Source: Betaproteobacteria bacterium (GTDB taxonomy: Bacteria > Pseudomonadota > Gammaproteobacteria > Burkholderiales > Burkholderiaceae_D). From it: a DNA stretch of 50,908 nt. The stretch lies in NCBI GenBank assembly GCA_013287275.1, contig JABDED010000005.1, forward strand, positions 15,111-66,018, read 5' to 3'. Positions 1 to 50,908 of this stretch are shown in pieces. The position numbers were made by a program, and so were the translations under genes. The notes beneath the pieces were generated by a model. That model was not told where the DNA came from and made no database searches. It was given only the letters and a program-made list of their open reading frames with translations. Position 1 is the first letter of the stretch. The number at the start of each line of letters is the position of its first letter.

Positions 1-267
1 CCCGCCATCAACGCAGAGCCGACATCATTGCAAGCTAGCATAAAGTCTGCCGGAAAAGTGTGCCGGCAAGGCTTTGTTAGCCATTAGTTCATCTTTACTC
101 CGGCAAGCGCGGCCAGGGGCAAATTACGCATGCCTGTCGTGGCCGGCACCAACAGGCTTGCCAAACAGGCATCAAGCTCGGCTGACGCCGCTTGCAGGCG
201 GAGTCGCTGCGGTTCGCATTATAAAAGATTGCCGGGCCGGACGTGCCGCCGGACCAGCCTGCAAGTT

Positions 268-1197
268 TTACAACGCTGCGCGGCTGCGCATAAACTGCTC
301 TACTTCGCTACGCTGCGGGATCGAGGTTTGCGCGCCCAGCTTGGTCACGGCCAGCGCCGCAGTGTATTGCGCCTCGGTGCTGGCCGTCTTGATATCCAGG
401 CCCTTGGCGATGCCGACCGCAAAGGCGCCGACAAAGGTATCGCCGGCGGCGGTCGTGTCCACGACATCCACTTTGATCGCATCGATAAAGCTGCTGCCGC
501 CTGCTTCGGTAATGCATACGCCATGTTCGCCCATGGTCAGCAGCACAACCGCCGCGCCACGCTGCAATAATTTTTCCGATGCGCGTTGCGCACTTTCCTG
601 GTTACTGACCTGGATGCCGCTTAACTGGGCAGCCTCGGTTTCATTGACGACCAGATAGTCCACTTGCGCCAGCAATTCATCGCTGAGCGCTTGTACCGGG
701 GCTGGATTCAGGATGACCTTGACCTGATGCTGCCTGGCGAGCTGGATTGCGCGAGTGACTGTCGGGAGCGGGGTTTCCAGCTGGCATACCAGTATCTGGG
801 CGGACGAGATTGCCGATTGCGCGGCCTCCACATTTTCTGCCGACAGGGCGGCATTGGCGCCGGCAGCCAGCACTATGCTGTTGTCACCCTGATCGGTGAC
901 GATGATGCCGGCTACGCCGGTGGCAATATCGGCGACTGCTGAAAGATAGCTGACGTCGATGCCGTCGTCGGCCAGGCAGCGCAACGAGTATTGTCCAAAG
1001 ACGTCGTCGCCTACGCGCCCGATGAAGGCCACGTCGGCGCCCTGGCGCGCTGCGGCGACAGCCTGGTTGGCGCCTTTGCCGCCGGGTATCTGGCGGAATT
1101 CATGGCCGCTTAAAGTTTCACCGACAGCCGGCATGCGCGGCGTACGAAACACCAGATCCATGTTGACGCTACCAACAACAGTGATGCGTGGCTTCAT
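268..1197 (-). CDS. rbsK: Ribokinase
   Basis: Phosphorylates D-ribose to ribose 5-phosphate with ATP in the cytoplasm. The 309-residue product has the usual ribokinase length. It carries the N-terminal PfkB signature (GGKGANQAVAAARQGADV, about residues 39-56) and the C-terminal signature DTTAAGDTFVGAF (about 247-259), in which Asp253 is the expected catalytic base. The ATG at 1197 is preceded on its own strand by GAGAA, a plausible ribosome site. It is divergent from the pseudouridine kinase/PsuG pair. PsuG releases ribose 5-phosphate and uracil, so a shared theme of ribose and nucleoside salvage is likely (inference). No ribose transporter or LacI-type regulator is visible in the window, although a partner could lie beyond the left edge. 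Other PfkB sugar kinases are possible, but the motif spacing favours ribokinase. Confidence 0.9.
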   Translation of the reverse strand: MKPRITVVGSVNMDLVFRTPRMPAVGETLSGHEFRQIPGGKGANQAVAAARQGADVAFIGRVGDDVFGQYSLRCLADDGIDVSYLSAVADIATGVAGIIVTDQGDNSIVLAAGANAALSAENVEAAQSAISSAQILVCQLETPLPTVTRAIQLARQHQVKVILNPAPVQALSDELLAQVDYLVVNETEAAQLSGIQVSNQESAQRASEKLLQRGAAVVLLTMGEHGVCITEAGGSSFIDAIKVDVVDTTAAGDTFVGAFAVGIAKGLDIKTASTEAQYTAALAVTKLGAQTSIPQRSEVEQFMRSRAAL

Positions 1198-1479
1198 TTA
1201 AATTCTCGCAAAAAAGGCAAAGCCAGTGGGCCGGCCAAAAAAACAGGTAGAAATTTGGCAGAATTAGCGAAAATCGGGTCATTTTTAACGATGAACGGGA
1301 TTTCGCATTTCTGCTAAAAGGCAAAAAAATAGGCCGCGCAATCGTTTGCGTAGCCGATTCTCTATTTAACTATGGCGCAGCAAAGCAAGTCAAGAATTAA
1401 TTCCAAGGGTAATACTTTTTAGCGGTATTCGCCAAAACAATTGCGCAATTTGCATCATGTTGGTGAAATACCGTCCGAT

Positions 1480-1508
1480 TTGACTCGTATGAAACAATTG
1501 TTTATAAT
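1480..1508 (+). promoter_or_regulatory. Near-consensus sigma-70 promoter of psuK
   Basis: A TTGACT -35 box (1480-1485) is followed by exactly 17 bp and a perfect TATAAT -10 box (1503-1508). The predicted transcript would start near 1515 and carry a leader of about 75 nt to the GTG start at 1591. The consensus quality suggests that the promoter is held down by a repressor. Confidence 0.75.
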
Positions 1509-1526
1509 TTAAAACAAATGTTTGTT
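1492..1526. promoter_or_regulatory. Tandem palindromic operator candidates over the psuK promoter
   Basis: AAACAATTGTTT (1492-1503) is a perfect 12-bp palindrome lying in the promoter spacer and touching the -10 box. A second, near-palindromic copy, AAACAAATGTTTGTT, lies at 1512-1526 over the predicted start site. Their centres are about 20 bp apart, roughly two helical turns. This is the geometry of a repressor binding two sites on one DNA face. The regulator is unknown. Confidence 0.55.
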
Positions 1527-1590
1527 AGATGTTGTTCATCTTGTCTAATTCCTTGCAGTTCATTCTTCATATTTATAGTGGGTCGATGCC

Positions 1591-2685
1591 GTGACAGAGT
1601 TTTCCAAAAAGGACCAGCTATATCAGCTGATACAGGCGAATCCCTTCATCTCGCAACAAGAGCTTGCGGGGCAGTTGCAGCTGTCGCGCTCGGCGGTGGC
1701 GGGCCATATCGCCGGCCTGATCCGCGAGCGCAGGATATTGGGGCGCGCCTATGTATTGCCTGAAGAGCGCGCGATCGTCTGCATAGGCGGCGCCAATATG
1801 GACCGCAAGGTGTGCACCTTGCAGCCTTTGCAAATGGGCACATCCAACCCGGTATCGCAACATGAGAGCCTGGGCGGTGTCGCCCGCAATATTGCAGAAA
1901 ACCTGGCGCGCCTGGGCGCCGCCGTCAGCCTGCTCAGTGCGCTGGGCGACGATGCCGCCGCCAAGGCCATGCTGGCACAGGCGGAAACGGTAGGAATGGA
2001 CATGCGCGGCAGCTTGCAGCTTGCGGCAACCGCGAGCGGCAGCTATACGGCGGTGTTGGACGATAGCGGCGAGATGCTGCTGGCTTTGTCCCATATGCAG
2101 CTATGCGACCAGTTGACACCGGAATTCTTGGCCTTGCGCCAGCCGCAACGCGCCGCTGCGGCAATGACCGTCGCCGACCTGAACTTGCCGCAAGCCAGCA
2201 TCCGGCTGCTGCTGCAGGAGGCGATACGGGATAGTGTCCCGCTGGTGCTGGTGGCTGTCTCGCAGCCTAAGATGGCGCGTTTGCCGGCCGACCTGCATGG
2301 CCTGCGCCTGTTGATATTGAACCAGGGCGAGCTGGAAAGCCGCATAGGCAGGTCGCTGGAGGATACCGAGCAAATGGCGCTGGCTTGCCGCACGGTGCAG
2401 CAGCAGGGCGTGCAAGACCTTATCGTTACCTTCGGCGGCGACGGCGTACTGTATACGTCGCCCACCGGCGTGGTCAGGCTGGCGGCTCCGCAGGTGGCGG
2501 TGCGCGACGTCACCGGCGCCGGCGACGCCTTTTCGGCGGCAGTATGCTGGTCGCTGAACCGCGAGCCGGACGATCTTGCATTGGCCTGCCGCCGCGGCCT
2601 GACGCTGGCGGCGCTGACCATACAAAGTAGCGCCACTGTCTGTACCGACCTGACGCCGGCCACGCTGGATACGCTGCTGGCCTGA
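1591..2685 (+). CDS. psuK: HTH-PfkB fusion kinase, probable pseudouridine kinase
   Basis: Probably phosphorylates pseudouridine to pseudouridine 5'-phosphate, the substrate of the next gene's product. Residues 1-60 form a winged-helix-like HTH (ISQQELAGQLQLSRSAVAGHI, a DeoR/MarR-style segment). From about residue 62 a PfkB kinase begins (CIGGANMDRKV, GGVARNIAENLARLG) and ends with DVTGAGDAFSAAV at about 306-318, where Asp312 is the expected catalytic base. The start is GTG at 1591. It opens directly into the HTH, and no upstream ATG in frame is better. psuG follows after 37 bp, so the two form an operon. HTH-fused kinases of this type are known next to PsuG. Whether the HTH binds DNA, for example the palindromes upstream, is inference. 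A general nucleoside kinase is the main alternative. Confidence 0.82.
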   Translation: MTEFSKKDQLYQLIQANPFISQQELAGQLQLSRSAVAGHIAGLIRERRILGRAYVLPEERAIVCIGGANMDRKVCTLQPLQMGTSNPVSQHESLGGVARNIAENLARLGAAVSLLSALGDDAAAKAMLAQAETVGMDMRGSLQLAATASGSYTAVLDDSGEMLLALSHMQLCDQLTPEFLALRQPQRAAAAMTVADLNLPQASIRLLLQEAIRDSVPLVLVAVSQPKMARLPADLHGLRLLILNQGELESRIGRSLEDTEQMALACRTVQQQGVQDLIVTFGGDGVLYTSPTGVVRLAAPQVAVRDVTGAGDAFSAAVCWSLNREPDDLALACRRGLTLAALTIQSSATVCTDLTPATLDTLLA

Positions 2686-2722
2686 TATCAAGACTGATTA
2701 AATTTTATTAAAGGATAGAAAA

Positions 2723-3631
2723 ATGCAGAATTACCTGGTGTATTCAGAGGAAGTGAAACAAGCGCGCGCGGCCGGCAAGGCCATCGTGGCGCTGGAATCG
2801 ACGATCATCTCGCATGGCATGCCTTATCCGCAGAATGTGCAGACTGCGCGCGAAGTGGAGCAGATCATCCGCGACGCCGGCGCAGTGCCTGCCACTATCG
2901 CAATCATGGGCGGCAAGATCCTGGTCGGCCTGTCGCCGCAGGAACTGGAGCTGCTGGGCACCACGCCAAACGTGATGAAAGTCAGCCGGCGCGACCTGCC
3001 CTACGTGCTGGCGGCCGGACAGTTCGGCGCCACGACGGTGGCGGCGACGATGATTTGCGCGGAGCTGGCCGGCATACAGGTGTTTGTCACCGGCGGCATA
3101 GGCGGTGTGCACAGGGGCGCTGAAACCAGTTTCGATATTTCTGCAGACTTGCAGGAACTGGCGCAGACTTCGGTAGCGGTAGTCTGTGCCGGCGCCAAGT
3201 CGATACTGGACCTGGGCCTGACCCTGGAGTACCTGGAAACGCATGGCGTGCCGGTGGTCAGTGTAGGCCAAAAACAATTTCCGGCCTTCTTCACTCGCGA
3301 CAGCGGCTTCAATGCCGATTTCCAGCTGGACACGGCAAAGCAACAGGCTGATTTTATCCGCACCAAATGGCAACTGGGCTTGCGCGGCGGCGTAGTGATC
3401 GCCAATCCTGTGCCGGAAACCGATGCGATGCCGAAAGCAGAGATCGATGCGATTACCCAGCGGGCTTTGCAGGAAGCGCAGGGCCAGGGCATCGCAGGCA
3501 AGGCCGTCACGCCCTTCCTGCTGGACCGTATCAAGCAATTGACCGCGGGCCGCAGCCTGGCGACCAATATCGCGCTGGTGAAGAATAACGCCCGGGTAGG
3601 GACGGAGCTGGCGATCGCTTTGCTTGGTTAG
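2723..3631 (+). CDS. psuG: Pseudouridine-5'-phosphate glycosidase
   Basis: Reversibly cleaves the C-C glycosidic bond of pseudouridine 5'-phosphate to uracil and ribose 5-phosphate, so that modified nucleoside from RNA turnover can be reused. The 302-residue length is normal for the family (about 300-310). Family hallmarks are visible: [16 protein letters not shown] near residue 23, the glycine-rich [20 protein letters not shown] around 125-145, and [19 protein letters not shown] around 155-175, which holds the lysine expected to form the Schiff base. [10 protein letters not shown] lies further on. The ATG at 2723 has AAAGGAT upstream. It lies in an operon with the HTH-kinase and ends 15 bp from a convergent gene, with no obvious terminator between them. 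Confidence 0.95.
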
Positions 3632-3646
3632 AAAAAGCCCGGTCTG

Positions 3647-5098
3647 CTAGGGATAGAACAGCCACACGTGATACCCGGCGGCCTTGATCTTTTCCAGCTC
3701 AAAATACAATTTGACCGGCTGCTCGGAGCTGCCGGCGAAGCCCTTGACCAGGTCGCCCTTGTTGGCCAGGTATTCGGCAGGGGTGAATACCTTGCGCAAT
3801 ACCGGCTGTTCCTTGTCATTGTCCAGCGTCAGTTCCAGCATCGGCCAGGCCTGCGTGGTGCTGCCCTTGTTGCGCAGCAAAAGAGTCAGGGAAAAGACAT
3901 TCTTGTCCGGCGCCATCGCCTGCAGTTCGTTGGATTCTATGGAAACTGCATCGATCTGGGCCAGCAGGCTGATCTGGCAATTCAGCGGCTTGCAGGCGTC
4001 GGCCAGCATAGGCCTGGCCTGCGGGAACCAGGCGGCTAGCTGGTTGCGCATCGTATAGGTCAGCTGCGCCAGCACACCCAGGAATAGCACGACCGACAAT
4101 ATCGCCATGGTGATGCGGGCAGCCTTGCTGCGCGCCTGCTTGCGCTGGGCTTGCACGACGAAGTCCGGCGCCTCTTCCGGCTCCGACAGGCTGGACGCCT
4201 GCTCATCCATCAATTCAGCATGTATGGATGCGGCTTCCAGCGCTTGCTCGGCATCGCCGTCCAGCGTTTCCAGCTCTGTGACTTCATCGATATGGCCGGC
4301 TTCGGCCGGGTGGGCCTCCGGCGGCAGTTCGTCCGGCAGATCTTGCCCAGAGCCGGCTTCCGCTACCTCGGCATCATCTGGGGTGGCTGTCTCAGGCTCT
4401 GCCAGCGATACGGATCGCTCATCATCCTGCGCGGTATCGGTCTTCAGTTCTTTTTCAAAGACAGCCTCAAACTCAGACAGGAAGTCGGCTGCGAACTCCG
4501 GCTCGAAGCGGGATTCCGCCTCCATTGCAGATGCAAGCGCGGACTCGGATACCAGTCCCGCCTGGGTTGCTGCTTGAAAGTCTTCGGCATCGGGCGCCAG
4601 CGGAGTGTCTTCCGGCGGCTCTTCCACTGCGACATTGATACCGTCATCGGAAACCGACCAGTCTGCCTCGGCCGCGGCGAGCAAGGCCATGCGCTGCTGC
4701 AATTCTGCATCCTCGCCGGCGTCGGCCGACGGCTCAGCGGCGAGTGCAAGGCCAGGTTCTTGTCTGGTTTCCGCCGCGCTGAAAGTTTTCCCGGCAGGCG
4801 GCGCGTGGTCGAAGATTCCCAGGTCGAAATCTAGCTCGTCGGCGGTAACCGGAGCCGCTTCGGTTTTTTCTGCAGGCGCCAGGGCCGGTTCTGCTTTGAG
4901 TGGGGCTTGTTCCGCCTCGGGCTTTGCCGCCGGTACAACAGCTACGGCAGGGGCGGCGCCGGGCGCGACCAGATGTTCTATGCCGTTAAAGATCTGCTGG
5001 CAAGAGCCGCAGCGGACTATGCCTGCATGCAGCTTTAACTGGTCATTGGCAACCCGGAAGGTCGTATGACAATGGGGACATTGGGTGGCAAGGGCCAT
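3647..5098 (-). CDS. Zinc-ribbon membrane protein with DUF3426
   Basis: Function not established. The 483-residue protein begins with an MJ0042-type zinc ribbon (CPHCHTTFRVANDQLKLHAG...CGSCQQIF: two CxxC pairs within residues 8-36). It continues with a long acidic, Ala/Glu-rich, low-complexity stretch of about 270 residues. A single membrane helix follows (ITMAILSVVLFLGVLAQLTY, about 335-355), and the protein ends in a DUF3426 domain that would sit outside the cytoplasmic membrane. DUF3426 proteins next to prmA are common in betaproteobacteria. It follows prmA by 24 bp in the same direction and is probably cotranscribed. The unusually long acidic linker separates zinc ribbon and membrane segment and is likely disordered. 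A role linking a cytoplasmic zinc-dependent signal to the envelope is speculation. Confidence 0.8.
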   Translation of the reverse strand: MALATQCPHCHTTFRVANDQLKLHAGIVRCGSCQQIFNGIEHLVAPGAAPAVAVVPAAKPEAEQAPLKAEPALAPAEKTEAAPVTADELDFDLGIFDHAPPAGKTFSAAETRQEPGLALAAEPSADAGEDAELQQRMALLAAAEADWSVSDDGINVAVEEPPEDTPLAPDAEDFQAATQAGLVSESALASAMEAESRFEPEFAADFLSEFEAVFEKELKTDTAQDDERSVSLAEPETATPDDAEVAEAGSGQDLPDELPPEAHPAEAGHIDEVTELETLDGDAEQALEAASIHAELMDEQASSLSEPEEAPDFVVQAQRKQARSKAARITMAILSVVLFLGVLAQLTYTMRNQLAAWFPQARPMLADACKPLNCQISLLAQIDAVSIESNELQAMAPDKNVFSLTLLLRNKGSTTQAWPMLELTLDNDKEQPVLRKVFTPAEYLANKGDLVKGFAGSSEQPVKLYFELEKIKAAGYHVWLFYP

Positions 5099-5122
5099 CG
5101 CTGTCGTCTGCGCGCCGCGGCG

Positions 5123-6040
5123 TTACGCCGATTCGGCCAGCTTGCCGGACAGCGCAACCCAGCCTTCGTGTTCGGCCCAGACCGACAACTTTATGTACGG
5201 CGCGTAGGCTGCCGCGACTTCCTCTGCCTGCCGGGACAAAACGCCGGACAATACCAGCGAACCGCCCGGTACGACCCGGCCGGACAGCATGGGCGCCATC
5301 AACTTCAACGGGCTGGACAGGATGTTGGCAACCACCACATCAAACTTGTGGCTGGCGGGGTGGCTGACGGAGAAATCTTCCGGCAGCGCGTAGTGGATGT
5401 CGCAATGGTTGCGTTCGGCGTTATAGCGCGCCGATTCTATTGCTTGCGGATCGATGTCGACACCGATCACGTCCTGGGCGCCGAGCTTCTTGGCGACCAT
5501 GGCCAGGATGCCGGAGCCGCAGCCGTAATCGAGCACGCTCGCGCCTGTCGGCGCATTGGCCTCCAGCCATTCCATGCACAGGCGCGTGGTGGGATGGCTG
5601 CCGGTGCCGAAAGCCAATCCGGGATCGAGTTCCAGTATCAAGGCATTGGCATCAGGGGCATCGTGCCAGCTAGGCACGACCCAGATATTCTTGCCTATGT
5701 GAATAGGTTCGAACTGCGATTGGGTCAGGCGCACCCAATCCTGTTCTTCGACCGAACGGGTGGTATAGGCTGGCGTCGCCGCCAGTGAAATTGCAGCGGC
5801 TGCCTCGGCCACAATCGCAGCATGGTCGCTGTCGACATCGGCCAGCGCCACCACGCGGCTGCGGTCCCAGGCGGTTTCATCCGGCTCCATGCCGGGTTCG
5901 CCGAACAGGGGATTTTCCGCCTCCGTGCCTTCGTCGGCATCTTCTACCGATACCGACAAGGCGCCCGCTTCCATCAATGCATCGGAAAGCGGTTCTGCGT
6001 GTTCGCGTGCAACTTCAATAACAATTTCTATCCAGCCCAT
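5123..6040 (-). CDS. prmA: Ribosomal protein L11 methyltransferase
   Basis: Trimethylates ribosomal protein L11 using S-adenosylmethionine. The 305-residue product matches the family length (about 290-310). It shows the PrmA pattern of an N-terminal L11-binding domain, then [15 protein letters not shown] (about 165-180), then the SAM-binding motif [12 protein letters not shown] (about 196-207), and [15 protein letters not shown] as the substrate/active-site strand. The gene sits directly downstream of accC (21 bp) and upstream of the DUF3426 gene, an order commonly conserved in Burkholderiales. The start ATG at 6040 gives the usual [10 protein letters not shown] beginning. Confidence 0.95.
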
Positions 6041-6061
6041 ATTCCCATCCAGTTTTCTTGA

Positions 6062-7442
6062 CTACTTCTTGCCGGCTTTTCCGTCTTTCGGCAAATCCGG
6101 CTTGTCCGCGAGCTTTTGTTCCAGGTAGTGGATGTTGGTGCCGCCTTCTATGAAGCGGGCATCGATCATCAGTTCGCGGTGCAGCGGGATATTGGTCTGT
6201 ATGCCTTCCACGACCATTTCGGACAGTGCGATCTGCATGCGCTTGATCGCCTGCTCGCGGGTGGCGCCGTAAGAAATCACCTTGCCTATCATGGAGTCAT
6301 AGTTGGGCGGTACGAAATAACCCGCATAAGCATGCGAATCCACGCGTATGCCCGGACCACCCGGCGCGTGCCAGGAGACGATGCGGCCTGGCGAAGGCGT
6401 GAACTTGAACGGGTCTTCGGCATTGATGCGGCACTCTATCGAGTGGCCTTTCAATTCTATGTCTGCCTGGCGGTAGCGCAGTTTTTCGCCGAAAGCGATG
6501 CGAATCTGTTCCTGCACGATGTCGACGCCGGTAATCATTTCCGTGACCGGATGTTCAACCTGAACGCGAGTGTTCATTTCTATGAAATAGAACTCTTCGT
6601 TTTCATACAGGAATTCAAAGGTGCCAGCGCCGCGGTAGCCGAGCTTGCGGCAGGCTTCCGCACAGCGGTTGCCGATTTTTTTCTATGATCTTGCGCGGGA
6701 TGCCGGGAGCCGGAGCTTCCTCTATTACCTTCTGGTGGCGGCGCTGCATGGAGCAATCGCGTTCGCCGAGCCAGATGGCGTTTTTATGTTCGTCCGCCAG
6801 GATCTGGATTTCCACGTGACGCGGATTTTCCAGGAATTTCTCCATATACACTTCCGGATTGCCGAACGCGGCCCCGGCCTCCGCCTTGGTCATCGTTACG
6901 GCATTCAGCAGCGCGGCTTCGGTATGCACGACGCGCATGCCGCGTCCGCCGCCGCCGCCGGCCGCCTTGATGATGACCGGATAGCCAACCTTGCGCGCAA
7001 TCTGCACGATGGCTTTAGGATCATCCGGCAACGCACCTTCGGAACCCGGTACGCAAGGCACGCCAGCCTTGATCATCGCATGCTTGGCCGACACCTTGTC
7101 GCCCATCATGCGTATGGATTCTGCGCGAGGGCCGATAAATACAAAGCCGGATTGCTCCACACGCTCTGCAAAATCGGCATTTTCGGACAGGAAACCGTAG
7201 CCCGGGTGGATCGCCTGCGCATCGGTCACTTCCGCTGCGCTGATGATGGCCGGCATGTTCAGGTAACTCAATGCGGAAGGGGCTGGACCTATGCAGACGG
7301 ATTCGTCTGCCAGCTTGACGTACTTGGCTTCGCGATCAGCTTCAGAGTGAACGACCACGGTTTTAATGCCCATCTCGCGGCATGCGCGCTGAATGCGGAG
7401 CGCAATTTCACCACGGTTGGCGATAAGAATTTTTTCAAACAT
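6062..7442 (-). CDS. accC: Biotin carboxylase subunit of acetyl-CoA carboxylase, interrupted by a one-base frameshift
   Basis: Carboxylates the biotin of AccB with ATP and bicarbonate in the first step of fatty-acid synthesis. The N-terminal part (7442 down to about 6680) has the expected start [20 protein letters not shown] and the ATP-grasp glycine-rich loop [13 protein letters not shown]. After [17 protein letters not shown] the frame shifts. The remainder, [20 protein letters not shown] through to the C-terminus at 6062, continues in another frame and includes [14 protein letters not shown]. The break coincides with a run of seven T on the plus strand (6676-6682). Six would restore a normal 459-residue protein. 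AccC is essential and no second copy is seen, so a sequencing error in the homopolymer is the simplest reading. A true mutation or slippage cannot be excluded. It lies between accB and prmA in one operon. Confidence 0.9.
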
Positions 7443-7545
7443 AGTATTAATCTGTAGTGATTGCAGCGCTTGATTGCGGTGCAGTGATAATGCTGCTGAA
7501 CAACGCCATACCTAAAAGCAGACCGCGGATCGCGGCTGCCGGCGT

Positions 7546-8004
7546 TTAGCCAATCACAAACAAAGCTTGACCATATTCGACCGGTTGGCCATTTTCTACC
7601 AGGATTTGCTTGACCACGCCGGTAGCGTCGCTTTCGATTTCGTTCAACAGCTTCATCGCTTCGATGATGCACAGCGTATCGCCGGATTTGACGCTGGCGC
7701 CAATCTCAACGAAAGCCGGAGCGCCGGGAGCGGAAGAGCGATAGAAAGTACCGACCATAGGCGACTTGACGATATGGCCTTCCGGAACGGCAGCGACCGG
7801 CGCTGCGACAGCAACAGGGGCAGCGGCTGCAGCGGCAGGCATGGCTTGCTGCATGGCTTGCGGTTGCATCATCACGACCTGGTTCTGGGGTATTGCAGAG
7901 GTCTTGACAATGCGAACCTTGCCTTCGCCTTCGGTGACTTCGAGTTCCGCAATATCAGACTCGGCAACGAGGTCGATCAAGGTTTTTAGTTTTCTTAAAT
8001 CCAT
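7546..8004 (-). CDS. accB: Biotin carboxyl carrier protein of acetyl-CoA carboxylase
   Basis: Carries the biotin that AccC carboxylates and the carboxyltransferase uses to make malonyl-CoA. The 152-residue product is of normal length. It has an N-terminal [18 protein letters not shown] segment, a Pro/Ala-rich hinge (about 45-75) and a C-terminal biotinyl domain with [10 protein letters not shown]. Lys118 is the expected biotinylated residue. The motif has AMKL rather than the textbook AMKM, a change often seen in betaproteobacteria. It lies 103 bp upstream of accC in the same direction, forming the usual accBC operon. A possible promoter lies at 8078-8083 upstream. Confidence 0.96.
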
Positions 8005-8077
8005 GTGGAATTCCCCTGGGAATAATGGTTTTTAAATTATTGGATACACAATCGACAATTGGCAATCGTAGGGCGCG

Positions 8078-8083
8078 ATTATA
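8078..8083 (-). promoter_or_regulatory. Candidate -10 box of the accBC operon
   Basis: Reading the minus strand, TATAAT occurs 74 bp upstream of the accB start, within the AT-rich 115-bp gap after aroQ. The best upstream -35 match (TTCACG, plus-strand 8103-8108) has a poor 19-bp spacing, so the call rests mainly on the -10. Confidence 0.35.
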
Positions 8084-8119
8084 AGCCAATATATGCAAAT
8101 TGCGTGAAGATGGACGAAT

Positions 8120-8557
8120 TTAAAGACTTTTTAATGCAAAGTCAATCGCCAGTCGGTAACCGTCCGTGCCCAGGCCGCAGATTACGCCTTTGGCTATTGC
8201 AGACAGATAAGAGTGGTGGCGGAACGCCTCCCTCTGATGCACGTTGGAAATGTGCACTTCAATAAATGGTATGGCCACACCGGCAAGCGCATCTCTCAAT
8301 GCCACGCTGGTATGGGTCAGGCCACCCGGATTGATGATGATGGCATCCACCTTTTCATCGCGCGCGGCATGGATACGATCTATCAGCATGCCCTCATGAT
8401 TGCTCTGAAAAGCCTGCAGCCTGGCATGGGCAGCTTCTGCCTGTTGCCGGGCTGCGTACTCCACGTCTGCCAAGGTGACATGACCGTATACTGCAGGCTC
8501 TCTGGTGCCGAGCAGGTTCAGGTTGGGTCCGTTTAGCAGCAGGATGTTACTTGCCAT
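8120..8557 (-). CDS. aroQ: Type II 3-dehydroquinate dehydratase
   Basis: Dehydrates 3-dehydroquinate to 3-dehydroshikimate in the shikimate pathway as a cytoplasmic dodecamer. I place the start at the ATG at 8557, giving 145 residues, the family norm. The longer frame from 8617 adds 20 residues with no family similarity. Hallmarks are [17 protein letters not shown] at the N-terminus (active-site loop with the catalytic Tyr in AVYG), [31 protein letters not shown] and [20 protein letters not shown]. All are characteristic of type II enzymes. It sits between a TlpA-type thioredoxin gene and accB, all on the minus strand, a familiar Burkholderiales arrangement. aroE of the same pathway occurs elsewhere in this window. 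Confidence 0.95.
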
Positions 8558-8632
8558 AATACCAATTGGTTCGTCGACGATAGGCGCATTTTGCCGCCAA
8601 TTGCCCCCGATTGGCAAGGAAAACTCGATTTA

Positions 8633-9163
8633 TTACATAGTCAGTTTTGTTATATCGGCACGTAATTCATCCATTTTCAGGCGGCCTAAATAACTTTTTG
8701 CCAAGCTTCCATCCGGTGCGATCAGTACGGTAAACGGCAGTCCGCCGGCTTGGTTGCCCAGTTGGCGCGACAGTTCCGTGCCTTCCATGCCGGCCGCAAA
8801 CAGGGGGTAGGTAATTTTATATTTGCTTGCGAATTCAGCAATATTGCTCGGGCTGTCTATTCCTAGTCCGAGCAACTGGATGTTTTTTGCCGCCAGCTCA
8901 TTTTGTAATGCTGATAATTCCGGCATTTCCTGCACGCAGGGCGCGCACCAGGTGGCCCAGAAATTCACTACCAGGAATTTTCCTTGCCATTGCGATAATT
9001 TCTGCGGCTGGCCTTTGCTATCAGGCAGAGTCATTGCCAGCATTTGCTGGATCGCCGGCGACGGCGGTTTGGCGATGGGGCTATGTTTATTGCCGAAATA
9101 GATGCCTATGCCGGCAAACAGGATGGCAACCACGGCGGCGCTGGCGATAAAACTTTTTTTCAT
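8633..9163 (-). CDS. TlpA/ResA-type membrane-anchored thioredoxin
   Basis: Probable periplasmic thiol-disulphide oxidoreductase of the TlpA/ResA/redoxin family. The 176-residue protein has an N-terminal hydrophobic anchor or signal (SFIASAAVVAILFAGIGIYF, about 4-23). A thioredoxin fold follows with the active site WATWCAPC, whose cysteines are residues 73 and 76. FTVLIAPDGSLAKSYLGRL contains the region expected for the cis-proline neighbourhood. No Lys/Arg-Cys lipobox is seen, so it is more likely membrane-anchored than a lipoprotein. Its start overlaps the stop of the upstream unknown gene by 4 bp (ATGA), so the two are translationally coupled. The specific partner (cytochrome c maturation, DsbD-linked or other) cannot be told from sequence. 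Confidence 0.88.
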   Translation of the reverse strand: MKKSFIASAAVVAILFAGIGIYFGNKHSPIAKPPSPAIQQMLAMTLPDSKGQPQKLSQWQGKFLVVNFWATWCAPCVQEMPELSALQNELAAKNIQLLGLGIDSPSNIAEFASKYKITYPLFAAGMEGTELSRQLGNQAGGLPFTVLIAPDGSLAKSYLGRLKMDELRADITKLTM

Positions 9164-9762
9164 TCTATGGTGCTTTCTTCTATCAGGCTGCGTACTGCAG
9201 CAATATTGGCGCGTTCGGTACGTCCGCCGCTGCGCAGGTCATCCAGGTTATACAGGGCCAGATGCACGCCCTCCTGCTGATGCAAGAAGCTCAGCGTCTC
9301 TATGGGCTCGTTGCGGCTGCTGACGGTTTCCGATACCTCAAAACGCACATCCTTGTTCAGCAGGAAGATGGCGATATCCTTGGTATTGTCGGCAAACAAT
9401 TGCAAATGGATATCGCTATGCTCGCCCGCGGTGCCGTTCAGCACCGCGCCGGTCAGGTAGGGATTGAATTTCTCCAGCTCCAGCATCAGGCCGAGCGCAA
9501 TTTGCCGCAACAGCAGCAGGCGCTGGGGTTGGGTGTCGCCAAAAAACAGCGCATTGTATTCCCTGACTTCCTGCTCGATCTGGCTATTGTCGGGCAACAC
9601 GTCGCCTTTGAGCTTCTTGTTGCCCAGGATTTGTTTGGCCGCCTTGCGCTTGGCGGAGCCGTAGTCGGCGCCGTCTTCGGCAATCATGCGGGCGGCCAGC
9701 ATAGCGATCTCGCTACGCAGCGTTTCGGCGTCACCAGGGTAGTTGAGCATTGCTTGAGTCAA
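9160..9762 (-). CDS. Conserved-looking protein of unknown function
   Basis: I do not recognise a defined family. The 200-residue protein is soluble, with no signal peptide or membrane segment. The first 60 residues are helical and charged (AARMIAEDGADYGSAKRKAAKQILG). A middle segment, LTGAVLNGTAGEHSDIHLQLFAD, loosely resembles the G-[GS]...D-h-[DE] pattern of minimal nucleotidyltransferases but lacks a clear second acidic pair. The C-terminal part is a mixed alpha/beta stretch. The stop overlaps the start of the TlpA-type gene by 4 bp, and it is divergent from mpl across a 167-bp spacer. The coupling implies co-expression with the thioredoxin. The coding call is firm because the frame is long, coupled and of normal composition. 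The function is open. Confidence 0.75.
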   Translation of the reverse strand: MTQAMLNYPGDAETLRSEIAMLAARMIAEDGADYGSAKRKAAKQILGNKKLKGDVLPDNSQIEQEVREYNALFFGDTQPQRLLLLRQIALGLMLELEKFNPYLTGAVLNGTAGEHSDIHLQLFADNTKDIAIFLLNKDVRFEVSETVSSRNEPIETLSFLHQQEGVHLALYNLDDLRSGGRTERANIAAVRSLIEESTIE

Positions 9763-9929
9763 TATATTTGTCGTACCTGGATCATATCCCAGTCTCCTAA
9801 AGTCTGCCTCTGCCTATCCCGCTCAGGTAGAATTGCGGGATTCTGGAATTTGGCCCACCATTCTTGGAATCCGGGACAAGATAAAAGTTTCAGGCAGCAC
9901 GCTGATCAAGATTTCCTTATCAATTAAAT

Positions 9930-11312
9930 ATGCATATTCACATACTAGGTATTTGCGGTACTTTCATGGGCGGTCTGGCGGTGCTGGCGAAGGAAGCCGG
10001 ACATAAGGTAAGCGGTTGCGACGCCAATGTTTACCCGCCGATGAGCACGCAGTTGCAGGCGCAGGGCATAGAGCTGACGGAGGGCTACGGTCCCGAGCAA
10101 ATCCATCTGCAACCGGACCTGTTCGTGATCGGCAATGTGATTTCCCGCGGCAATCCGCTGATGGAAGAGATACTGAATCGCGGCCTGCCCTATATCTCCG
10201 GCCCGCAGTGGATGGGCGACCATATACTGAGGGACAGATGGGTGCTGGCGGTCGCCGGCACGCACGGCAAGACCACGACCTCGGCCATGCTGGCCTGGAT
10301 ACTGGAGGCGGCGGGCTATGCCCCCGGCTTCCTGATCGGCGGCGTTCCGCTGAATTTCGGCATTTCGGCGCGCCTGAGCGGCGCCGGCCAGCAATCCGAT
10401 TTCTTTGTGATAGAGGCGGACGAATACGATACCGCCTTCTTCGACAAACGCAGCAAGTTCGTGCATTACCACTCGAAAACCACGGTATTGAACAACCTGG
10501 AATTCGACCACGCGGATATCTTTGCCGACGTGGCAGCGATAGAAACCCAGTTCCATCACCTGGTCAGGACTGTGCCCGGCGTTGGCCGCCTGATCGTCAA
10601 TGCGCAGGAGCCGTCGCTGCAAAATGTGCTGAAGCGCGGCTGCTGGAGTGAAAAAGAGTTTTTCGGCAGCGACGTGCAGCAGGGCTGGAGCCTGAAATTG
10701 CAGGATGGCGAAGACTTTGACGTGTATTTCGACGGCGCCCTGCAAGGCACGGTGCACTGGCAGTTGAATGGCACGCATAACCGCCTGAACGCGCTGGCTG
10801 CAATTGCCGCAGCCAGGCATGTAGGCGTCGCACCGGCGCTGGCGATAGAAGCGCTGGCGCAGTTTGTCAACGTCAAGCGCCGCATGGAAGTGCGCGGTGT
10901 GGTCAACAATATTACCGTGGTGGATGATTTTGCCCATCACCCGACCGCAGTAGCGACCACGGTAGAGGGTTTGCGCAGGAAGATAGGCCATGCCAGGATA
11001 CTGGCCGTGCTGGAGCCGCGTTCGAATACGATGAAGCTGGGCACGATGAAGCAGGCGCTCCCGGGCAGCTTGGCGCAGGCCGACCTGGTGTTCGGCTACG
11101 GCGCCAGCGCCGGCAAGGACGCGTTGGGCTGGGACTTGGGCGAGGCACTGGGCCCGTTGGGCGCCAAGGCCAGCACGTATAGCGACATCCCGACGCTGGT
11201 AGGCGCCATCGTCAACGCGGCGCAGCCGGGCGACCATATCCTGGTGATGAGCAATGGCGGTTTTGGCGGAGTGCACCAGAAATTGCTGGATGCGCTGGCA
11301 GCACAGAAATGA
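9930..11312 (+). CDS. mpl: UDP-N-acetylmuramate:L-alanyl-gamma-D-glutamyl-meso-diaminopimelate ligase
   Basis: Recycles cell-wall tripeptide (L-Ala-gamma-D-Glu-meso-Dap) by joining it directly to UDP-MurNAc with ATP. The 460-residue length fits Mpl (about 450-460). It has the N-terminal UDP-binding Rossmann-like start MHIHILGICGTFMGGLAVLA, the P-loop GTHGKTTT at 110-117 (Lys114), EADEYDTAFFDKRSKF and the C-terminal VVDDFAHHPTAV typical of Mur ligases. MHIHILGICGTFMG distinguishes Mpl from MurC. It begins a plus-strand run and overlaps the next gene's start by 4 bp. Together with amgK and murU it gives this organism two peptidoglycan-recycling branches. Confidence 0.95.
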   Translation: MHIHILGICGTFMGGLAVLAKEAGHKVSGCDANVYPPMSTQLQAQGIELTEGYGPEQIHLQPDLFVIGNVISRGNPLMEEILNRGLPYISGPQWMGDHILRDRWVLAVAGTHGKTTTSAMLAWILEAAGYAPGFLIGGVPLNFGISARLSGAGQQSDFFVIEADEYDTAFFDKRSKFVHYHSKTTVLNNLEFDHADIFADVAAIETQFHHLVRTVPGVGRLIVNAQEPSLQNVLKRGCWSEKEFFGSDVQQGWSLKLQDGEDFDVYFDGALQGTVHWQLNGTHNRLNALAAIAAARHVGVAPALAIEALAQFVNVKRRMEVRGVVNNITVVDDFAHHPTAVATTVEGLRRKIGHARILAVLEPRSNTMKLGTMKQALPGSLAQADLVFGYGASAGKDALGWDLGEALGPLGAKASTYSDIPTLVGAIVNAAQPGDHILVMSNGGFGGVHQKLLDALAAQK

Positions 11313-11878
11313 TTTTGTACCTGCACGGCTTCCGCTCTTCGCCGCAATCTTTCAAGGCCCGCATGATAGGGCAATACCTGCAGCAACACGGCCGTGGCGA
11401 TGAATACCTGTGCCCGCAACTGTCGGCCTCGCCATTGCTGGCCATACGCCAGGCCGAGCAGTTGCTGAGCCTGCATGGAGCCGAAAATGTGGCGCTGATA
11501 GGTTCGTCGCTGGGCGGCTATTACGCGACCTGGCTGGCGGAAAAGCACGGCTGCAAGGCGGCCTTGCTGAATCCGGCGGTAAAGCCGCCGCGCGAGCTGG
11601 AAAAATATGTCGGGGTCACGACCGCCTACCATAGCGATGAGGTGTTCGAATTCAAACAGGAATACGTCGCCGAGTTGCGGGCCTATGAGGTAGCTGCCAT
11701 CACGCGGCCTGAACGTTATTTCCTGCTGGCGGCGACCGGCGATGAAGTGCTGGACTGGCGCGAGATGGTTGCACACTATCCTGCGGCGCGGCAGCAAGTG
11801 ATTCAAGGCAGCGATCACGGTATTTCGGATTTTGCGCATTACCTGGATCAGGTGATGGCTTTTTGTGATGGCAGGTAG
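11309..11878 (+). CDS. YqiA/YcfP-type alpha/beta hydrolase
   Basis: Probable small esterase of the YqiA family. The 189-residue protein starts MILYLHGFRSSPQSFKA, with the oxyanion-type HGF. It has the nucleophile elbow GSSLGG (65-70, Ser67), a likely catalytic Asp in AATGDEVLDWRE and His170 in GSDHGISDF near the C-terminus, completing a Ser-Asp-His triad. The length matches YqiA (about 190). The start codon overlaps the mpl stop by 4 bp (ATGA), so translation is coupled. The physiological ester is not known for this family. Position beside mpl does not by itself indicate a cell-wall substrate. Confidence 0.85.
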   Translation: MILYLHGFRSSPQSFKARMIGQYLQQHGRGDEYLCPQLSASPLLAIRQAEQLLSLHGAENVALIGSSLGGYYATWLAEKHGCKAALLNPAVKPPRELEKYVGVTTAYHSDEVFEFKQEYVAELRAYEVAAITRPERYFLLAATGDEVLDWREMVAHYPAARQQVIQGSDHGISDFAHYLDQVMAFCDGR

Positions 11879-12461
11879 CGTATTGCAGCATAGGACAAGT
11901 TTTGCCCGCTGGCATGCCGACGTGAATGGAGTGCAGGCTGCAGCCGGCATGATCCACTGGCTGACCGACAGGGCTTCGCTGACGGCCAAGCTGGTGGCGC
12001 GTTGCGCACAGTTCAGGGTGCAGCGGCTGAGCCAGCAGCAGGCGATCTGCCTGGCGGACGAATATAGGGAACTGGGGCTGGCGAGGCGTCTGCGGGTGCA
12101 CGAGCGGCAGGTGCTGTTGTGCTGCGACGGCTTGCCCATGGTGTATGCGCATACGGTAGTGCCGCTGACGGCGACCGCGTCCGAATGGCCTCTGTTCCAC
12201 AGCCTGGGAGAAAAATCGCTGGGCACGACGCTGTTTAATGACCCGCAGGTGCAGCGTGGCACTTTGTCTTATGCCAGGCTGCATGCAAGGCATCCGCTGA
12301 TACGCAGGATGCAGGCGCTGGGGCTGGCTGGAAAAGAACAGCAGGCATGGTTCGCCCGCCGCTCGGTTTTCAGGCGCAAAGGCGGCTGCCTGCTGGTGAC
12401 TGAGGTGTTTTTACCGCAGGTAATGGAATTGAAGTTGCCCGCCAGCCGGGCTGCAAAATAA
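11868..12461 (+). CDS. ubiC: Chorismate--pyruvate lyase
   Basis: Cleaves chorismate to 4-hydroxybenzoate and pyruvate, the first committed step of ubiquinone synthesis. The 197-residue protein matches the family in its middle and C-terminus: FHSLGEKSLGTTLFND, where the Gly-Leu-rich turn and charged residues line the product site, and the AWFARRSVFRRKG segment ahead of LLVTEVFLP. I use the ATG at 11868. A GTG one codon earlier (11865) is an alternative, and both overlap the end of the YqiA-type gene. That overlap suggests coupling. ubiH occurs elsewhere in the window. Confidence 0.88.
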   Translation: MAGSVLQHRTSFARWHADVNGVQAAAGMIHWLTDRASLTAKLVARCAQFRVQRLSQQQAICLADEYRELGLARRLRVHERQVLLCCDGLPMVYAHTVVPLTATASEWPLFHSLGEKSLGTTLFNDPQVQRGTLSYARLHARHPLIRRMQALGLAGKEQQAWFARRSVFRRKGGCLLVTEVFLPQVMELKLPASRAAK

Positions 12462-12614
12462 AGCATAGAGAGCATAGAGAATATAGGGCAATGAGGGTTT
12501 TTGGATATACTCCAAAAATTGAGAGATTAATATGATCTGGCGATATCAGGCCGACAGTGCCGATAGTGTCGATACGCGATGACCAGTGATATTTGTATAG
12601 AAAAGATGTGTTGA
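12462..12614 (+). other. Spacer with a perfect short inverted repeat
   Basis: A 153-bp gap between ubiC and the RNase gene. It contains TTTTTGGA (12498-12505), a 5-nt spacer TATAC and TCCAAAAA (12511-12518), a perfect 8-bp inverted repeat that could be an operator or a weak hairpin. It is not followed by a T tract. A 16-codon frame beginning at 12532 is too short to support. Confidence 0.35.
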
Positions 12615-14693
12615 ATGAATTTATTTTTTGAAGAATCGGGCGATTTCAAGGCGGGATCGGTCTTGTCGCAAGCGGGCGAAGCCTATCAGGTGGAAATGGC
12701 CAGCGGCAAACGCAGCAAGGTCAAAGCCAAGGATGTGCTGCTGCAATTTACCTCGCCTGACCCGGTCAGCCTGATGGAGCAGGCCAAGTCCGCCGCCGCC
12801 GACATAGACCTGGAATTTTTATGGGAAGTCGCCGGCCAGGAAGAGTTTGGCTTTGCTGAGCTGGGTGCAGAGTATTTCGGCCACGCACCCAAGCCCGAAG
12901 AAGCTGCCGGCCTGATCCTGGCGCTGCACACCTCGCCCATCTATTTCTATAAAAAGGGCAGGGGCCGCTACAAGGCTGCGCCGGAAGCTTCGCTGAAAGC
13001 CGCGCTGGCAGGCATAGAAAAGAAAAAACAGCAGGCGATCATCCAGGCTGCGTATGTGGAAGAATTGAAACAACAGCAATTGCCGGCGGCACTGAAACCG
13101 CTGGTGCTGCAATTGCTGTTCAAGCCGGACAAGAACAGCATTGAATACAAGGCGATGGCCGAGGCTTGCGACGCCTTGCAGACCTCGCCGCCGCGCCTGA
13201 TGCTGGACAATGGCGGGCTGGCCTCGGCCAAGGACTACCATCTGTCCAAATTCCTGTTCGACAGTTTCCCGAAGGGCACCGCTTTTCCTGCTGCTCCAAT
13301 TCCTGCACTGCCGGACAACCTGCCGGTGGCCGATGTGCAGGCGTTTTCCATCGATGACGTTACCACCACCGAGATCGACGACGCGTTTTCTGTCGCCAGA
13401 CTGGCGGACGGCAAGCTGCGGGTAGGCATCCATATTGCGGCGCCGGCACTGGGCATCAAGCGCGACGACGCGCTGGACCATATCGCCAGGGCGCGCATGT
13501 CCACCGTATATATGCCCGGCGACAAGATCACGATGCTGCCGGACGAGCTGGTGGAAACTTATACGCTGGGCGCCGGCCAGACCCGCCCGGCACTGTCGCT
13601 GTATGTGACCCTGGATACCCAGGACTGGGTTGTGCTGTCCACCGAGACCAAGGTGGAAGCGATACCTATGGCGTCCAATCTGCGGCATAACGACCTGGAT
13701 GCGCTGGTCACCGAAGACAACCTGGCCAATGATGCCGGCGAGTATCCGCATAAGGCGGATATTGCCGTGCTGTGGCAATGGGCGCAGGTGCTGGAAAAAG
13801 GCCGCATGGCAAAACGCGAGGGTTTCGGGCTGAAGCCGGAACAAACCAATCGCGTCGATTTCAATTTCTACGTGGAAGACGATGTGGTCTCCATCGTGCG
13901 CCGCAAGCGCGGCGCGCCGCTGGACAAGATCGTGGCCGAGCTGATGATCTTCGCCAATAGCAGCTGGGGCAAGCTGATGCACGAGCACGGCATCCCGGGC
14001 ATCTACCGCAGCCAGGGCGGCGGCAGCGGCGGGTGGGCCGCCAAGATGCAGGTGCGGATGGTCACGCATGCGGCGCCGCATCAGGGTCTGGGAGTGGACC
14101 AGTATGCATGGAGCACGTCGCCGTTGCGCCGGTATACCGACCTGGTCAATCAGTGGCAGATCATTGCCTGCGTCGAGCACGGCGTGACCGCGCCGCTGGT
14201 GGCGACCTTCAAGCCCAAGGATGCCGACCTGTTTGCGATTGTCTCCGGTTTCGACGCAGCCTATTCTGCCTACGGCGATTTCCAGACCAATATGGAACGC
14301 TACTGGTGCCTGCGCTGGCTGGCGCAGGAAAATGCGCGCCAGGTCGACGCTGTGGTATTAAAAGACGAAGTCTTGCGTTTGGTGGACATTCCATTGATCA
14401 TACGCCTGCCCGGCATGCCGCAGATGGCGCGCGGCGCCCAGGTCAAGCTGGATCTGCTGCGCTGGGACGAGCTGGGCCTGAGCGTGGAGGCGCGTCTGCT
14501 GGAGGTGCTGTCGACCGTCGCTGAAGAAAACCTGGGCGACGTTGAAGACGACGCGGTACCGGATGAAGTGGTGCTGGACGACACTGCCCTGGGTGAGGAA
14601 GCAGCCGATGCGGTGGAAGTAATCGCGGAACAGTCTTCCGCAATCGCCGAGGAAGAAAAAAATGGCGAGACCGGGGCACCGCTGGCTGAATAG
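12615..14693 (+). CDS. RNase II/R-family exoribonuclease (RNB domain)
   Basis: Predicted 3'-5' exoribonuclease. The 692-residue protein has a short N-terminal beta-rich region (about 1-50) that may bind RNA. A helical region follows, then the RNB catalytic domain from about residue 240: FSIDDVTTTEIDDAFSVARL holds the cluster of aspartates that binds Mg2+, and GIHIAAPALGIKRDDALDHIARARMSTVYMP is the continuation typical of RNB. YAWSTSPLRRYTDLVNQWQI matches the TSPLRRYxDLxxH signature, with Gln-Trp in place of the usual His. There is no clear S1 domain at the C-terminus. The tail is highly acidic (VEDDAVPDEVVLDDTALGEEAADAVEV). It is shorter than E. coli RNase R and differs from RNase II, so I do not assign rnr or rnb. 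Confidence 0.88.
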   Translation: MNLFFEESGDFKAGSVLSQAGEAYQVEMASGKRSKVKAKDVLLQFTSPDPVSLMEQAKSAAADIDLEFLWEVAGQEEFGFAELGAEYFGHAPKPEEAAGLILALHTSPIYFYKKGRGRYKAAPEASLKAALAGIEKKKQQAIIQAAYVEELKQQQLPAALKPLVLQLLFKPDKNSIEYKAMAEACDALQTSPPRLMLDNGGLASAKDYHLSKFLFDSFPKGTAFPAAPIPALPDNLPVADVQAFSIDDVTTTEIDDAFSVARLADGKLRVGIHIAAPALGIKRDDALDHIARARMSTVYMPGDKITMLPDELVETYTLGAGQTRPALSLYVTLDTQDWVVLSTETKVEAIPMASNLRHNDLDALVTEDNLANDAGEYPHKADIAVLWQWAQVLEKGRMAKREGFGLKPEQTNRVDFNFYVEDDVVSIVRRKRGAPLDKIVAELMIFANSSWGKLMHEHGIPGIYRSQGGGSGGWAAKMQVRMVTHAAPHQGLGVDQYAWSTSPLRRYTDLVNQWQIIACVEHGVTAPLVATFKPKDADLFAIVSGFDAAYSAYGDFQTNMERYWCLRWLAQENARQVDAVVLKDEVLRLVDIPLIIRLPGMPQMARGAQVKLDLLRWDELGLSVEARLLEVLSTVAEENLGDVEDDAVPDEVVLDDTALGEEAADAVEVIAEQSSAIAEEEKNGETGAPLAE

Positions 14694-14739
14694 CGAATCA
14701 CAAACACTGAATCAATAAAAAAACTCATCCAAATTATTT

Positions 14740-15636
14740 GTGGACGCTCTCTTAAAAAATCTGATCCTGACATCGGCCATCGTGATCTCGCTGGTGGTAC
14801 ACGGCGTGGCGCTGCTATTGCATTTCAGCCAGCCCGCGCCGGACAAGTCGCAGCCGGACGATCCCGGCCTGGAAATCATCCTGGTCAATGCCAAGCATGA
14901 CACCAAGCCGCTGAAGGCGCAGGCACTGGCCCAGGCCAACCTCGACGGTGGCGGTGCCAATGATGCCGGGCGTTCCAAATCGCCGTTGCCGGACATGAAA
15001 AATATCCAGAATGGCGACACGCTGCTGGTGACCAAGAAACGGATAGAAGAGCTGGAAGACCGGCAGCAAAAAATGCTGGACCAGGCGGCCCGCAAGACGG
15101 ACCTGAAATCGCCGCAACTGAGCGACAAGATCAAGACTGAGGAAAACAAGCCGGATCCCGTCGCCCGCGACCTGGTCGAGAGCAGCAAGGCGCTGGCCAG
15201 GCGGGTGGCGGAAATTTCCGAGACCATAGAAGACCAGAACAAGCGACCGCGCAAGACTTACCTGGGGCCCAGCACGCAAGGCGTCGGGTACGCGATCTAC
15301 TATAAAGAGATGCAGAAGCGCATAGAAAATATCGGCACGCTGAACTTTCCGGTACATGACGGCAAGAAGCTGTACGGCGAGCTGATCGTCTATATTCCGA
15401 TATCGCGCAACGGACAGCTATACAAGAAAGAGGGCGGTCCCAGCATTGCGAAATCATCCGGCAATGCGGCGCTGGATGCCGCTACCCTGCGCATCATCGA
15501 ACGCTCGGCGCCGTTTGGCATCTTCCCGCGCGATTTGCTGGAAGACGACAAAGACCATGTTTGGATATTTTCCACCAAGTTTAAATTCACCCGGGAGCAG
15601 TTGCTGCAAACCGAGGTGAGGGGAGGGGATAATTGA
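14740..15636 (+). CDS. TonB-like energy transducer
   Basis: Probable inner-membrane protein that spans the periplasm. The 298-residue product has an N-terminal membrane helix (LILTSAIVISLVVHGVALLL, about 7-26) containing the SxxxH motif (SLVVH) that TonB uses to couple to ExbB-ExbD. Next comes a long charged, Pro/Lys/Gln-rich coiled-coil-like region (KKRIEELEDRQQKMLDQAAR). The C-terminal domain resembles TonB (VYIPISRNGQLYKKEGGPSIAKSSGNAALDAATLRIIERSAPF). The start is a GTG at 14740 with no good ribosome site nearby. The stop overlaps the TTG start of aroE by 4 bp (TTGA). No exbBD or TonB-dependent receptor is adjacent. TolA-like function is the alternative. Confidence 0.78.
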   Translation: MDALLKNLILTSAIVISLVVHGVALLLHFSQPAPDKSQPDDPGLEIILVNAKHDTKPLKAQALAQANLDGGGANDAGRSKSPLPDMKNIQNGDTLLVTKKRIEELEDRQQKMLDQAARKTDLKSPQLSDKIKTEENKPDPVARDLVESSKALARRVAEISETIEDQNKRPRKTYLGPSTQGVGYAIYYKEMQKRIENIGTLNFPVHDGKKLYGELIVYIPISRNGQLYKKEGGPSIAKSSGNAALDAATLRIIERSAPFGIFPRDLLEDDKDHVWIFSTKFKFTREQLLQTEVRGGDN

Positions 15637-16490
15637 GCACCACAGACCGCACTCCTGCTTCCGTCCCCGGACTCGATCGTTACGTAGTGATAGGCAATCC
15701 TGTCGCACATAGCAAATCGCCCTTCATCCATGGGCGCTTTGCCGGCCAGACTGTGCAGCAGATGGACTATCAGCATCTGCTGGCGCCGCTGGACGGATTT
15801 TTCGATGCGGTGCAGGACTTCAGGCAAGGCGGCGGCAAAGGCGCCAATGTGACCGTGCCCTTCAAGCTGGAGGCCTTCGCGCTGGCGACCGAACTGACGC
15901 CGCGCGCGCAGGCTGCCGGCGCCGTGAATACGCTGAAATTTGACGGCGATCGCATCCTGGGCGACAACACCGACGGCATAGGCCTGGTGGCGGACATCGC
16001 GCGCAACGCGGGAGTGAGTTTTGCCGGCAAGCGGGTATTGCTGCTGGGCGCAGGCGGCGCGGCGCGCGGGGTCCTGTTGCCGATACTGGCGGAGTTGCCG
16101 GCGCAACTGGTGATCGCCAACCGCACCTTGTCCAGGGCAGAGCAACTGGCAGCGCAGGCGGGCGCGCAAGCCGGGGTGGCGGCATTGGAATTTTCGTCGC
16201 TGTCCGGCCAGTTTGACGTGATCATCAATGCGACGTCGGCCAGCATCAATGATGAGGTGCCGCCTATCCCCGCCGGCCTGTTTGCCGCCGGCAGCCTGGC
16301 CTACGACATGATGTACGGCAGCCGGCCGACCGCTTTCCTGAACTTTGCGGCGCAGCACGGCGCCACCGCCAGGGACGGCCTGGGCATGCTGGTGGAGCAG
16401 GCCGCCGAAGCCTTTCATCTGTGGCGCGGAGTGCGCCCTGATACGCAATCGGTATTTGCGGATTTGCGCAAGGCGCTGGAGCAGCAATGA
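15633..16490 (+). CDS. aroE: Shikimate dehydrogenase
   Basis: Reduces 3-dehydroshikimate to shikimate with NADPH. The 285-residue protein has the family's usual length plus about 12 extra N-terminal residues. Motifs are VIGNPVAHSKSPFIH (about 17-31, shikimate-binding serines), ANVTVPFKLEAF (catalytic Lys), GDNTDGIGLV, the Rossmann loop LLLGAGGAARGVLLPIL (about 133-149) and NATSASINDEVPPIP. The start is TTG at 15633, overlapping the TonB-like stop by 4 bp. No in-frame ATG precedes the conserved VIGNPVAHS, so a non-ATG start is needed. The stop overlaps the mtgA start by 4 bp. The type II dehydratase of the same pathway lies at about 8.1-8.6 kb. Confidence 0.95.
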   Translation: MSTTDRTPASVPGLDRYVVIGNPVAHSKSPFIHGRFAGQTVQQMDYQHLLAPLDGFFDAVQDFRQGGGKGANVTVPFKLEAFALATELTPRAQAAGAVNTLKFDGDRILGDNTDGIGLVADIARNAGVSFAGKRVLLLGAGGAARGVLLPILAELPAQLVIANRTLSRAEQLAAQAGAQAGVAALEFSSLSGQFDVIINATSASINDEVPPIPAGLFAAGSLAYDMMYGSRPTAFLNFAAQHGATARDGLGMLVEQAAEAFHLWRGVRPDTQSVFADLRKALEQQ

Positions 16491-17182
16491 AAATTTTGCG
16501 TCGCCTGCTGTTCTGGCTGGTATTCACGCCATTGCTGGTTTTTATCCTGGTGCAGGCTTATTTTTTTGCACAGATCTGCTGGTGGATCAATCATAATCCT
16601 TCATCTACCAGTTTCATGCGGCATCAGCTGGAAGTCTTGCAGGAAAAAAATCCCGATGCGAAGCTGCAGCACAAATGGGTGCCGTATGCGCGCATTTCGA
16701 ATAATCTGAAGCGCGCGGTCATCGCTTCCGAGGACGACACTTTTTCCGAGCATGACGGGGTGGACTGGGAGGCGATGCAAAAGGCCTATCAAAAAAACCA
16801 GAAGAAAGGCAAGGTCGTATCCGGCGGCTCCACCATCACGCAGCAACTGGCAAAGAACCTGTTCTTGTCCGGCGAGCGCAGCTACCTGCGCAAGGGCGAG
16901 GAACTGATCATTACCTATATGCTGGAAATGTGCATGGACAAGGAAAGGATACTGGAGATCTACCTGAACGTGGTTGAATGGGGTGTGGGTATCTTCGGCG
17001 CGGAAGCCGCAGCCCAGCACTATTATGGTGTCAGCGCGGCGGCGCTGGGAGCTGCCCAGTCTGCGAAGCTGGCGGTGATGCTGCCCAAACCGCGTTTCTT
17101 CGATAAGAATACCGGTTCCGCCTATCTGCAAAGGCGCACGGATATCATCATGAGACGCATGAATGCGGCGGAGCTGCCTTGA
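16487..17182 (+). CDS. mtgA: Monofunctional peptidoglycan glycosyltransferase
   Basis: Polymerises lipid II into glycan strands at the outer face of the inner membrane. The 231-residue protein is of typical length. An N-terminal membrane helix (LLFWLVFTPLLVFILVQAYF, about 5-25) is followed by the GT51 domain: ASEDDTFSEHDGVDWEAM with the catalytic Glu, GGSTITQQLAKNLFLSGERS (the GGSTITQQ motif at about 108-115), and LEIYLNVVEWGVGIFGAEAAAQHYYG. There is no transpeptidase domain, which separates it from class A PBPs. Both ends are coupled to neighbours: it overlaps aroE by ATGA and the following small gene by TTGA. Confidence 0.96.
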   Translation: MKILRRLLFWLVFTPLLVFILVQAYFFAQICWWINHNPSSTSFMRHQLEVLQEKNPDAKLQHKWVPYARISNNLKRAVIASEDDTFSEHDGVDWEAMQKAYQKNQKKGKVVSGGSTITQQLAKNLFLSGERSYLRKGEELIITYMLEMCMDKERILEIYLNVVEWGVGIFGAEAAAQHYYGVSAAALGAAQSAKLAVMLPKPRFFDKNTGSAYLQRRTDIIMRRMNAAELP

Positions 17183-17610
17183 ACGGACTTAGGCCAGGCT
17201 CCCGCCAAGCCGGTGCCGTCGGTCTGCTGTTTACCGCCGTTTTGATGGCCTTGGTCAGCCTGGCGGCACTGTCTTTTTTGTATTCGTTGCGCTACGGCCG
17301 CTGGCCTATGCAGGAGGCTTGGGCCAGCTGGAGCAAGTCGGACAAGGTCAACCAGATACAGCAGGAAATCAAGAGTGCCGCCGGGCAGGCAGCGGCGCCT
17401 GCAGGCGCCGAAGTGCGGCGCTGCATGATAGCCGGCAAGCCGACTTATTCCAATGTTGAGTGCAAGGCCGCCGGCAGCCTTGCCGTGAAACTGCACGACA
17501 GCCGCGGCATAGAGGCGCCCAGGCAGCCGGCGCCGGCAGAGCAGCAAATCGGCGGCGATGGCCAGCTGAAAGAGAAAATGCTGGAAAAAGCCATTTCCAC
17601 GAATAAATAA
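17179..17610 (+). CDS. Small membrane-anchored protein with a DUF4124-like tail
   Basis: Function unknown. The 143-residue protein has one N-terminal membrane segment (AVGLLFTAVLMALVSLAALSFL, about 13-34), placing the rest in the periplasm. A short helical linker follows, then CMIAGKPTYSNVECK, which resembles the Y-S-N-x-x-C core of DUF4124 domains. Two cysteines in this segment could form a disulphide. The TTG start at 17179 overlaps the mtgA stop by 4 bp, and corA begins 20 bp downstream. Coupling to mtgA hints at an envelope role, but that is inference. Confidence 0.72.
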   Translation: MNGLRPGSRQAGAVGLLFTAVLMALVSLAALSFLYSLRYGRWPMQEAWASWSKSDKVNQIQQEIKSAAGQAAAPAGAEVRRCMIAGKPTYSNVECKAAGSLAVKLHDSRGIEAPRQPAPAEQQIGGDGQLKEKMLEKAISTNK

Positions 17611-17630
17611 CACGGGATGGACCAGAGCAC

Positions 17631-18596
17631 ATGATCAATGTATTTGTGTTGCAGAACGGGCGCCTGAGCCAGATCAATATCGAGAATCGTGCCGATCTCG
17701 AAAATGTCGCCCCTGTCTGGGTGGACCTGACCGATCCCAATGAGGATGAGCGGGACTGGGTCAGGAGCATCTATGGCGTGACCCTGCCCGGCGAAGACGA
17801 AGTCAAGGACATCGAGGCTTCCGCCCGTTGTTACGAAGCCGATAACGGCGACCTGCACCTGCGTACCGATTTCCTAATCGACGACGACGACGAGCCGGCC
17901 AGGATAGTCACGGTCGCCTTTATCCTGGCGCGCGACATCCTGTTTTCGGTGCATACGCTGGACTTGCCGGTATTCCGGCTGGTGCGCATGCGCGCGCGTT
18001 CCCGCCCCGGTTCCATCGCCGACTACAAGGATGTGTTGCTGGACCTGTATGCAACCGATGCCGAATATTCGGCCGATGCGCTGGAGGGTGTCTACCAGAA
18101 CCTGGAAGACGTCAGCCGCAGTGTATTGAAAAAAAACTTTTCCGACCAGGACGCCGCCGCTGCGCTGAACTCGATCGCGCAGGAAGAAGATTTGAACGGC
18201 CGTATCCGCCGCAACATGATGGACACCCGCCGTGCCGTCAGCTTCCTGATGCGCGGCCGCCTGTTGAATGCAGACCAGTTTGAAGAAGCGCGCCAGATCT
18301 TGCGCGACATCGAGTCGCTGGACGGCCATACCTCGTTCCTGTTCGACAAGATCAACTTCCTGATGGACGCCACCGTCGGCTTCATCAACATCAACCAGAA
18401 CAAGATCATCAAGATCTTCTCGGTGGCTTCGGTCGCCTTCCTGCCGCCTACCCTGATCGCCAGCATCTACGGCATGAACTTCAGGATATTCCCGGAGCTG
18501 CAGTGGGATCTGGGGTATCCGTTTGCGCTGGCGCTGATGCTGGCTTCGGCGATGACGCCGTTTTGGTATTTTAAGCGGAGAGGGTGGCTGAAGTGA
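17631..18596 (+). CDS. corA: CorA-family magnesium/cobalt transporter
   Basis: Pentameric inner-membrane channel for Mg2+ and related divalent cations. The 321-residue length is normal. It has a large cytoplasmic N-terminal domain and a long stalk helix. Two C-terminal membrane helices follow, the first ending with the selectivity signature YGMNF (Gly281-Met282-Asn283), then LQWDLGYPFALALMLASAMTPFWYF. The basic C-terminus KRRGWLK is typical. It ends a plus-strand run and is convergent with arginase. The intergenic gap holds a structured repeat that may act as a terminator. Confidence 0.95.
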   Translation: MINVFVLQNGRLSQINIENRADLENVAPVWVDLTDPNEDERDWVRSIYGVTLPGEDEVKDIEASARCYEADNGDLHLRTDFLIDDDDEPARIVTVAFILARDILFSVHTLDLPVFRLVRMRARSRPGSIADYKDVLLDLYATDAEYSADALEGVYQNLEDVSRSVLKKNFSDQDAAAALNSIAQEEDLNGRIRRNMMDTRRAVSFLMRGRLLNADQFEEARQILRDIESLDGHTSFLFDKINFLMDATVGFININQNKIIKIFSVASVAFLPPTLIASIYGMNFRIFPELQWDLGYPFALALMLASAMTPFWYFKRRGWLK

Positions 18597-18672
18597 CCGG
18601 GCCTTTGCTGGCTTCGGAATCCGGCATACTGCTATTTCTAGTTTGATTGATCACTGTGTTTTTATGATCGCA

Positions 18673-18775
18673 GGCGGGAGTGGCCCGGTGGCCACTTACC
18701 TTTTCTGGCTCACTTTATTTTGGCGGAGCAAAATAAAGTGAGTGGCTGTCGGGCCCCCGACGTGCATCCACGAAG
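18673..18775. repeat. Structured intergenic repeat, short copy, between corA and arginase
   Basis: Contains a perfect 14-bp stem, CTCACTTTATTTTG (18709-18722) pairing with 18729-18742, closed by the hexaloop GCGGAG. It is flanked by GTGGCCACTTAC on one side and GTGGCTGTCGGGCCCCCGAC then CCACGAAG on the other. The order of elements matches the right end of the large repeat at 37907-38462, which has CTTAC...TTTG-GCGAAG-CAAA...GTAAG followed by GTGGCTGCCGGGCC and CCACGAAG. Loop and flanks are kept while the stem sequence differs. Lying between convergent genes, it could terminate transcription in both directions. Confidence 0.75.
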
Positions 18776-18828
18776 AGGGAAGTATTTGTTAAACGCTAAG
18801 CCTGGATCATGGCGTAGCCTACGCAGGA

Positions 18829-19746
18829 CTACCCGTTAATTCTAACCAGCGTAGACTTCCCAAACAAACTCTCAATCAAATCCACCGCCAACACCGCAGT
18901 CTGGTTCCGTATGTCCAGCGCCGGATTCAATTCCACTACGTCCAGCGAACCCAGCAAGCCGGTATCGGCGACCATCTCCATGCACAATTGCGCTTCGCGG
19001 TAGGTCGGGCCGCCTAGTACCGCGGTGCCGACGCCGGGGGCGATTGCCGGGTCCAGGCAGTCCATGTCGAAGCTGACGTGCAGGTGGGTGTTTTCATCCA
19101 CGCCTTCCAGCGCGGCGTTCATTGCGGCGCGCATGCCGTATTCGTCGATGTAGCGCATGTCGTAGACTTGCATGCCCATTTCGTGGATGAAGCGCTTTTC
19201 GCCTTCGTCCACGCTGCGGATGCCGATCAGGCGGATTTCGTCCGGCTTTACGGCCGGGGTATGGCCCGCATAGTGGATCAGCTGGTCGGGACCGTGACCC
19301 ATCAGGCAGGCTACCGGCATACCGTGGATATTGCCGGTTGGACTGATGGTGGACAGGTTGCTGTCGGCGTGGGCGTCAAACCACAGCACGCGCAGTTTCT
19401 TGCCGACTTTCTTGCAATGCTTGGCGACTGCACTGATGGAGCCTATCGCCAGGCAGTGGTCGCCGCCCATCATCATCGGCATGTGGCCCTGGCTCAGCGC
19501 GCTGTCTACCGCATCGAACAGGCCCTGGTTCCAGGCGACCGCTTCTTCCAGGTGGCGCAGGCCGTTCACCGGCTCTTGCCAGGGATTGGCCGGGCCGTGC
19601 AGATTGCCATGGTCGATCACCCGCAACTGGCGCGCCTGCAAGGCTTCCACCAGTCCGGCAACGCGCAAGGCATCCGGGCCCATGCCCGCGCCTCTGACAC
19701 TAGCCCCTACGTCGGTAGGTGCGCCAATCAAGGAAATTGTTTTCAT
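18829..19746 (-). CDS. rocF: Arginase
   Basis: Hydrolyses L-arginine to L-ornithine and urea with a binuclear manganese site. The 305-residue length fits arginases. Metal-binding motifs are all present: MMGGDHCLAIGS, WFDAHADSN (with DAHAD), and SFDMDCLDPAIAPGVGT near the C-terminal third. The N-terminal IGAPTDVGASVRGAGMGPDALR is typical. It lies 21 bp downstream of ornithine cyclodeaminase, so the two form an operon converting arginine to urea plus proline. A divergent Lrp-type regulator is probably the local controller. Agmatinase is the near relative, but the spacing and SFDMDCLDP context favour arginase. Confidence 0.93.
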   Translation of the reverse strand: MKTISLIGAPTDVGASVRGAGMGPDALRVAGLVEALQARQLRVIDHGNLHGPANPWQEPVNGLRHLEEAVAWNQGLFDAVDSALSQGHMPMMMGGDHCLAIGSISAVAKHCKKVGKKLRVLWFDAHADSNLSTISPTGNIHGMPVACLMGHGPDQLIHYAGHTPAVKPDEIRLIGIRSVDEGEKRFIHEMGMQVYDMRYIDEYGMRAAMNAALEGVDENTHLHVSFDMDCLDPAIAPGVGTAVLGGPTYREAQLCMEMVADTGLLGSLDVVELNPALDIRNQTAVLAVDLIESLFGKSTLVRING

Positions 19747-19767
19747 TCGTGGTTTAATCAGTCTGTT

Positions 19768-20853
19768 TCAAACATTAATAGGAACGGCATAGGACGCGCT
19801 GTCGCGCACTCCCGGTGTTTGGGTGCTCGATGGAACTCCGGCGCCGACGCCCATGCCGAACAGGTCTTTAGGGTTCAGCAATTCCGGAATCAGGTCCAGG
19901 ATGCGGGAATCTTTTTGCACGACGTATTTCTCCAGGTAGCGCATCGCCGAAAAATCTTCCAGCGCAAAACCGACCGAGTCGAATACCGTTACTTGCTGCG
20001 GGTTCGCGCGGCCTGCAACTTTGCCTTCCAGTACTTGCCAGAATTCGGTGACCGGAAAGTCGGCCGGCATCTGCTGTAATTCGCCCTCTATCCTGGATTG
20101 CGGCTCATATTCTACGACGACATGCGCGTTTTCCAATATTGCAGCGTGTAACTCGGTTTTGCCGGGGCAGTCGCCGCCTACTGCATTGATGTGCATGCCG
20201 GCTTCTATCATTTCCGGCAGCAGGATCAAGGCATTGGTCTTGTCTGCGGTGACGGTCGTGATGATATCCGCACCCTTGACTGCATCGGCGGTGGAGTTGG
20301 CCCTGACGATGCGCAGTTTTGGATAGGCGCGCAAATTGCGGATCAGCTTGTCGGTCGCGGCAGGGTCGACATCATACACACGTAATTCCTCTATGCCCAG
20401 CAGGCAGTGGAAGGCAATCGCCTGGAACTCGCTCTGGGCGCCATTGCCTATCAGGGCCATGCGGCGGCTGTCCGGCCTTGCCATGTATTGCGCTACCAGC
20501 ACGGACGTGGCGGCGGTGCGCAGCGCGGTGGTCAGTGTCAGTTCCGACAACAGGCGCGGGTAACCGGTATGGACGTCGGACAACACACCGAAAGCGGTCA
20601 CGGTCAGCAAGCCGGCCTGGGTATTCTTGGGATGGCCGTTGACATATTTGAAAGAGTACTGCCTGCCGTCGGAGATCGGCATCAGTTCTATCACGCCTAC
20701 GTCCGAATGGCTGGCGACCCGCGCGCATTTATCAAAATGCGACCAGCGCAGGTAGTCGTCCTTGATCATGCCCGACAGGCGTGCAATAGCGTCTTCCAGC
20801 CTGGTTTTTCTTAAATGCGCTTGCATTTCTTGTGTGCCAATGAAGGTCACCAT
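19768..20853 (-). CDS. ocd: Ornithine cyclodeaminase
   Basis: Converts L-ornithine to L-proline and ammonia with a tightly bound NAD+. The 361-residue protein belongs to the OCD/mu-crystallin family. The family's substrate-binding segment and the Rossmann motif IGNGAQSEFQAIAF (about 145-158) are visible, followed by VYDVDPAATDKLIRNL. NAVGGDCPGKTELHAAIL carries the catalytic Asp of true ornithine cyclodeaminases (GDCPGKTE). The start ATG at 20853 has CGGAG seven bases upstream on the minus strand. A TTGATG-18-CATAAT promoter candidate lies just upstream. With downstream arginase it completes a two-step route from arginine to proline. Confidence 0.93.
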   Translation of the reverse strand: MVTFIGTQEMQAHLRKTRLEDAIARLSGMIKDDYLRWSHFDKCARVASHSDVGVIELMPISDGRQYSFKYVNGHPKNTQAGLLTVTAFGVLSDVHTGYPRLLSELTLTTALRTAATSVLVAQYMARPDSRRMALIGNGAQSEFQAIAFHCLLGIEELRVYDVDPAATDKLIRNLRAYPKLRIVRANSTADAVKGADIITTVTADKTNALILLPEMIEAGMHINAVGGDCPGKTELHAAILENAHVVVEYEPQSRIEGELQQMPADFPVTEFWQVLEGKVAGRANPQQVTVFDSVGFALEDFSAMRYLEKYVVQKDSRILDLIPELLNPKDLFGMGVGAGVPSSTQTPGVRDSASYAVPINV

Positions 20854-20869
20854 GATGTTCTCCGAAATT

Positions 20870-20899
20870 ATTATGGGATAACGGTGCAGGCGCCATCAA
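20870..20899 (-). promoter_or_regulatory. Candidate promoter of the ocd-arginase operon
   Basis: On the minus strand, TTGATG (plus coordinates 20894-20899) is followed after 18 bp by CATAAT (20870-20875), ending 16 bp before the ocd start codon. The short leader and the imperfect inverted repeat directly upstream of the -35 suit an activated promoter. Confidence 0.45.
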
Positions 20900-21033
20900 T
20901 GGGGGTTTCTATAAATCTACTGTGCCTGGGCCCGTGTAGCGGGAATGCAGCGATTTGTAGAAAACTCCAACAGGGTGGTGCATGCCGTCGATGTGCTACC
21001 GGTTCATTGTATCCAGTATGGTTGGAAATTAGA

Positions 21034-21147
21034 TTGCCAAATATCAGCGATATCGGTTAATTTATGAAATTAAGTTACTTTAAATATTGAAATATGTATT
21101 TAAATTTCTATTTTAGATTAATTTATAAAATATATGATATTTGGCAA
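21034..21147. promoter_or_regulatory. Perfect 13-bp inverted repeat flanking the lrp-type leader
   Basis: TTGCCAAATATCA at 21034-21046 is exactly complementary to TGATATTTGGCAA at 21135-21147. The arms are separated by 88 bp of about 85 percent AT (estimated by eye). The right arm ends one base before the AGGAG ribosome site (21149-21153). Possible roles are paired operators for a DNA-wrapping Lrp octamer, or a long-range RNA stem limiting access to the ribosome site. Confidence 0.6.
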
Positions 21148-21159
21148 CAGGAGCTTGAT

Positions 21160-21624
21160 ATGGCTGAAATGGATAATTACGACCGCAGTATATTGATACA
21201 CTTGCAAGATGACGGTCGCATGACGAACCTGCAATTGGCGGAGCGCATACATCTGTCTGCTCCGCAAACCTTGCGCCGGGTGCGCACGCTGGAAGAGAAA
21301 AAAATTATCCGCGGTTACGTGGCGCAGGTATCCGCTGAAGCGATAGGCCTGGGTGTCACCGCGTTCGTGAATCTGTCGCTGGATCGTGAACAATTCCGCA
21401 ATGTGCGCGAAGTGGAGCGCAATATCATGGCCTTCCCCGACATCATAGAGTGCCACACCATTTCGGGCGATTTTGACTACATCTTGAAAGTGGTGGCACC
21501 GGACTTGAAGAGCCTGTCGCAATTTTTGACTGACAGGCTGATGCAGGTGCCCGGCGTGGCTTCTCTGCGCTCAATGATATGCATGGAAGAGATCAAGCCG
21601 GTCAGCAGCTTGCCCATAGGCTGA
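21160..21624 (+). CDS. Lrp/AsnC-family transcriptional regulator
   Basis: Predicted amino-acid-responsive DNA-binding regulator. I start at the ATG at 21160, which has AGGAG six bases upstream and gives 154 residues, the Lrp norm. A longer frame from 21094 adds an unlikely AT-rich leader peptide. Residues 5-55 form the HTH (YDRSILIHLQDDGRMTNLQL, RIHLSAPQTLRRVRTLEEK). The remainder is the ligand-binding RAM domain (VTAFVNLSLDREQFRNVREVER through HTISGDFDYILKVVA). It is divergent from ocd-arginase and is the obvious candidate for arginine- or ornithine-responsive control of that operon and of itself. Confidence 0.92.
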   Translation: MAEMDNYDRSILIHLQDDGRMTNLQLAERIHLSAPQTLRRVRTLEEKKIIRGYVAQVSAEAIGLGVTAFVNLSLDREQFRNVREVERNIMAFPDIIECHTISGDFDYILKVVAPDLKSLSQFLTDRLMQVPGVASLRSMICMEEIKPVSSLPIG

Positions 21625-21850
21625 TACCTTTGGTGCGATCCGGGTTTGTAGTATTTTCGGCTATTACCCTATAGGTCTCTGATTGTTAATAGACAGAAAC
21701 TGCGAAGAGCCCTTAGAATGAATTACCCTCTGGAAGCTTTCATTTTTTATCTTCTCATTGAATAAATTGATAGCCCTGACAGCAATATCGATAGCGGGCT
21801 ACCTTGGCAGCCAATGCCAAAGTCTGTTCAGCTTGGTTCCACGTCTGAGA

Positions 21851-23524
21851 ATGTTGCTGCGGTGGCGGTCGCGACCAGCACGGGTTAAAGCACATCTGCT
21901 GCTGCCGCTGCTTGTGTCGGGGTTGCTGCCGTTTTCCGTATTTGCCGCGCCTGTCGACATGCAGGGGAGCTGGTACCAGGCCCCCTCCGACTGGAAATAC
22001 CAGGGCCAGAGTCAGCTGGCGGATGCCGGCCTGGCCAAGGTGGCGCAACTGAGCGCCACCGGCGGCCGCTTCTGGTACCAGGCGGATTTCAAGCTTGGTG
22101 AAGCCGGGACCTATGTGCTGGATTTCAAGAGTTCCAGCACCGTGGGCCGTTTCCAGCACTATGTCTATGACATGCAGGGGCATTTGCTGGCCCACCTGGA
22201 AGGCGGTATCCAGAGCACAGTCGTCAATCCTTTTTTCTTGCGGCATGGGCGCGAACTGATGCTGGCAGCCGGCGACTACCGGCTGATCTCTGAACTCGAT
22301 TCGCCATTCTTCCTGGCGCAGCCGCAACCCTATCTGGATACGCTCGGCGACTACCGGGCCTCGATCAAGGCCGGCAACGCGCTGGTGCTGGTATGCCTGG
22401 GCGTATTCCTGGGGCTGGGATTTTATTATGCTGCGCTGGCGATGGTCAGGCGGCGCACGGCAGAGCGCATGTACGCCATTTTCATCCTCGGCAATCTGCT
22501 CTACAACGGCACCGCCTTGCTGGTCTATCCGGACCTGTTCGGCATGCACTGGTTTTACATGGTCAGCGTGCCGGTGCTGTTTTCCAATTGCGCCTACATC
22601 GTTTTCGTGATGGCGCTGCTGGAGATCAGGCCCGGCGGCCATCCGCGCCTGTACCGGGCCGGCATAGTCTTGCTGGGGCTATTCATGAGCTTCATCGTGC
22701 TGGCCGGCTTTTTCCCTAACTGGTCGCTAGAGCTGGATCGCTACGGGGTAGGCCTGTTCATGAGCTATGGGCTGGTCGCCGGCATTGCGCGTTCGCGCCA
22801 GGGCAATGCTTCGGCCCGCCTGTACCTGGTCGCCATCGCCGCTTTCTTTGTGCTGGGGCTGACTTCCATTTCGCTCAGCCATATGGACGCGCATACCTTG
22901 TACGTGGAACATATAGGTTTGCTGGCGGTCGCGGTGGAAGTGTTTTTGCTGGCGCTGGTATTGTCTTACCAGTTCGCACTGCTGAACAAGGAGCGGCAGG
23001 TAGCCATCGACGATGCCAAGCGCAGCATACTGATCGCCCACACCGATGCGCTGACCGGTTTGCCGAACCGCTTCAATCTGGAAATTGAAATCGTGCAATT
23101 GCCGGAAACTGGCAGCCTGACTATCATCGACCTGGATGGCCTGAAACACTACAACGATACCTATGGCCACTTGCGTGGCGATGAGTTGCTGTGCAGCTTT
23201 TCGTATCACCTGAAGAGGCACCTTGGCAACCGTGCCATCCTGCACCGCATGGGCGGGGATGAATTTGCGATCACCTGCCGCACTGGCGATACCGCCTACA
23301 TAGAGGAGATGTTGACGGCGGCGATGGATGCGCTGCGCAAGGATAATTTCGGCATCGCCGGCGCCAGCTTCGGATCCGCTCTGGTCAGGGAAGATCCCGA
23401 CAAGAAGTCATTGAAGCAAATGGCGGATGCGCGCATGTACCAGCAAAAGCAAATGCGCCGGAGGCGCGCTTCAGATCAACTGGTCAGCCCCGGCATCACG
23501 GATATCGCAAATATTGCAGAATAA
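21851..23524 (+). CDS. Membrane-bound diguanylate cyclase with 7TMR-DISM-like sensor
   Basis: Predicted to make cyclic di-GMP in response to a periplasmic signal. I prefer the ATG at 21851 (557 residues) because it places a clean signal peptide (basic RWRSRPARVKAH, then LLLPLLVSGLLPFSVFAA) at the N-terminus. A TTG at 21758 would prepend 31 residues. A periplasmic beta-rich domain (about 35-170) precedes seven or so membrane helices (about 180-400), resembling the 7TMR-DISM layout. The GGDEF domain starts with TDALTGLPNRFNLE and has an intact GGDEF (468-472). The product-inhibition RxxD site is absent: the expected positions hold Gly and Ala. A short basic tail, QMRRRRASDQ, follows. Confidence 0.88.
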   Translation: MLLRWRSRPARVKAHLLLPLLVSGLLPFSVFAAPVDMQGSWYQAPSDWKYQGQSQLADAGLAKVAQLSATGGRFWYQADFKLGEAGTYVLDFKSSSTVGRFQHYVYDMQGHLLAHLEGGIQSTVVNPFFLRHGRELMLAAGDYRLISELDSPFFLAQPQPYLDTLGDYRASIKAGNALVLVCLGVFLGLGFYYAALAMVRRRTAERMYAIFILGNLLYNGTALLVYPDLFGMHWFYMVSVPVLFSNCAYIVFVMALLEIRPGGHPRLYRAGIVLLGLFMSFIVLAGFFPNWSLELDRYGVGLFMSYGLVAGIARSRQGNASARLYLVAIAAFFVLGLTSISLSHMDAHTLYVEHIGLLAVAVEVFLLALVLSYQFALLNKERQVAIDDAKRSILIAHTDALTGLPNRFNLEIEIVQLPETGSLTIIDLDGLKHYNDTYGHLRGDELLCSFSYHLKRHLGNRAILHRMGGDEFAITCRTGDTAYIEEMLTAAMDALRKDNFGIAGASFGSALVREDPDKKSLKQMADARMYQQKQMRRRRASDQLVSPGITDIANIAE

Positions 23525-23566
23525 GATTGCAGCTTCACTGACGGTTGTTACTTACCTGGAGAAACT

Positions 23567-24799
23567 ATGCGTCGTACCCTGGGATTACTCTGGCCTATGC
23601 TGGCCAGCCTGCTGCTGCCTCTTGCCGTAGCCTGGTTCGTCTATCCGGCTACCCACCTGCCGCCCGGCTTTGGCGTTTTCCCGCCGGAATTTGTCGCCGC
23701 CGCGCCGCCGTTCTGGCTGCTGGCCTTTATCATAGTGGGGCTGATTGAAATCGTGATCGCCGCATTCTTGATCAAGCCGACCTGGTTCGGCTTCCAGCCG
23801 GTCGTTCCCAAACCGCCTCTGCCCTTGACAAAACTGCCTTACTGGTTCTGGATAGGCCTGGTACTCACGGTGTTCTTCTGGTGGCTGATGTGGTCGCGGG
23901 TGACCGTTTTCGGCAACCTGGTGTACTACGCGTTCACGCCTTTATGGTGGGGCTTCATCCTGGTGCTGGACGGCCTGGTTTACCGTCGCAATGGCGGCCA
24001 GTCCTTGCTGTCCGGTCGCTCTACCACGCTGTTCATTTCGTCGCTGGTGTCGATCGCGGGCTGGGGGGTATTTGAATATTTCGACTACTTTGCACTGGGG
24101 AACTGGTACTACCCGAATGGAAACATGCCTGAGCTCAGCCACGGCATGATCGTCTTCCTGTTCATCATTGCATACACCACGGTGTGGCCGGCCGTGTTTG
24201 AATGGTACACCTTGCTGAATACCTTTCCGGTGATGGCGGCCCGTTATTCGCGGGGCCCCAAGCTGGCATTGCCGGGCTCGCCCCTGCTGTGGCTGGGCCT
24301 GATCCTGATTTCGGTGATGGTAGTGTTTCCCTATCCCTTGTTCTGGGTATTGTGGATAGGGCCGCTGATCGTCCTCAGCGGCCAATTGATACGCAAGGGC
24401 GTATGGACGCCGTTTACGGCGATGGCGCAGGGCAACTGGGGGCCGATGGTATTGATGGCGCTCAGTTCGCTGTTCAACGGTTTTTTTTGGGAGCTGTGGA
24501 ATTTCGGCAGCGCCAATCCGAACCCTGCACCGCAAACCAATCCCAACTATTGGATATACGATATTCCGTATGTGAACGTGATCCATATTTTTGCCGAGAT
24601 GCCGCTGGAGGGTTACGCCGGTTACCTGCCGTTCGGCATCCTGGTATGGATAGTGTTTATCTGGGCCGGCGAGGTATTCGGTTTTAGTACCGACCTGGGC
24701 GTGCAGACGGGGGCTGGCGCTAGCAACACGGCAAGCGCGGATAATCCCGCCGCATCTGATATACCAGGCTTGGTTCCTGGCCCGGCACATCGTCTATAG
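23567..24799 (+). CDS. Large polytopic membrane protein of unknown function
   Basis: I do not recognise a family. The 410-residue protein has roughly nine or ten hydrophobic segments. Examples are GLLWPMLASLLLPLAVAWFV at 5-24, FWLLAFIIVGLIEIVIAAFL near 50-69, YWFWIGLVLTVFFWWLMW near 95, LLWLGLILISVMVVFPYPLF in the middle and GILVWIVFIWAGEVFGF near 375. It is rich in Trp, with several W-x-x-W pairs and conserved-looking loops NPAPQTNPNYW and DIPYVNVIHIFAEMPLEGYAGY. The polar Ala/Ser/Gly tail after about 385 looks dispensable. It follows the GGDEF gene by 42 bp with a GGAG ribosome site, so the two are probably cotranscribed. Its last 80 bp overlap the convergent GNAT gene on the other strand. 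Confidence 0.8.
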   Translation: MRRTLGLLWPMLASLLLPLAVAWFVYPATHLPPGFGVFPPEFVAAAPPFWLLAFIIVGLIEIVIAAFLIKPTWFGFQPVVPKPPLPLTKLPYWFWIGLVLTVFFWWLMWSRVTVFGNLVYYAFTPLWWGFILVLDGLVYRRNGGQSLLSGRSTTLFISSLVSIAGWGVFEYFDYFALGNWYYPNGNMPELSHGMIVFLFIIAYTTVWPAVFEWYTLLNTFPVMAARYSRGPKLALPGSPLLWLGLILISVMVVFPYPLFWVLWIGPLIVLSGQLIRKGVWTPFTAMAQGNWGPMVLMALSSLFNGFFWELWNFGSANPNPAPQTNPNYWIYDIPYVNVIHIFAEMPLEGYAGYLPFGILVWIVFIWAGEVFGFSTDLGVQTGAGASNTASADNPAASDIPGLVPGPAHRL

Positions 24800-25301
24800 T
24801 GCCATCTCTTTGCATGCCTATGCGCTCCAGCACCGTAATGGAGGCCAGGTTGGCGGGCCTGACCTTGGCATGCACAATTGAAAAAGCCAGGCGCTGGAAG
24901 GCCAGTTCCAGCGCCTGGCTTGCCATCTCGGTGGCATAGCCCTTGCCCCAGGCCGTAGTCGCGAAACGGAAACCCAGGTTGATGCGCGGCTGGTCCAGGT
25001 AGTTCAATACGGCCAGCCCGCCGAAACCCAGCACTTCGCCAGGATCCTCCTTACGGGAGATCGCCCATTGGCCAAAGCCGCGCTGCTCCCAATGCGACAT
25101 CCAGGCCGCCATCACCGCTTCGGCTTTCTGGATATCCGGATATGGGCCTGCCGGGTTATACAGATTGGTTTGCGGATCGCCGCAAATGTTGAACAGCCGC
25201 GCCGTATCGGCAACACCCGGCCGGCGCAGTATCAGGCGCGGGGTTTCCGCAATGTCGGGCAAAGCGGCATGGGGTTCGTTTGCGTACGAGGAGTTCAGCA
25301 A
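24720..25301 (-). CDS. GNAT-family N-acetyltransferase (RimJ/RimL type)
   Basis: Predicted acetyl-CoA-dependent N-acetyltransferase. The 193-residue protein begins its domain with ETPRLILRRPGVADTARLF. It has the strand-rich middle GFGQWAISRKEDPGEVLGFGG and INLGFRFATTAWGKGYATEMA, where WGKGYATE is the acetyl-CoA pyrophosphate-binding motif. It ends with ASITVLERIGMQRDG, the conserved N-x-x-S/L-I-x-V-x-E-K-x-G region. These features mark the RimJ/RimL-like subgroup, whose substrates range from ribosomal proteins to small molecules, so the substrate is open. The start lies 11 bp after the double-receiver gene, suggesting cotranscription. The 3' end overlaps the convergent membrane-protein gene by 80 bp. 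Confidence 0.87.
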   Translation of the reverse strand: MLNSSYANEPHAALPDIAETPRLILRRPGVADTARLFNICGDPQTNLYNPAGPYPDIQKAEAVMAAWMSHWEQRGFGQWAISRKEDPGEVLGFGGLAVLNYLDQPRINLGFRFATTAWGKGYATEMASQALELAFQRLAFSIVHAKVRPANLASITVLERIGMQRDGTIDDVPGQEPSLVYQMRRDYPRLPCC

Positions 25302-25312
25302 GTTTTTGCTCT

Positions 25313-26179
25313 TTACGGGTGCCTGTGCTTGCGCAGGACGCGGTAGCGCTCCGCCCGGGTAGATATCGCTGCGATCAGGGTTTCGGGGTCTATGGGTTTT
25401 ACCAGGAAGTCATCTGCGCCGGCTTCAATCGCGGAGACCTGGCGTTCGGTATTGGTCTCGCCGGACAGGAAAACGATGGGTATGTCCAGATACTGGTTAT
25501 TTTGCCGTATCAACTTGGACAGCTCGATTCCCGTGCAAACGGGCATGTGAAGATCCGTCAGGATCAGCTCGGGCTTGAATTTTTTCATCACGTCCAGTAC
25601 TTCGGCCGGGCTATTGATCGCCTTCACATGCATGCCGGCGCTGCTAAGTATGGCGTCATAGAACGCGGCCTGGCTTTCTTCGTCTTCGATGATGAGTACA
25701 CGGTAGGCGTGCACTTCGTTTTTGGCAATTTTCTCGTCTATCCTGGCGCTTAGCGCCTCTACATCCAGGGGTTTGATGAAATAGCCGTCCGCGCCTTCCC
25801 GGACGGCCGTCAGCCTTTGCTGGAAACTGTCTTCACAGGAAGTGAAAATGACCGGGAAAACAGTCGCTATTCTGGCGCCGAAGGCTTTCTTGGCCAGCTT
25901 GCCGTCTTCGGAGTCGATGTCGACGATGGCGGCATGCGGCGTGCGTATAAATATGGCCGAGCGAAATTCTTCCAGATTGCTGAAGGCAATTGTCTCGTGA
26001 CTGTACATTTCCAGCGCATAGGCCAGATGCCGGGCCTTGTCCTCGTTGGAGTCGAACACATATACCAGCGTCTGGTAGGAATACGGCTCGTTGTCGCCGG
26101 CCGCAGCGTCCTGCATCGGGAGTTGCTGCCACCCGGATGGTCCTTGCGGCTCCGGAGCGGTGTGGTCGTCGTTGTTCAT
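25313..26179 (-). CDS. Double-receiver response regulator without output domain
   Basis: Signal-transduction protein made of two receiver domains in 288 residues. The first (about 37-150) keeps a phospho-acceptor-like Asp87 in AAIVDID and Lys136 in FIKPLD, but has a changed acidic pocket (VFDSNED). The second (about 159-275) is canonical: LIIEDEESQ, phospho-acceptor Asp209 in LILTDLHMPV, Ser/Thr at FLSGET and Lys261 in VKPID. The protein stops 13 residues after the second domain. Related architectures often continue into a GGDEF or other output, so this may be a stand-alone relay or a shortened form. A GGGAAAA ribosome site precedes the ATG at 26179. A tandem 16-bp direct repeat lies upstream. 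Confidence 0.88.
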   Translation of the reverse strand: MNNDDHTAPEPQGPSGWQQLPMQDAAAGDNEPYSYQTLVYVFDSNEDKARHLAYALEMYSHETIAFSNLEEFRSAIFIRTPHAAIVDIDSEDGKLAKKAFGARIATVFPVIFTSCEDSFQQRLTAVREGADGYFIKPLDVEALSARIDEKIAKNEVHAYRVLIIEDEESQAAFYDAILSSAGMHVKAINSPAEVLDVMKKFKPELILTDLHMPVCTGIELSKLIRQNNQYLDIPIVFLSGETNTERQVSAIEAGADDFLVKPIDPETLIAAISTRAERYRVLRKHRHP

Positions 26180-26212
26180 GTTTTTTCCCGAAGATGATAG
26201 AGATATATCAGA

Positions 26213-26244
26213 TTGTAGTCAGCGTGATTTGTAGTCAGCGTGAT
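26213..26244. repeat. Tandem 16-bp direct repeat upstream of the double-receiver gene
   Basis: TTGTAGTCAGCGTGAT occurs twice in exact head-to-tail tandem (26213-26228 and 26229-26244), 34 bp upstream of the response-regulator start on the minus strand. Two exact copies could be paired binding sites in the promoter, or a recent slippage duplication. Confidence 0.7.
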
Positions 26245-26315
26245 ATACCGGGGAATTAATTATAGAAGAAACAAGAATAATTTGCTTTATTATAAGCTGG
26301 CTTAGAGGTTGGCGA

Positions 26316-27449
26316 TTACAGGCTGGCGATGTCGCCCCAAAGGTGACGCATTGTAAAACGTATCATCACTTGGTCCCGGTGCAAGACTTCACGGATCGCA
26401 TGCAGCGGCTTGCCGGTGTCGCGCCTGATAGGCATGGACAGCGCCGCGCCGCGCGGGCCTATCATCGCATGCACGATAGGTGTGGTGGTGGTCAGCCCCT
26501 TGCCGGTGACGACGCCCAGTTCGCCGTTTTCCAGCCGCACAAAAGTGCCGATAGGATAGGTGCCGAGCTCCCGGATAAACAAGGTCACCAGCATCTGGTC
26601 GACCTTGCTTTTGCCCTCGATCAGGATGTCGCGCAAGGCGGCATTGGGCAGCATCGATTTGCGATAGCTCCTGGCGCAAACCCGCGCACAATAGCGGTCG
26701 GCCAGCGAGATGATCTTGGCATTCTGCGGAATATCGGCGCCGGCCATTGCCGTCGGATAGCCGCTGCCGTCTTCGTTTTCATGGTGCAGCAAAACCCATG
26801 ACAGCCAATCGGCATCCTCGATGCCGGCGGCGCGCAACAGTTCCACGCCGGCCTCGGGATGCTGGCGTATCAATTCCTGCTCCGTTGCGGACAGCGCATC
26901 GCTTTTTTCTTGCAGGCGCTCCTGCTGACGCAGCATGCCCACGTTCATGGTCAGTGCGGCCGCCGCAAGCATGATGATTTCTTCGGGAGGTTTTTTCAGC
27001 GCGCGCGCCACCAGCACCGATACCAGCGCAGTGTCAGTGCAGTGCTTGATCACGTACGGGCTGTCCTGCTGGTTCAGCAGGATGCAGCCCAGCGCCACAT
27101 CGGGTTGCATGAAAGCGGCTGTGGCTACCTGCTTGGCCAGCGCCAGCAACTGGCCGCGGACGTCGGTTTCGCTCTGCATCCCGTACAACAGGCGCCGCAA
27201 CTCCCGGTGCGCAGCATTAATCATTCTCAACACGGATGGAAGCTCTACCTGCCTGGCTGCCTGCGCGCGTGCGGCATCCATCGCGCTTATCTCGGCAAAC
27301 AGGCCGCGCTCTATCAAGGCGCTGACCTGGCTGGGGCTGGTGACGACATAGCCCCTGCGCAATAGCAAACTGCCATCGTCGCCATAGACGTCCCAAGCCA
27401 GGGGCTGGCCCATGACTATATCTGAAGTGCTGATACGCCTTGTTGTCAT
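26316..27449 (-). CDS. HD-GYP-domain protein with degenerate HD motif
   Basis: Related to cyclic di-GMP phosphodiesterases. The 377-residue protein has an N-terminal DUF3391-like segment (about 1-60), a helical linker, then an HD-GYP domain (about 130-330). His197 (RQHPEAG), His222-His223 and Gly-Tyr-Pro at 230-232 (HHENEDGSGYP) are kept. The defining HD pair is not: where LLHDIGK is expected the sequence reads LTMNVGM (166-172), replacing His-Asp with Met-Asn. These two residues normally bind the catalytic metals, so enzymatic activity is doubtful and a binding or scaffold role is possible. It sits in a run of signalling genes on the minus strand, with a GGDEF protein nearby. Confidence 0.85.
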   Translation of the reverse strand: MTTRRISTSDIVMGQPLAWDVYGDDGSLLLRRGYVVTSPSQVSALIERGLFAEISAMDAARAQAARQVELPSVLRMINAAHRELRRLLYGMQSETDVRGQLLALAKQVATAAFMQPDVALGCILLNQQDSPYVIKHCTDTALVSVLVARALKKPPEEIIMLAAAALTMNVGMLRQQERLQEKSDALSATEQELIRQHPEAGVELLRAAGIEDADWLSWVLLHHENEDGSGYPTAMAGADIPQNAKIISLADRYCARVCARSYRKSMLPNAALRDILIEGKSKVDQMLVTLFIRELGTYPIGTFVRLENGELGVVTGKGLTTTTPIVHAMIGPRGAALSMPIRRDTGKPLHAIREVLHRDQVMIRFTMRHLWGDIASL

Positions 27450-27642
27450 GCAACCCTCAGTTTTATATTTTATGAAATTTTGGGGGCGGTTAAAATGGGC
27501 AGAGCCAGCTTGCCACCATAGCAGCGGCGCAGCGATTGTGAGGCAAATGAATTAGTGCGTCTCCTCGGAAGCAATTTCATGCTGTCATGAAATGTATCCC
27601 AATTACACTTTATAGCAAGAAATGCCTAAAGTCTGCAGCAGC

Positions 27643-28242
27643 TTATTTCAGCAAGCCCTGGCCTTGCAGGCTTGCTTTCAACTGCTGGAAACCGTTGACA
27701 CAGAATGCAGACATGCCGATTTGCCGTGCGGCGATGACGTTGGAAAGGCTGTCGTCAAAAAAACAGATATGTTGCGGTTTTACATCAAGTTGTCGGATAA
27801 CGTTGCGGTATATGTCCTGATCCGGTTTGATTTGCTGCAGCAGATGGGAGGAAAACGCGATGTCAAATAGGCCACTGAAGCCATTGAATTTTTTCCAGTG
27901 CAATTCATTGCTGTTACTAAGGCAACATATTCGATAGTTTTCGCGCAAGCCGGCCAGCAGGCAGGCGGCGCCTTCATAAAAGGCTTTCGGCCAGCCGTAG
28001 AATTCTTCCAGAAATCGATCTTCACTGAGATTGATACGCCATTCGGCGATAAAGCGCCGGGCGAAAACGGAGGGGGAAATCCGTCCCAGTTCAAACTCGC
28101 GCACGGCTGCGGACCTCAGCCATTTTTCCCTGATCGCAGCATCGGACAGCGCTTGCGGAAGCAAGGCATTCAGAGCGTCATAGCCGGTGTTTTCTACCAG
28201 CACCCCGCCTATGTCGAACAACAGCACGGAAATTTTTTCCAT
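27643..28242 (-). CDS. HAD-superfamily phosphatase-like hydrolase (DxG type)
   Basis: Predicted phosphate-ester hydrolase. From the ATG at 28242, which has AGGG immediately upstream, the product is 199 residues. An ATG at 28299 would add 19 residues overlapping ubiH. Motif I is LLFDIGGVL with nucleophile Asp10 and Gly12 where many HAD phosphatases have a second Asp. This DxG form is also found in YihX-like glucose-1-phosphatases. Motif II is CCLSNSNELH and motif IV is CFFDDSLSNVIAARQIGM. The helical cap lies between motifs I and II (subclass IA). The substrate cannot be read from sequence. It follows ubiH by 43 bp on the same strand. Confidence 0.85.
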   Translation of the reverse strand: MEKISVLLFDIGGVLVENTGYDALNALLPQALSDAAIREKWLRSAAVREFELGRISPSVFARRFIAEWRINLSEDRFLEEFYGWPKAFYEGAACLLAGLRENYRICCLSNSNELHWKKFNGFSGLFDIAFSSHLLQQIKPDQDIYRNVIRQLDVKPQHICFFDDSLSNVIAARQIGMSAFCVNGFQQLKASLQGQGLLK

Positions 28243-28285
28243 TTTCCCTGTAGGGCAGAAGTGGCGCTGGCGACGCCGCTCTTGC

Positions 28286-29494
28286 TTATCTCGAACCAAA
28301 CATCATTTGTTCGGCCAGCATTTTTTTTGCCGGCCTGATCAGGTCCAGTGCCCCCAGTCCGGCTCCCAGCAGCGACTGCAACAAGGAGCCGTCCGCTGAG
28401 CTGGCGAATATCCGCGCCATGCTGTCGGTCAGGCGTATCGTGTTGCTGCGGTCGCTGTCGCGCTGTATCAGGAACTGTTGCAAGACCTCGGCAGGGGTTG
28501 CCGCCGCCGTGGCGGACGGAAAATATTCCGCCAGCAGCCTGGCCAGTACCGCGGCGTCGCGCAGACCCAGGTTCAGGCCCTGGCCGGCGACTGGATGCAG
28601 GGTTTGCGCTGCATTGCCTATGGTGACGGTGCGCGCGGTGGCTTGCGCCTGCGCGTTCAATCCCAGCGGATAGGTGAAACGTTTGCTCGTGGTCAGGATA
28701 TGCCCAAGGCGGTCACCGAAGGCGCTTTGCAGTGTGTGCCTGAACGCGCTATCGCTGAGCTCCTGCAAATGCGCGGCGGTATCCGGACGTACGCACCATA
28801 CCAGTGCGTAACCGTCTTCCTGCGGCAGCAGGGCCAATGGTCCCTGTTCTGTAAAACGCTCAAACGCGCGTTGTGGCAACGGTGCGCTGGTCGTGATATG
28901 GGAGATGACTGCGGTTTGCCGGTAATCGCGATGGCGGGATTTTTCGGCCTGGTCACCGAAGCTGCCGCCTTCGGCTTGCACCACGATGCCGGCGGTGATG
29001 GTCGTGGTGTCCGCCAGGTTCAGCGTGACCGTTTCCTTGCTTTCATTGATGGCGGTGACCTGCATCGGCCGCTTGACGACCACGCTGGTAGCTTGCAGTG
29101 CCGCATGCAGCGGAGCAACCAGCTTGCCGTAACGCGCCACGTAACCGAGGGCCGGCAAGCCGTATTCTGTGCAGTCGATCAGGGTGCGGCCGAAATGGCC
29201 GCGGCGCGACACATGGATCTGGTAGATTTCTGTCGCACTGATGGGCCATGCTCCTGCGCTCGCTAGCAATTGCCCGCTGCCGAACGACAATGCAATCGAG
29301 CGGGCGTCCAGCATTGCCTGGTCTATGCTCTTAGCGTCGATCAGGGCGATGCGGCGGCCATCCATGCCGCGCTTTACCAGCAGCAGCGCCAGGGCCTGGC
29401 CGACCGGGCCTGCGCCGCAAATTGCGACATCAAAATGCTCTTCCATGTCCGTCGTTGTTTCGCTCATGCTTGCAGCCTCATCCATTGCGCTCAT
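28286..29494 (-). CDS. ubiH: FAD-dependent ubiquinone-biosynthesis hydroxylase, UbiH/UbiF family
   Basis: Predicted flavin monooxygenase hydroxylating the quinone ring during ubiquinone synthesis. The 402-residue protein has the dinucleotide motif FDVAICGAGPVGQALALLLV (Gly27, Gly29, Gly32) and the second FAD motif TIGNAAQTLHPVAGQGLNLG, with Asn-Ala where GDAAH is usual. The family signature LNLGLRDA follows. The start could be the ATG at 29494 or the tenth codon (29467), which has GAGG upstream. Both leave the FAD domain intact. It lies 41 bp after pepP, the pepP-ubiH order known from gammaproteobacteria, which supports UbiH over UbiI/UbiF. The exact ring position is inference. Confidence 0.85.
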   Translation of the reverse strand: MSAMDEAASMSETTTDMEEHFDVAICGAGPVGQALALLLVKRGMDGRRIALIDAKSIDQAMLDARSIALSFGSGQLLASAGAWPISATEIYQIHVSRRGHFGRTLIDCTEYGLPALGYVARYGKLVAPLHAALQATSVVVKRPMQVTAINESKETVTLNLADTTTITAGIVVQAEGGSFGDQAEKSRHRDYRQTAVISHITTSAPLPQRAFERFTEQGPLALLPQEDGYALVWCVRPDTAAHLQELSDSAFRHTLQSAFGDRLGHILTTSKRFTYPLGLNAQAQATARTVTIGNAAQTLHPVAGQGLNLGLRDAAVLARLLAEYFPSATAAATPAEVLQQFLIQRDSDRSNTIRLTDSMARIFASSADGSLLQSLLGAGLGALDLIRPAKKMLAEQMMFGSR

Positions 29495-29535
29495 CGCCTG
29501 TTGTGCCTGGTTATGCCAATTTGTACCTATTCTAC

Positions 29536-30876
29536 CTATTGCTGCATTTCTGCTTCAATGTCCGCCACCGTCTTCGGCGTATCGCGGCTCAGGTTCAGGT
29601 GCCCATCGGCGGTAATCAGCACATCATCCTCTATGCGTATGCCTATATTCCAGTATTCCTCGGGCACGTCTTGTGCGGGGCGGACATAGATGCCGGGCTC
29701 TATCGTGAGCACCATGCCGGCTTCCAGCTTGCGCCAGGGTTTTTCATCGCCGTTTTTTTCCGCTTCACGGTAGCTGCCGGCATCATGCACGTCCAGGCCC
29801 AGCCAGTGCCCGGTGCCGTGCATATAGAACTGGCGGAAAGCGCCGCTGGCAATCGCATCGTCGACATTGCCGACCTTGTCCTTACTCAGCAAGCCGGTGT
29901 CCAGCATGCCCTGCGTCAGCACCCGCACTGCGGCATTGTGGCCGTCCATATAGCGTGAACCGGGATGCGCGCAATCCAGGGCCGCCTGTTGCCCCGCCAG
30001 CACCAGCTCATACAGGGTTTTTTGCGGCCCGCTGAATTTGCCATTGGCCGGGAAGGTGCGGGTGATATCGGACGCATAGCTATCCAGCTCGCAGCCGGCA
30101 TCGATCAGGACCAGGTCGCCATCCTTGATTTGTGCGTTATTGGCTTGATAGTGGAGGACGCAGGCATTGGCGCCAGCCGCCACGATGGAGCTGTAGGCGG
30201 GTGCCTGCGAACCGCGGCGGCGGAATTCATGCAGCAGTTCCGCTTCCAGTTCGTACTCATATCGTCCCGGCTGCGTAAAGCGCATTGCGCGCGCGTGGGC
30301 GGCGCCGGAGATGATTGCGGCATGTTGCAACAGCGTGATTTCTCTATCGTCCTTGAAGACGCGCATCTCATCCAGCAGGCAGCGCACATTCAGGGTCTTT
30401 TCCGGCGCGGTGACGCCGCTGCGCGATTTGCTGCGCACGGCCTGCAGCCAGTTCTGCATTTGCGCGTCCAGGTTATTGTCGGCGCCGGTGCTGTAGAACA
30501 AGGTGTTCACATCTTCCAGGTAGCACGGCATTTCCGTGTCCAGCGCATCGCATGCATGGGCGGCGTCGAAACCGAACTGCTCGCTTGCCGCTTCCGGGCC
30601 GAAACGATAGCCGTCCCAGATTTCACGCTCCAGGTTTTTTTCGCGGCAAAATAAGATGCTGCGGTTGCCGCTCCGGCCGGCGATCAGCACGATGACGGCT
30701 TCCGGCTCGCTAAAGCCGGACAGGTAATAGAAGTAACTGTCGTGCCGGAAAGGAAAGTGGTTATCGCTATTGCGCGTCATTTCACGCGCAGTGGGTATCA
30801 CGGCGACGCCGCCGCCCTGTTCCTGCATCAGCGCCAGCAGCTTGTTGCGCCGGGAAATAAAAGACTCGATGTTCAT
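29536..30876 (-). CDS. pepP: Xaa-Pro aminopeptidase (aminopeptidase P)
   Basis: Removes the N-terminal residue from peptides with proline second. The 446-residue protein has the N-terminal creatinase-like domain (FISRRNKLLALMQEQGGGVA) and a C-terminal M24 metallopeptidase fold. Metal ligands are visible: the two Asp in LIDAGCELDSYASDITRTF, His in MHGTGHWLGLDVHDAG, Glu in LTIEPGIYV and Glu in IRIEDDVLIT. The length matches E. coli PepP (about 440). It is upstream of ubiH and follows murU by 39 bp on the same strand, so these genes are probably read together. Confidence 0.95.
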   Translation of the reverse strand: MNIESFISRRNKLLALMQEQGGGVAVIPTAREMTRNSDNHFPFRHDSYFYYLSGFSEPEAVIVLIAGRSGNRSILFCREKNLEREIWDGYRFGPEAASEQFGFDAAHACDALDTEMPCYLEDVNTLFYSTGADNNLDAQMQNWLQAVRSKSRSGVTAPEKTLNVRCLLDEMRVFKDDREITLLQHAAIISGAAHARAMRFTQPGRYEYELEAELLHEFRRRGSQAPAYSSIVAAGANACVLHYQANNAQIKDGDLVLIDAGCELDSYASDITRTFPANGKFSGPQKTLYELVLAGQQAALDCAHPGSRYMDGHNAAVRVLTQGMLDTGLLSKDKVGNVDDAIASGAFRQFYMHGTGHWLGLDVHDAGSYREAEKNGDEKPWRKLEAGMVLTIEPGIYVRPAQDVPEEYWNIGIRIEDDVLITADGHLNLSRDTPKTVADIEAEMQQ

Positions 30877-30915
30877 GCCGGTTTTCCTGTTTTTAATCCT
30901 GGATGGACGCTACGG

Positions 30916-31635
30916 CTAGCCCAGTGCCGGGGGTGCCAGCGGTGCATTCAGTTCCGCCAATTGTTCGGGTGTGCCGATGTTGTACCAGAGGCCGTTGTAC
31001 ATTTCGCCGCCCAACTGGCCGCGGTCGGCGTACTTGCGCAGTAAATCGCCCAGCCGCGCATGCTCGCCGGGCGTGATGGCATGGAACATCTCGGGGCGAT
31101 AGACGCCGATATTGGCAAAGGTATATTTCGGCCCGCCCTGGTTCGATATGCCCATCAGGCTCAGCGCAAAATCCCCTTCAGGATGGTAAGCAGGATTTTT
31201 GACCATATACACCCAGGCGATATCGCGCTTGTCGGCCGGATGCGGATTGCCCCACATATCATTGTCTTCCAGCGTATTCCTGCAGTCGTTAAAATTGAAA
31301 TACGGTATGTAGATATCGGCCGACACGACGATGAAAGGCTCGTCGCCCAGCAGGTGCAGGGCATTGGCGATGCCGCCTGCGGTTTCCAGCGCCGTCTTTT
31401 CCGGCGAATATGCCAGCCTGGCGCCAAATTGCGAACCGTCGCCTAGCGCTTCTTCTATCATATGCCCGAGGTGGGCATGGTTGATCACGATGTCGGTAAT
31501 GCCGGCCCGCACCAGGTTCAGGATGTGCCAGACGATCAATGGGCGGCCGCGTACTTTTAGCAGAGGCTTGGGGCAGGCGTCGGTCAGTGGGCGCATTCTT
31601 TCGCCGCGGCCGGCTGCGAGTAACATGGCTTTCAT
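30916..31635 (-). CDS. murU: N-acetylmuramate alpha-1-phosphate uridylyltransferase
   Basis: Converts MurNAc alpha-1-phosphate and UTP into UDP-MurNAc, bypassing de novo synthesis (and fosfomycin-sensitive MurA). The 239-residue protein is a compact sugar nucleotidyltransferase: MKAMLLAAGRGERMRPLTD is the nucleotide-binding loop, followed by KPLLKVRGRPLIVWHI. VVSADIYIPYFNF carries the metal-binding Asp. The short length without a left-handed helix domain fits MurU rather than GlmU or RfbA. It follows amgK, the partner kinase, on the same strand. The 146-bp gap between them contains a strong hairpin. Confidence 0.92.
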   Translation of the reverse strand: MKAMLLAAGRGERMRPLTDACPKPLLKVRGRPLIVWHILNLVRAGITDIVINHAHLGHMIEEALGDGSQFGARLAYSPEKTALETAGGIANALHLLGDEPFIVVSADIYIPYFNFNDCRNTLEDNDMWGNPHPADKRDIAWVYMVKNPAYHPEGDFALSLMGISNQGGPKYTFANIGVYRPEMFHAITPGEHARLGDLLRKYADRGQLGGEMYNGLWYNIGTPEQLAELNAPLAPPALG

Positions 31636-31734
31636 TTTATGTGATCTTTACGGTGTCAATTTTTTGGTGCGGCCTGGTCGCCGCCAGGGGCCGGAGCGCA
31701 AACTGCAGGGAATATGTACGAGCTACGCAAATCT

Positions 31735-31768
31735 GCACATGCCGGAAGCGCAAGCCTCCGGCATGTGC
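31735..31768 (-). other. Strong intercistronic hairpin between amgK and murU
   Basis: GCACATGCCGGA (31735-31746) pairs perfectly with TCCGGCATGTGC (31757-31768). The 10-nt apex can form two further pairs around GCAA, a GNRA-type tetraloop. It begins 13 nt after the amgK stop on the transcribed strand. No T tract follows, so it looks more like an mRNA processing or stability element, or a pause, than an intrinsic terminator. Confidence 0.65.
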
Positions 31769-31781
31769 GCGGCCAGGGCTT

Positions 31782-32810
31782 TTAGAATGTATATCCGACC
31801 TTAGGCGTATTGTTTTCCAGCACGTCCAGCAGGCGCAGCAGCGGTATCAGGATATTGTATCTTTGCGCCGTCTTGCGCACATATTCCATCACCAGCGGCA
31901 TGTCGTTCAGATAGGCATCCTTGCCGTCGCGGTGATACAGGCGCGCGAAAATGCCGAGTATTTTCAAATGGCGCTGCAGGCCCATGAATTCGAAGTCGCG
32001 GTAAAAACTGTCGACGTCCGGATTCACCGGCAAGCCCGCCCGCTTGGCTTTTTCCCAATAGCGTATCGCCCAGTCCAGCACCATTTCTTCATCCCATTGC
32101 ACATAGGCGTCGCGCAGCAGCGCCACCAGATCATAGGTGATGGGGCCGTAGACCGCATCCTGGAAATCGATGACGCCAGGATTGCCCTTGTCCAGCAGCA
32201 TCAGGTTGCGCGAGTGGTAGTCCCGGTGCACATACACTTGCGGCTGCGCCAGGTTGTTCGCGAGCAGTGCTTCGAATACCTTGTTCAGCGTGGCTGTCTG
32301 TTCATCGGTTAAAGTGACACCCAGATGCTTGCCTATATACCACTCCGGGAAAATCATCAGTTCCTTCAGCAGCAGCGCGCGGTCGTACTCCGGCAATACA
32401 TCCGGCTGGCTCTGGGTTTGCAATAAGATCAGCGAGTCGATTGCATCTGTATACAGCTTGTGGGCGCTATCATTGTTCAGCACATGGAAGTAGGTGGTAT
32501 TGCCCAGGTCGGTCAGCAGCAGGAAGCCCTGCTCGTCGTTTTCGGCCAGCACCTGCGGCACCGACAGGCCGATCTTGCGAAAGATGCCCGCCACCTTCGC
32601 AAAACGCTGTACGCTTTCCATAGGCGGCGGCGCGTCCATGACGATGTAGCTCAAGCCGTCTACGGCATCGACCCGGTAATAGCGCCGAAAGCTGGCGTCT
32701 GCCGACGCGCGGCGCAGGCTTTCCGGTTTCAGGGATGGGGTGCTGATGCCGGCCAGCCAGCTGTGGATAGCGGCCAAGCGCTCATTTTCTGTTGATTGTG
32801 TAGATGACAT
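31782..32810 (-). CDS. amgK: Anomeric MurNAc/GlcNAc kinase
   Basis: Phosphorylates N-acetylmuramate (and GlcNAc) at C1 in the recycling route that ends with MurU. The 342-residue protein has the aminoglycoside phosphotransferase/choline kinase fold. YVHRDYHSRNLMLLDKG is the catalytic loop with the Asp base, and GVIDFQDAVYGPITYDLVALL is the DFQD metal-binding loop. The length fits AmgK (about 330-345). Position just upstream of murU and divergent from lptD matches the arrangement known in Pseudomonas and betaproteobacteria. The start ATG at 32810 lies 150 bp from lptD, so promoters for both directions share that gap. Confidence 0.93.
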   Translation of the reverse strand: MSSTQSTENERLAAIHSWLAGISTPSLKPESLRRASADASFRRYYRVDAVDGLSYIVMDAPPPMESVQRFAKVAGIFRKIGLSVPQVLAENDEQGFLLLTDLGNTTYFHVLNNDSAHKLYTDAIDSLILLQTQSQPDVLPEYDRALLLKELMIFPEWYIGKHLGVTLTDEQTATLNKVFEALLANNLAQPQVYVHRDYHSRNLMLLDKGNPGVIDFQDAVYGPITYDLVALLRDAYVQWDEEMVLDWAIRYWEKAKRAGLPVNPDVDSFYRDFEFMGLQRHLKILGIFARLYHRDGKDAYLNDMPLVMEYVRKTAQRYNILIPLLRLLDVLENNTPKVGYTF

Positions 32811-32881
32811 GACCCGAAGTTCTGTTTGTGTTCTGTTACTTATGGAAACGGCAACTTGCCCGTGTTTCCGCCAAGTTCACC

Positions 32882-32887
32882 TATAAT
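32882..32887 (+). promoter_or_regulatory. Candidate -10 box of the lptD operon
   Basis: A perfect TATAAT lies 73 bp upstream of the lptD start, in the divergent amgK/lptD spacer. The nearest -35-like sequence, TTGCCC (32856-32861), has a long 20-bp spacing, so the promoter may be activator-dependent or use another sigma factor. Confidence 0.4.
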
Positions 32888-32960
32888 AGGCGATTAATTT
32901 AAAATCAAGCGCCGATGCTGGCGATTAAGTCCCACCTTACATCTACCTTAAACGTCATAC

Positions 32961-35249
32961 ATGCGCTGGAAACCCGTATTATCTCATTCACAGCAGTTGT
33001 TTCCTACTTTCTCTGCGATAGTCGTCGCCGCGATCGTTCCCGCCATTCCGGCACAGGCCCAGACCGCGATCGCGGAACCGCCGGCGCCTGCAGTGTCTTC
33101 CCCCTTGCCTGTCGCCGTAAAAGCGACCGATGCCGTGATTCCGGAGGTGAAGCTGGTCGGGAGCAATAAAGCCGACGACAAGGCTAGCGATAAAGACGCG
33201 CCGACCGTCATCCAGTCCGATAGCATGAACGGCCGGCCGGAGCGTATTGTCAATTTCGATAACAATGTCGAGATCGTGAAAGGCGGCATGACGATGAACG
33301 CCGATCACGCGACCTACCGCAATCTGGAAGATGAGGTGGAGGCGTGGGGCCATCTGCGCTTGCAGCGCTACGGCGATTGTTACAGCGGCGATTCGACGCG
33401 CATGCAGATGGACACCGGCATAGGCTATATCGAGAATCCCATCTATAAGCTGGTAAAGAACAATGCGCAGGGGCACGCCACGCGCATCGACTTTAAAAGC
33501 GAAGAGCATTCCATCATCAATAACGGCACATATAGCACCTGCGAGGGACTCAATCCGGACTGGTACCTGAAAGCCGAAACCCTGAACCTGGATACCGGCC
33601 TGGACAGTGCGGTGGCCAAGAAAGCCACCGTCTACTTCAAGGATGTGCCGATACTGGTAGCGCCCAGCCTGAGTTTCCCTTTGTCGGGCGCCAGGCAATC
33701 CGGGTTGTTGCCGCCTACGTTTGGCGCTTCATCGACCGGTGGCGTGGAATTCGGCTTGCCTTATTATTACAATATCGCGCCGAATCGCGATTTGACACTC
33801 TATCCCAAGCTGATCGCGCGCCGCGGCCTGCAGCTGGGGGCAGAAGGCCGGTATCTGGGAGAAACCTATTCCGGCGAAACCAGTGTCGAGGGTTTGCTGA
33901 ACGACCAGCAGACCAAGACCAACCGCTGGTCGATAGCCTCGGTCCACAAGCAAAAGCTATTGCCCAATGTGGATTTTACTTGGGATATCAACGCGGCGTC
34001 GGATGACAATTACCCCAGCGACTTCTCGCGCTCGATCACCAAGACTGCGCAGCGCCTGTTATTGCGTGAAGCCGACCTGGTCTATTACGGTTCCATCTGG
34101 AGCCTGGGCCTGAGGCTATCCAATTACCAAGTGCTGCAAGACCCTGCGGCGCCGATTACCCGGCCGTATGACCGTTTGCCGCAACTGAATTTCCATGCAG
34201 AGCAGCGCGACCTGATGGGACTGGACTGGGTAGTGGATTCGTCGCTGACCCGGTTCTGGCATCCCACCATGGTGCGAGGCAGCCGCGCGGTGTTCAATCC
34301 TCAACTGTCTTATCCGATTATCAATCCGGGCTGGTTCATTACGCCCAAGATATCGTTGCACGCGACCAGCTATCAACTGAACAATCCGGACCCAGGCCAG
34401 CCCAGCGACCTCAGCCGCGTTTTGCCTACGGTTTCTATCGATAGCGGCATGGTGTTTGAGCGCAAAGCCAATTTCTTTGGGGAAAATATCACCCAGACCC
34501 TGGAGCCGCGCCTGTTCTATGTAAGGACGCCCTACAAGGATCAGAGCCTGTTCCCGAATTTCGACAGTGCGACCGCCGACTTCAATTTTGCGCAGATTTT
34601 CAGCGAAAACCGGTTTACCGGCAGCGACCGCATAGGCGATTCCAACCAGATTACTGCGGCACTGATTTCCAGGTATATCGAAGCCTCCGGCGAAGAGCGT
34701 TTGCGTCTTGCTATTGGACAACGTTTTTATTTCAATACCCAGCGGGTTGCCTTGCCGGATGCAGTGGCGACGCAAAGCCGTTCAGACTTGTTGCTGTCGG
34801 CGGATGGCAAGATCTCGAAAACCCTGAGTGCCGATGCGGCACTGCAGCTCAGCCAGAGCGACAGGCAGTCAGTAAGGGCTAACTACGGCGTGCGCTGGCA
34901 GCCTGAGGCAGGCAAGGCCCTGAACGCCGAGTACCGTTTCCAGCGCGATACGCTGGAGCAACTGGATATCTCCGGCCAATGGCCGATTGCCAGGCGCTGG
35001 TATGCGGTTGCCAGGAGTAATTATTCGCTATTGGATAAAAGACTGGTCGAGGGTGTGGCCGGCTTTGAATACCGGGCCGATTGCTGGTCATTCAGGGTCA
35101 TCGCTCAACGTTTTGCTACGGCAACATTGCAATCCACCAGCGCCTTCTCTTTCCAACTGGAGTTGAACGGTTTAGGCCGTTTCGGATTGGGATCTAATCC
35201 TATCGACGTCCTGAAAAAGAATATTTCGGGTTATCAGTCTTCGGATTAG
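32961..35249 (+). CDS. lptD: LPS-assembly outer-membrane protein LptD
   Basis: Inserts lipopolysaccharide into the outer leaflet as a 26-stranded barrel together with LptE. The 762-residue length is typical. A signal peptide ends at AIPAQA|Q (about residue 33). A Pro/Ala-rich spacer follows, then the LptA-like periplasmic OstA domain (IVNFDNNVEIVKGGMTMNAD, YRNLEDEVEAWG), then the barrel domain (VPILVAPSLSFPLSGARQSG, LPYYYNIAPNRDLTLYPKL). Cysteines in YGDCYS and YSTCEG and one near the C-terminus in DCWSFRV can form the interdomain disulphide. E. coli has an adjacent Cys pair at the C-terminal site, here only one. It heads lptD-surA-pdxA, and SurA is its chaperone. Confidence 0.95.
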   Translation: MRWKPVLSHSQQLFPTFSAIVVAAIVPAIPAQAQTAIAEPPAPAVSSPLPVAVKATDAVIPEVKLVGSNKADDKASDKDAPTVIQSDSMNGRPERIVNFDNNVEIVKGGMTMNADHATYRNLEDEVEAWGHLRLQRYGDCYSGDSTRMQMDTGIGYIENPIYKLVKNNAQGHATRIDFKSEEHSIINNGTYSTCEGLNPDWYLKAETLNLDTGLDSAVAKKATVYFKDVPILVAPSLSFPLSGARQSGLLPPTFGASSTGGVEFGLPYYYNIAPNRDLTLYPKLIARRGLQLGAEGRYLGETYSGETSVEGLLNDQQTKTNRWSIASVHKQKLLPNVDFTWDINAASDDNYPSDFSRSITKTAQRLLLREADLVYYGSIWSLGLRLSNYQVLQDPAAPITRPYDRLPQLNFHAEQRDLMGLDWVVDSSLTRFWHPTMVRGSRAVFNPQLSYPIINPGWFITPKISLHATSYQLNNPDPGQPSDLSRVLPTVSIDSGMVFERKANFFGENITQTLEPRLFYVRTPYKDQSLFPNFDSATADFNFAQIFSENRFTGSDRIGDSNQITAALISRYIEASGEERLRLAIGQRFYFNTQRVALPDAVATQSRSDLLLSADGKISKTLSADAALQLSQSDRQSVRANYGVRWQPEAGKALNAEYRFQRDTLEQLDISGQWPIARRWYAVARSNYSLLDKRLVEGVAGFEYRADCWSFRVIAQRFATATLQSTSAFSFQLELNGLGRFGLGSNPIDVLKKNISGYQSSD

Positions 35250-35394
35250 CGTGTATATTTCAGCTTTTGCTGAGAATGCGTGGCGGCCAGGCGGAGAACT
35301 CCGGCTTGAAAAAGCAGTCAGATAACAGTAGTCAACAGCAGGCCGCGGCGCTGAAAAGCGTATTACCGCTGCTTTAATATGAATTTGGATCACT

Positions 35395-36837
35395 ATGCGA
35401 AACATCTTGCACATGAATCAACGTAATTTCTTTTCCGCCCTCGCAATATCGGCATCCCTGGTGTTGAGTAACTCCGCATGGTCGCAAGTCAACTTTGCCA
35501 AGGGTGCCGCAACCGCGCCTTTCGCTGCCCCCATCGCCGCTGCTGCTCCGGCTGCGACGCCATCGCCCGCGCCATCCGTAACGGGCAAAGCCAAGCCGCA
35601 GCAAGTCAACAGCATAGTCGTGGTCGTCAATGACGAAGTCATCACCAAGCAGGAGCTGGATGAGCGCATCAAGACGGTAGAGCGGCGACTGGTTGCGCAG
35701 GGAACCCCCTTGCCTAGCAAGGCCGAGCTGCAAAAGCAATTGCTGGAACGCATGATCGTTGACCGCGCGCAGATACAGTTGGCAAAAGAGAACGGCTTTC
35801 GCGTTGACGACGTCAACCTGGACCGTTCCATCTTGCGGATGGCAGAACAAAATAAAATGTCTTTGCAAGATTTCCGCAACCAGATCGAACGCGAAGGCAC
35901 ACCTTATGCCAAGTTCCGCGAAGAAATACGCGATGAGATCATGATGCAGCGCATCCGTGAACGCGAGGTCGACAACAAGATCCAGGTCACGGAATCGGAA
36001 ATCGACAATTATCTTGCTGCCGTCAGCACGCCGACCAACAACTCGCAAGAATTGAATCTGGCGCAGATATTGATCAGGATCCCGGAAAACGCTTCCGCAG
36101 AGCAAATTGCGCTGCGCCGCACACGTGCCGAAGAAGTGATGCAGAAAGTGAAAGTGGGCGGTGATTTTTCCAAGCTGGCGGTGACGTATTCGGATTCCAG
36201 CGAAGCGTTGAAAGGCGGCGACCTCGGATGGCGTGAGCAGGATCGCCTGCCGCAACTGTTTGTGGATGCGGTTGCCAAATTAAAAGAAGGCGAAGTATCG
36301 GAAATCATCAAGAGCCCGAACGGCTTCCATATCCTGAAGTTGGTCGGCAAGCGCGCCATAGACGGCGCCAAGACAGCAGCGGCCACGTCCGTGCAACAGA
36401 CGCACGCACGCCATATCCTGATCAAGGTCAGCTCGGTGGTGACTGCCGCAGAGGCCAAGCGCAAGCTGCTGGAGATCAAGGAGCGCCTGGATAATAATGC
36501 CGCCAAATTTGAAGACCTGGCAAAGACTTTCTCCAATGACTTGTCGGCGTCCAAGGGCGGCGACCTGGGATGGATTTATCCAGGCGACACCGTGCCCGAG
36601 TTTGAACAGGCGATGAACAAGCTGAAGCCCAATGAAGTCAGCGAACCGGTGGAAACCCAGTTCGGCTACCACCTGATCCAGGTACTGGAACGCAAGAACG
36701 ATGACATGTCAAAAGACCGTCAGCGCGCTGCCGCCCGCCAGGCCGTGCGCGACCGCAAGGCTGACGAAGCGCTGCAGGACTGGTTGCGCCAGTTGCGCGA
36801 CCGCGCCTATGTAGAATTCCGTACAGAAGACAAATAA
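35395..36837 (+). CDS. surA: Periplasmic chaperone and peptidyl-prolyl isomerase SurA
   Basis: Escorts outer-membrane proteins, including LptD, across the periplasm. The 480-residue protein has a signal peptide ([21 protein letters not shown]), then an Ala/Pro-rich stretch of about 40 residues not found in E. coli SurA. The N-terminal chaperone domain follows ([20 protein letters not shown]). Two parvulin domains come next, at about 208-315 ([14 protein letters not shown]...[14 protein letters not shown]) and 330-435 ([12 protein letters not shown]...[13 protein letters not shown]). The start is the ATG at 35395 with GGAT upstream. An ATG six codons later is an alternative. The stop and the pdxA start share one base (TAATG). 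Confidence 0.95.
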
Positions 36838-37883
36838 TGAAACTTCCGGTCATTGCGCTGACCGTTGGCGAACCAGCGGGCATAGGACCGGAAATCTCCA
36901 TCAGGGCCGCATGGCAGTTGCGGCATGAAATACGGCCGGTGCTGATCGGCGATGCCGCCTTCCTTTCCATGCTGGCGGCGGAAATCTCGGACGACATCAG
37001 CCTGATGGGCGTTTCGCTGGAAGCACTGCGCAACGACGGCTTGCCCAATTGCAGCGACAGGCAAATCACCGTCATCGATTGCCCGCTGGCTGCGCATGTC
37101 GTACCGGGCCAACTGGATGCCAGGAACGGACGTTCGGTATTGCACACGCTGGATGTGGCGATAGAAAGCGTCTCGCCAGGCGCCGCCTGGTGCGACGCGA
37201 TCGTCACTGCGCCGCTGCAAAAAAGCACGATCAACGATGCCGGTGTCGCTTTCAGCGGCCATACCGAATACCTGGCGGAAAAGACCGGCACTGCGCAAGT
37301 GGTGATGATGCTGGCCTGCGAAGCCTCGGCAAGCTTGCCGCAGCCGCTAAGGGTGGCGCTGGCGACCACCCACCTGCCTTTGAAGGACGTGTCCGCGGCC
37401 ATCACTTTTGATGGCTTGCTGAAGACACTGCAGATTGTTGATGCCGATTTGCGGCAAAAGTTCGGCCTGGCGCAGCCGCGCATCCTGGTCACCGGCCTGA
37501 ACCCGCATGCGGGCGAAAACGGCTACCTGGGTCGGGAAGAGATAGACGTGATCACGCCGGTGCTGCAGCATGCGCAGTCCCTGGGAATTTCCGCCACGGG
37601 ACCGTATCCTGCCGATACCTTGTTCCAGCAAAAATACCTGGAGCAGGCGGATTGCGTGCTGGCTATGTATCACGACCAGGGTTTGCCGGTCTTGAAGCAT
37701 GCAAGTTTTGGGAATGGCGTGAATATTACGCTGGGCCTGCCTTTGATACGCACGTCTGTGGATCATGGGACGGCGCTGGATTTGGCGGCGCAGGGTTTGG
37801 GGCTGGCGGACGTGGGGAGCATGGTGGTGGCGATTCGGGTTGCTGCTGGAATGGTGCGTTCTCGCTCGGAGGCTCTTGCCTAG
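36837..37883 (+). CDS. pdxA: 4-hydroxythreonine-4-phosphate dehydrogenase
   Basis: Oxidises 4-phosphohydroxy-L-threonine with NAD(P)+ in the DXP-dependent route to pyridoxal phosphate. The 348-residue protein is slightly longer than the E. coli enzyme. Family motifs are [14 protein letters not shown] at the N-terminus, [21 protein letters not shown] (substrate and metal site with the His of GHTE), [29 protein letters not shown] and [12 protein letters not shown]. Metal-binding histidines are therefore present. It overlaps surA by one base, giving strict coupling. In many relatives rsmA follows at once. Here a 667-bp gap containing a large inverted repeat intervenes. Confidence 0.95.
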
Positions 37884-37906
37884 GATGTGGTTGCTTTGAG
37901 ATTGCT

Positions 37907-38462
37907 GGCCGGGGGTAGCCCGGCGGCTACTTACTTTCTTTGCTTCGCCAAAGAAGAGTAAGCAAAGAAAGGCGACCGCAAGCCTCGCCCCTACGGGGTG
38001 CCCGATTATGCGGCACAAAAAATGGGAAACGGGCGAAACTCGCTGCGCTCAAACACACCCGTTTCTGATCCATTTTCTGTACCGCACAATCGGCGAGGCT
38101 CCAAGCGGTTGAAGGTCAAAAACAACGGCAACCAGATGCTCCAATTTTGACCGTAACCTGTTACTTAAAATCTGGTTGATTTGATTTGATTTGATTTGAT
38201 TTGGGTGTTGGGGTTGTTGTTGAAGTTGCCGTTGACGTACCCCCGCTCGGGACGCAGCATTTTGTGCTTTACAGAAAATGGATCAGAAATGAACGTTGTC
38301 TGAGCGTAGCGAGTTTCGTTCATTTCCCATTTTTTGTAATGCATAAAATGTGATGGGGCTTAGCCCCATCACCCGAAGGGCAAGTCTGCGGTCGCCTTTT
38401 TTTGGCTTACCTTTTTTTGGCGAAGCAAAAAAATGTAAGTGGCTGCCGGGCCACCCCCGGCC
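37907..38462. repeat. 556-bp nested inverted repeat (two inverted copies of one structured element)
   Basis: The outer 28 bp (37907-37934 and 38435-38462) are inverted copies matching at 25 of 28 positions. Inside each arm the same elements follow in the same order. First is a hairpin with loop GCGAAG/CTTCGC. Then comes GGCGACCGC. A GC-rich short hairpin is next (37986-38000 left; 38350-38373 right, around GATGGGGC). Last is a long hairpin (left about 38003-38095, right about 38258-38349). Its loop is AAACTCGCTGCGCTCAAACA on the left and the inverted equivalent AAACTCGCTACGCTCAGACA on the right. Stem bases differ between arms but remain self-complementary (ACGGG/CCCGT versus ATGAA/TTCAT). The arms flank about 150 bp of unique sequence. 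A shorter relative lies beside corA. Confidence 0.85.
38176..38200 (+). repeat. TTGAT x5 tandem repeat
   Basis: Five perfect head-to-tail copies of TTGAT, followed by the diverged TTGGG and a G/T-rich run. It lies between the two arms of the large inverted repeat. A five-base unit in non-coding DNA could vary in copy number by slippage. No coding or regulatory effect can be inferred. Confidence 0.85.
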
Positions 38463-38504
38463 TGTACCCACGAAGTACACCATAATTATCTAAAGTTAGC
38501 CAAG

Positions 38505-38530
38505 CAGGATGGGCGCAGGTGCCCATCCTG
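38505..38530 (+). other. 10-bp hairpin in the rsmA leader
   Basis: CAGGATGGGC (38505-38514) pairs perfectly with GCCCATCCTG (38521-38530) around a GCAGGT loop, ending 20 bp before the rsmA ATG. No T tract follows. It may affect rsmA expression as an mRNA leader stem, or be a protein-binding palindrome. Confidence 0.55.
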
Positions 38531-38550
38531 CAATAGAAATAGAAAAACAT

Positions 38551-39327
38551 ATGAAACACATCGCACGTAAACGTTTTGGCCAGAACTTCCTGACGGACCA
38601 GATCGTCCTCAGCAATATCATTCGCTCCATCGATCCCAAGCCGGACCAGGCCATGGTAGAGATAGGACCGGGCCTGGCGGCGATGACCAAGTTGTTGCTG
38701 GATTCGTTGACTACGCTGCATGTGGTGGAACTGGACCGCGACCTGGTCGCCCGGCTGAAAAAGAATTTTGACCAGACCAAGCTGATCGTGCATGAAGGCG
38801 ATGCCTTGCAGTTTGATTTTGCTTCGATTCCGGTGGCCGCCGGCCAGAAGCTGCGCGTGGTCGGCAACTTGCCTTACAACATCTCCAGCCCCTTGCTGTT
38901 TCATCTGGCGGACTATGTGGACCAGGTGGAAGACCAGCACTTCATGCTGCAAAAAGAAGTGGTGGAACGCATGGTGGCGGATCCGGGCAGCAAGGCTTAC
39001 GGGCGGCTGTCGGTGATGCTGCAATGGCGCTACCACATGGAGCTGTGTTTCGTGGTGCCGCCTACCGCCTTCGATCCTCCGCCCAGGGTGGATTCTGCCA
39101 TCGTCAGGATGATACCCAAGGCAGAACGACTGGCTTGCGATGTGAAGAAACTGGAAGAGGTCGTGACCAAGGCGTTTTCCCAGCGCCGCAAGGTGGTGCG
39201 CAATTGCGTCGCCGGCATGTTCACCGAACAGGAATTGATCGCCGCCGGCGTCGATCCGCAGGCCCGCCCTGAGACTATTCCGCTGGAACAGTATGTAGCG
39301 CTGGCGGTCCTGCTTGCTACCCGCTAG
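38551..39327 (+). CDS. rsmA: 16S rRNA dimethyladenosine transferase
   Basis: Dimethylates two adjacent adenosines (A1518 and A1519, E. coli numbering) in 16S rRNA during 30S maturation. I start at the ATG at 38551, giving 258 residues that begin [16 protein letters not shown], the normal family start. A frame from 38509 would run through the upstream hairpin and is unlikely. Motifs are [15 protein letters not shown] (SAM binding), [14 protein letters not shown], and the catalytic [17 protein letters not shown] with NLPY. The C-terminal helical domain ends normally. The ribosome site is poor (AGAAAAAC), so leader structure may matter. It is the usual partner of surA-pdxA, displaced here by the inverted repeat. 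Confidence 0.95.
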
Positions 39328-39368
39328 GCAGGCTTTATAAGCCGCTGCCTGCCGGGTCCTCCGGCAGG
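39327..39368 (+). terminator. Two overlapping hairpins after rsmA
   Basis: GGCAGGCTT (39327-39335) can pair with AAGC-CG-CTGCC (39339-39349, two bulged bases). CCTGCCGG (39348-39355) can pair with CCGGCAGG (39361-39368) around GTCCT. The stems share bases 39348-39349, so they compete. Neither has a following T tract, so intrinsic termination is only possible. Confidence 0.35.
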
Positions 39369-39425
39369 ATGTCCATCCCCTGTATTCCCGACCCGGCGCT
39401 ACACCGGGCGCACCCGATTGTTGGC

Positions 39426-39458
39426 GATTTGCAAATCAGCCTGTTGATTACAGGCTGA
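39426..39458. promoter_or_regulatory. Overlapping palindromes upstream of the pgi promoter
   Basis: GATTTGCAAATC (39426-39437) is a perfect 12-bp palindrome. TCAGCCTG (39436-39443) is an exact inverted copy of CAGGCTGA (39451-39458), across a 7-bp spacer. Both lie directly upstream of the -35 box, in a position suited to an activator or repressor of pgi. Confidence 0.5.
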
Positions 39459-39462
39459 AGTT

Positions 39463-39490
39463 TCGACAATGACAAACTTTCCCCTATAAT
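39463..39490 (+). promoter_or_regulatory. Probable sigma-70 promoter of pgi
   Basis: TCGACA (39463-39468, five of six consensus bases) is followed after 16 bp by a perfect TATAAT (39485-39490). The predicted start, near 39497, leaves a leader of about 50 nt to the ATG at 39550. Confidence 0.6.
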
Positions 39491-39549
39491 CGAAGCGGCG
39501 ATTTCCTTTGGAACTTGCCCGCCTTGTTGCCGGATTCTCCAGGAATATG

Positions 39550-41196
39550 ATGAATATAACGAACACCCCTGAATGGCAGGCCTTGCTGGCCCATAAAGAC
39601 AGATTGGAGCATATCCACCTGCGCGACCTGTTCGCCGCGGATGCGGATCGCTTTGCCAATTTTTCCGCAGAGCTCGATGATTTGCTGGTGGATTACTCGA
39701 AGCAGAGGATAGATGCCGCAACGCTGGACAGCCTGGTGCAGCTGGCCCGCACTACGGATGTCGGCGGCTGGCGCGACCGTATGTTTGCCGGTGAAAAAAT
39801 CAATGTCAGCGAAGACCGTTCGGTGCTGCATACGGCGCTGCGCCACCTGGATTTCACGCCGTTTCCGAGCGCAGACAACGACGTGATGCCGCAGGTGAGG
39901 GCAGTGCGCAAGCAGATGCGGGATATCGTGGAGAGGGTGCGCAGCGGCCTGTGGCGCGGTTTCAAGGGCGATGCGATACAGAATATCGTCAATATAGGCA
40001 TAGGCGGCTCCGACCTCGGCCCCAAGCTGGCCACACGCGCCTTGTCAGCGCTGCAGCATCCGGGCCTGACTTTTTACTATGTGTCCAACCTGGACAGCGC
40101 GCATCTGGCGCCCTTGCTGGAGCAACTGGATCCGCGCACGACCTTGTTCATCGTGGCTTCCAAAACCTTTACTACGCAAGAAACCTCGATCAATGCGCAA
40201 ACGGCGCGCAATTGGCTGCTGGCGGCGGCAATGGAAGAATGGGCCATCGGCAAGCACTTCATTGCGGTAACATCCAGCCCGGCCAAGGCGCATGAGTTCG
40301 GCATTCCCGACAGCAATATCCTGCAGATCTGGGATTGGGTAGGCGGCCGTTATTCCCTGTGGTCGGCGGTTGGGCTGTCGGTCGCACTGGCGATAGGCAT
40401 GAACGGTTTCGAGCGCCTGTTGAAAGGCGCAGAAACCATGGACCGCCATTTCCAGCAAGTGCCGCTGGAAAAAAACCTGCCGGTATTGCTGGCGCTGATC
40501 TCGATCTGGAACACCAACTTCCTGGGTGCCGAAACCACCGCGATCCTGCCATATAACGAATCGATACGTCACTTGCCGGCCTTCCTGCAGCAACTGGAAA
40601 TGGAATCGAACGGCAAGACCGTCAACCGCGATGGCGAGCCCCTGAACTGCCGCGCCAATCCCATCGTCTGGGGTGAGATCGGGGTCAACGGCCAGCATGC
40701 CTTCTTCCAGCTGCTGCACCAGGGCGGCTGGCTGATTCCCTGCGACTTCGTGGTGGCGGCATCCAGCGATTATCCGCTACCGGGCCACCAGGCGCCTTTG
40801 CTGGCGAACTGCCTGGCGCAAAGTTCGGCGCTGGCTTTCGGCAAAACCGAAGCGCAGGCGCGCGAAGAATTGTCCGCCTCGGGCCTGGGCGATACGCATA
40901 TCGCCAAGCTGTTGCCGCACAAGGTCTTCGCCGGCAACCAGCCGTCGACGACCATCCTGATGCCCAGCCTGGATCCTTTCCAGCTCGGCATGCTGCTGGC
41001 GCTGTATGAACACAAGGTATTCGTGCAAGGCGTGATCTGGGGCATCAACTCCTTCGACCAATGGGGCGTGGAGCTGGGTAAACAGCTGGCCAACCGCCTG
41101 TTGCCGGCGATTACCGGCGACCAGGCTTATGACGTGAACCTGGATACGTCGACCAGCGGCCTGATTGCCTATTTCCGGCGGCACGGGCATGTCTGA
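39550..41196 (+). CDS. pgi: Glucose-6-phosphate isomerase, first copy
   Basis: Interconverts glucose 6-phosphate and fructose 6-phosphate. The ATG at 39550 has AGGA five bases upstream and gives 548 residues, the usual length. An adjacent ATG (39547) and a TTG at 39508 are less likely. Signatures are [32 protein letters not shown] (phosphate-binding Ser/Thr loop), [30 protein letters not shown] (with the catalytic Glu), HQAPLLANCLAQ and the C-terminal [15 protein letters not shown] (catalytic Lys). It stands alone between rsmA and gloA with its own promoter and terminator, which suggests it is the housekeeping copy. A second, clearly different pgi lies 3.4 kb downstream in an operon. Confidence 0.95.
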   Translation: MNITNTPEWQALLAHKDRLEHIHLRDLFAADADRFANFSAELDDLLVDYSKQRIDAATLDSLVQLARTTDVGGWRDRMFAGEKINVSEDRSVLHTALRHLDFTPFPSADNDVMPQVRAVRKQMRDIVERVRSGLWRGFKGDAIQNIVNIGIGGSDLGPKLATRALSALQHPGLTFYYVSNLDSAHLAPLLEQLDPRTTLFIVASKTFTTQETSINAQTARNWLLAAAMEEWAIGKHFIAVTSSPAKAHEFGIPDSNILQIWDWVGGRYSLWSAVGLSVALAIGMNGFERLLKGAETMDRHFQQVPLEKNLPVLLALISIWNTNFLGAETTAILPYNESIRHLPAFLQQLEMESNGKTVNRDGEPLNCRANPIVWGEIGVNGQHAFFQLLHQGGWLIPCDFVVAASSDYPLPGHQAPLLANCLAQSSALAFGKTEAQAREELSASGLGDTHIAKLLPHKVFAGNQPSTTILMPSLDPFQLGMLLALYEHKVFVQGVIWGINSFDQWGVELGKQLANRLLPAITGDQAYDVNLDTSTSGLIAYFRRHGHV

Positions 41197-41222
41197 GTCT
41201 TTGTAGCAGTATGGCAGGCCGA

Positions 41223-41261
41223 AAAAAAGGAGATATTGCAAAAAGCAATATCTCCTTTTTT
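41223..41261. terminator. Bidirectional intrinsic terminator between pgi and gloA
   Basis: A perfect 17-bp stem runs from 41223-41239 (six A then GGAGATATTGC) to 41245-41261 (its complement ending in six T), with an AAAAA loop. The T tract on the plus strand and the A tract at the other end give a U-rich tail in both directions, matching the convergent genes pgi and gloA. Confidence 0.92.
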
Positions 41262-41284
41262 ACACGGGCCGATGGTGCTGACGC

Positions 41285-41695
41285 TTAGCGCAAACCTACG
41301 CCGCCAGTCTCGTTCTTGCGTTCTATCAATTCTATCTTATAGCCGTCGGGATCTTGCACGAACGCGATCACCGTGGTGCCGCCTTTGACCGGTCCCGCTT
41401 CGCGCGTGATGTTGCCGCCCTTGGCTTTCACCGCCTCGCAGGCGGCGTGGGCGTCCGGCACCGCCAGCGCGATATGTCCATAGGCGGTGCCTATATCGTA
41501 CTGCTCCACTCCGTAGTTATAAGTCAGTTCCAGTTCTGCGTGGTCGGGGTTGTTGCCGTAACCGACAAAGGCCAGCGTATATTTGTATTCAGGGTTGTCG
41601 GACTGGCGCAGTAATTTCATACCCAGCACCTGGGTGTAAAAATCGATAGAGCGTTGCAGGTTGCCGACGCGTAGCATGGTGTGCAGGATGCGCAT
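41285..41695 (-). CDS. gloA: Lactoylglutathione lyase (glyoxalase I)
   Basis: Converts the glutathione hemithioacetal of methylglyoxal to S-D-lactoylglutathione. The 136-residue protein is of typical bacterial length. The N-terminus [20 protein letters not shown] carries metal-ligand His5. [10 protein letters not shown] and [27 protein letters not shown] supply further metal ligands (Glu and His). [13 protein letters not shown] contains the C-terminal Glu ligand. This pattern matches the nickel/cobalt-dependent short class. It is convergent with pgi across a strong terminator. Close to sugar-phosphate genes, it detoxifies a by-product of triose phosphates. Confidence 0.95.
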
Positions 41696-42320
41696 GGTGT
41701 AACTCCGGATGGTACAGGTTGATCAATATTAAATTCTTGGACTAAAGTGCGCAGCTCCGCAGCTGCATGGTCGAGCACGGCTGATCCGGGCAAAGCCGGA
41801 AAGACGGATTGCGCTGCCGGAATCGGGAACTCTAGTTCGTCGCGAGTTCGTCGCATTTCAGACGAAATAGCTAAAGCATGAGCGCATAGTATATCAGCGT
41901 CGTCGCCAGTCGATACCCACCCCGCTCTTCGCATTCAGGTATCGCAATGCGTACCGTGCGCCTGGCCCCAGACGAATGCTGCAAGTTTCAAATATATCTT
42001 GCGCGAAAGAAAGCGAGGTCGGGGACTCAAGTCATTGTAACGTCTTGTATGAGTACACTTTCCTATTGGCCGTAGTTGTTCCACTCCCAGGATATCCAAA
42101 ACATGTCTATCCCTGCAAAAAAAGCCTGCCTGCATCCAATATAGCGCATTGATGCGCAACTTCGCGCATATGCCTGGCCGTCTTTTTCGGTAAAGAAGCA
42201 GCTATGAGGCAATGCCTCAATTGGCAAATGTGCGTTGGCGAACGGAAAACCTTGGCTTCCCGGCGTTAGTCTTTCAGAGGCGCCATATTTGACAGGTTAG
42301 CCTACTCAAGGAGAGAGAAA
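41696..42320. promoter_or_regulatory. Gene-free spacer between divergent gloA and gnd, with palindromes
   Basis: This 625-bp stretch has no supportable gene. Minus-strand frames at 41617-41934 and 41935-42159 lack family features or ribosome sites. An 11-bp near-exact tandem repeat AGTTCGTCGC(G/A) lies at 41834-41855. Nearer gnd are GCGCAT-TG-ATGCGC (42144-42157, perfect palindrome), a further GCGCAT at 42164-42169, and TGAGGCA-A-TGCCTCA (42205-42219). These could be operators for the sugar-phosphate operon. A strong ribosome site, AAGGAGAG (42308-42315), serves gnd. Confidence 0.45.
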
Positions 42321-43349
42321 ATGAAGCTGGGCATGATAGGGCTGGGGCGCATGGGGGCCAATATGGTGAAGCGCCTGACCAAGGGCGGCCATGAATGCGT
42401 AGCGTATGATGTCCGGCAGGATTCGGTGAAGGCGCTCCTGCATCCCGGCGTGATAGGGGCATCGAGTTTGGCGGATTTCGTGGAAAAGCTCCCCAAGCCG
42501 GCCGTCATCTGGCTGATGGTGCCGGCCGCGGTTGTGGATGAGAATCTTGCCCTGTTGCTGCCATTGCTCAGCGCCGGCGATATCATCATTGACGGCGGTA
42601 ATTCTTACTATCACGACGATGTCAGGCGCGGCATTGAATTACAAGCGCATCAAATCCATTATCTGGATGTCGGAACCAGCGGAGGCGTTGCCGGATACGA
42701 TCGCGGATATTGTCTGATGATAGGCGGCGAACGACAAGTCGTTGAATATCTCGGCCCGATCTTTTCCACGCTCGCTCCAGGTCTTGCCGCATCCCCGCCA
42801 ACGGCCGGCCGGAGTGCCGGCGGCAGTACCGCCGAACTGGGCTATCTGCACTGCGGTCCGCAAGGCGCCGGCCATTTCGTCAAAATGATACATAACGGCA
42901 TCGAGTACGGCCTCATGGGCGCCTATGCCGAAGGCCTGAACATCTTGCGCAATGCCAACGTCGGGAAACTGAAAAGCGATGTAGACGCCGAGACGACACC
43001 ATTGCGTCGACCGGAATATTATCAATACGAATTCGATCTCGCCGACATTAGCGAGCTGTGGCGGCGCGGCAGCGTGATCGGCTCCTGGTTGCTGGACCTG
43101 ACTGCCGGCGCCCTCCTGAGCGATCCGACTTTAGAAAAATACCAGGGGCGGGTATCGGATTCCGGCGAGGGGCGCTGGACCATCAATGCGGCAATCGACG
43201 AAGGGGTGCCAGTGCCTGTCCTGAGCGCCGCGCTGTATGCGCGCTTCAATTCACGCGGCAATGCCGGCTTTGCCGACAAGCTATTGTCGGCCATGCGGCA
43301 TGGATTCGGCGGCCATGTCGAAAAAGAGTCGAAGCCCGGGGGAGAATAG
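42321..43349 (+). CDS. gnd: 6-phosphogluconate dehydrogenase, short (YqeC-like) type
   Basis: Oxidatively decarboxylates 6-phosphogluconate to ribulose 5-phosphate. At 342 residues it belongs to the short class (about 300-340), which often prefers NAD+, rather than the 470-residue class. Motifs are LGMIGLGRMGANMVKRL (Rossmann), GGNSYYHDDVRRG, DVGTSGGVAGYDRGYCLMIGG, and the catalytic GPQGAGHFVKMIHNGIEYGLM with Lys and the HNGIEY signature. A strong ribosome site, AAGGAGAG, precedes the ATG. It heads a tightly packed operon for sugar-phosphate interconversion. The next frame starts only two bases after its stop. Confidence 0.94.
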   Translation: MKLGMIGLGRMGANMVKRLTKGGHECVAYDVRQDSVKALLHPGVIGASSLADFVEKLPKPAVIWLMVPAAVVDENLALLLPLLSAGDIIIDGGNSYYHDDVRRGIELQAHQIHYLDVGTSGGVAGYDRGYCLMIGGERQVVEYLGPIFSTLAPGLAASPPTAGRSAGGSTAELGYLHCGPQGAGHFVKMIHNGIEYGLMGAYAEGLNILRNANVGKLKSDVDAETTPLRRPEYYQYEFDLADISELWRRGSVIGSWLLDLTAGALLSDPTLEKYQGRVSDSGEGRWTINAAIDEGVPVPVLSAALYARFNSRGNAGFADKLLSAMRHGFGGHVEKESKPGGE

Positions 43350-43351
43350 GG

Positions 43352-43486
43352 ATGGATGCAGTTCAATCCGATGAGCTGCTTGTCTTTGGAGCTGCCGGGG
43401 ACTGCATTGGCGATTTGATTCACTACGACTTGCCGGCCCTGTTGAGCGCCGGGAACACAAGCCATCAAGAAACGAGGACATCATGA
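43352..43486 (+). pseudogene. 44-codon frame resembling the N-terminus of glucose-6-phosphate dehydrogenase (possible zwf remnant)
   Basis: A short frame between gnd and tal encodes 44 residues. Residues 6-17 read SDELLVFGAAGD, close to the SDALVFFGATGD nucleotide-binding start of Zwf proteins, and LPALLSAG follows where Zwf has FPALxxLxxxG. The rest of a 480-residue Zwf is missing. It starts two bases after the gnd stop and ends in an ATGA overlap with tal, so it keeps operon spacing exactly. The simplest reading is a zwf gene reduced by an in-frame internal deletion whose ends stayed coupled. A functional leader peptide or chance similarity are alternatives. If it is a remnant, glucose-6-phosphate oxidation must use a zwf elsewhere or be absent. 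Confidence 0.5.
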
Positions 43487-44589
43487 GCCCGAACGACCAT
43501 CTGCATGCACTGGGCCAGAGCTTATGGCTGGACAATATTACCCGGGGCATGCTGGAAGACGGAACATTGAGCCGCTACATGCGCGAGTTCGCCGTCACCG
43601 GCCTGACTTCCAATCCCACCATATTTTATCAGACGATAAAGAATAGCCATTTTTACGACGAAGCAATCAAGGCCAAGGCAGGCAAGGGTAAGTCCGGCGA
43701 AAGCCTGTTTATGGAACTGGCGCTGGAAGACCTGGTTCGGGCGGCGGACCTGTTCCGGCAGGTGCATGACGAGACCGCGGGCATGGACGGCTGGGTATCA
43801 TTGGAGGTATCGCCCTTGCTGGCGAACGATACCGCGGGCACGGTGCAGCAGGCGATACAACTGCATGCAAGGGCGCAAAGGCCGAATTTATTTGTCAAGA
43901 TTCCCGGCACGGCCGCAGGTATTCCGGCGATAGAGGAAGCCATTTTCGCCGGCGTGCCGATCAATGTCACCTTGCTATTTTCCCGCGAACAATATCTGGC
44001 CGCAGCCGAAGCCTATTTGCGCGGAATAGAAAGACGCAGCGCTGCCGGACTGGATATCAAGGTGGGCTCGGTGGCGTCCCTGTTCATCAGCCGCTGGGAT
44101 GTTGCGGTCAAGGGAAAGGTGCCGATTGTGCTGGAGAACCGCCTCGGCATCGCCATCGCCCAGCGCAGCTACCATGCATATCGGGAACTGCTGGCTTCGC
44201 AACGCTGGAGAAAACTGGCCGAAGCCGGAGCACAGCCGCAACGCCTGCTGTGGGCGAGTACCGGCACTAAAGACCCCGCTGCACCCGACATCTTGTATGC
44301 AGAGGCTCTCGCTGCGCCGAATACCATCAATACCATGCCGGAAAAGACTTTGCTGGCGTTCGCCGACCACGGCAAGGTCAACGGAAGCATGCCGGCGGAA
44401 GGCGGCGACGCAGAAAAAACACTGGCCGAGTTTGCTCAAGCAGGTGTCGACGAAGCGGCTCTTGCCGCGCAGCTGCAACGTGAAGGCGCGGAGTCTTTCA
44501 GCAAATCCTGGAATGACCTGATGGAACTCATCGCCGGCAAGAACAAGACGCTGACAGAAGACCAAGCTGTCGCGGACAAACAGTCATGA
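43483..44589 (+). CDS. tal: Transaldolase, long (actinobacterial/Tal-Pgi-like) type
   Basis: Transfers dihydroxyacetone units between sedoheptulose 7-phosphate and glyceraldehyde 3-phosphate. The 368-residue protein belongs to the longer class: [37 protein letters not shown] (substrate loop), [19 protein letters not shown] with the Schiff-base Lys139, [15 protein letters not shown] and [17 protein letters not shown]. In several lineages this class is fused to Pgi in one polypeptide. Here tal and the second pgi are separate but overlap by 4 bp (ATGA), as if split or pre-fusion. Upstream it overlaps the zwf-like frame by 4 bp. Confidence 0.93.
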
Positions 44590-46241
44590 ATGGCAGTGCG
44601 GCCCCACCCCGCGCGCAACTGACCGCGCTGCCGGCCTGGCAAGCCCTGGCCGAACATTATGGCCGGGTGGGCAAGCTGCATTTGCGGCAGATATTTGCCG
44701 AAGATCCGCAGCGGGGAGAGCGCCTGGTTGCCGAAGCCGGCGGGCTTTATCTTGATTATTCCAAAAATCGCGTCACCGATGAGACCCTCAGGCTGCTATT
44801 GCAGTTGGCGAAAGAGTGCGGCCTGGCCGAAAGCATAGCCGCGATGTTCGGCGGCCAGAAGATCAATGCCAGCGAGCAGCGGCCTGCCCTGCACATCGCA
44901 CTCAACGCGCGGCAAGATGAACATTTCCTGGTCGATGGTATAGACGTCGTCCCGGAGGTCCATGCAGTCTTGCAGCATATGGCGGTGTTTTCAGAAGATA
45001 TCCGCAGCGGTCGCTGGCTGGGGTATACCGGCAAGGCCATACGCAATATCGTCAATATAGGCATAGGCGGCTCCGACCTGGGGCCGGTGATGGCCTATGA
45101 GGCCTTACGCTATTACAGCCGACGCGACATGAACTTCCGTTTCCTGTCCAATATAGACGGCACGGATTTTGTAGAAGTCACGCGCGACCTGGATCCGGAA
45201 GAAACCCTGTTCATTATCGTGTCCAAGACCTTTGCGACATTGGAAACCCTGACCAACGCCTGCACGGCCCGTGACTGGAGTTTGCGCAAACTCAAGGACA
45301 AAAGCGCGATTCAGAAGCATTTCGTCGCCGTGTCCACCAATGCCGAAGGAGTTGCGGAATTTGGCATAGACACAGCCAATATGTTCGGCTTCTGGGATTG
45401 GGTGGGCGGCCGCTATTCTATGGATTCGGCGGTCGGCCTGTCTACCATGATCGCTATCGGAGCAAGGAATTTTCGTGACATGCTGTCCGGCTTCCATGCG
45501 ATGGACGAGCATTTTCGAAGTACGCCATTTGAAAGAAATCTGCCGGTGCTGATGGGCCTGCTGGCTATCTGGAATAATAATTTCCTGGGTGCCGGGACAG
45601 TGGCTGTTTTACCGTATGAACATTACCTGAAGCGTTTTCCGGCCTACCTGCAGCAACTGGCGATGGAAAGCAACGGCAAGCATGTCACGCTGGACGGTGA
45701 CCGGGTAGCAGTGCCTACCGGGCCGGTTTACTGGGGCGAGCCGGGAACCAACGGCCAGCATTCTTTTTACCAGCTCATCCATCAGGGAACGCAGATTGTA
45801 CCCTGTGATTTCATCGGTTTTTGCCAGCCACTGAACCCGGTAGGCCGTCATCACGCGTTATTGCTGGCCAACCTGTTTGCACAGGCCGAGGCGCTGGCGT
45901 TTGGCAAGACCGCAGACCAGGTCAGGGCGGAAGGCAAGCCTGCCTGGCTCGTGCCCCACCTTGTCTGCGACGGCAACCGTCCTACCAACACCATCCTGGC
46001 CCCATGCCTGACCCCACAGACCCTGGGACAGTTGGTGGCGCTGTATGAACATAGCGTGTTTACCCAGGGCATCATCTGGAACATCGATTCTTTCGACCAG
46101 TGGGGAGTAGAGTTGGGCAAGCTGCTGGCGCAACGCATCATTCCCGAACTTGAAAGCGTGGAGGAGCCTGAACTTAAGCACGATAGCTCGACCAATGCAT
46201 TAATCTGGCGCTACCGCCGGCTTCGGAAGGAGGAATCATGA
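44586..46241 (+). CDS. pgi: Glucose-6-phosphate isomerase, second copy
   Basis: Same reaction as the copy at 39.5 kb, here inside the pentose-phosphate operon. The 551-residue protein keeps all signatures: [74 protein letters not shown] and [15 protein letters not shown]. It is clearly diverged from the first copy in the N-terminal third and central regions, so it is an old paralogue or separately acquired gene, not a recent duplication. It overlaps tal upstream and the DUF2090 gene downstream, each by ATGA. Operon position implies a dedicated role in recycling fructose 6-phosphate made by tal and tkt. Confidence 0.94.
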
Positions 46242-47185
46242 AACCAGGCTATACCACACCGCTATACCTGTTGCCGTTCGATCACCGGCAATCCTATCTG
46301 AGCGGCATGTTCCATTTCAAACCGCCACTGACACAGGAGCAGCACGACCTGGTCGCCAGCAGCAAGAGGTTGATTTATGACGGCTTCCGGGAGGCGGTCA
46401 GCGGCGGCGTTCCGGCCGCCTACGCCGGCATCCTGGTGGATGAAGAATTCGGCGCGGACATATTGAGAGATGCGACAAATAGCGCTTATGTGGTTGCCGT
46501 CTCCGTGGAGAGGAGCGGCGCGCAGGAATTCGAATTTGAATACGGCGATGCATTTGCGGCGCACATAGACGCCATCCAGCCGACCTTTGCAAAGGTGCTG
46601 GTGAATTACAATCCCGAAGGCGACGCAGAATTGAATCGGCGCCAGGCCGCCCGCCTGAAGCAGGTTTCTGACTATTGCCGGGCCGCCGGCCAACGCTTCA
46701 TGTTTGAATTGCTGGTGCCGGCGACAGAAGAGCAGTTGCAGCATCTTCATGGCGATAAAAAAGCCTACGACAGCCAGCTTCGGCCCCCACTGATGCGCCG
46801 CGCCATCCGCAATCTGCAGGATGCCGGCGTGGAAGCCGACGTATGGAAAATAGAGGGCCTGGATAGCCGCGAAGATTGCGAAATGGTGGTCGACGCGGTG
46901 CGGCGCGATGGCCGGCAGGACGTGAGCTGCATAGTGCTGGGGCGCGGCGCCGACGAAGAAAAAGTGGCGGGATGGCTGGAAGTCGCCGCGGCCGTGCCCG
47001 GGTTCATCGGTTTTGCGGTCGGCCGCACCAGTTTCTGGGATGCGGTGGCAGGCTATCAGGCGAACAGGATTACCAGGGAAGAAGCGGTATCCCAGATCGC
47101 CGGGCGCTACCGCAAATGGGTCAGTATTTTCGAGCAGGCGCGTGAAGGTATAGCGCCGGCAACGGCATCGAAGACACAGCCATGA
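46238..47185 (+). CDS. Free-standing DUF2090 aldolase-like protein
   Basis: Probable class I aldolase or isomerase of unknown substrate. The 315-residue protein resembles the DUF2090 domain otherwise found at the C-terminus of IolC-type kinases, where it is thought to cleave 5-keto-2-deoxygluconate 6-phosphate. Visible features are [15 protein letters not shown] (start of the barrel), [50 protein letters not shown] with Lys204 as a Schiff-base candidate, [13 protein letters not shown] and [16 protein letters not shown] (phosphate-binding GFAVGRT). No kinase domain and no other iol genes are nearby. It overlaps pgi and pgm by 4 bp each, so it is made with the pentose-phosphate enzymes. A role on a hexose or heptulose phosphate is inference. 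Confidence 0.8.
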
Positions 47186-48831
47186 AAATCAGCCCTCTTG
47201 CCGGAAAGCCTGCGCCGGCGGCATTACTGGTCAACGTAGCTGCACTGGTGACGGCCTACTATACAGGGGTACCGGATCCTTCGGTACCGGCACAGCGGGT
47301 CGCCTTTGGCACATCGGGCCATCGGGGCTCCTCTTTTGAACTCGGCTTTAATGAATGGCATGTGCTCGCCATCAGCCAGGCAATATGCGAATACCGCTTG
47401 CAGCAGGGCATCGGCGGCCCCTTGTTTCTCGGTATCGATACCCATGCACTGTCGGTGCCTGCCTGTGCCAGCGCGCTGGAAGTGCTGGCAGCCAACGGCG
47501 TGGAGGTGATGCTGGCGGAAAATGATGAATACACGCCTACGCCGGCCATATCGCTGGCGATACTCATGCATAACCGCGATAAGCATGGGCATGCATCCGG
47601 GCTGGCGGACGGCATCGTTATCACGCCTTCCCACAATCCGCCGGATAACGGCGGATTCAAATACAACCCGCCTAACGGCGGCCCGGCCAATACCGATATC
47701 ACCGCCTGGATAGAAGCGAGAGCCAATGCGCTGCTGAAAGACGGCCTGCGGGGTGTCAAGAGGATGTCTTCCGCAAAGGCCAGGAGCGCCGCAACCACGC
47801 ACCGCTATGACTACCTGGGGGCCTACGTCGAGCAGCTCGACAAAATCATCGCGATGGACGTGATTTCTGGCGCGGACATCCGCCTCGGCGTCGACCCGCT
47901 GGGCGGCGCCGGCGTTCATTACTGGGAAAGGATAGGCGAGCGCTACAAGTTGAACCTGAGCGTGGTCAACGCCGAGGTCGATCCGACTTTCCGCTTCATG
48001 ACGGTAGACTGGGATGGCCGCATCCGTATGGACCCGTCATCATCGTATGCGATGCAGCGCCTGATCCAGCGCAAGGATAGCTACGATATTGCCTTCGCAT
48101 GCGATACCGATCACGACCGGCATGGGATCGTCACCCGTCATGCGGGGCTGCTGTCACCAAACCAGTATTTCGTTGTCGCCATCGATTACCTGTTCCGGCA
48201 TCGCCCGAACTGGTCGCCAGGAGCCGGGGTCGGCAAAACCCTGGTCAGCAGCCGGATGATCGATCTGGTCTGTTCCAGGCTGGGGCGCAAACTGCTGGAA
48301 GTGCCGGTCGGCTTCAAATGGTTCACTGACGGCCTGTGCGATGGTTCGCTCGGTTTTTGCGGAGAAGAGAGCGCAGGGGCCTCTTTCCTGCGCCTCGATG
48401 GCTCCGTGTGGACCACGGATAAAGACGGCCTGGCGCCGGCGCTGCTGTCGGCGGAAATTACCGCCCGCACCGGATGCGACCTGGGCGACATCTACCGCAA
48501 GCTTGCCAGCGAAATGGGCGACCCGGTGTCGGACCGGGTGGAGGCAGTGGCCACACCGGCGCAAAAGAAAAAACTGCTGCAGCTATCGCCGCAGCAGGTG
48601 GAATCCACTGAGCTTGCCGGAGAAAAAATCCAGGAAATACTGACCAAAGCCCCAGGTAATGGCGCCGACATAGGCGGCTTGAAAGTGATCACTGAGAGCG
48701 GCTGGTTTGCTGCGCGCCCTTCAGGTACCGAAGATATCTACAAAATCTATGCGGAGAGTTTCCAGGGGGAACAGCATCTGCAGCGCATCCTTAAGGATGC
48801 GCAGGCTATTGTTGACGCTGCGCTTGCGTAA
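47182..48831 (+). CDS. pgm: Phosphoglucomutase (alpha-D-glucose specific)
   Basis: Interconverts glucose 1-phosphate and glucose 6-phosphate, linking glycogen or sugar nucleotides to the pathway. The 549-residue length is normal for Pgm. Motifs are AFGTSGHRGSSFELGFNEWH near residue 41, the phosphoserine loop ITPSHNPPDNGG (Ser150), the Mg2+ loop CDTDHDRHGIV, the sugar-specificity loop GFCGEESAGASFLR and the phosphate-binding ARPSGTEDIYKIYAESF near the C-terminus. The GEESAG form separates it from phosphomannomutases. It is the last gene of the operon, overlapping the DUF2090 gene by 4 bp. A perfect 20-bp palindrome occurs in its last codons. It is convergent with transketolase 54 bp away. Confidence 0.95.
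   Translation: MKISPLAGKPAPAALLVNVAALVTAYYTGVPDPSVPAQRVAFGTSGHRGSSFELGFNEWHVLAISQAICEYRLQQGIGGPLFLGIDTHALSVPACASALEVLAANGVEVMLAENDEYTPTPAISLAILMHNRDKHGHASGLADGIVITPSHNPPDNGGFKYNPPNGGPANTDITAWIEARANALLKDGLRGVKRMSSAKARSAATTHRYDYLGAYVEQLDKIIAMDVISGADIRLGVDPLGGAGVHYWERIGERYKLNLSVVNAEVDPTFRFMTVDWDGRIRMDPSSSYAMQRLIQRKDSYDIAFACDTDHDRHGIVTRHAGLLSPNQYFVVAIDYLFRHRPNWSPGAGVGKTLVSSRMIDLVCSRLGRKLLEVPVGFKWFTDGLCDGSLGFCGEESAGASFLRLDGSVWTTDKDGLAPALLSAEITARTGCDLGDIYRKLASEMGDPVSDRVEAVATPAQKKKLLQLSPQQVESTELAGEKIQEILTKAPGNGADIGGLKVITESGWFAARPSGTEDIYKIYAESFQGEQHLQRILKDAQAIVDAALA
48783..48802. repeat. Perfect 20-bp palindrome at the 3' end of pgm
   Basis: GCGCATCCTT (48783-48792) is followed immediately by its exact reverse complement (48793-48802). 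It lies in the codons for RILKDAQ, 27 bp before the pgm stop. In RNA it could fold into a hairpin only with a strained loop, so a protein-binding site in DNA is equally likely. Function unknown. Confidence 0.6.
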
Positions 48832-48885
48832 TGCGCTGGGGCGATGCATTGGGAGGCAGCACCCCAGGCTTCATTGCAGGCCAGC

Positions 48886-50908
48886 CTAGCTGGATTTCGG
48901 GTTAAGTAAAGCGAGCGCCCGCTTGCAGACGTTCTCGACGGTAAAGCCATACTCCCGCATTACTACGTCACCGGGAGCCGATGCGCCGTAACGGTCAACC
49001 GCAAGTACATCCCCGTGTTGGCCGACAAAGCGATGCCAGCCTTGCGACACTCCCGCCTCCACCGCCAGCCTGGTGCGCATCGTCGGCGGCAAGACGGAAT
49101 CGCGATATTCCTGCGGCTGGGCGTCAAACAGTTCCCAACTGGGCATGGAGACCAGGCGTGCCCGGATATTTTGCGTCAGCAACTGCTGCTGGGCCGCCAC
49201 GATCAGTGCCACTTCCGAACCGCTGGCGATCAAGATCAGCTCGGGTTTGCGATCCGCAGGGTCGGCCAGCACATACGCGCCTTGCGTCAATCCTGCCGCG
49301 GCAGAGAAGTGCAGCCGGTCAAGCGTGGGAACACTTTGCCGTGTCAATACCAGCGCGACCGGGCAGTTGTTCATCCTGACCGCAAGCCGCCACGCGGCGG
49401 CTGTTTCATTCGCGTCCGCGGGGCGGATGACGACGAGACCGGGAATGGCGCGTAAACTGGCCAATTGCTCTACCGCCTGATGCGTGGCACCGTCTTCACC
49501 CAGTGCCAGGCTGTCGTGTGTGAATACATAGATTACATGTAAGCCCATCAGTGCGGCAAGGCGGATGGCCGGGCGCATATAGTCGGAAAAAACCAGGAAG
49601 GTCGCGCCGAACGGCAAGGCGCCGCCATGTGCCGCCATGCCGTTCATGATGGCGCCCATTGCATGCTCGCGTACGCCAAAATGCAGGTTGCGGCCGGCAA
49701 AACTCCAGCCGCCGCCGTCGGAGCCCTGCATGTCGTTTCCGCTGATGCCGGGCGGCTCAAAATCGCCGGCACCTTTCAATGCGGTATAGGTAGACGGGTC
49801 CAGGTCTGCCGAACCGCCGATCAGGGCCGGTAAATGCGGGACAATCGCGTTCATTACTTTGCCGGATGCAACCCGCGTTGCGATGCCCTTGGCGTCTGCC
49901 GGAAAGTCGGGAATGCCGGCATCCCAGCCGGAGGGCGAGGCGCCATGTTCGCCGCTGATCAGCTGTTGCAGCTCGGCGGCAGCTTCCGGGTGGGCAGCTG
50001 CATAGCTAGAAAATTTCTCCTGCCATTCGGCTTCGCTTTGCGCCCCTTTTTCAGTCGCTTGCCAATAGTGTTTCTGCACTGCTTCGGGAATATGGAAAGA
50101 CGACTCCTCGGGCCAGCCGAGGTTGAGCTTGGTCAAGCGTGTTTCTTCCGCGCCCAACGGGGAGCCATGCGCTTCGAAGCTATCCTGCTTATTGGGCGAA
50201 ACATACCCCAGATGGGTACGCACCAGTATCAGCGAGGGCCGTTTCGTTTCTGCGCGCGCTTCCGACAGCGCTTGTTCTATCGCAGACAGGTCATTGCCGT
50301 CTTGCACCAGCTGGGTATGCCAGCCATAGGCATCGAAGCGTTGCGCCCGGTTTTCCGTGAATGTGATATCGGTGCCTGCAGATAGCGTGACCGTATTGTC
50401 GTCGTACAGGTAAATCAGCTTGCCTAGCTGCAGATGGCCGGCCAATGATGCCGCTTCCGAAGCTATCCCTTCCATCAGGTCGCCATCGCTGACGATCCCG
50501 TAGGTGAAATGACTGATGATTTCAAAACCGTCGCGGTTGTAGCGTGCGGCCAGGTTTGCTTCCGCCATCGCCATGCCGATCCCATTCGCGAAGCCTTGCC
50601 CCAACGGGCCGGTGGTCACTTCCACGCCCGGCGTCATGCCGCGTTCCGGATGGCCGGGCGTGATGCTGCCCCACTGGCGGAATTGCCGCAGTTGTTCTAG
50701 CGGCAGGGCGTAGCCGGCAAGATGCAAAAGGCTGTACAGCAATGCCGAGCCGTGTCCCGCTGACAGTATGAAGCGGTCGCGGTCAAACCAGAGCGGATGG
50801 GCCGGATGATATTTCATGAAACGCGTCCACAATACATATGCCATGGGCGCCGCTCCTAGCGGCAGCCCGGGATGGCCGCTATTGGCTTTTTGGACGGCAT
50901 CCACCGCC
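48886..50908 (-). CDS. tkt: Transketolase, 5' end beyond the window
   Basis: Thiamine-diphosphate enzyme transferring two-carbon units between pentose and hexose phosphates. The right edge cuts the gene. The visible frame begins in [20 protein letters not shown], close to the true N-terminus, so only about 20 residues are probably missing. Motifs are [35 protein letters not shown], the ThDP motif beginning [87 protein letters not shown] and [12 protein letters not shown]. The C-terminus ends at a TAG at 48886. It is convergent with the gnd-pgm operon. With tal it gives a full non-oxidative branch. Confidence 0.95.

Follow-up and report, generated by a model that had tools for sequence, protein, structure and literature searches.

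Many bacterial genomes carry unexplained intergenic repeats. MITEs are non-coding and have related inverted ends, a target site duplication and ends in common with an autonomous transposon. The ends of IS200/IS605-type elements are hairpins that act as single-stranded DNA in a strand-specific manner. In an excerpt of PMC2267715, ERIC, NEMIS and RUP are described as MITE-like repeats. REP sequences are 20-40 bp long with stems of 5-13 bp (excerpt of PMC3733652). GTAG REPs and REPINs, which belong with RAYT, are intergenic and reach high copy numbers, form inverted doublets with short spacers, show compensatory changes in their stems, include hetero-dimers and carry GTAG by the hairpin, as described in parts of PMC3116915 and PMC3733652. 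The R0-R200 and IR1_g repeats of Pseudomonas fluorescens are also intergenic, and the listed inverted repeats of the R families measure 11-43 bp (part of PMC2718517).

The repeat analysed here lies in a betaproteobacterial contig (JABDED010000005.1), of which a stretch of 50,908 nucleotides, the window, was studied. It comprises 556 bases at positions 37907-38462, is 69% identical to its own reverse strand and consists of two related arms in opposite orientation. The short (S) arm has 226 nt (37907-38132, plus strand), and the long (L) arm of 244 nt (38219-38462, minus strand) carries an extra hairpin and faces the S arm across a spacer of 86 bp (38133-38218). Covariance model R1 matched the S arm with 219.9 bits (E 9.5e-56) and the L arm with 212.4 bits, scores that are to be read with the fact that both arms were among the sequences used to build R1. 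The positions given by the model agree with the coordinates of the original prediction, which had been made from the sequence alone; its inverted match of the outer 28 bp at 25 of 28 positions was reproduced, and the loops and stems that it cited are present as written. It did not include the two pseudoknot-like pairings in each arm and a degenerate third copy at 18634-18762 (minus strand; R1 52.9 bits, E 1.6e-12). In this copy both outer ends and one paired C hairpin are retained and the interior is gone. It lies between two convergent ORFs that look like a CorA-type transporter and an arginase. The repeat itself is flanked by an ORF at 36837-37883 (plus strand), which served as query for congeneric loci, and by an ORF at 38551-39327 (plus strand), whose protein matched 42 of 43 congeneric genomes. 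We take these to be pdxA and rsmA, as the earlier reader named them.

Like the REPINs, the arms occur as inverted doublets. In the genus loci, 48 neighbouring pairs of complete arms were found within 400 bp; 35 of them faced each other (+-), 12 were direct and one was in the -+ arrangement, a count biased to pairs in the first 37 loci, for which the query had been the entire pair. The facing pairs had spacers of 65-224 bp (median 89) and consisted of 29 S+L and 6 S+S combinations, with no L+L. From the nearest relative, G066, 34 regions were fetched by single-arm matches. All 11 such neighbours in this genome were facing S+L pairs, and 16 of the 34 regions had one match only. We infer that the facing pair is the ancestral unit and that single arms are remnants. 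The arms also share the intergenic location, the high copy number and the compensatory stem changes of REPs and REPINs, but they differ from them in several respects. With 226-244 nt in the window they exceed the length of a short repeat, and a typical arm of about 220 nt combines two pseudoknot-like modules with a branched domain and occurs in long and short forms. The arms also have relatives in several phyla, and not one flanked the Y1 loci examined (0 in 50 loci). With the MITE-like ERIC, NEMIS and RUP they share the non-coding nature, the inverted ends, the scattered location and the presence or absence between relatives, but they have an elaborate covarying single-strand fold; no target duplication was seen in the diverged flanks, and no partner transposon was found. 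The ends of IS200/IS605 elements resemble the proposed ends in being strand-specific hairpins of single-stranded DNA, but they have a much smaller fold, and no transposase gene was present between or beside the arms examined. The likeness to R0-R200 and IR1_g is one of description only, several of these intergenic repeats having inverted ends around a variable core (part of PMC2718517).

The predicted fold of each arm has 12 helices, arranged from the outside inwards as module A/B, module C/D (both pseudoknot-like) and a branched domain (helices E to L). In the S arm, module A/B (37907-37930, plus strand) is a hairpin with the stem GCCGGG/CCCGGC, and its loop GTAG can pair with the next CTAC to form an H-type pseudoknot. 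GTAG or GTGG is present in most of 57 genus arms, and variants such as TCGG occur together with a matching partner. Module C/D (37930-37975, plus strand) consists of a long hairpin with the hexaloop CTTCGC (37943-37948), followed by a purine repeat and a GGCGA able to pair with the loop; in the S arm, the two potential strands of pseudoknot D are TCGCC (37945-37949) and GGCGA (37971-37975). The branched domain (37976-38108, plus strand) is closed by CCGC (37976-37979) and GCGG (38105-38108), and CCAC/GTGG, CCCA/TGGG and CCGA/TCGG occur as variants of this closing stem in the alignment. It contains a small hairpin, an extra hairpin in the long arms (38351-38371, minus strand; letters present in 21 of 57 aligned arms) and a long capped hairpin (38002-38093 in the S arm, plus strand). 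The cap follows the pattern AACTC-(mini-hairpin)-CTCARACA. In the S arm the conserved cap is AAACTCGC-TGC-GCTCAAACA (38036-38055, plus strand), and its complement contains GCGCAGC, which has the form GCGNAGC. In the L arm it is found at 38297-38316 on the minus strand, with GCGTAGC on the plus strand at 38304-38310. When folded as RNA, the S arm gave a z of -6.0 and the L arm (38237-38462) a z of -5.4, and the left arm folded as DNA gave a z of -6.2. In each case 0 of 200 dinucleotide shuffles were as good, in line with the internal folding that had been proposed for both arms.

Module C/D (37931-37970 and its equivalents) holds two similar purine stretches, which might compete with each other for a single pyrimidine strand or else stack on it, and all three strands are altered between the two orthologous copies at pdxA-rsmA. 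About 20 bp outside the arms, two recurrent motifs, ...GATTGCT and ...CTTCGTGGGTACA, were seen in the genome of the window and in its nearest relative, the latter motif seemingly tied to GTGG-type arms. Given these motifs, the element may reach further outward.

For the analysis of covariation, an alignment was made of 57 distinct arms that came from 34 loci within the genus. They had at least 100 bits, were long enough and were non-identical, and L007 and L009 were dropped as duplicates. In a structure of 75 pairs that includes both pseudoknots, 91.4% of 3940 cells were standard pairs and 41 of the 75 pairs were changed on both sides. The covariation score was 0.247 versus 0.097 in shuffles, whereas the count of further pair types lay below the shuffles (72 versus 77). 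When the partners were slid by 1-3 columns, pairing fell to 37-47%, a control that leans in favour of the structure because the structure was drawn from the same 57 rows. Helix A was paired in 94.7% and helix B in 94.3% of cells, with three pairs changed on both sides in each. The branched domain was paired in 85.1% of cells; helix F (59%) and the extra hairpin X (80%) paired poorly, and in the long capped hairpin 13 of the 23 pairs of helix 10 were changed on both sides. The compensatory changes that had been described between the two arms of one locus thus hold across many copies, in the genus and beyond.

The two pseudoknots were tested by comparing the mean longest complement with 300 permutations, which is a cleaner test for B and D, as both were absent from the model used to detect the distant arms. 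L195, titled Deltaproteobacteria, was placed in the Burkholderiales set. Pseudoknot D exceeded all 300 permutations in the genus, in the order (42 arms; 4.90 versus 4.31 for the highest permutation) and in the sets beyond, where 23 arms outside the Burkholderiales set gave 4.57 versus 3.96. Pseudoknot B exceeded all permutations in the genus and in the order, and outside the Burkholderiales set it was unsupported (mean 1.80, permuted 1.94). Six orthologous arm pairs of the window's genome and its nearest relative were also compared; the pair L378/L355, whose arm forms differ, L376, which has no orthologue, and the split arms were excluded. Here 16 structure pairs were changed on both sides, versus 2.2 expected with independent sides and no more than 9 in any of 10000 shuffles; 14 of the 16 were changes between Watson-Crick pairs. 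In the aligned pdxA-rsmA copies there are, for example, exchanges from T-A to G-C and from G-C to C-G and a paired insertion under the cap. The shape of the arm is kept while its letters change.

That copies exist elsewhere in the genome and in its relatives, as the original prediction supposed, was borne out many times. All R1 searches in genus, order and class were run with strict filters, and the counts include the genome of the window. Matches were found in 36 of 43 congeneric genomes, with 2 to 51 in each, one of the seven genomes without a match being 73% complete. In the order, 52 of 150 genomes and 36 of 92 genera had matches, and in the class 42 of 185 genomes, among them another one of the same order. 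When named genomes were searched for the cap motif, at least 118 stretches with titles from many phyla were obtained, some of which will be chance occurrences. On 80 of these loci R1 gave 102 matches at E up to 1, with cross-phylum scores that are inflated because the loci were chosen by the cap motif; full-length matches came from Bacteroidota, Haemophilus, Rodentibacter and Desulfuromonadales. The same logic of loops and hairpins is seen in relatives from Bacteroidota, Pasteurellaceae and Desulfuromonadales. By eye, the Bacteroidota copies follow the C/D logic with different letters (loop CTTGAT with ATCAAG downstream), and several Bacillota copies have the long hairpin with the cap only; Haemophilus copies have CTCGTG with CACG. 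With blastn, no match was obtained in the E. coli and phage collections, where diverged copies would escape this program, and 10 plasmid records covered 7-11% of the query, which is the outer and C/D part. Rfam gave no match to the window and, at E <= 0.5, two matches to five other loci, both under the gathering scores, so that no arm in these sequences matched a family at or above its gathering threshold. In the literature, the matches listed for the cap letters were unrelated, and the C/D letters gave none. Word searches, mostly without subscription papers, met no description of the family, and an earlier description is possible. The repeat between pdxA and rsmA is seemingly one copy of an old, widespread and unnamed bacterial repeat family.

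We then asked which strand and which molecule the fold belongs to. The RNA energy of 98 of 101 arms was compared on both strands, and in 97 of the 98 the complement had the lower value, by a mean of 10.6 kcal/mol; shuffles account for 6.7 kcal/mol of this, and an excess beyond the shuffles was found in 78 of 98 arms. Among 98 distinct rows, the arm orientation showed 156 A.C versus 30 G.T cells, which places the wobble pairs on the complement, although a single pair position contributes 35 of the 156. In an earlier row set, in which the arms of the window's genome were counted twice, 18 versus 11 pair positions leaned to A.C. Wobble pairs on the favoured strand made up less than 3% of cells (156/5651), and RNA families usually show more of them. 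Triloops on perfect stems of at least 4 pairs were of the GNA type 50 times on the complement versus once in the arm orientation (n=169, genus and order arms), and 60 versus 5 times of 216 when motif-picked arms were added. The complement of the cap likewise has the sequence GCGNAGC. According to a part of PMC4686876, DNA mini-hairpins with GNA or GNNA loops and at least two G-C pairs are exceptionally stable. These counts are to be read with two caveats: by a C-G rich stem, a GNA loop on one strand is a UNCG-type loop on the other, and the triloops are compatible with RNA too.

The excess of A.C over G.T cells and the location of the GNA triloops point to the complement of the arm, in the orientation used here, as the probable functional strand. 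Single-stranded DNA is plausibly its functional form and our first choice, because GNA loops are exceptionally stable as DNA and wobble pairs are so few. The original prediction had named selection on a folded RNA or an extruded DNA structure, or spread of the element by means of its structure. This was the right set of options overall, except that a symmetric cruciform in duplex DNA is disfavoured by the strand asymmetry and the loop types, which favour one strand.

The element had been said to separate two genes that are usually adjacent. Thirty congeneric loci with pdxA and rsmA were read out of 42 genomes with rsmA, and 28 of them had no arm there. The two with arms were the locus of the window and that of the nearest relative, whose rsmA is 93% identical. 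At six of seven compared loci of the window's genome, pdxA-rsmA included, arms were present at the syntenic place in the nearest relative, whereas the copy on contig 64 was absent there; the copy on contig 65 and the remnant in the window were excluded from this comparison. Since six of the seven copies are common to both genomes, movement would be slow. A target duplication or an exact boundary could not be read because the flanks have diverged. Orthologous arms were not each other's nearest neighbours and, in trees with mostly weak branches, not sisters either, so exchange between copies may carry some of the paired changes. The long arms did not cluster by genome, and concerted evolution within genomes was rejected on this ground, with the same weakness of most branches. 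The pairs may be kept by selection at the site, by copy exchange or by selection in the course of movement.

The position of the arms relative to genes was analysed with gene strands assigned by codon score. Among 63 blocks at gene junctions, 34 were tandem, 28 convergent and one divergent (convergent versus divergent, p 1.1e-7), and the nearest relative alone had 14 tandem, 17 convergent and no divergent junctions. Gene ends lay at a median of 75 bp from the blocks and gene starts at 127 bp. Of the single arms located between tandem genes, 8 had the proposed functional strand in sense and 4 in antisense orientation, too few to judge. A cruder count by the longest ORF (n=81), which calls the strand wrongly in at least one known case (L344), gave 42 tandem, 33 convergent and 6 divergent junctions, with 8 sense and 7 antisense single arms.

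As the best explanation of these results, to which we give a little less than an even chance, the arms are the ends of a non-autonomous mobile element that is folded as single strands. It starts from what was observed, namely the family, the covariation, the pair geometry, the strand asymmetry, the presence or absence at sites and the near absence from divergent junctions. The unit would be an inverted pair of ends of about 220-240 nt, usually one short and one long, facing each other across about 90 bp. Each end would form, as a single strand and presumably as DNA rather than RNA, a pair of pseudoknot-like modules and a branched domain in which a hairpin bears a GNA-type cap. If the complement is functional, the two functional strands of a pair would read outward from the middle. 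A candidate protein supplied in trans would recognise this fold, most plausibly where replication or DNA uptake exposes single-stranded DNA, and might move the pair as one unit into intergenic sites. Against a mobile element counts that pairing is maintained in the shared copies, whereas dead inserts would be expected to lose it. No mobiliser was found in 50 loci around Y1 matches, which contained 0 arms, and by eye, without a family search, the ORFs in three wider facing pairs and in four direct or distant-copy loci look ordinary and not like an autonomous partner. The near absence from divergent junctions (28 convergent versus one divergent) and the sense lean of single arms, weak as it is (8 versus 4), would also suit the main rival, a structured RNA that serves the host at gene 3' ends, in transcript end formation, as a decay block or in the insulation of convergent genes. 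Because the arms are inverted pairs, transcription from either side would always give one functional arm. The RNA-like complexity with pseudoknots, the lower RNA energy on one strand and the 16 double changes versus 2.2 expected in the orthologous arms agree with such a role. We consider it rather unlikely, as wobble pairs on the favoured strand are below 3% of cells, copies are absent from relatives at pdxA-rsmA and at another site, and 7 of 43 congeneric genomes have no R1 match.

If the element is mobile, RAYT, a Y1 transposase, comes to mind as the mover, and the repeat could be a giant element of the REP/REPIN type. On the complement, the outer module reads GTAG, two bases and a GC hairpin, and the inverted doublet, the spacer length and the GTAG by the hairpin resemble GTAG REPs and their TT dimers, as described in parts of PMC3733652 and PMC3116915. 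Y1 matches (PF01797) were present in 42 of 43 congeneric genomes, but also in six of the seven genomes that lack arms. In 30 + 20 loci around Y1 matches (50 of those found), no arm was detected at E <= 0.1, and a search for the outer-hairpin motif gave no match there. By eye, at least 10 of 13 RAYT-like genes read adjoin other, conventional GTAG-type repeats, and the arms are more complex than REPs and six to ten times as long. A giant REPIN is therefore quite improbable. The paired changes might instead arise by mutation, through template switching between hairpin arms or gene conversion between copies that keeps stems complementary without selection for structure. This would be consistent with the rarity of G.T and A.C intermediates and with orthologous arms that are neither sisters nor nearest neighbours, a pattern that sequence exchange among copies would give. 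However, covariation extends to the short pseudoknot pairings and, for D, reaches beyond the order; the strand asymmetry of mismatches and loops is not expected from such a mechanism, and there is no clustering of the long arms by genome. Moreover, conversion spreads compatible pairs but does not create them. We regard a mutational origin as improbable.

Returning to the mobile element folded as single strands, we propose, tentatively and with some doubt, that it belongs to a bacteria-wide class of paired, pseudoknotted single-stranded DNA elements whose short and long ends are distinct and whose GNA-capped hairpins are ultra-stable. They would be moved or maintained by a candidate enzyme for single-stranded DNA or by a general cellular process that acts on it, and would lack a name despite being one of the commoner structured intergenic elements of bacteria. 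A family that combines a single architecture, shared from Bacteroidota to Betaproteobacteria, with compensatory evolution and a definable strand offers a concrete object for asking how non-autonomous DNA persists over such distances and which protein reads a single-strand shape. Open frames over the arms, as in mechanical lists of ORFs, could pass for genes, and such frames have presumably been annotated as genes elsewhere.

Several loci showed further arrangements. In L272 (G060:C1:1379500-1383200), seven arms are clustered, four of them direct at steps of about 400 bp. L275 (G016:C1:3446800-3450000) has three minus-strand arms exactly 464 bp apart, an array that looks like a tandem duplication of the arm plus its flank. 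The RAYT-like genes of the genus (L097-L116) are flanked by conventional GTAG-type repeats of several kinds. The Haemophilus pairs (L261, Haemophilus aegyptius NCTC8502, 2650-3250; L215) carry, in or near the spacer, a sequence that looks like the DNA uptake signal, whose core is AAGTGCGGT.
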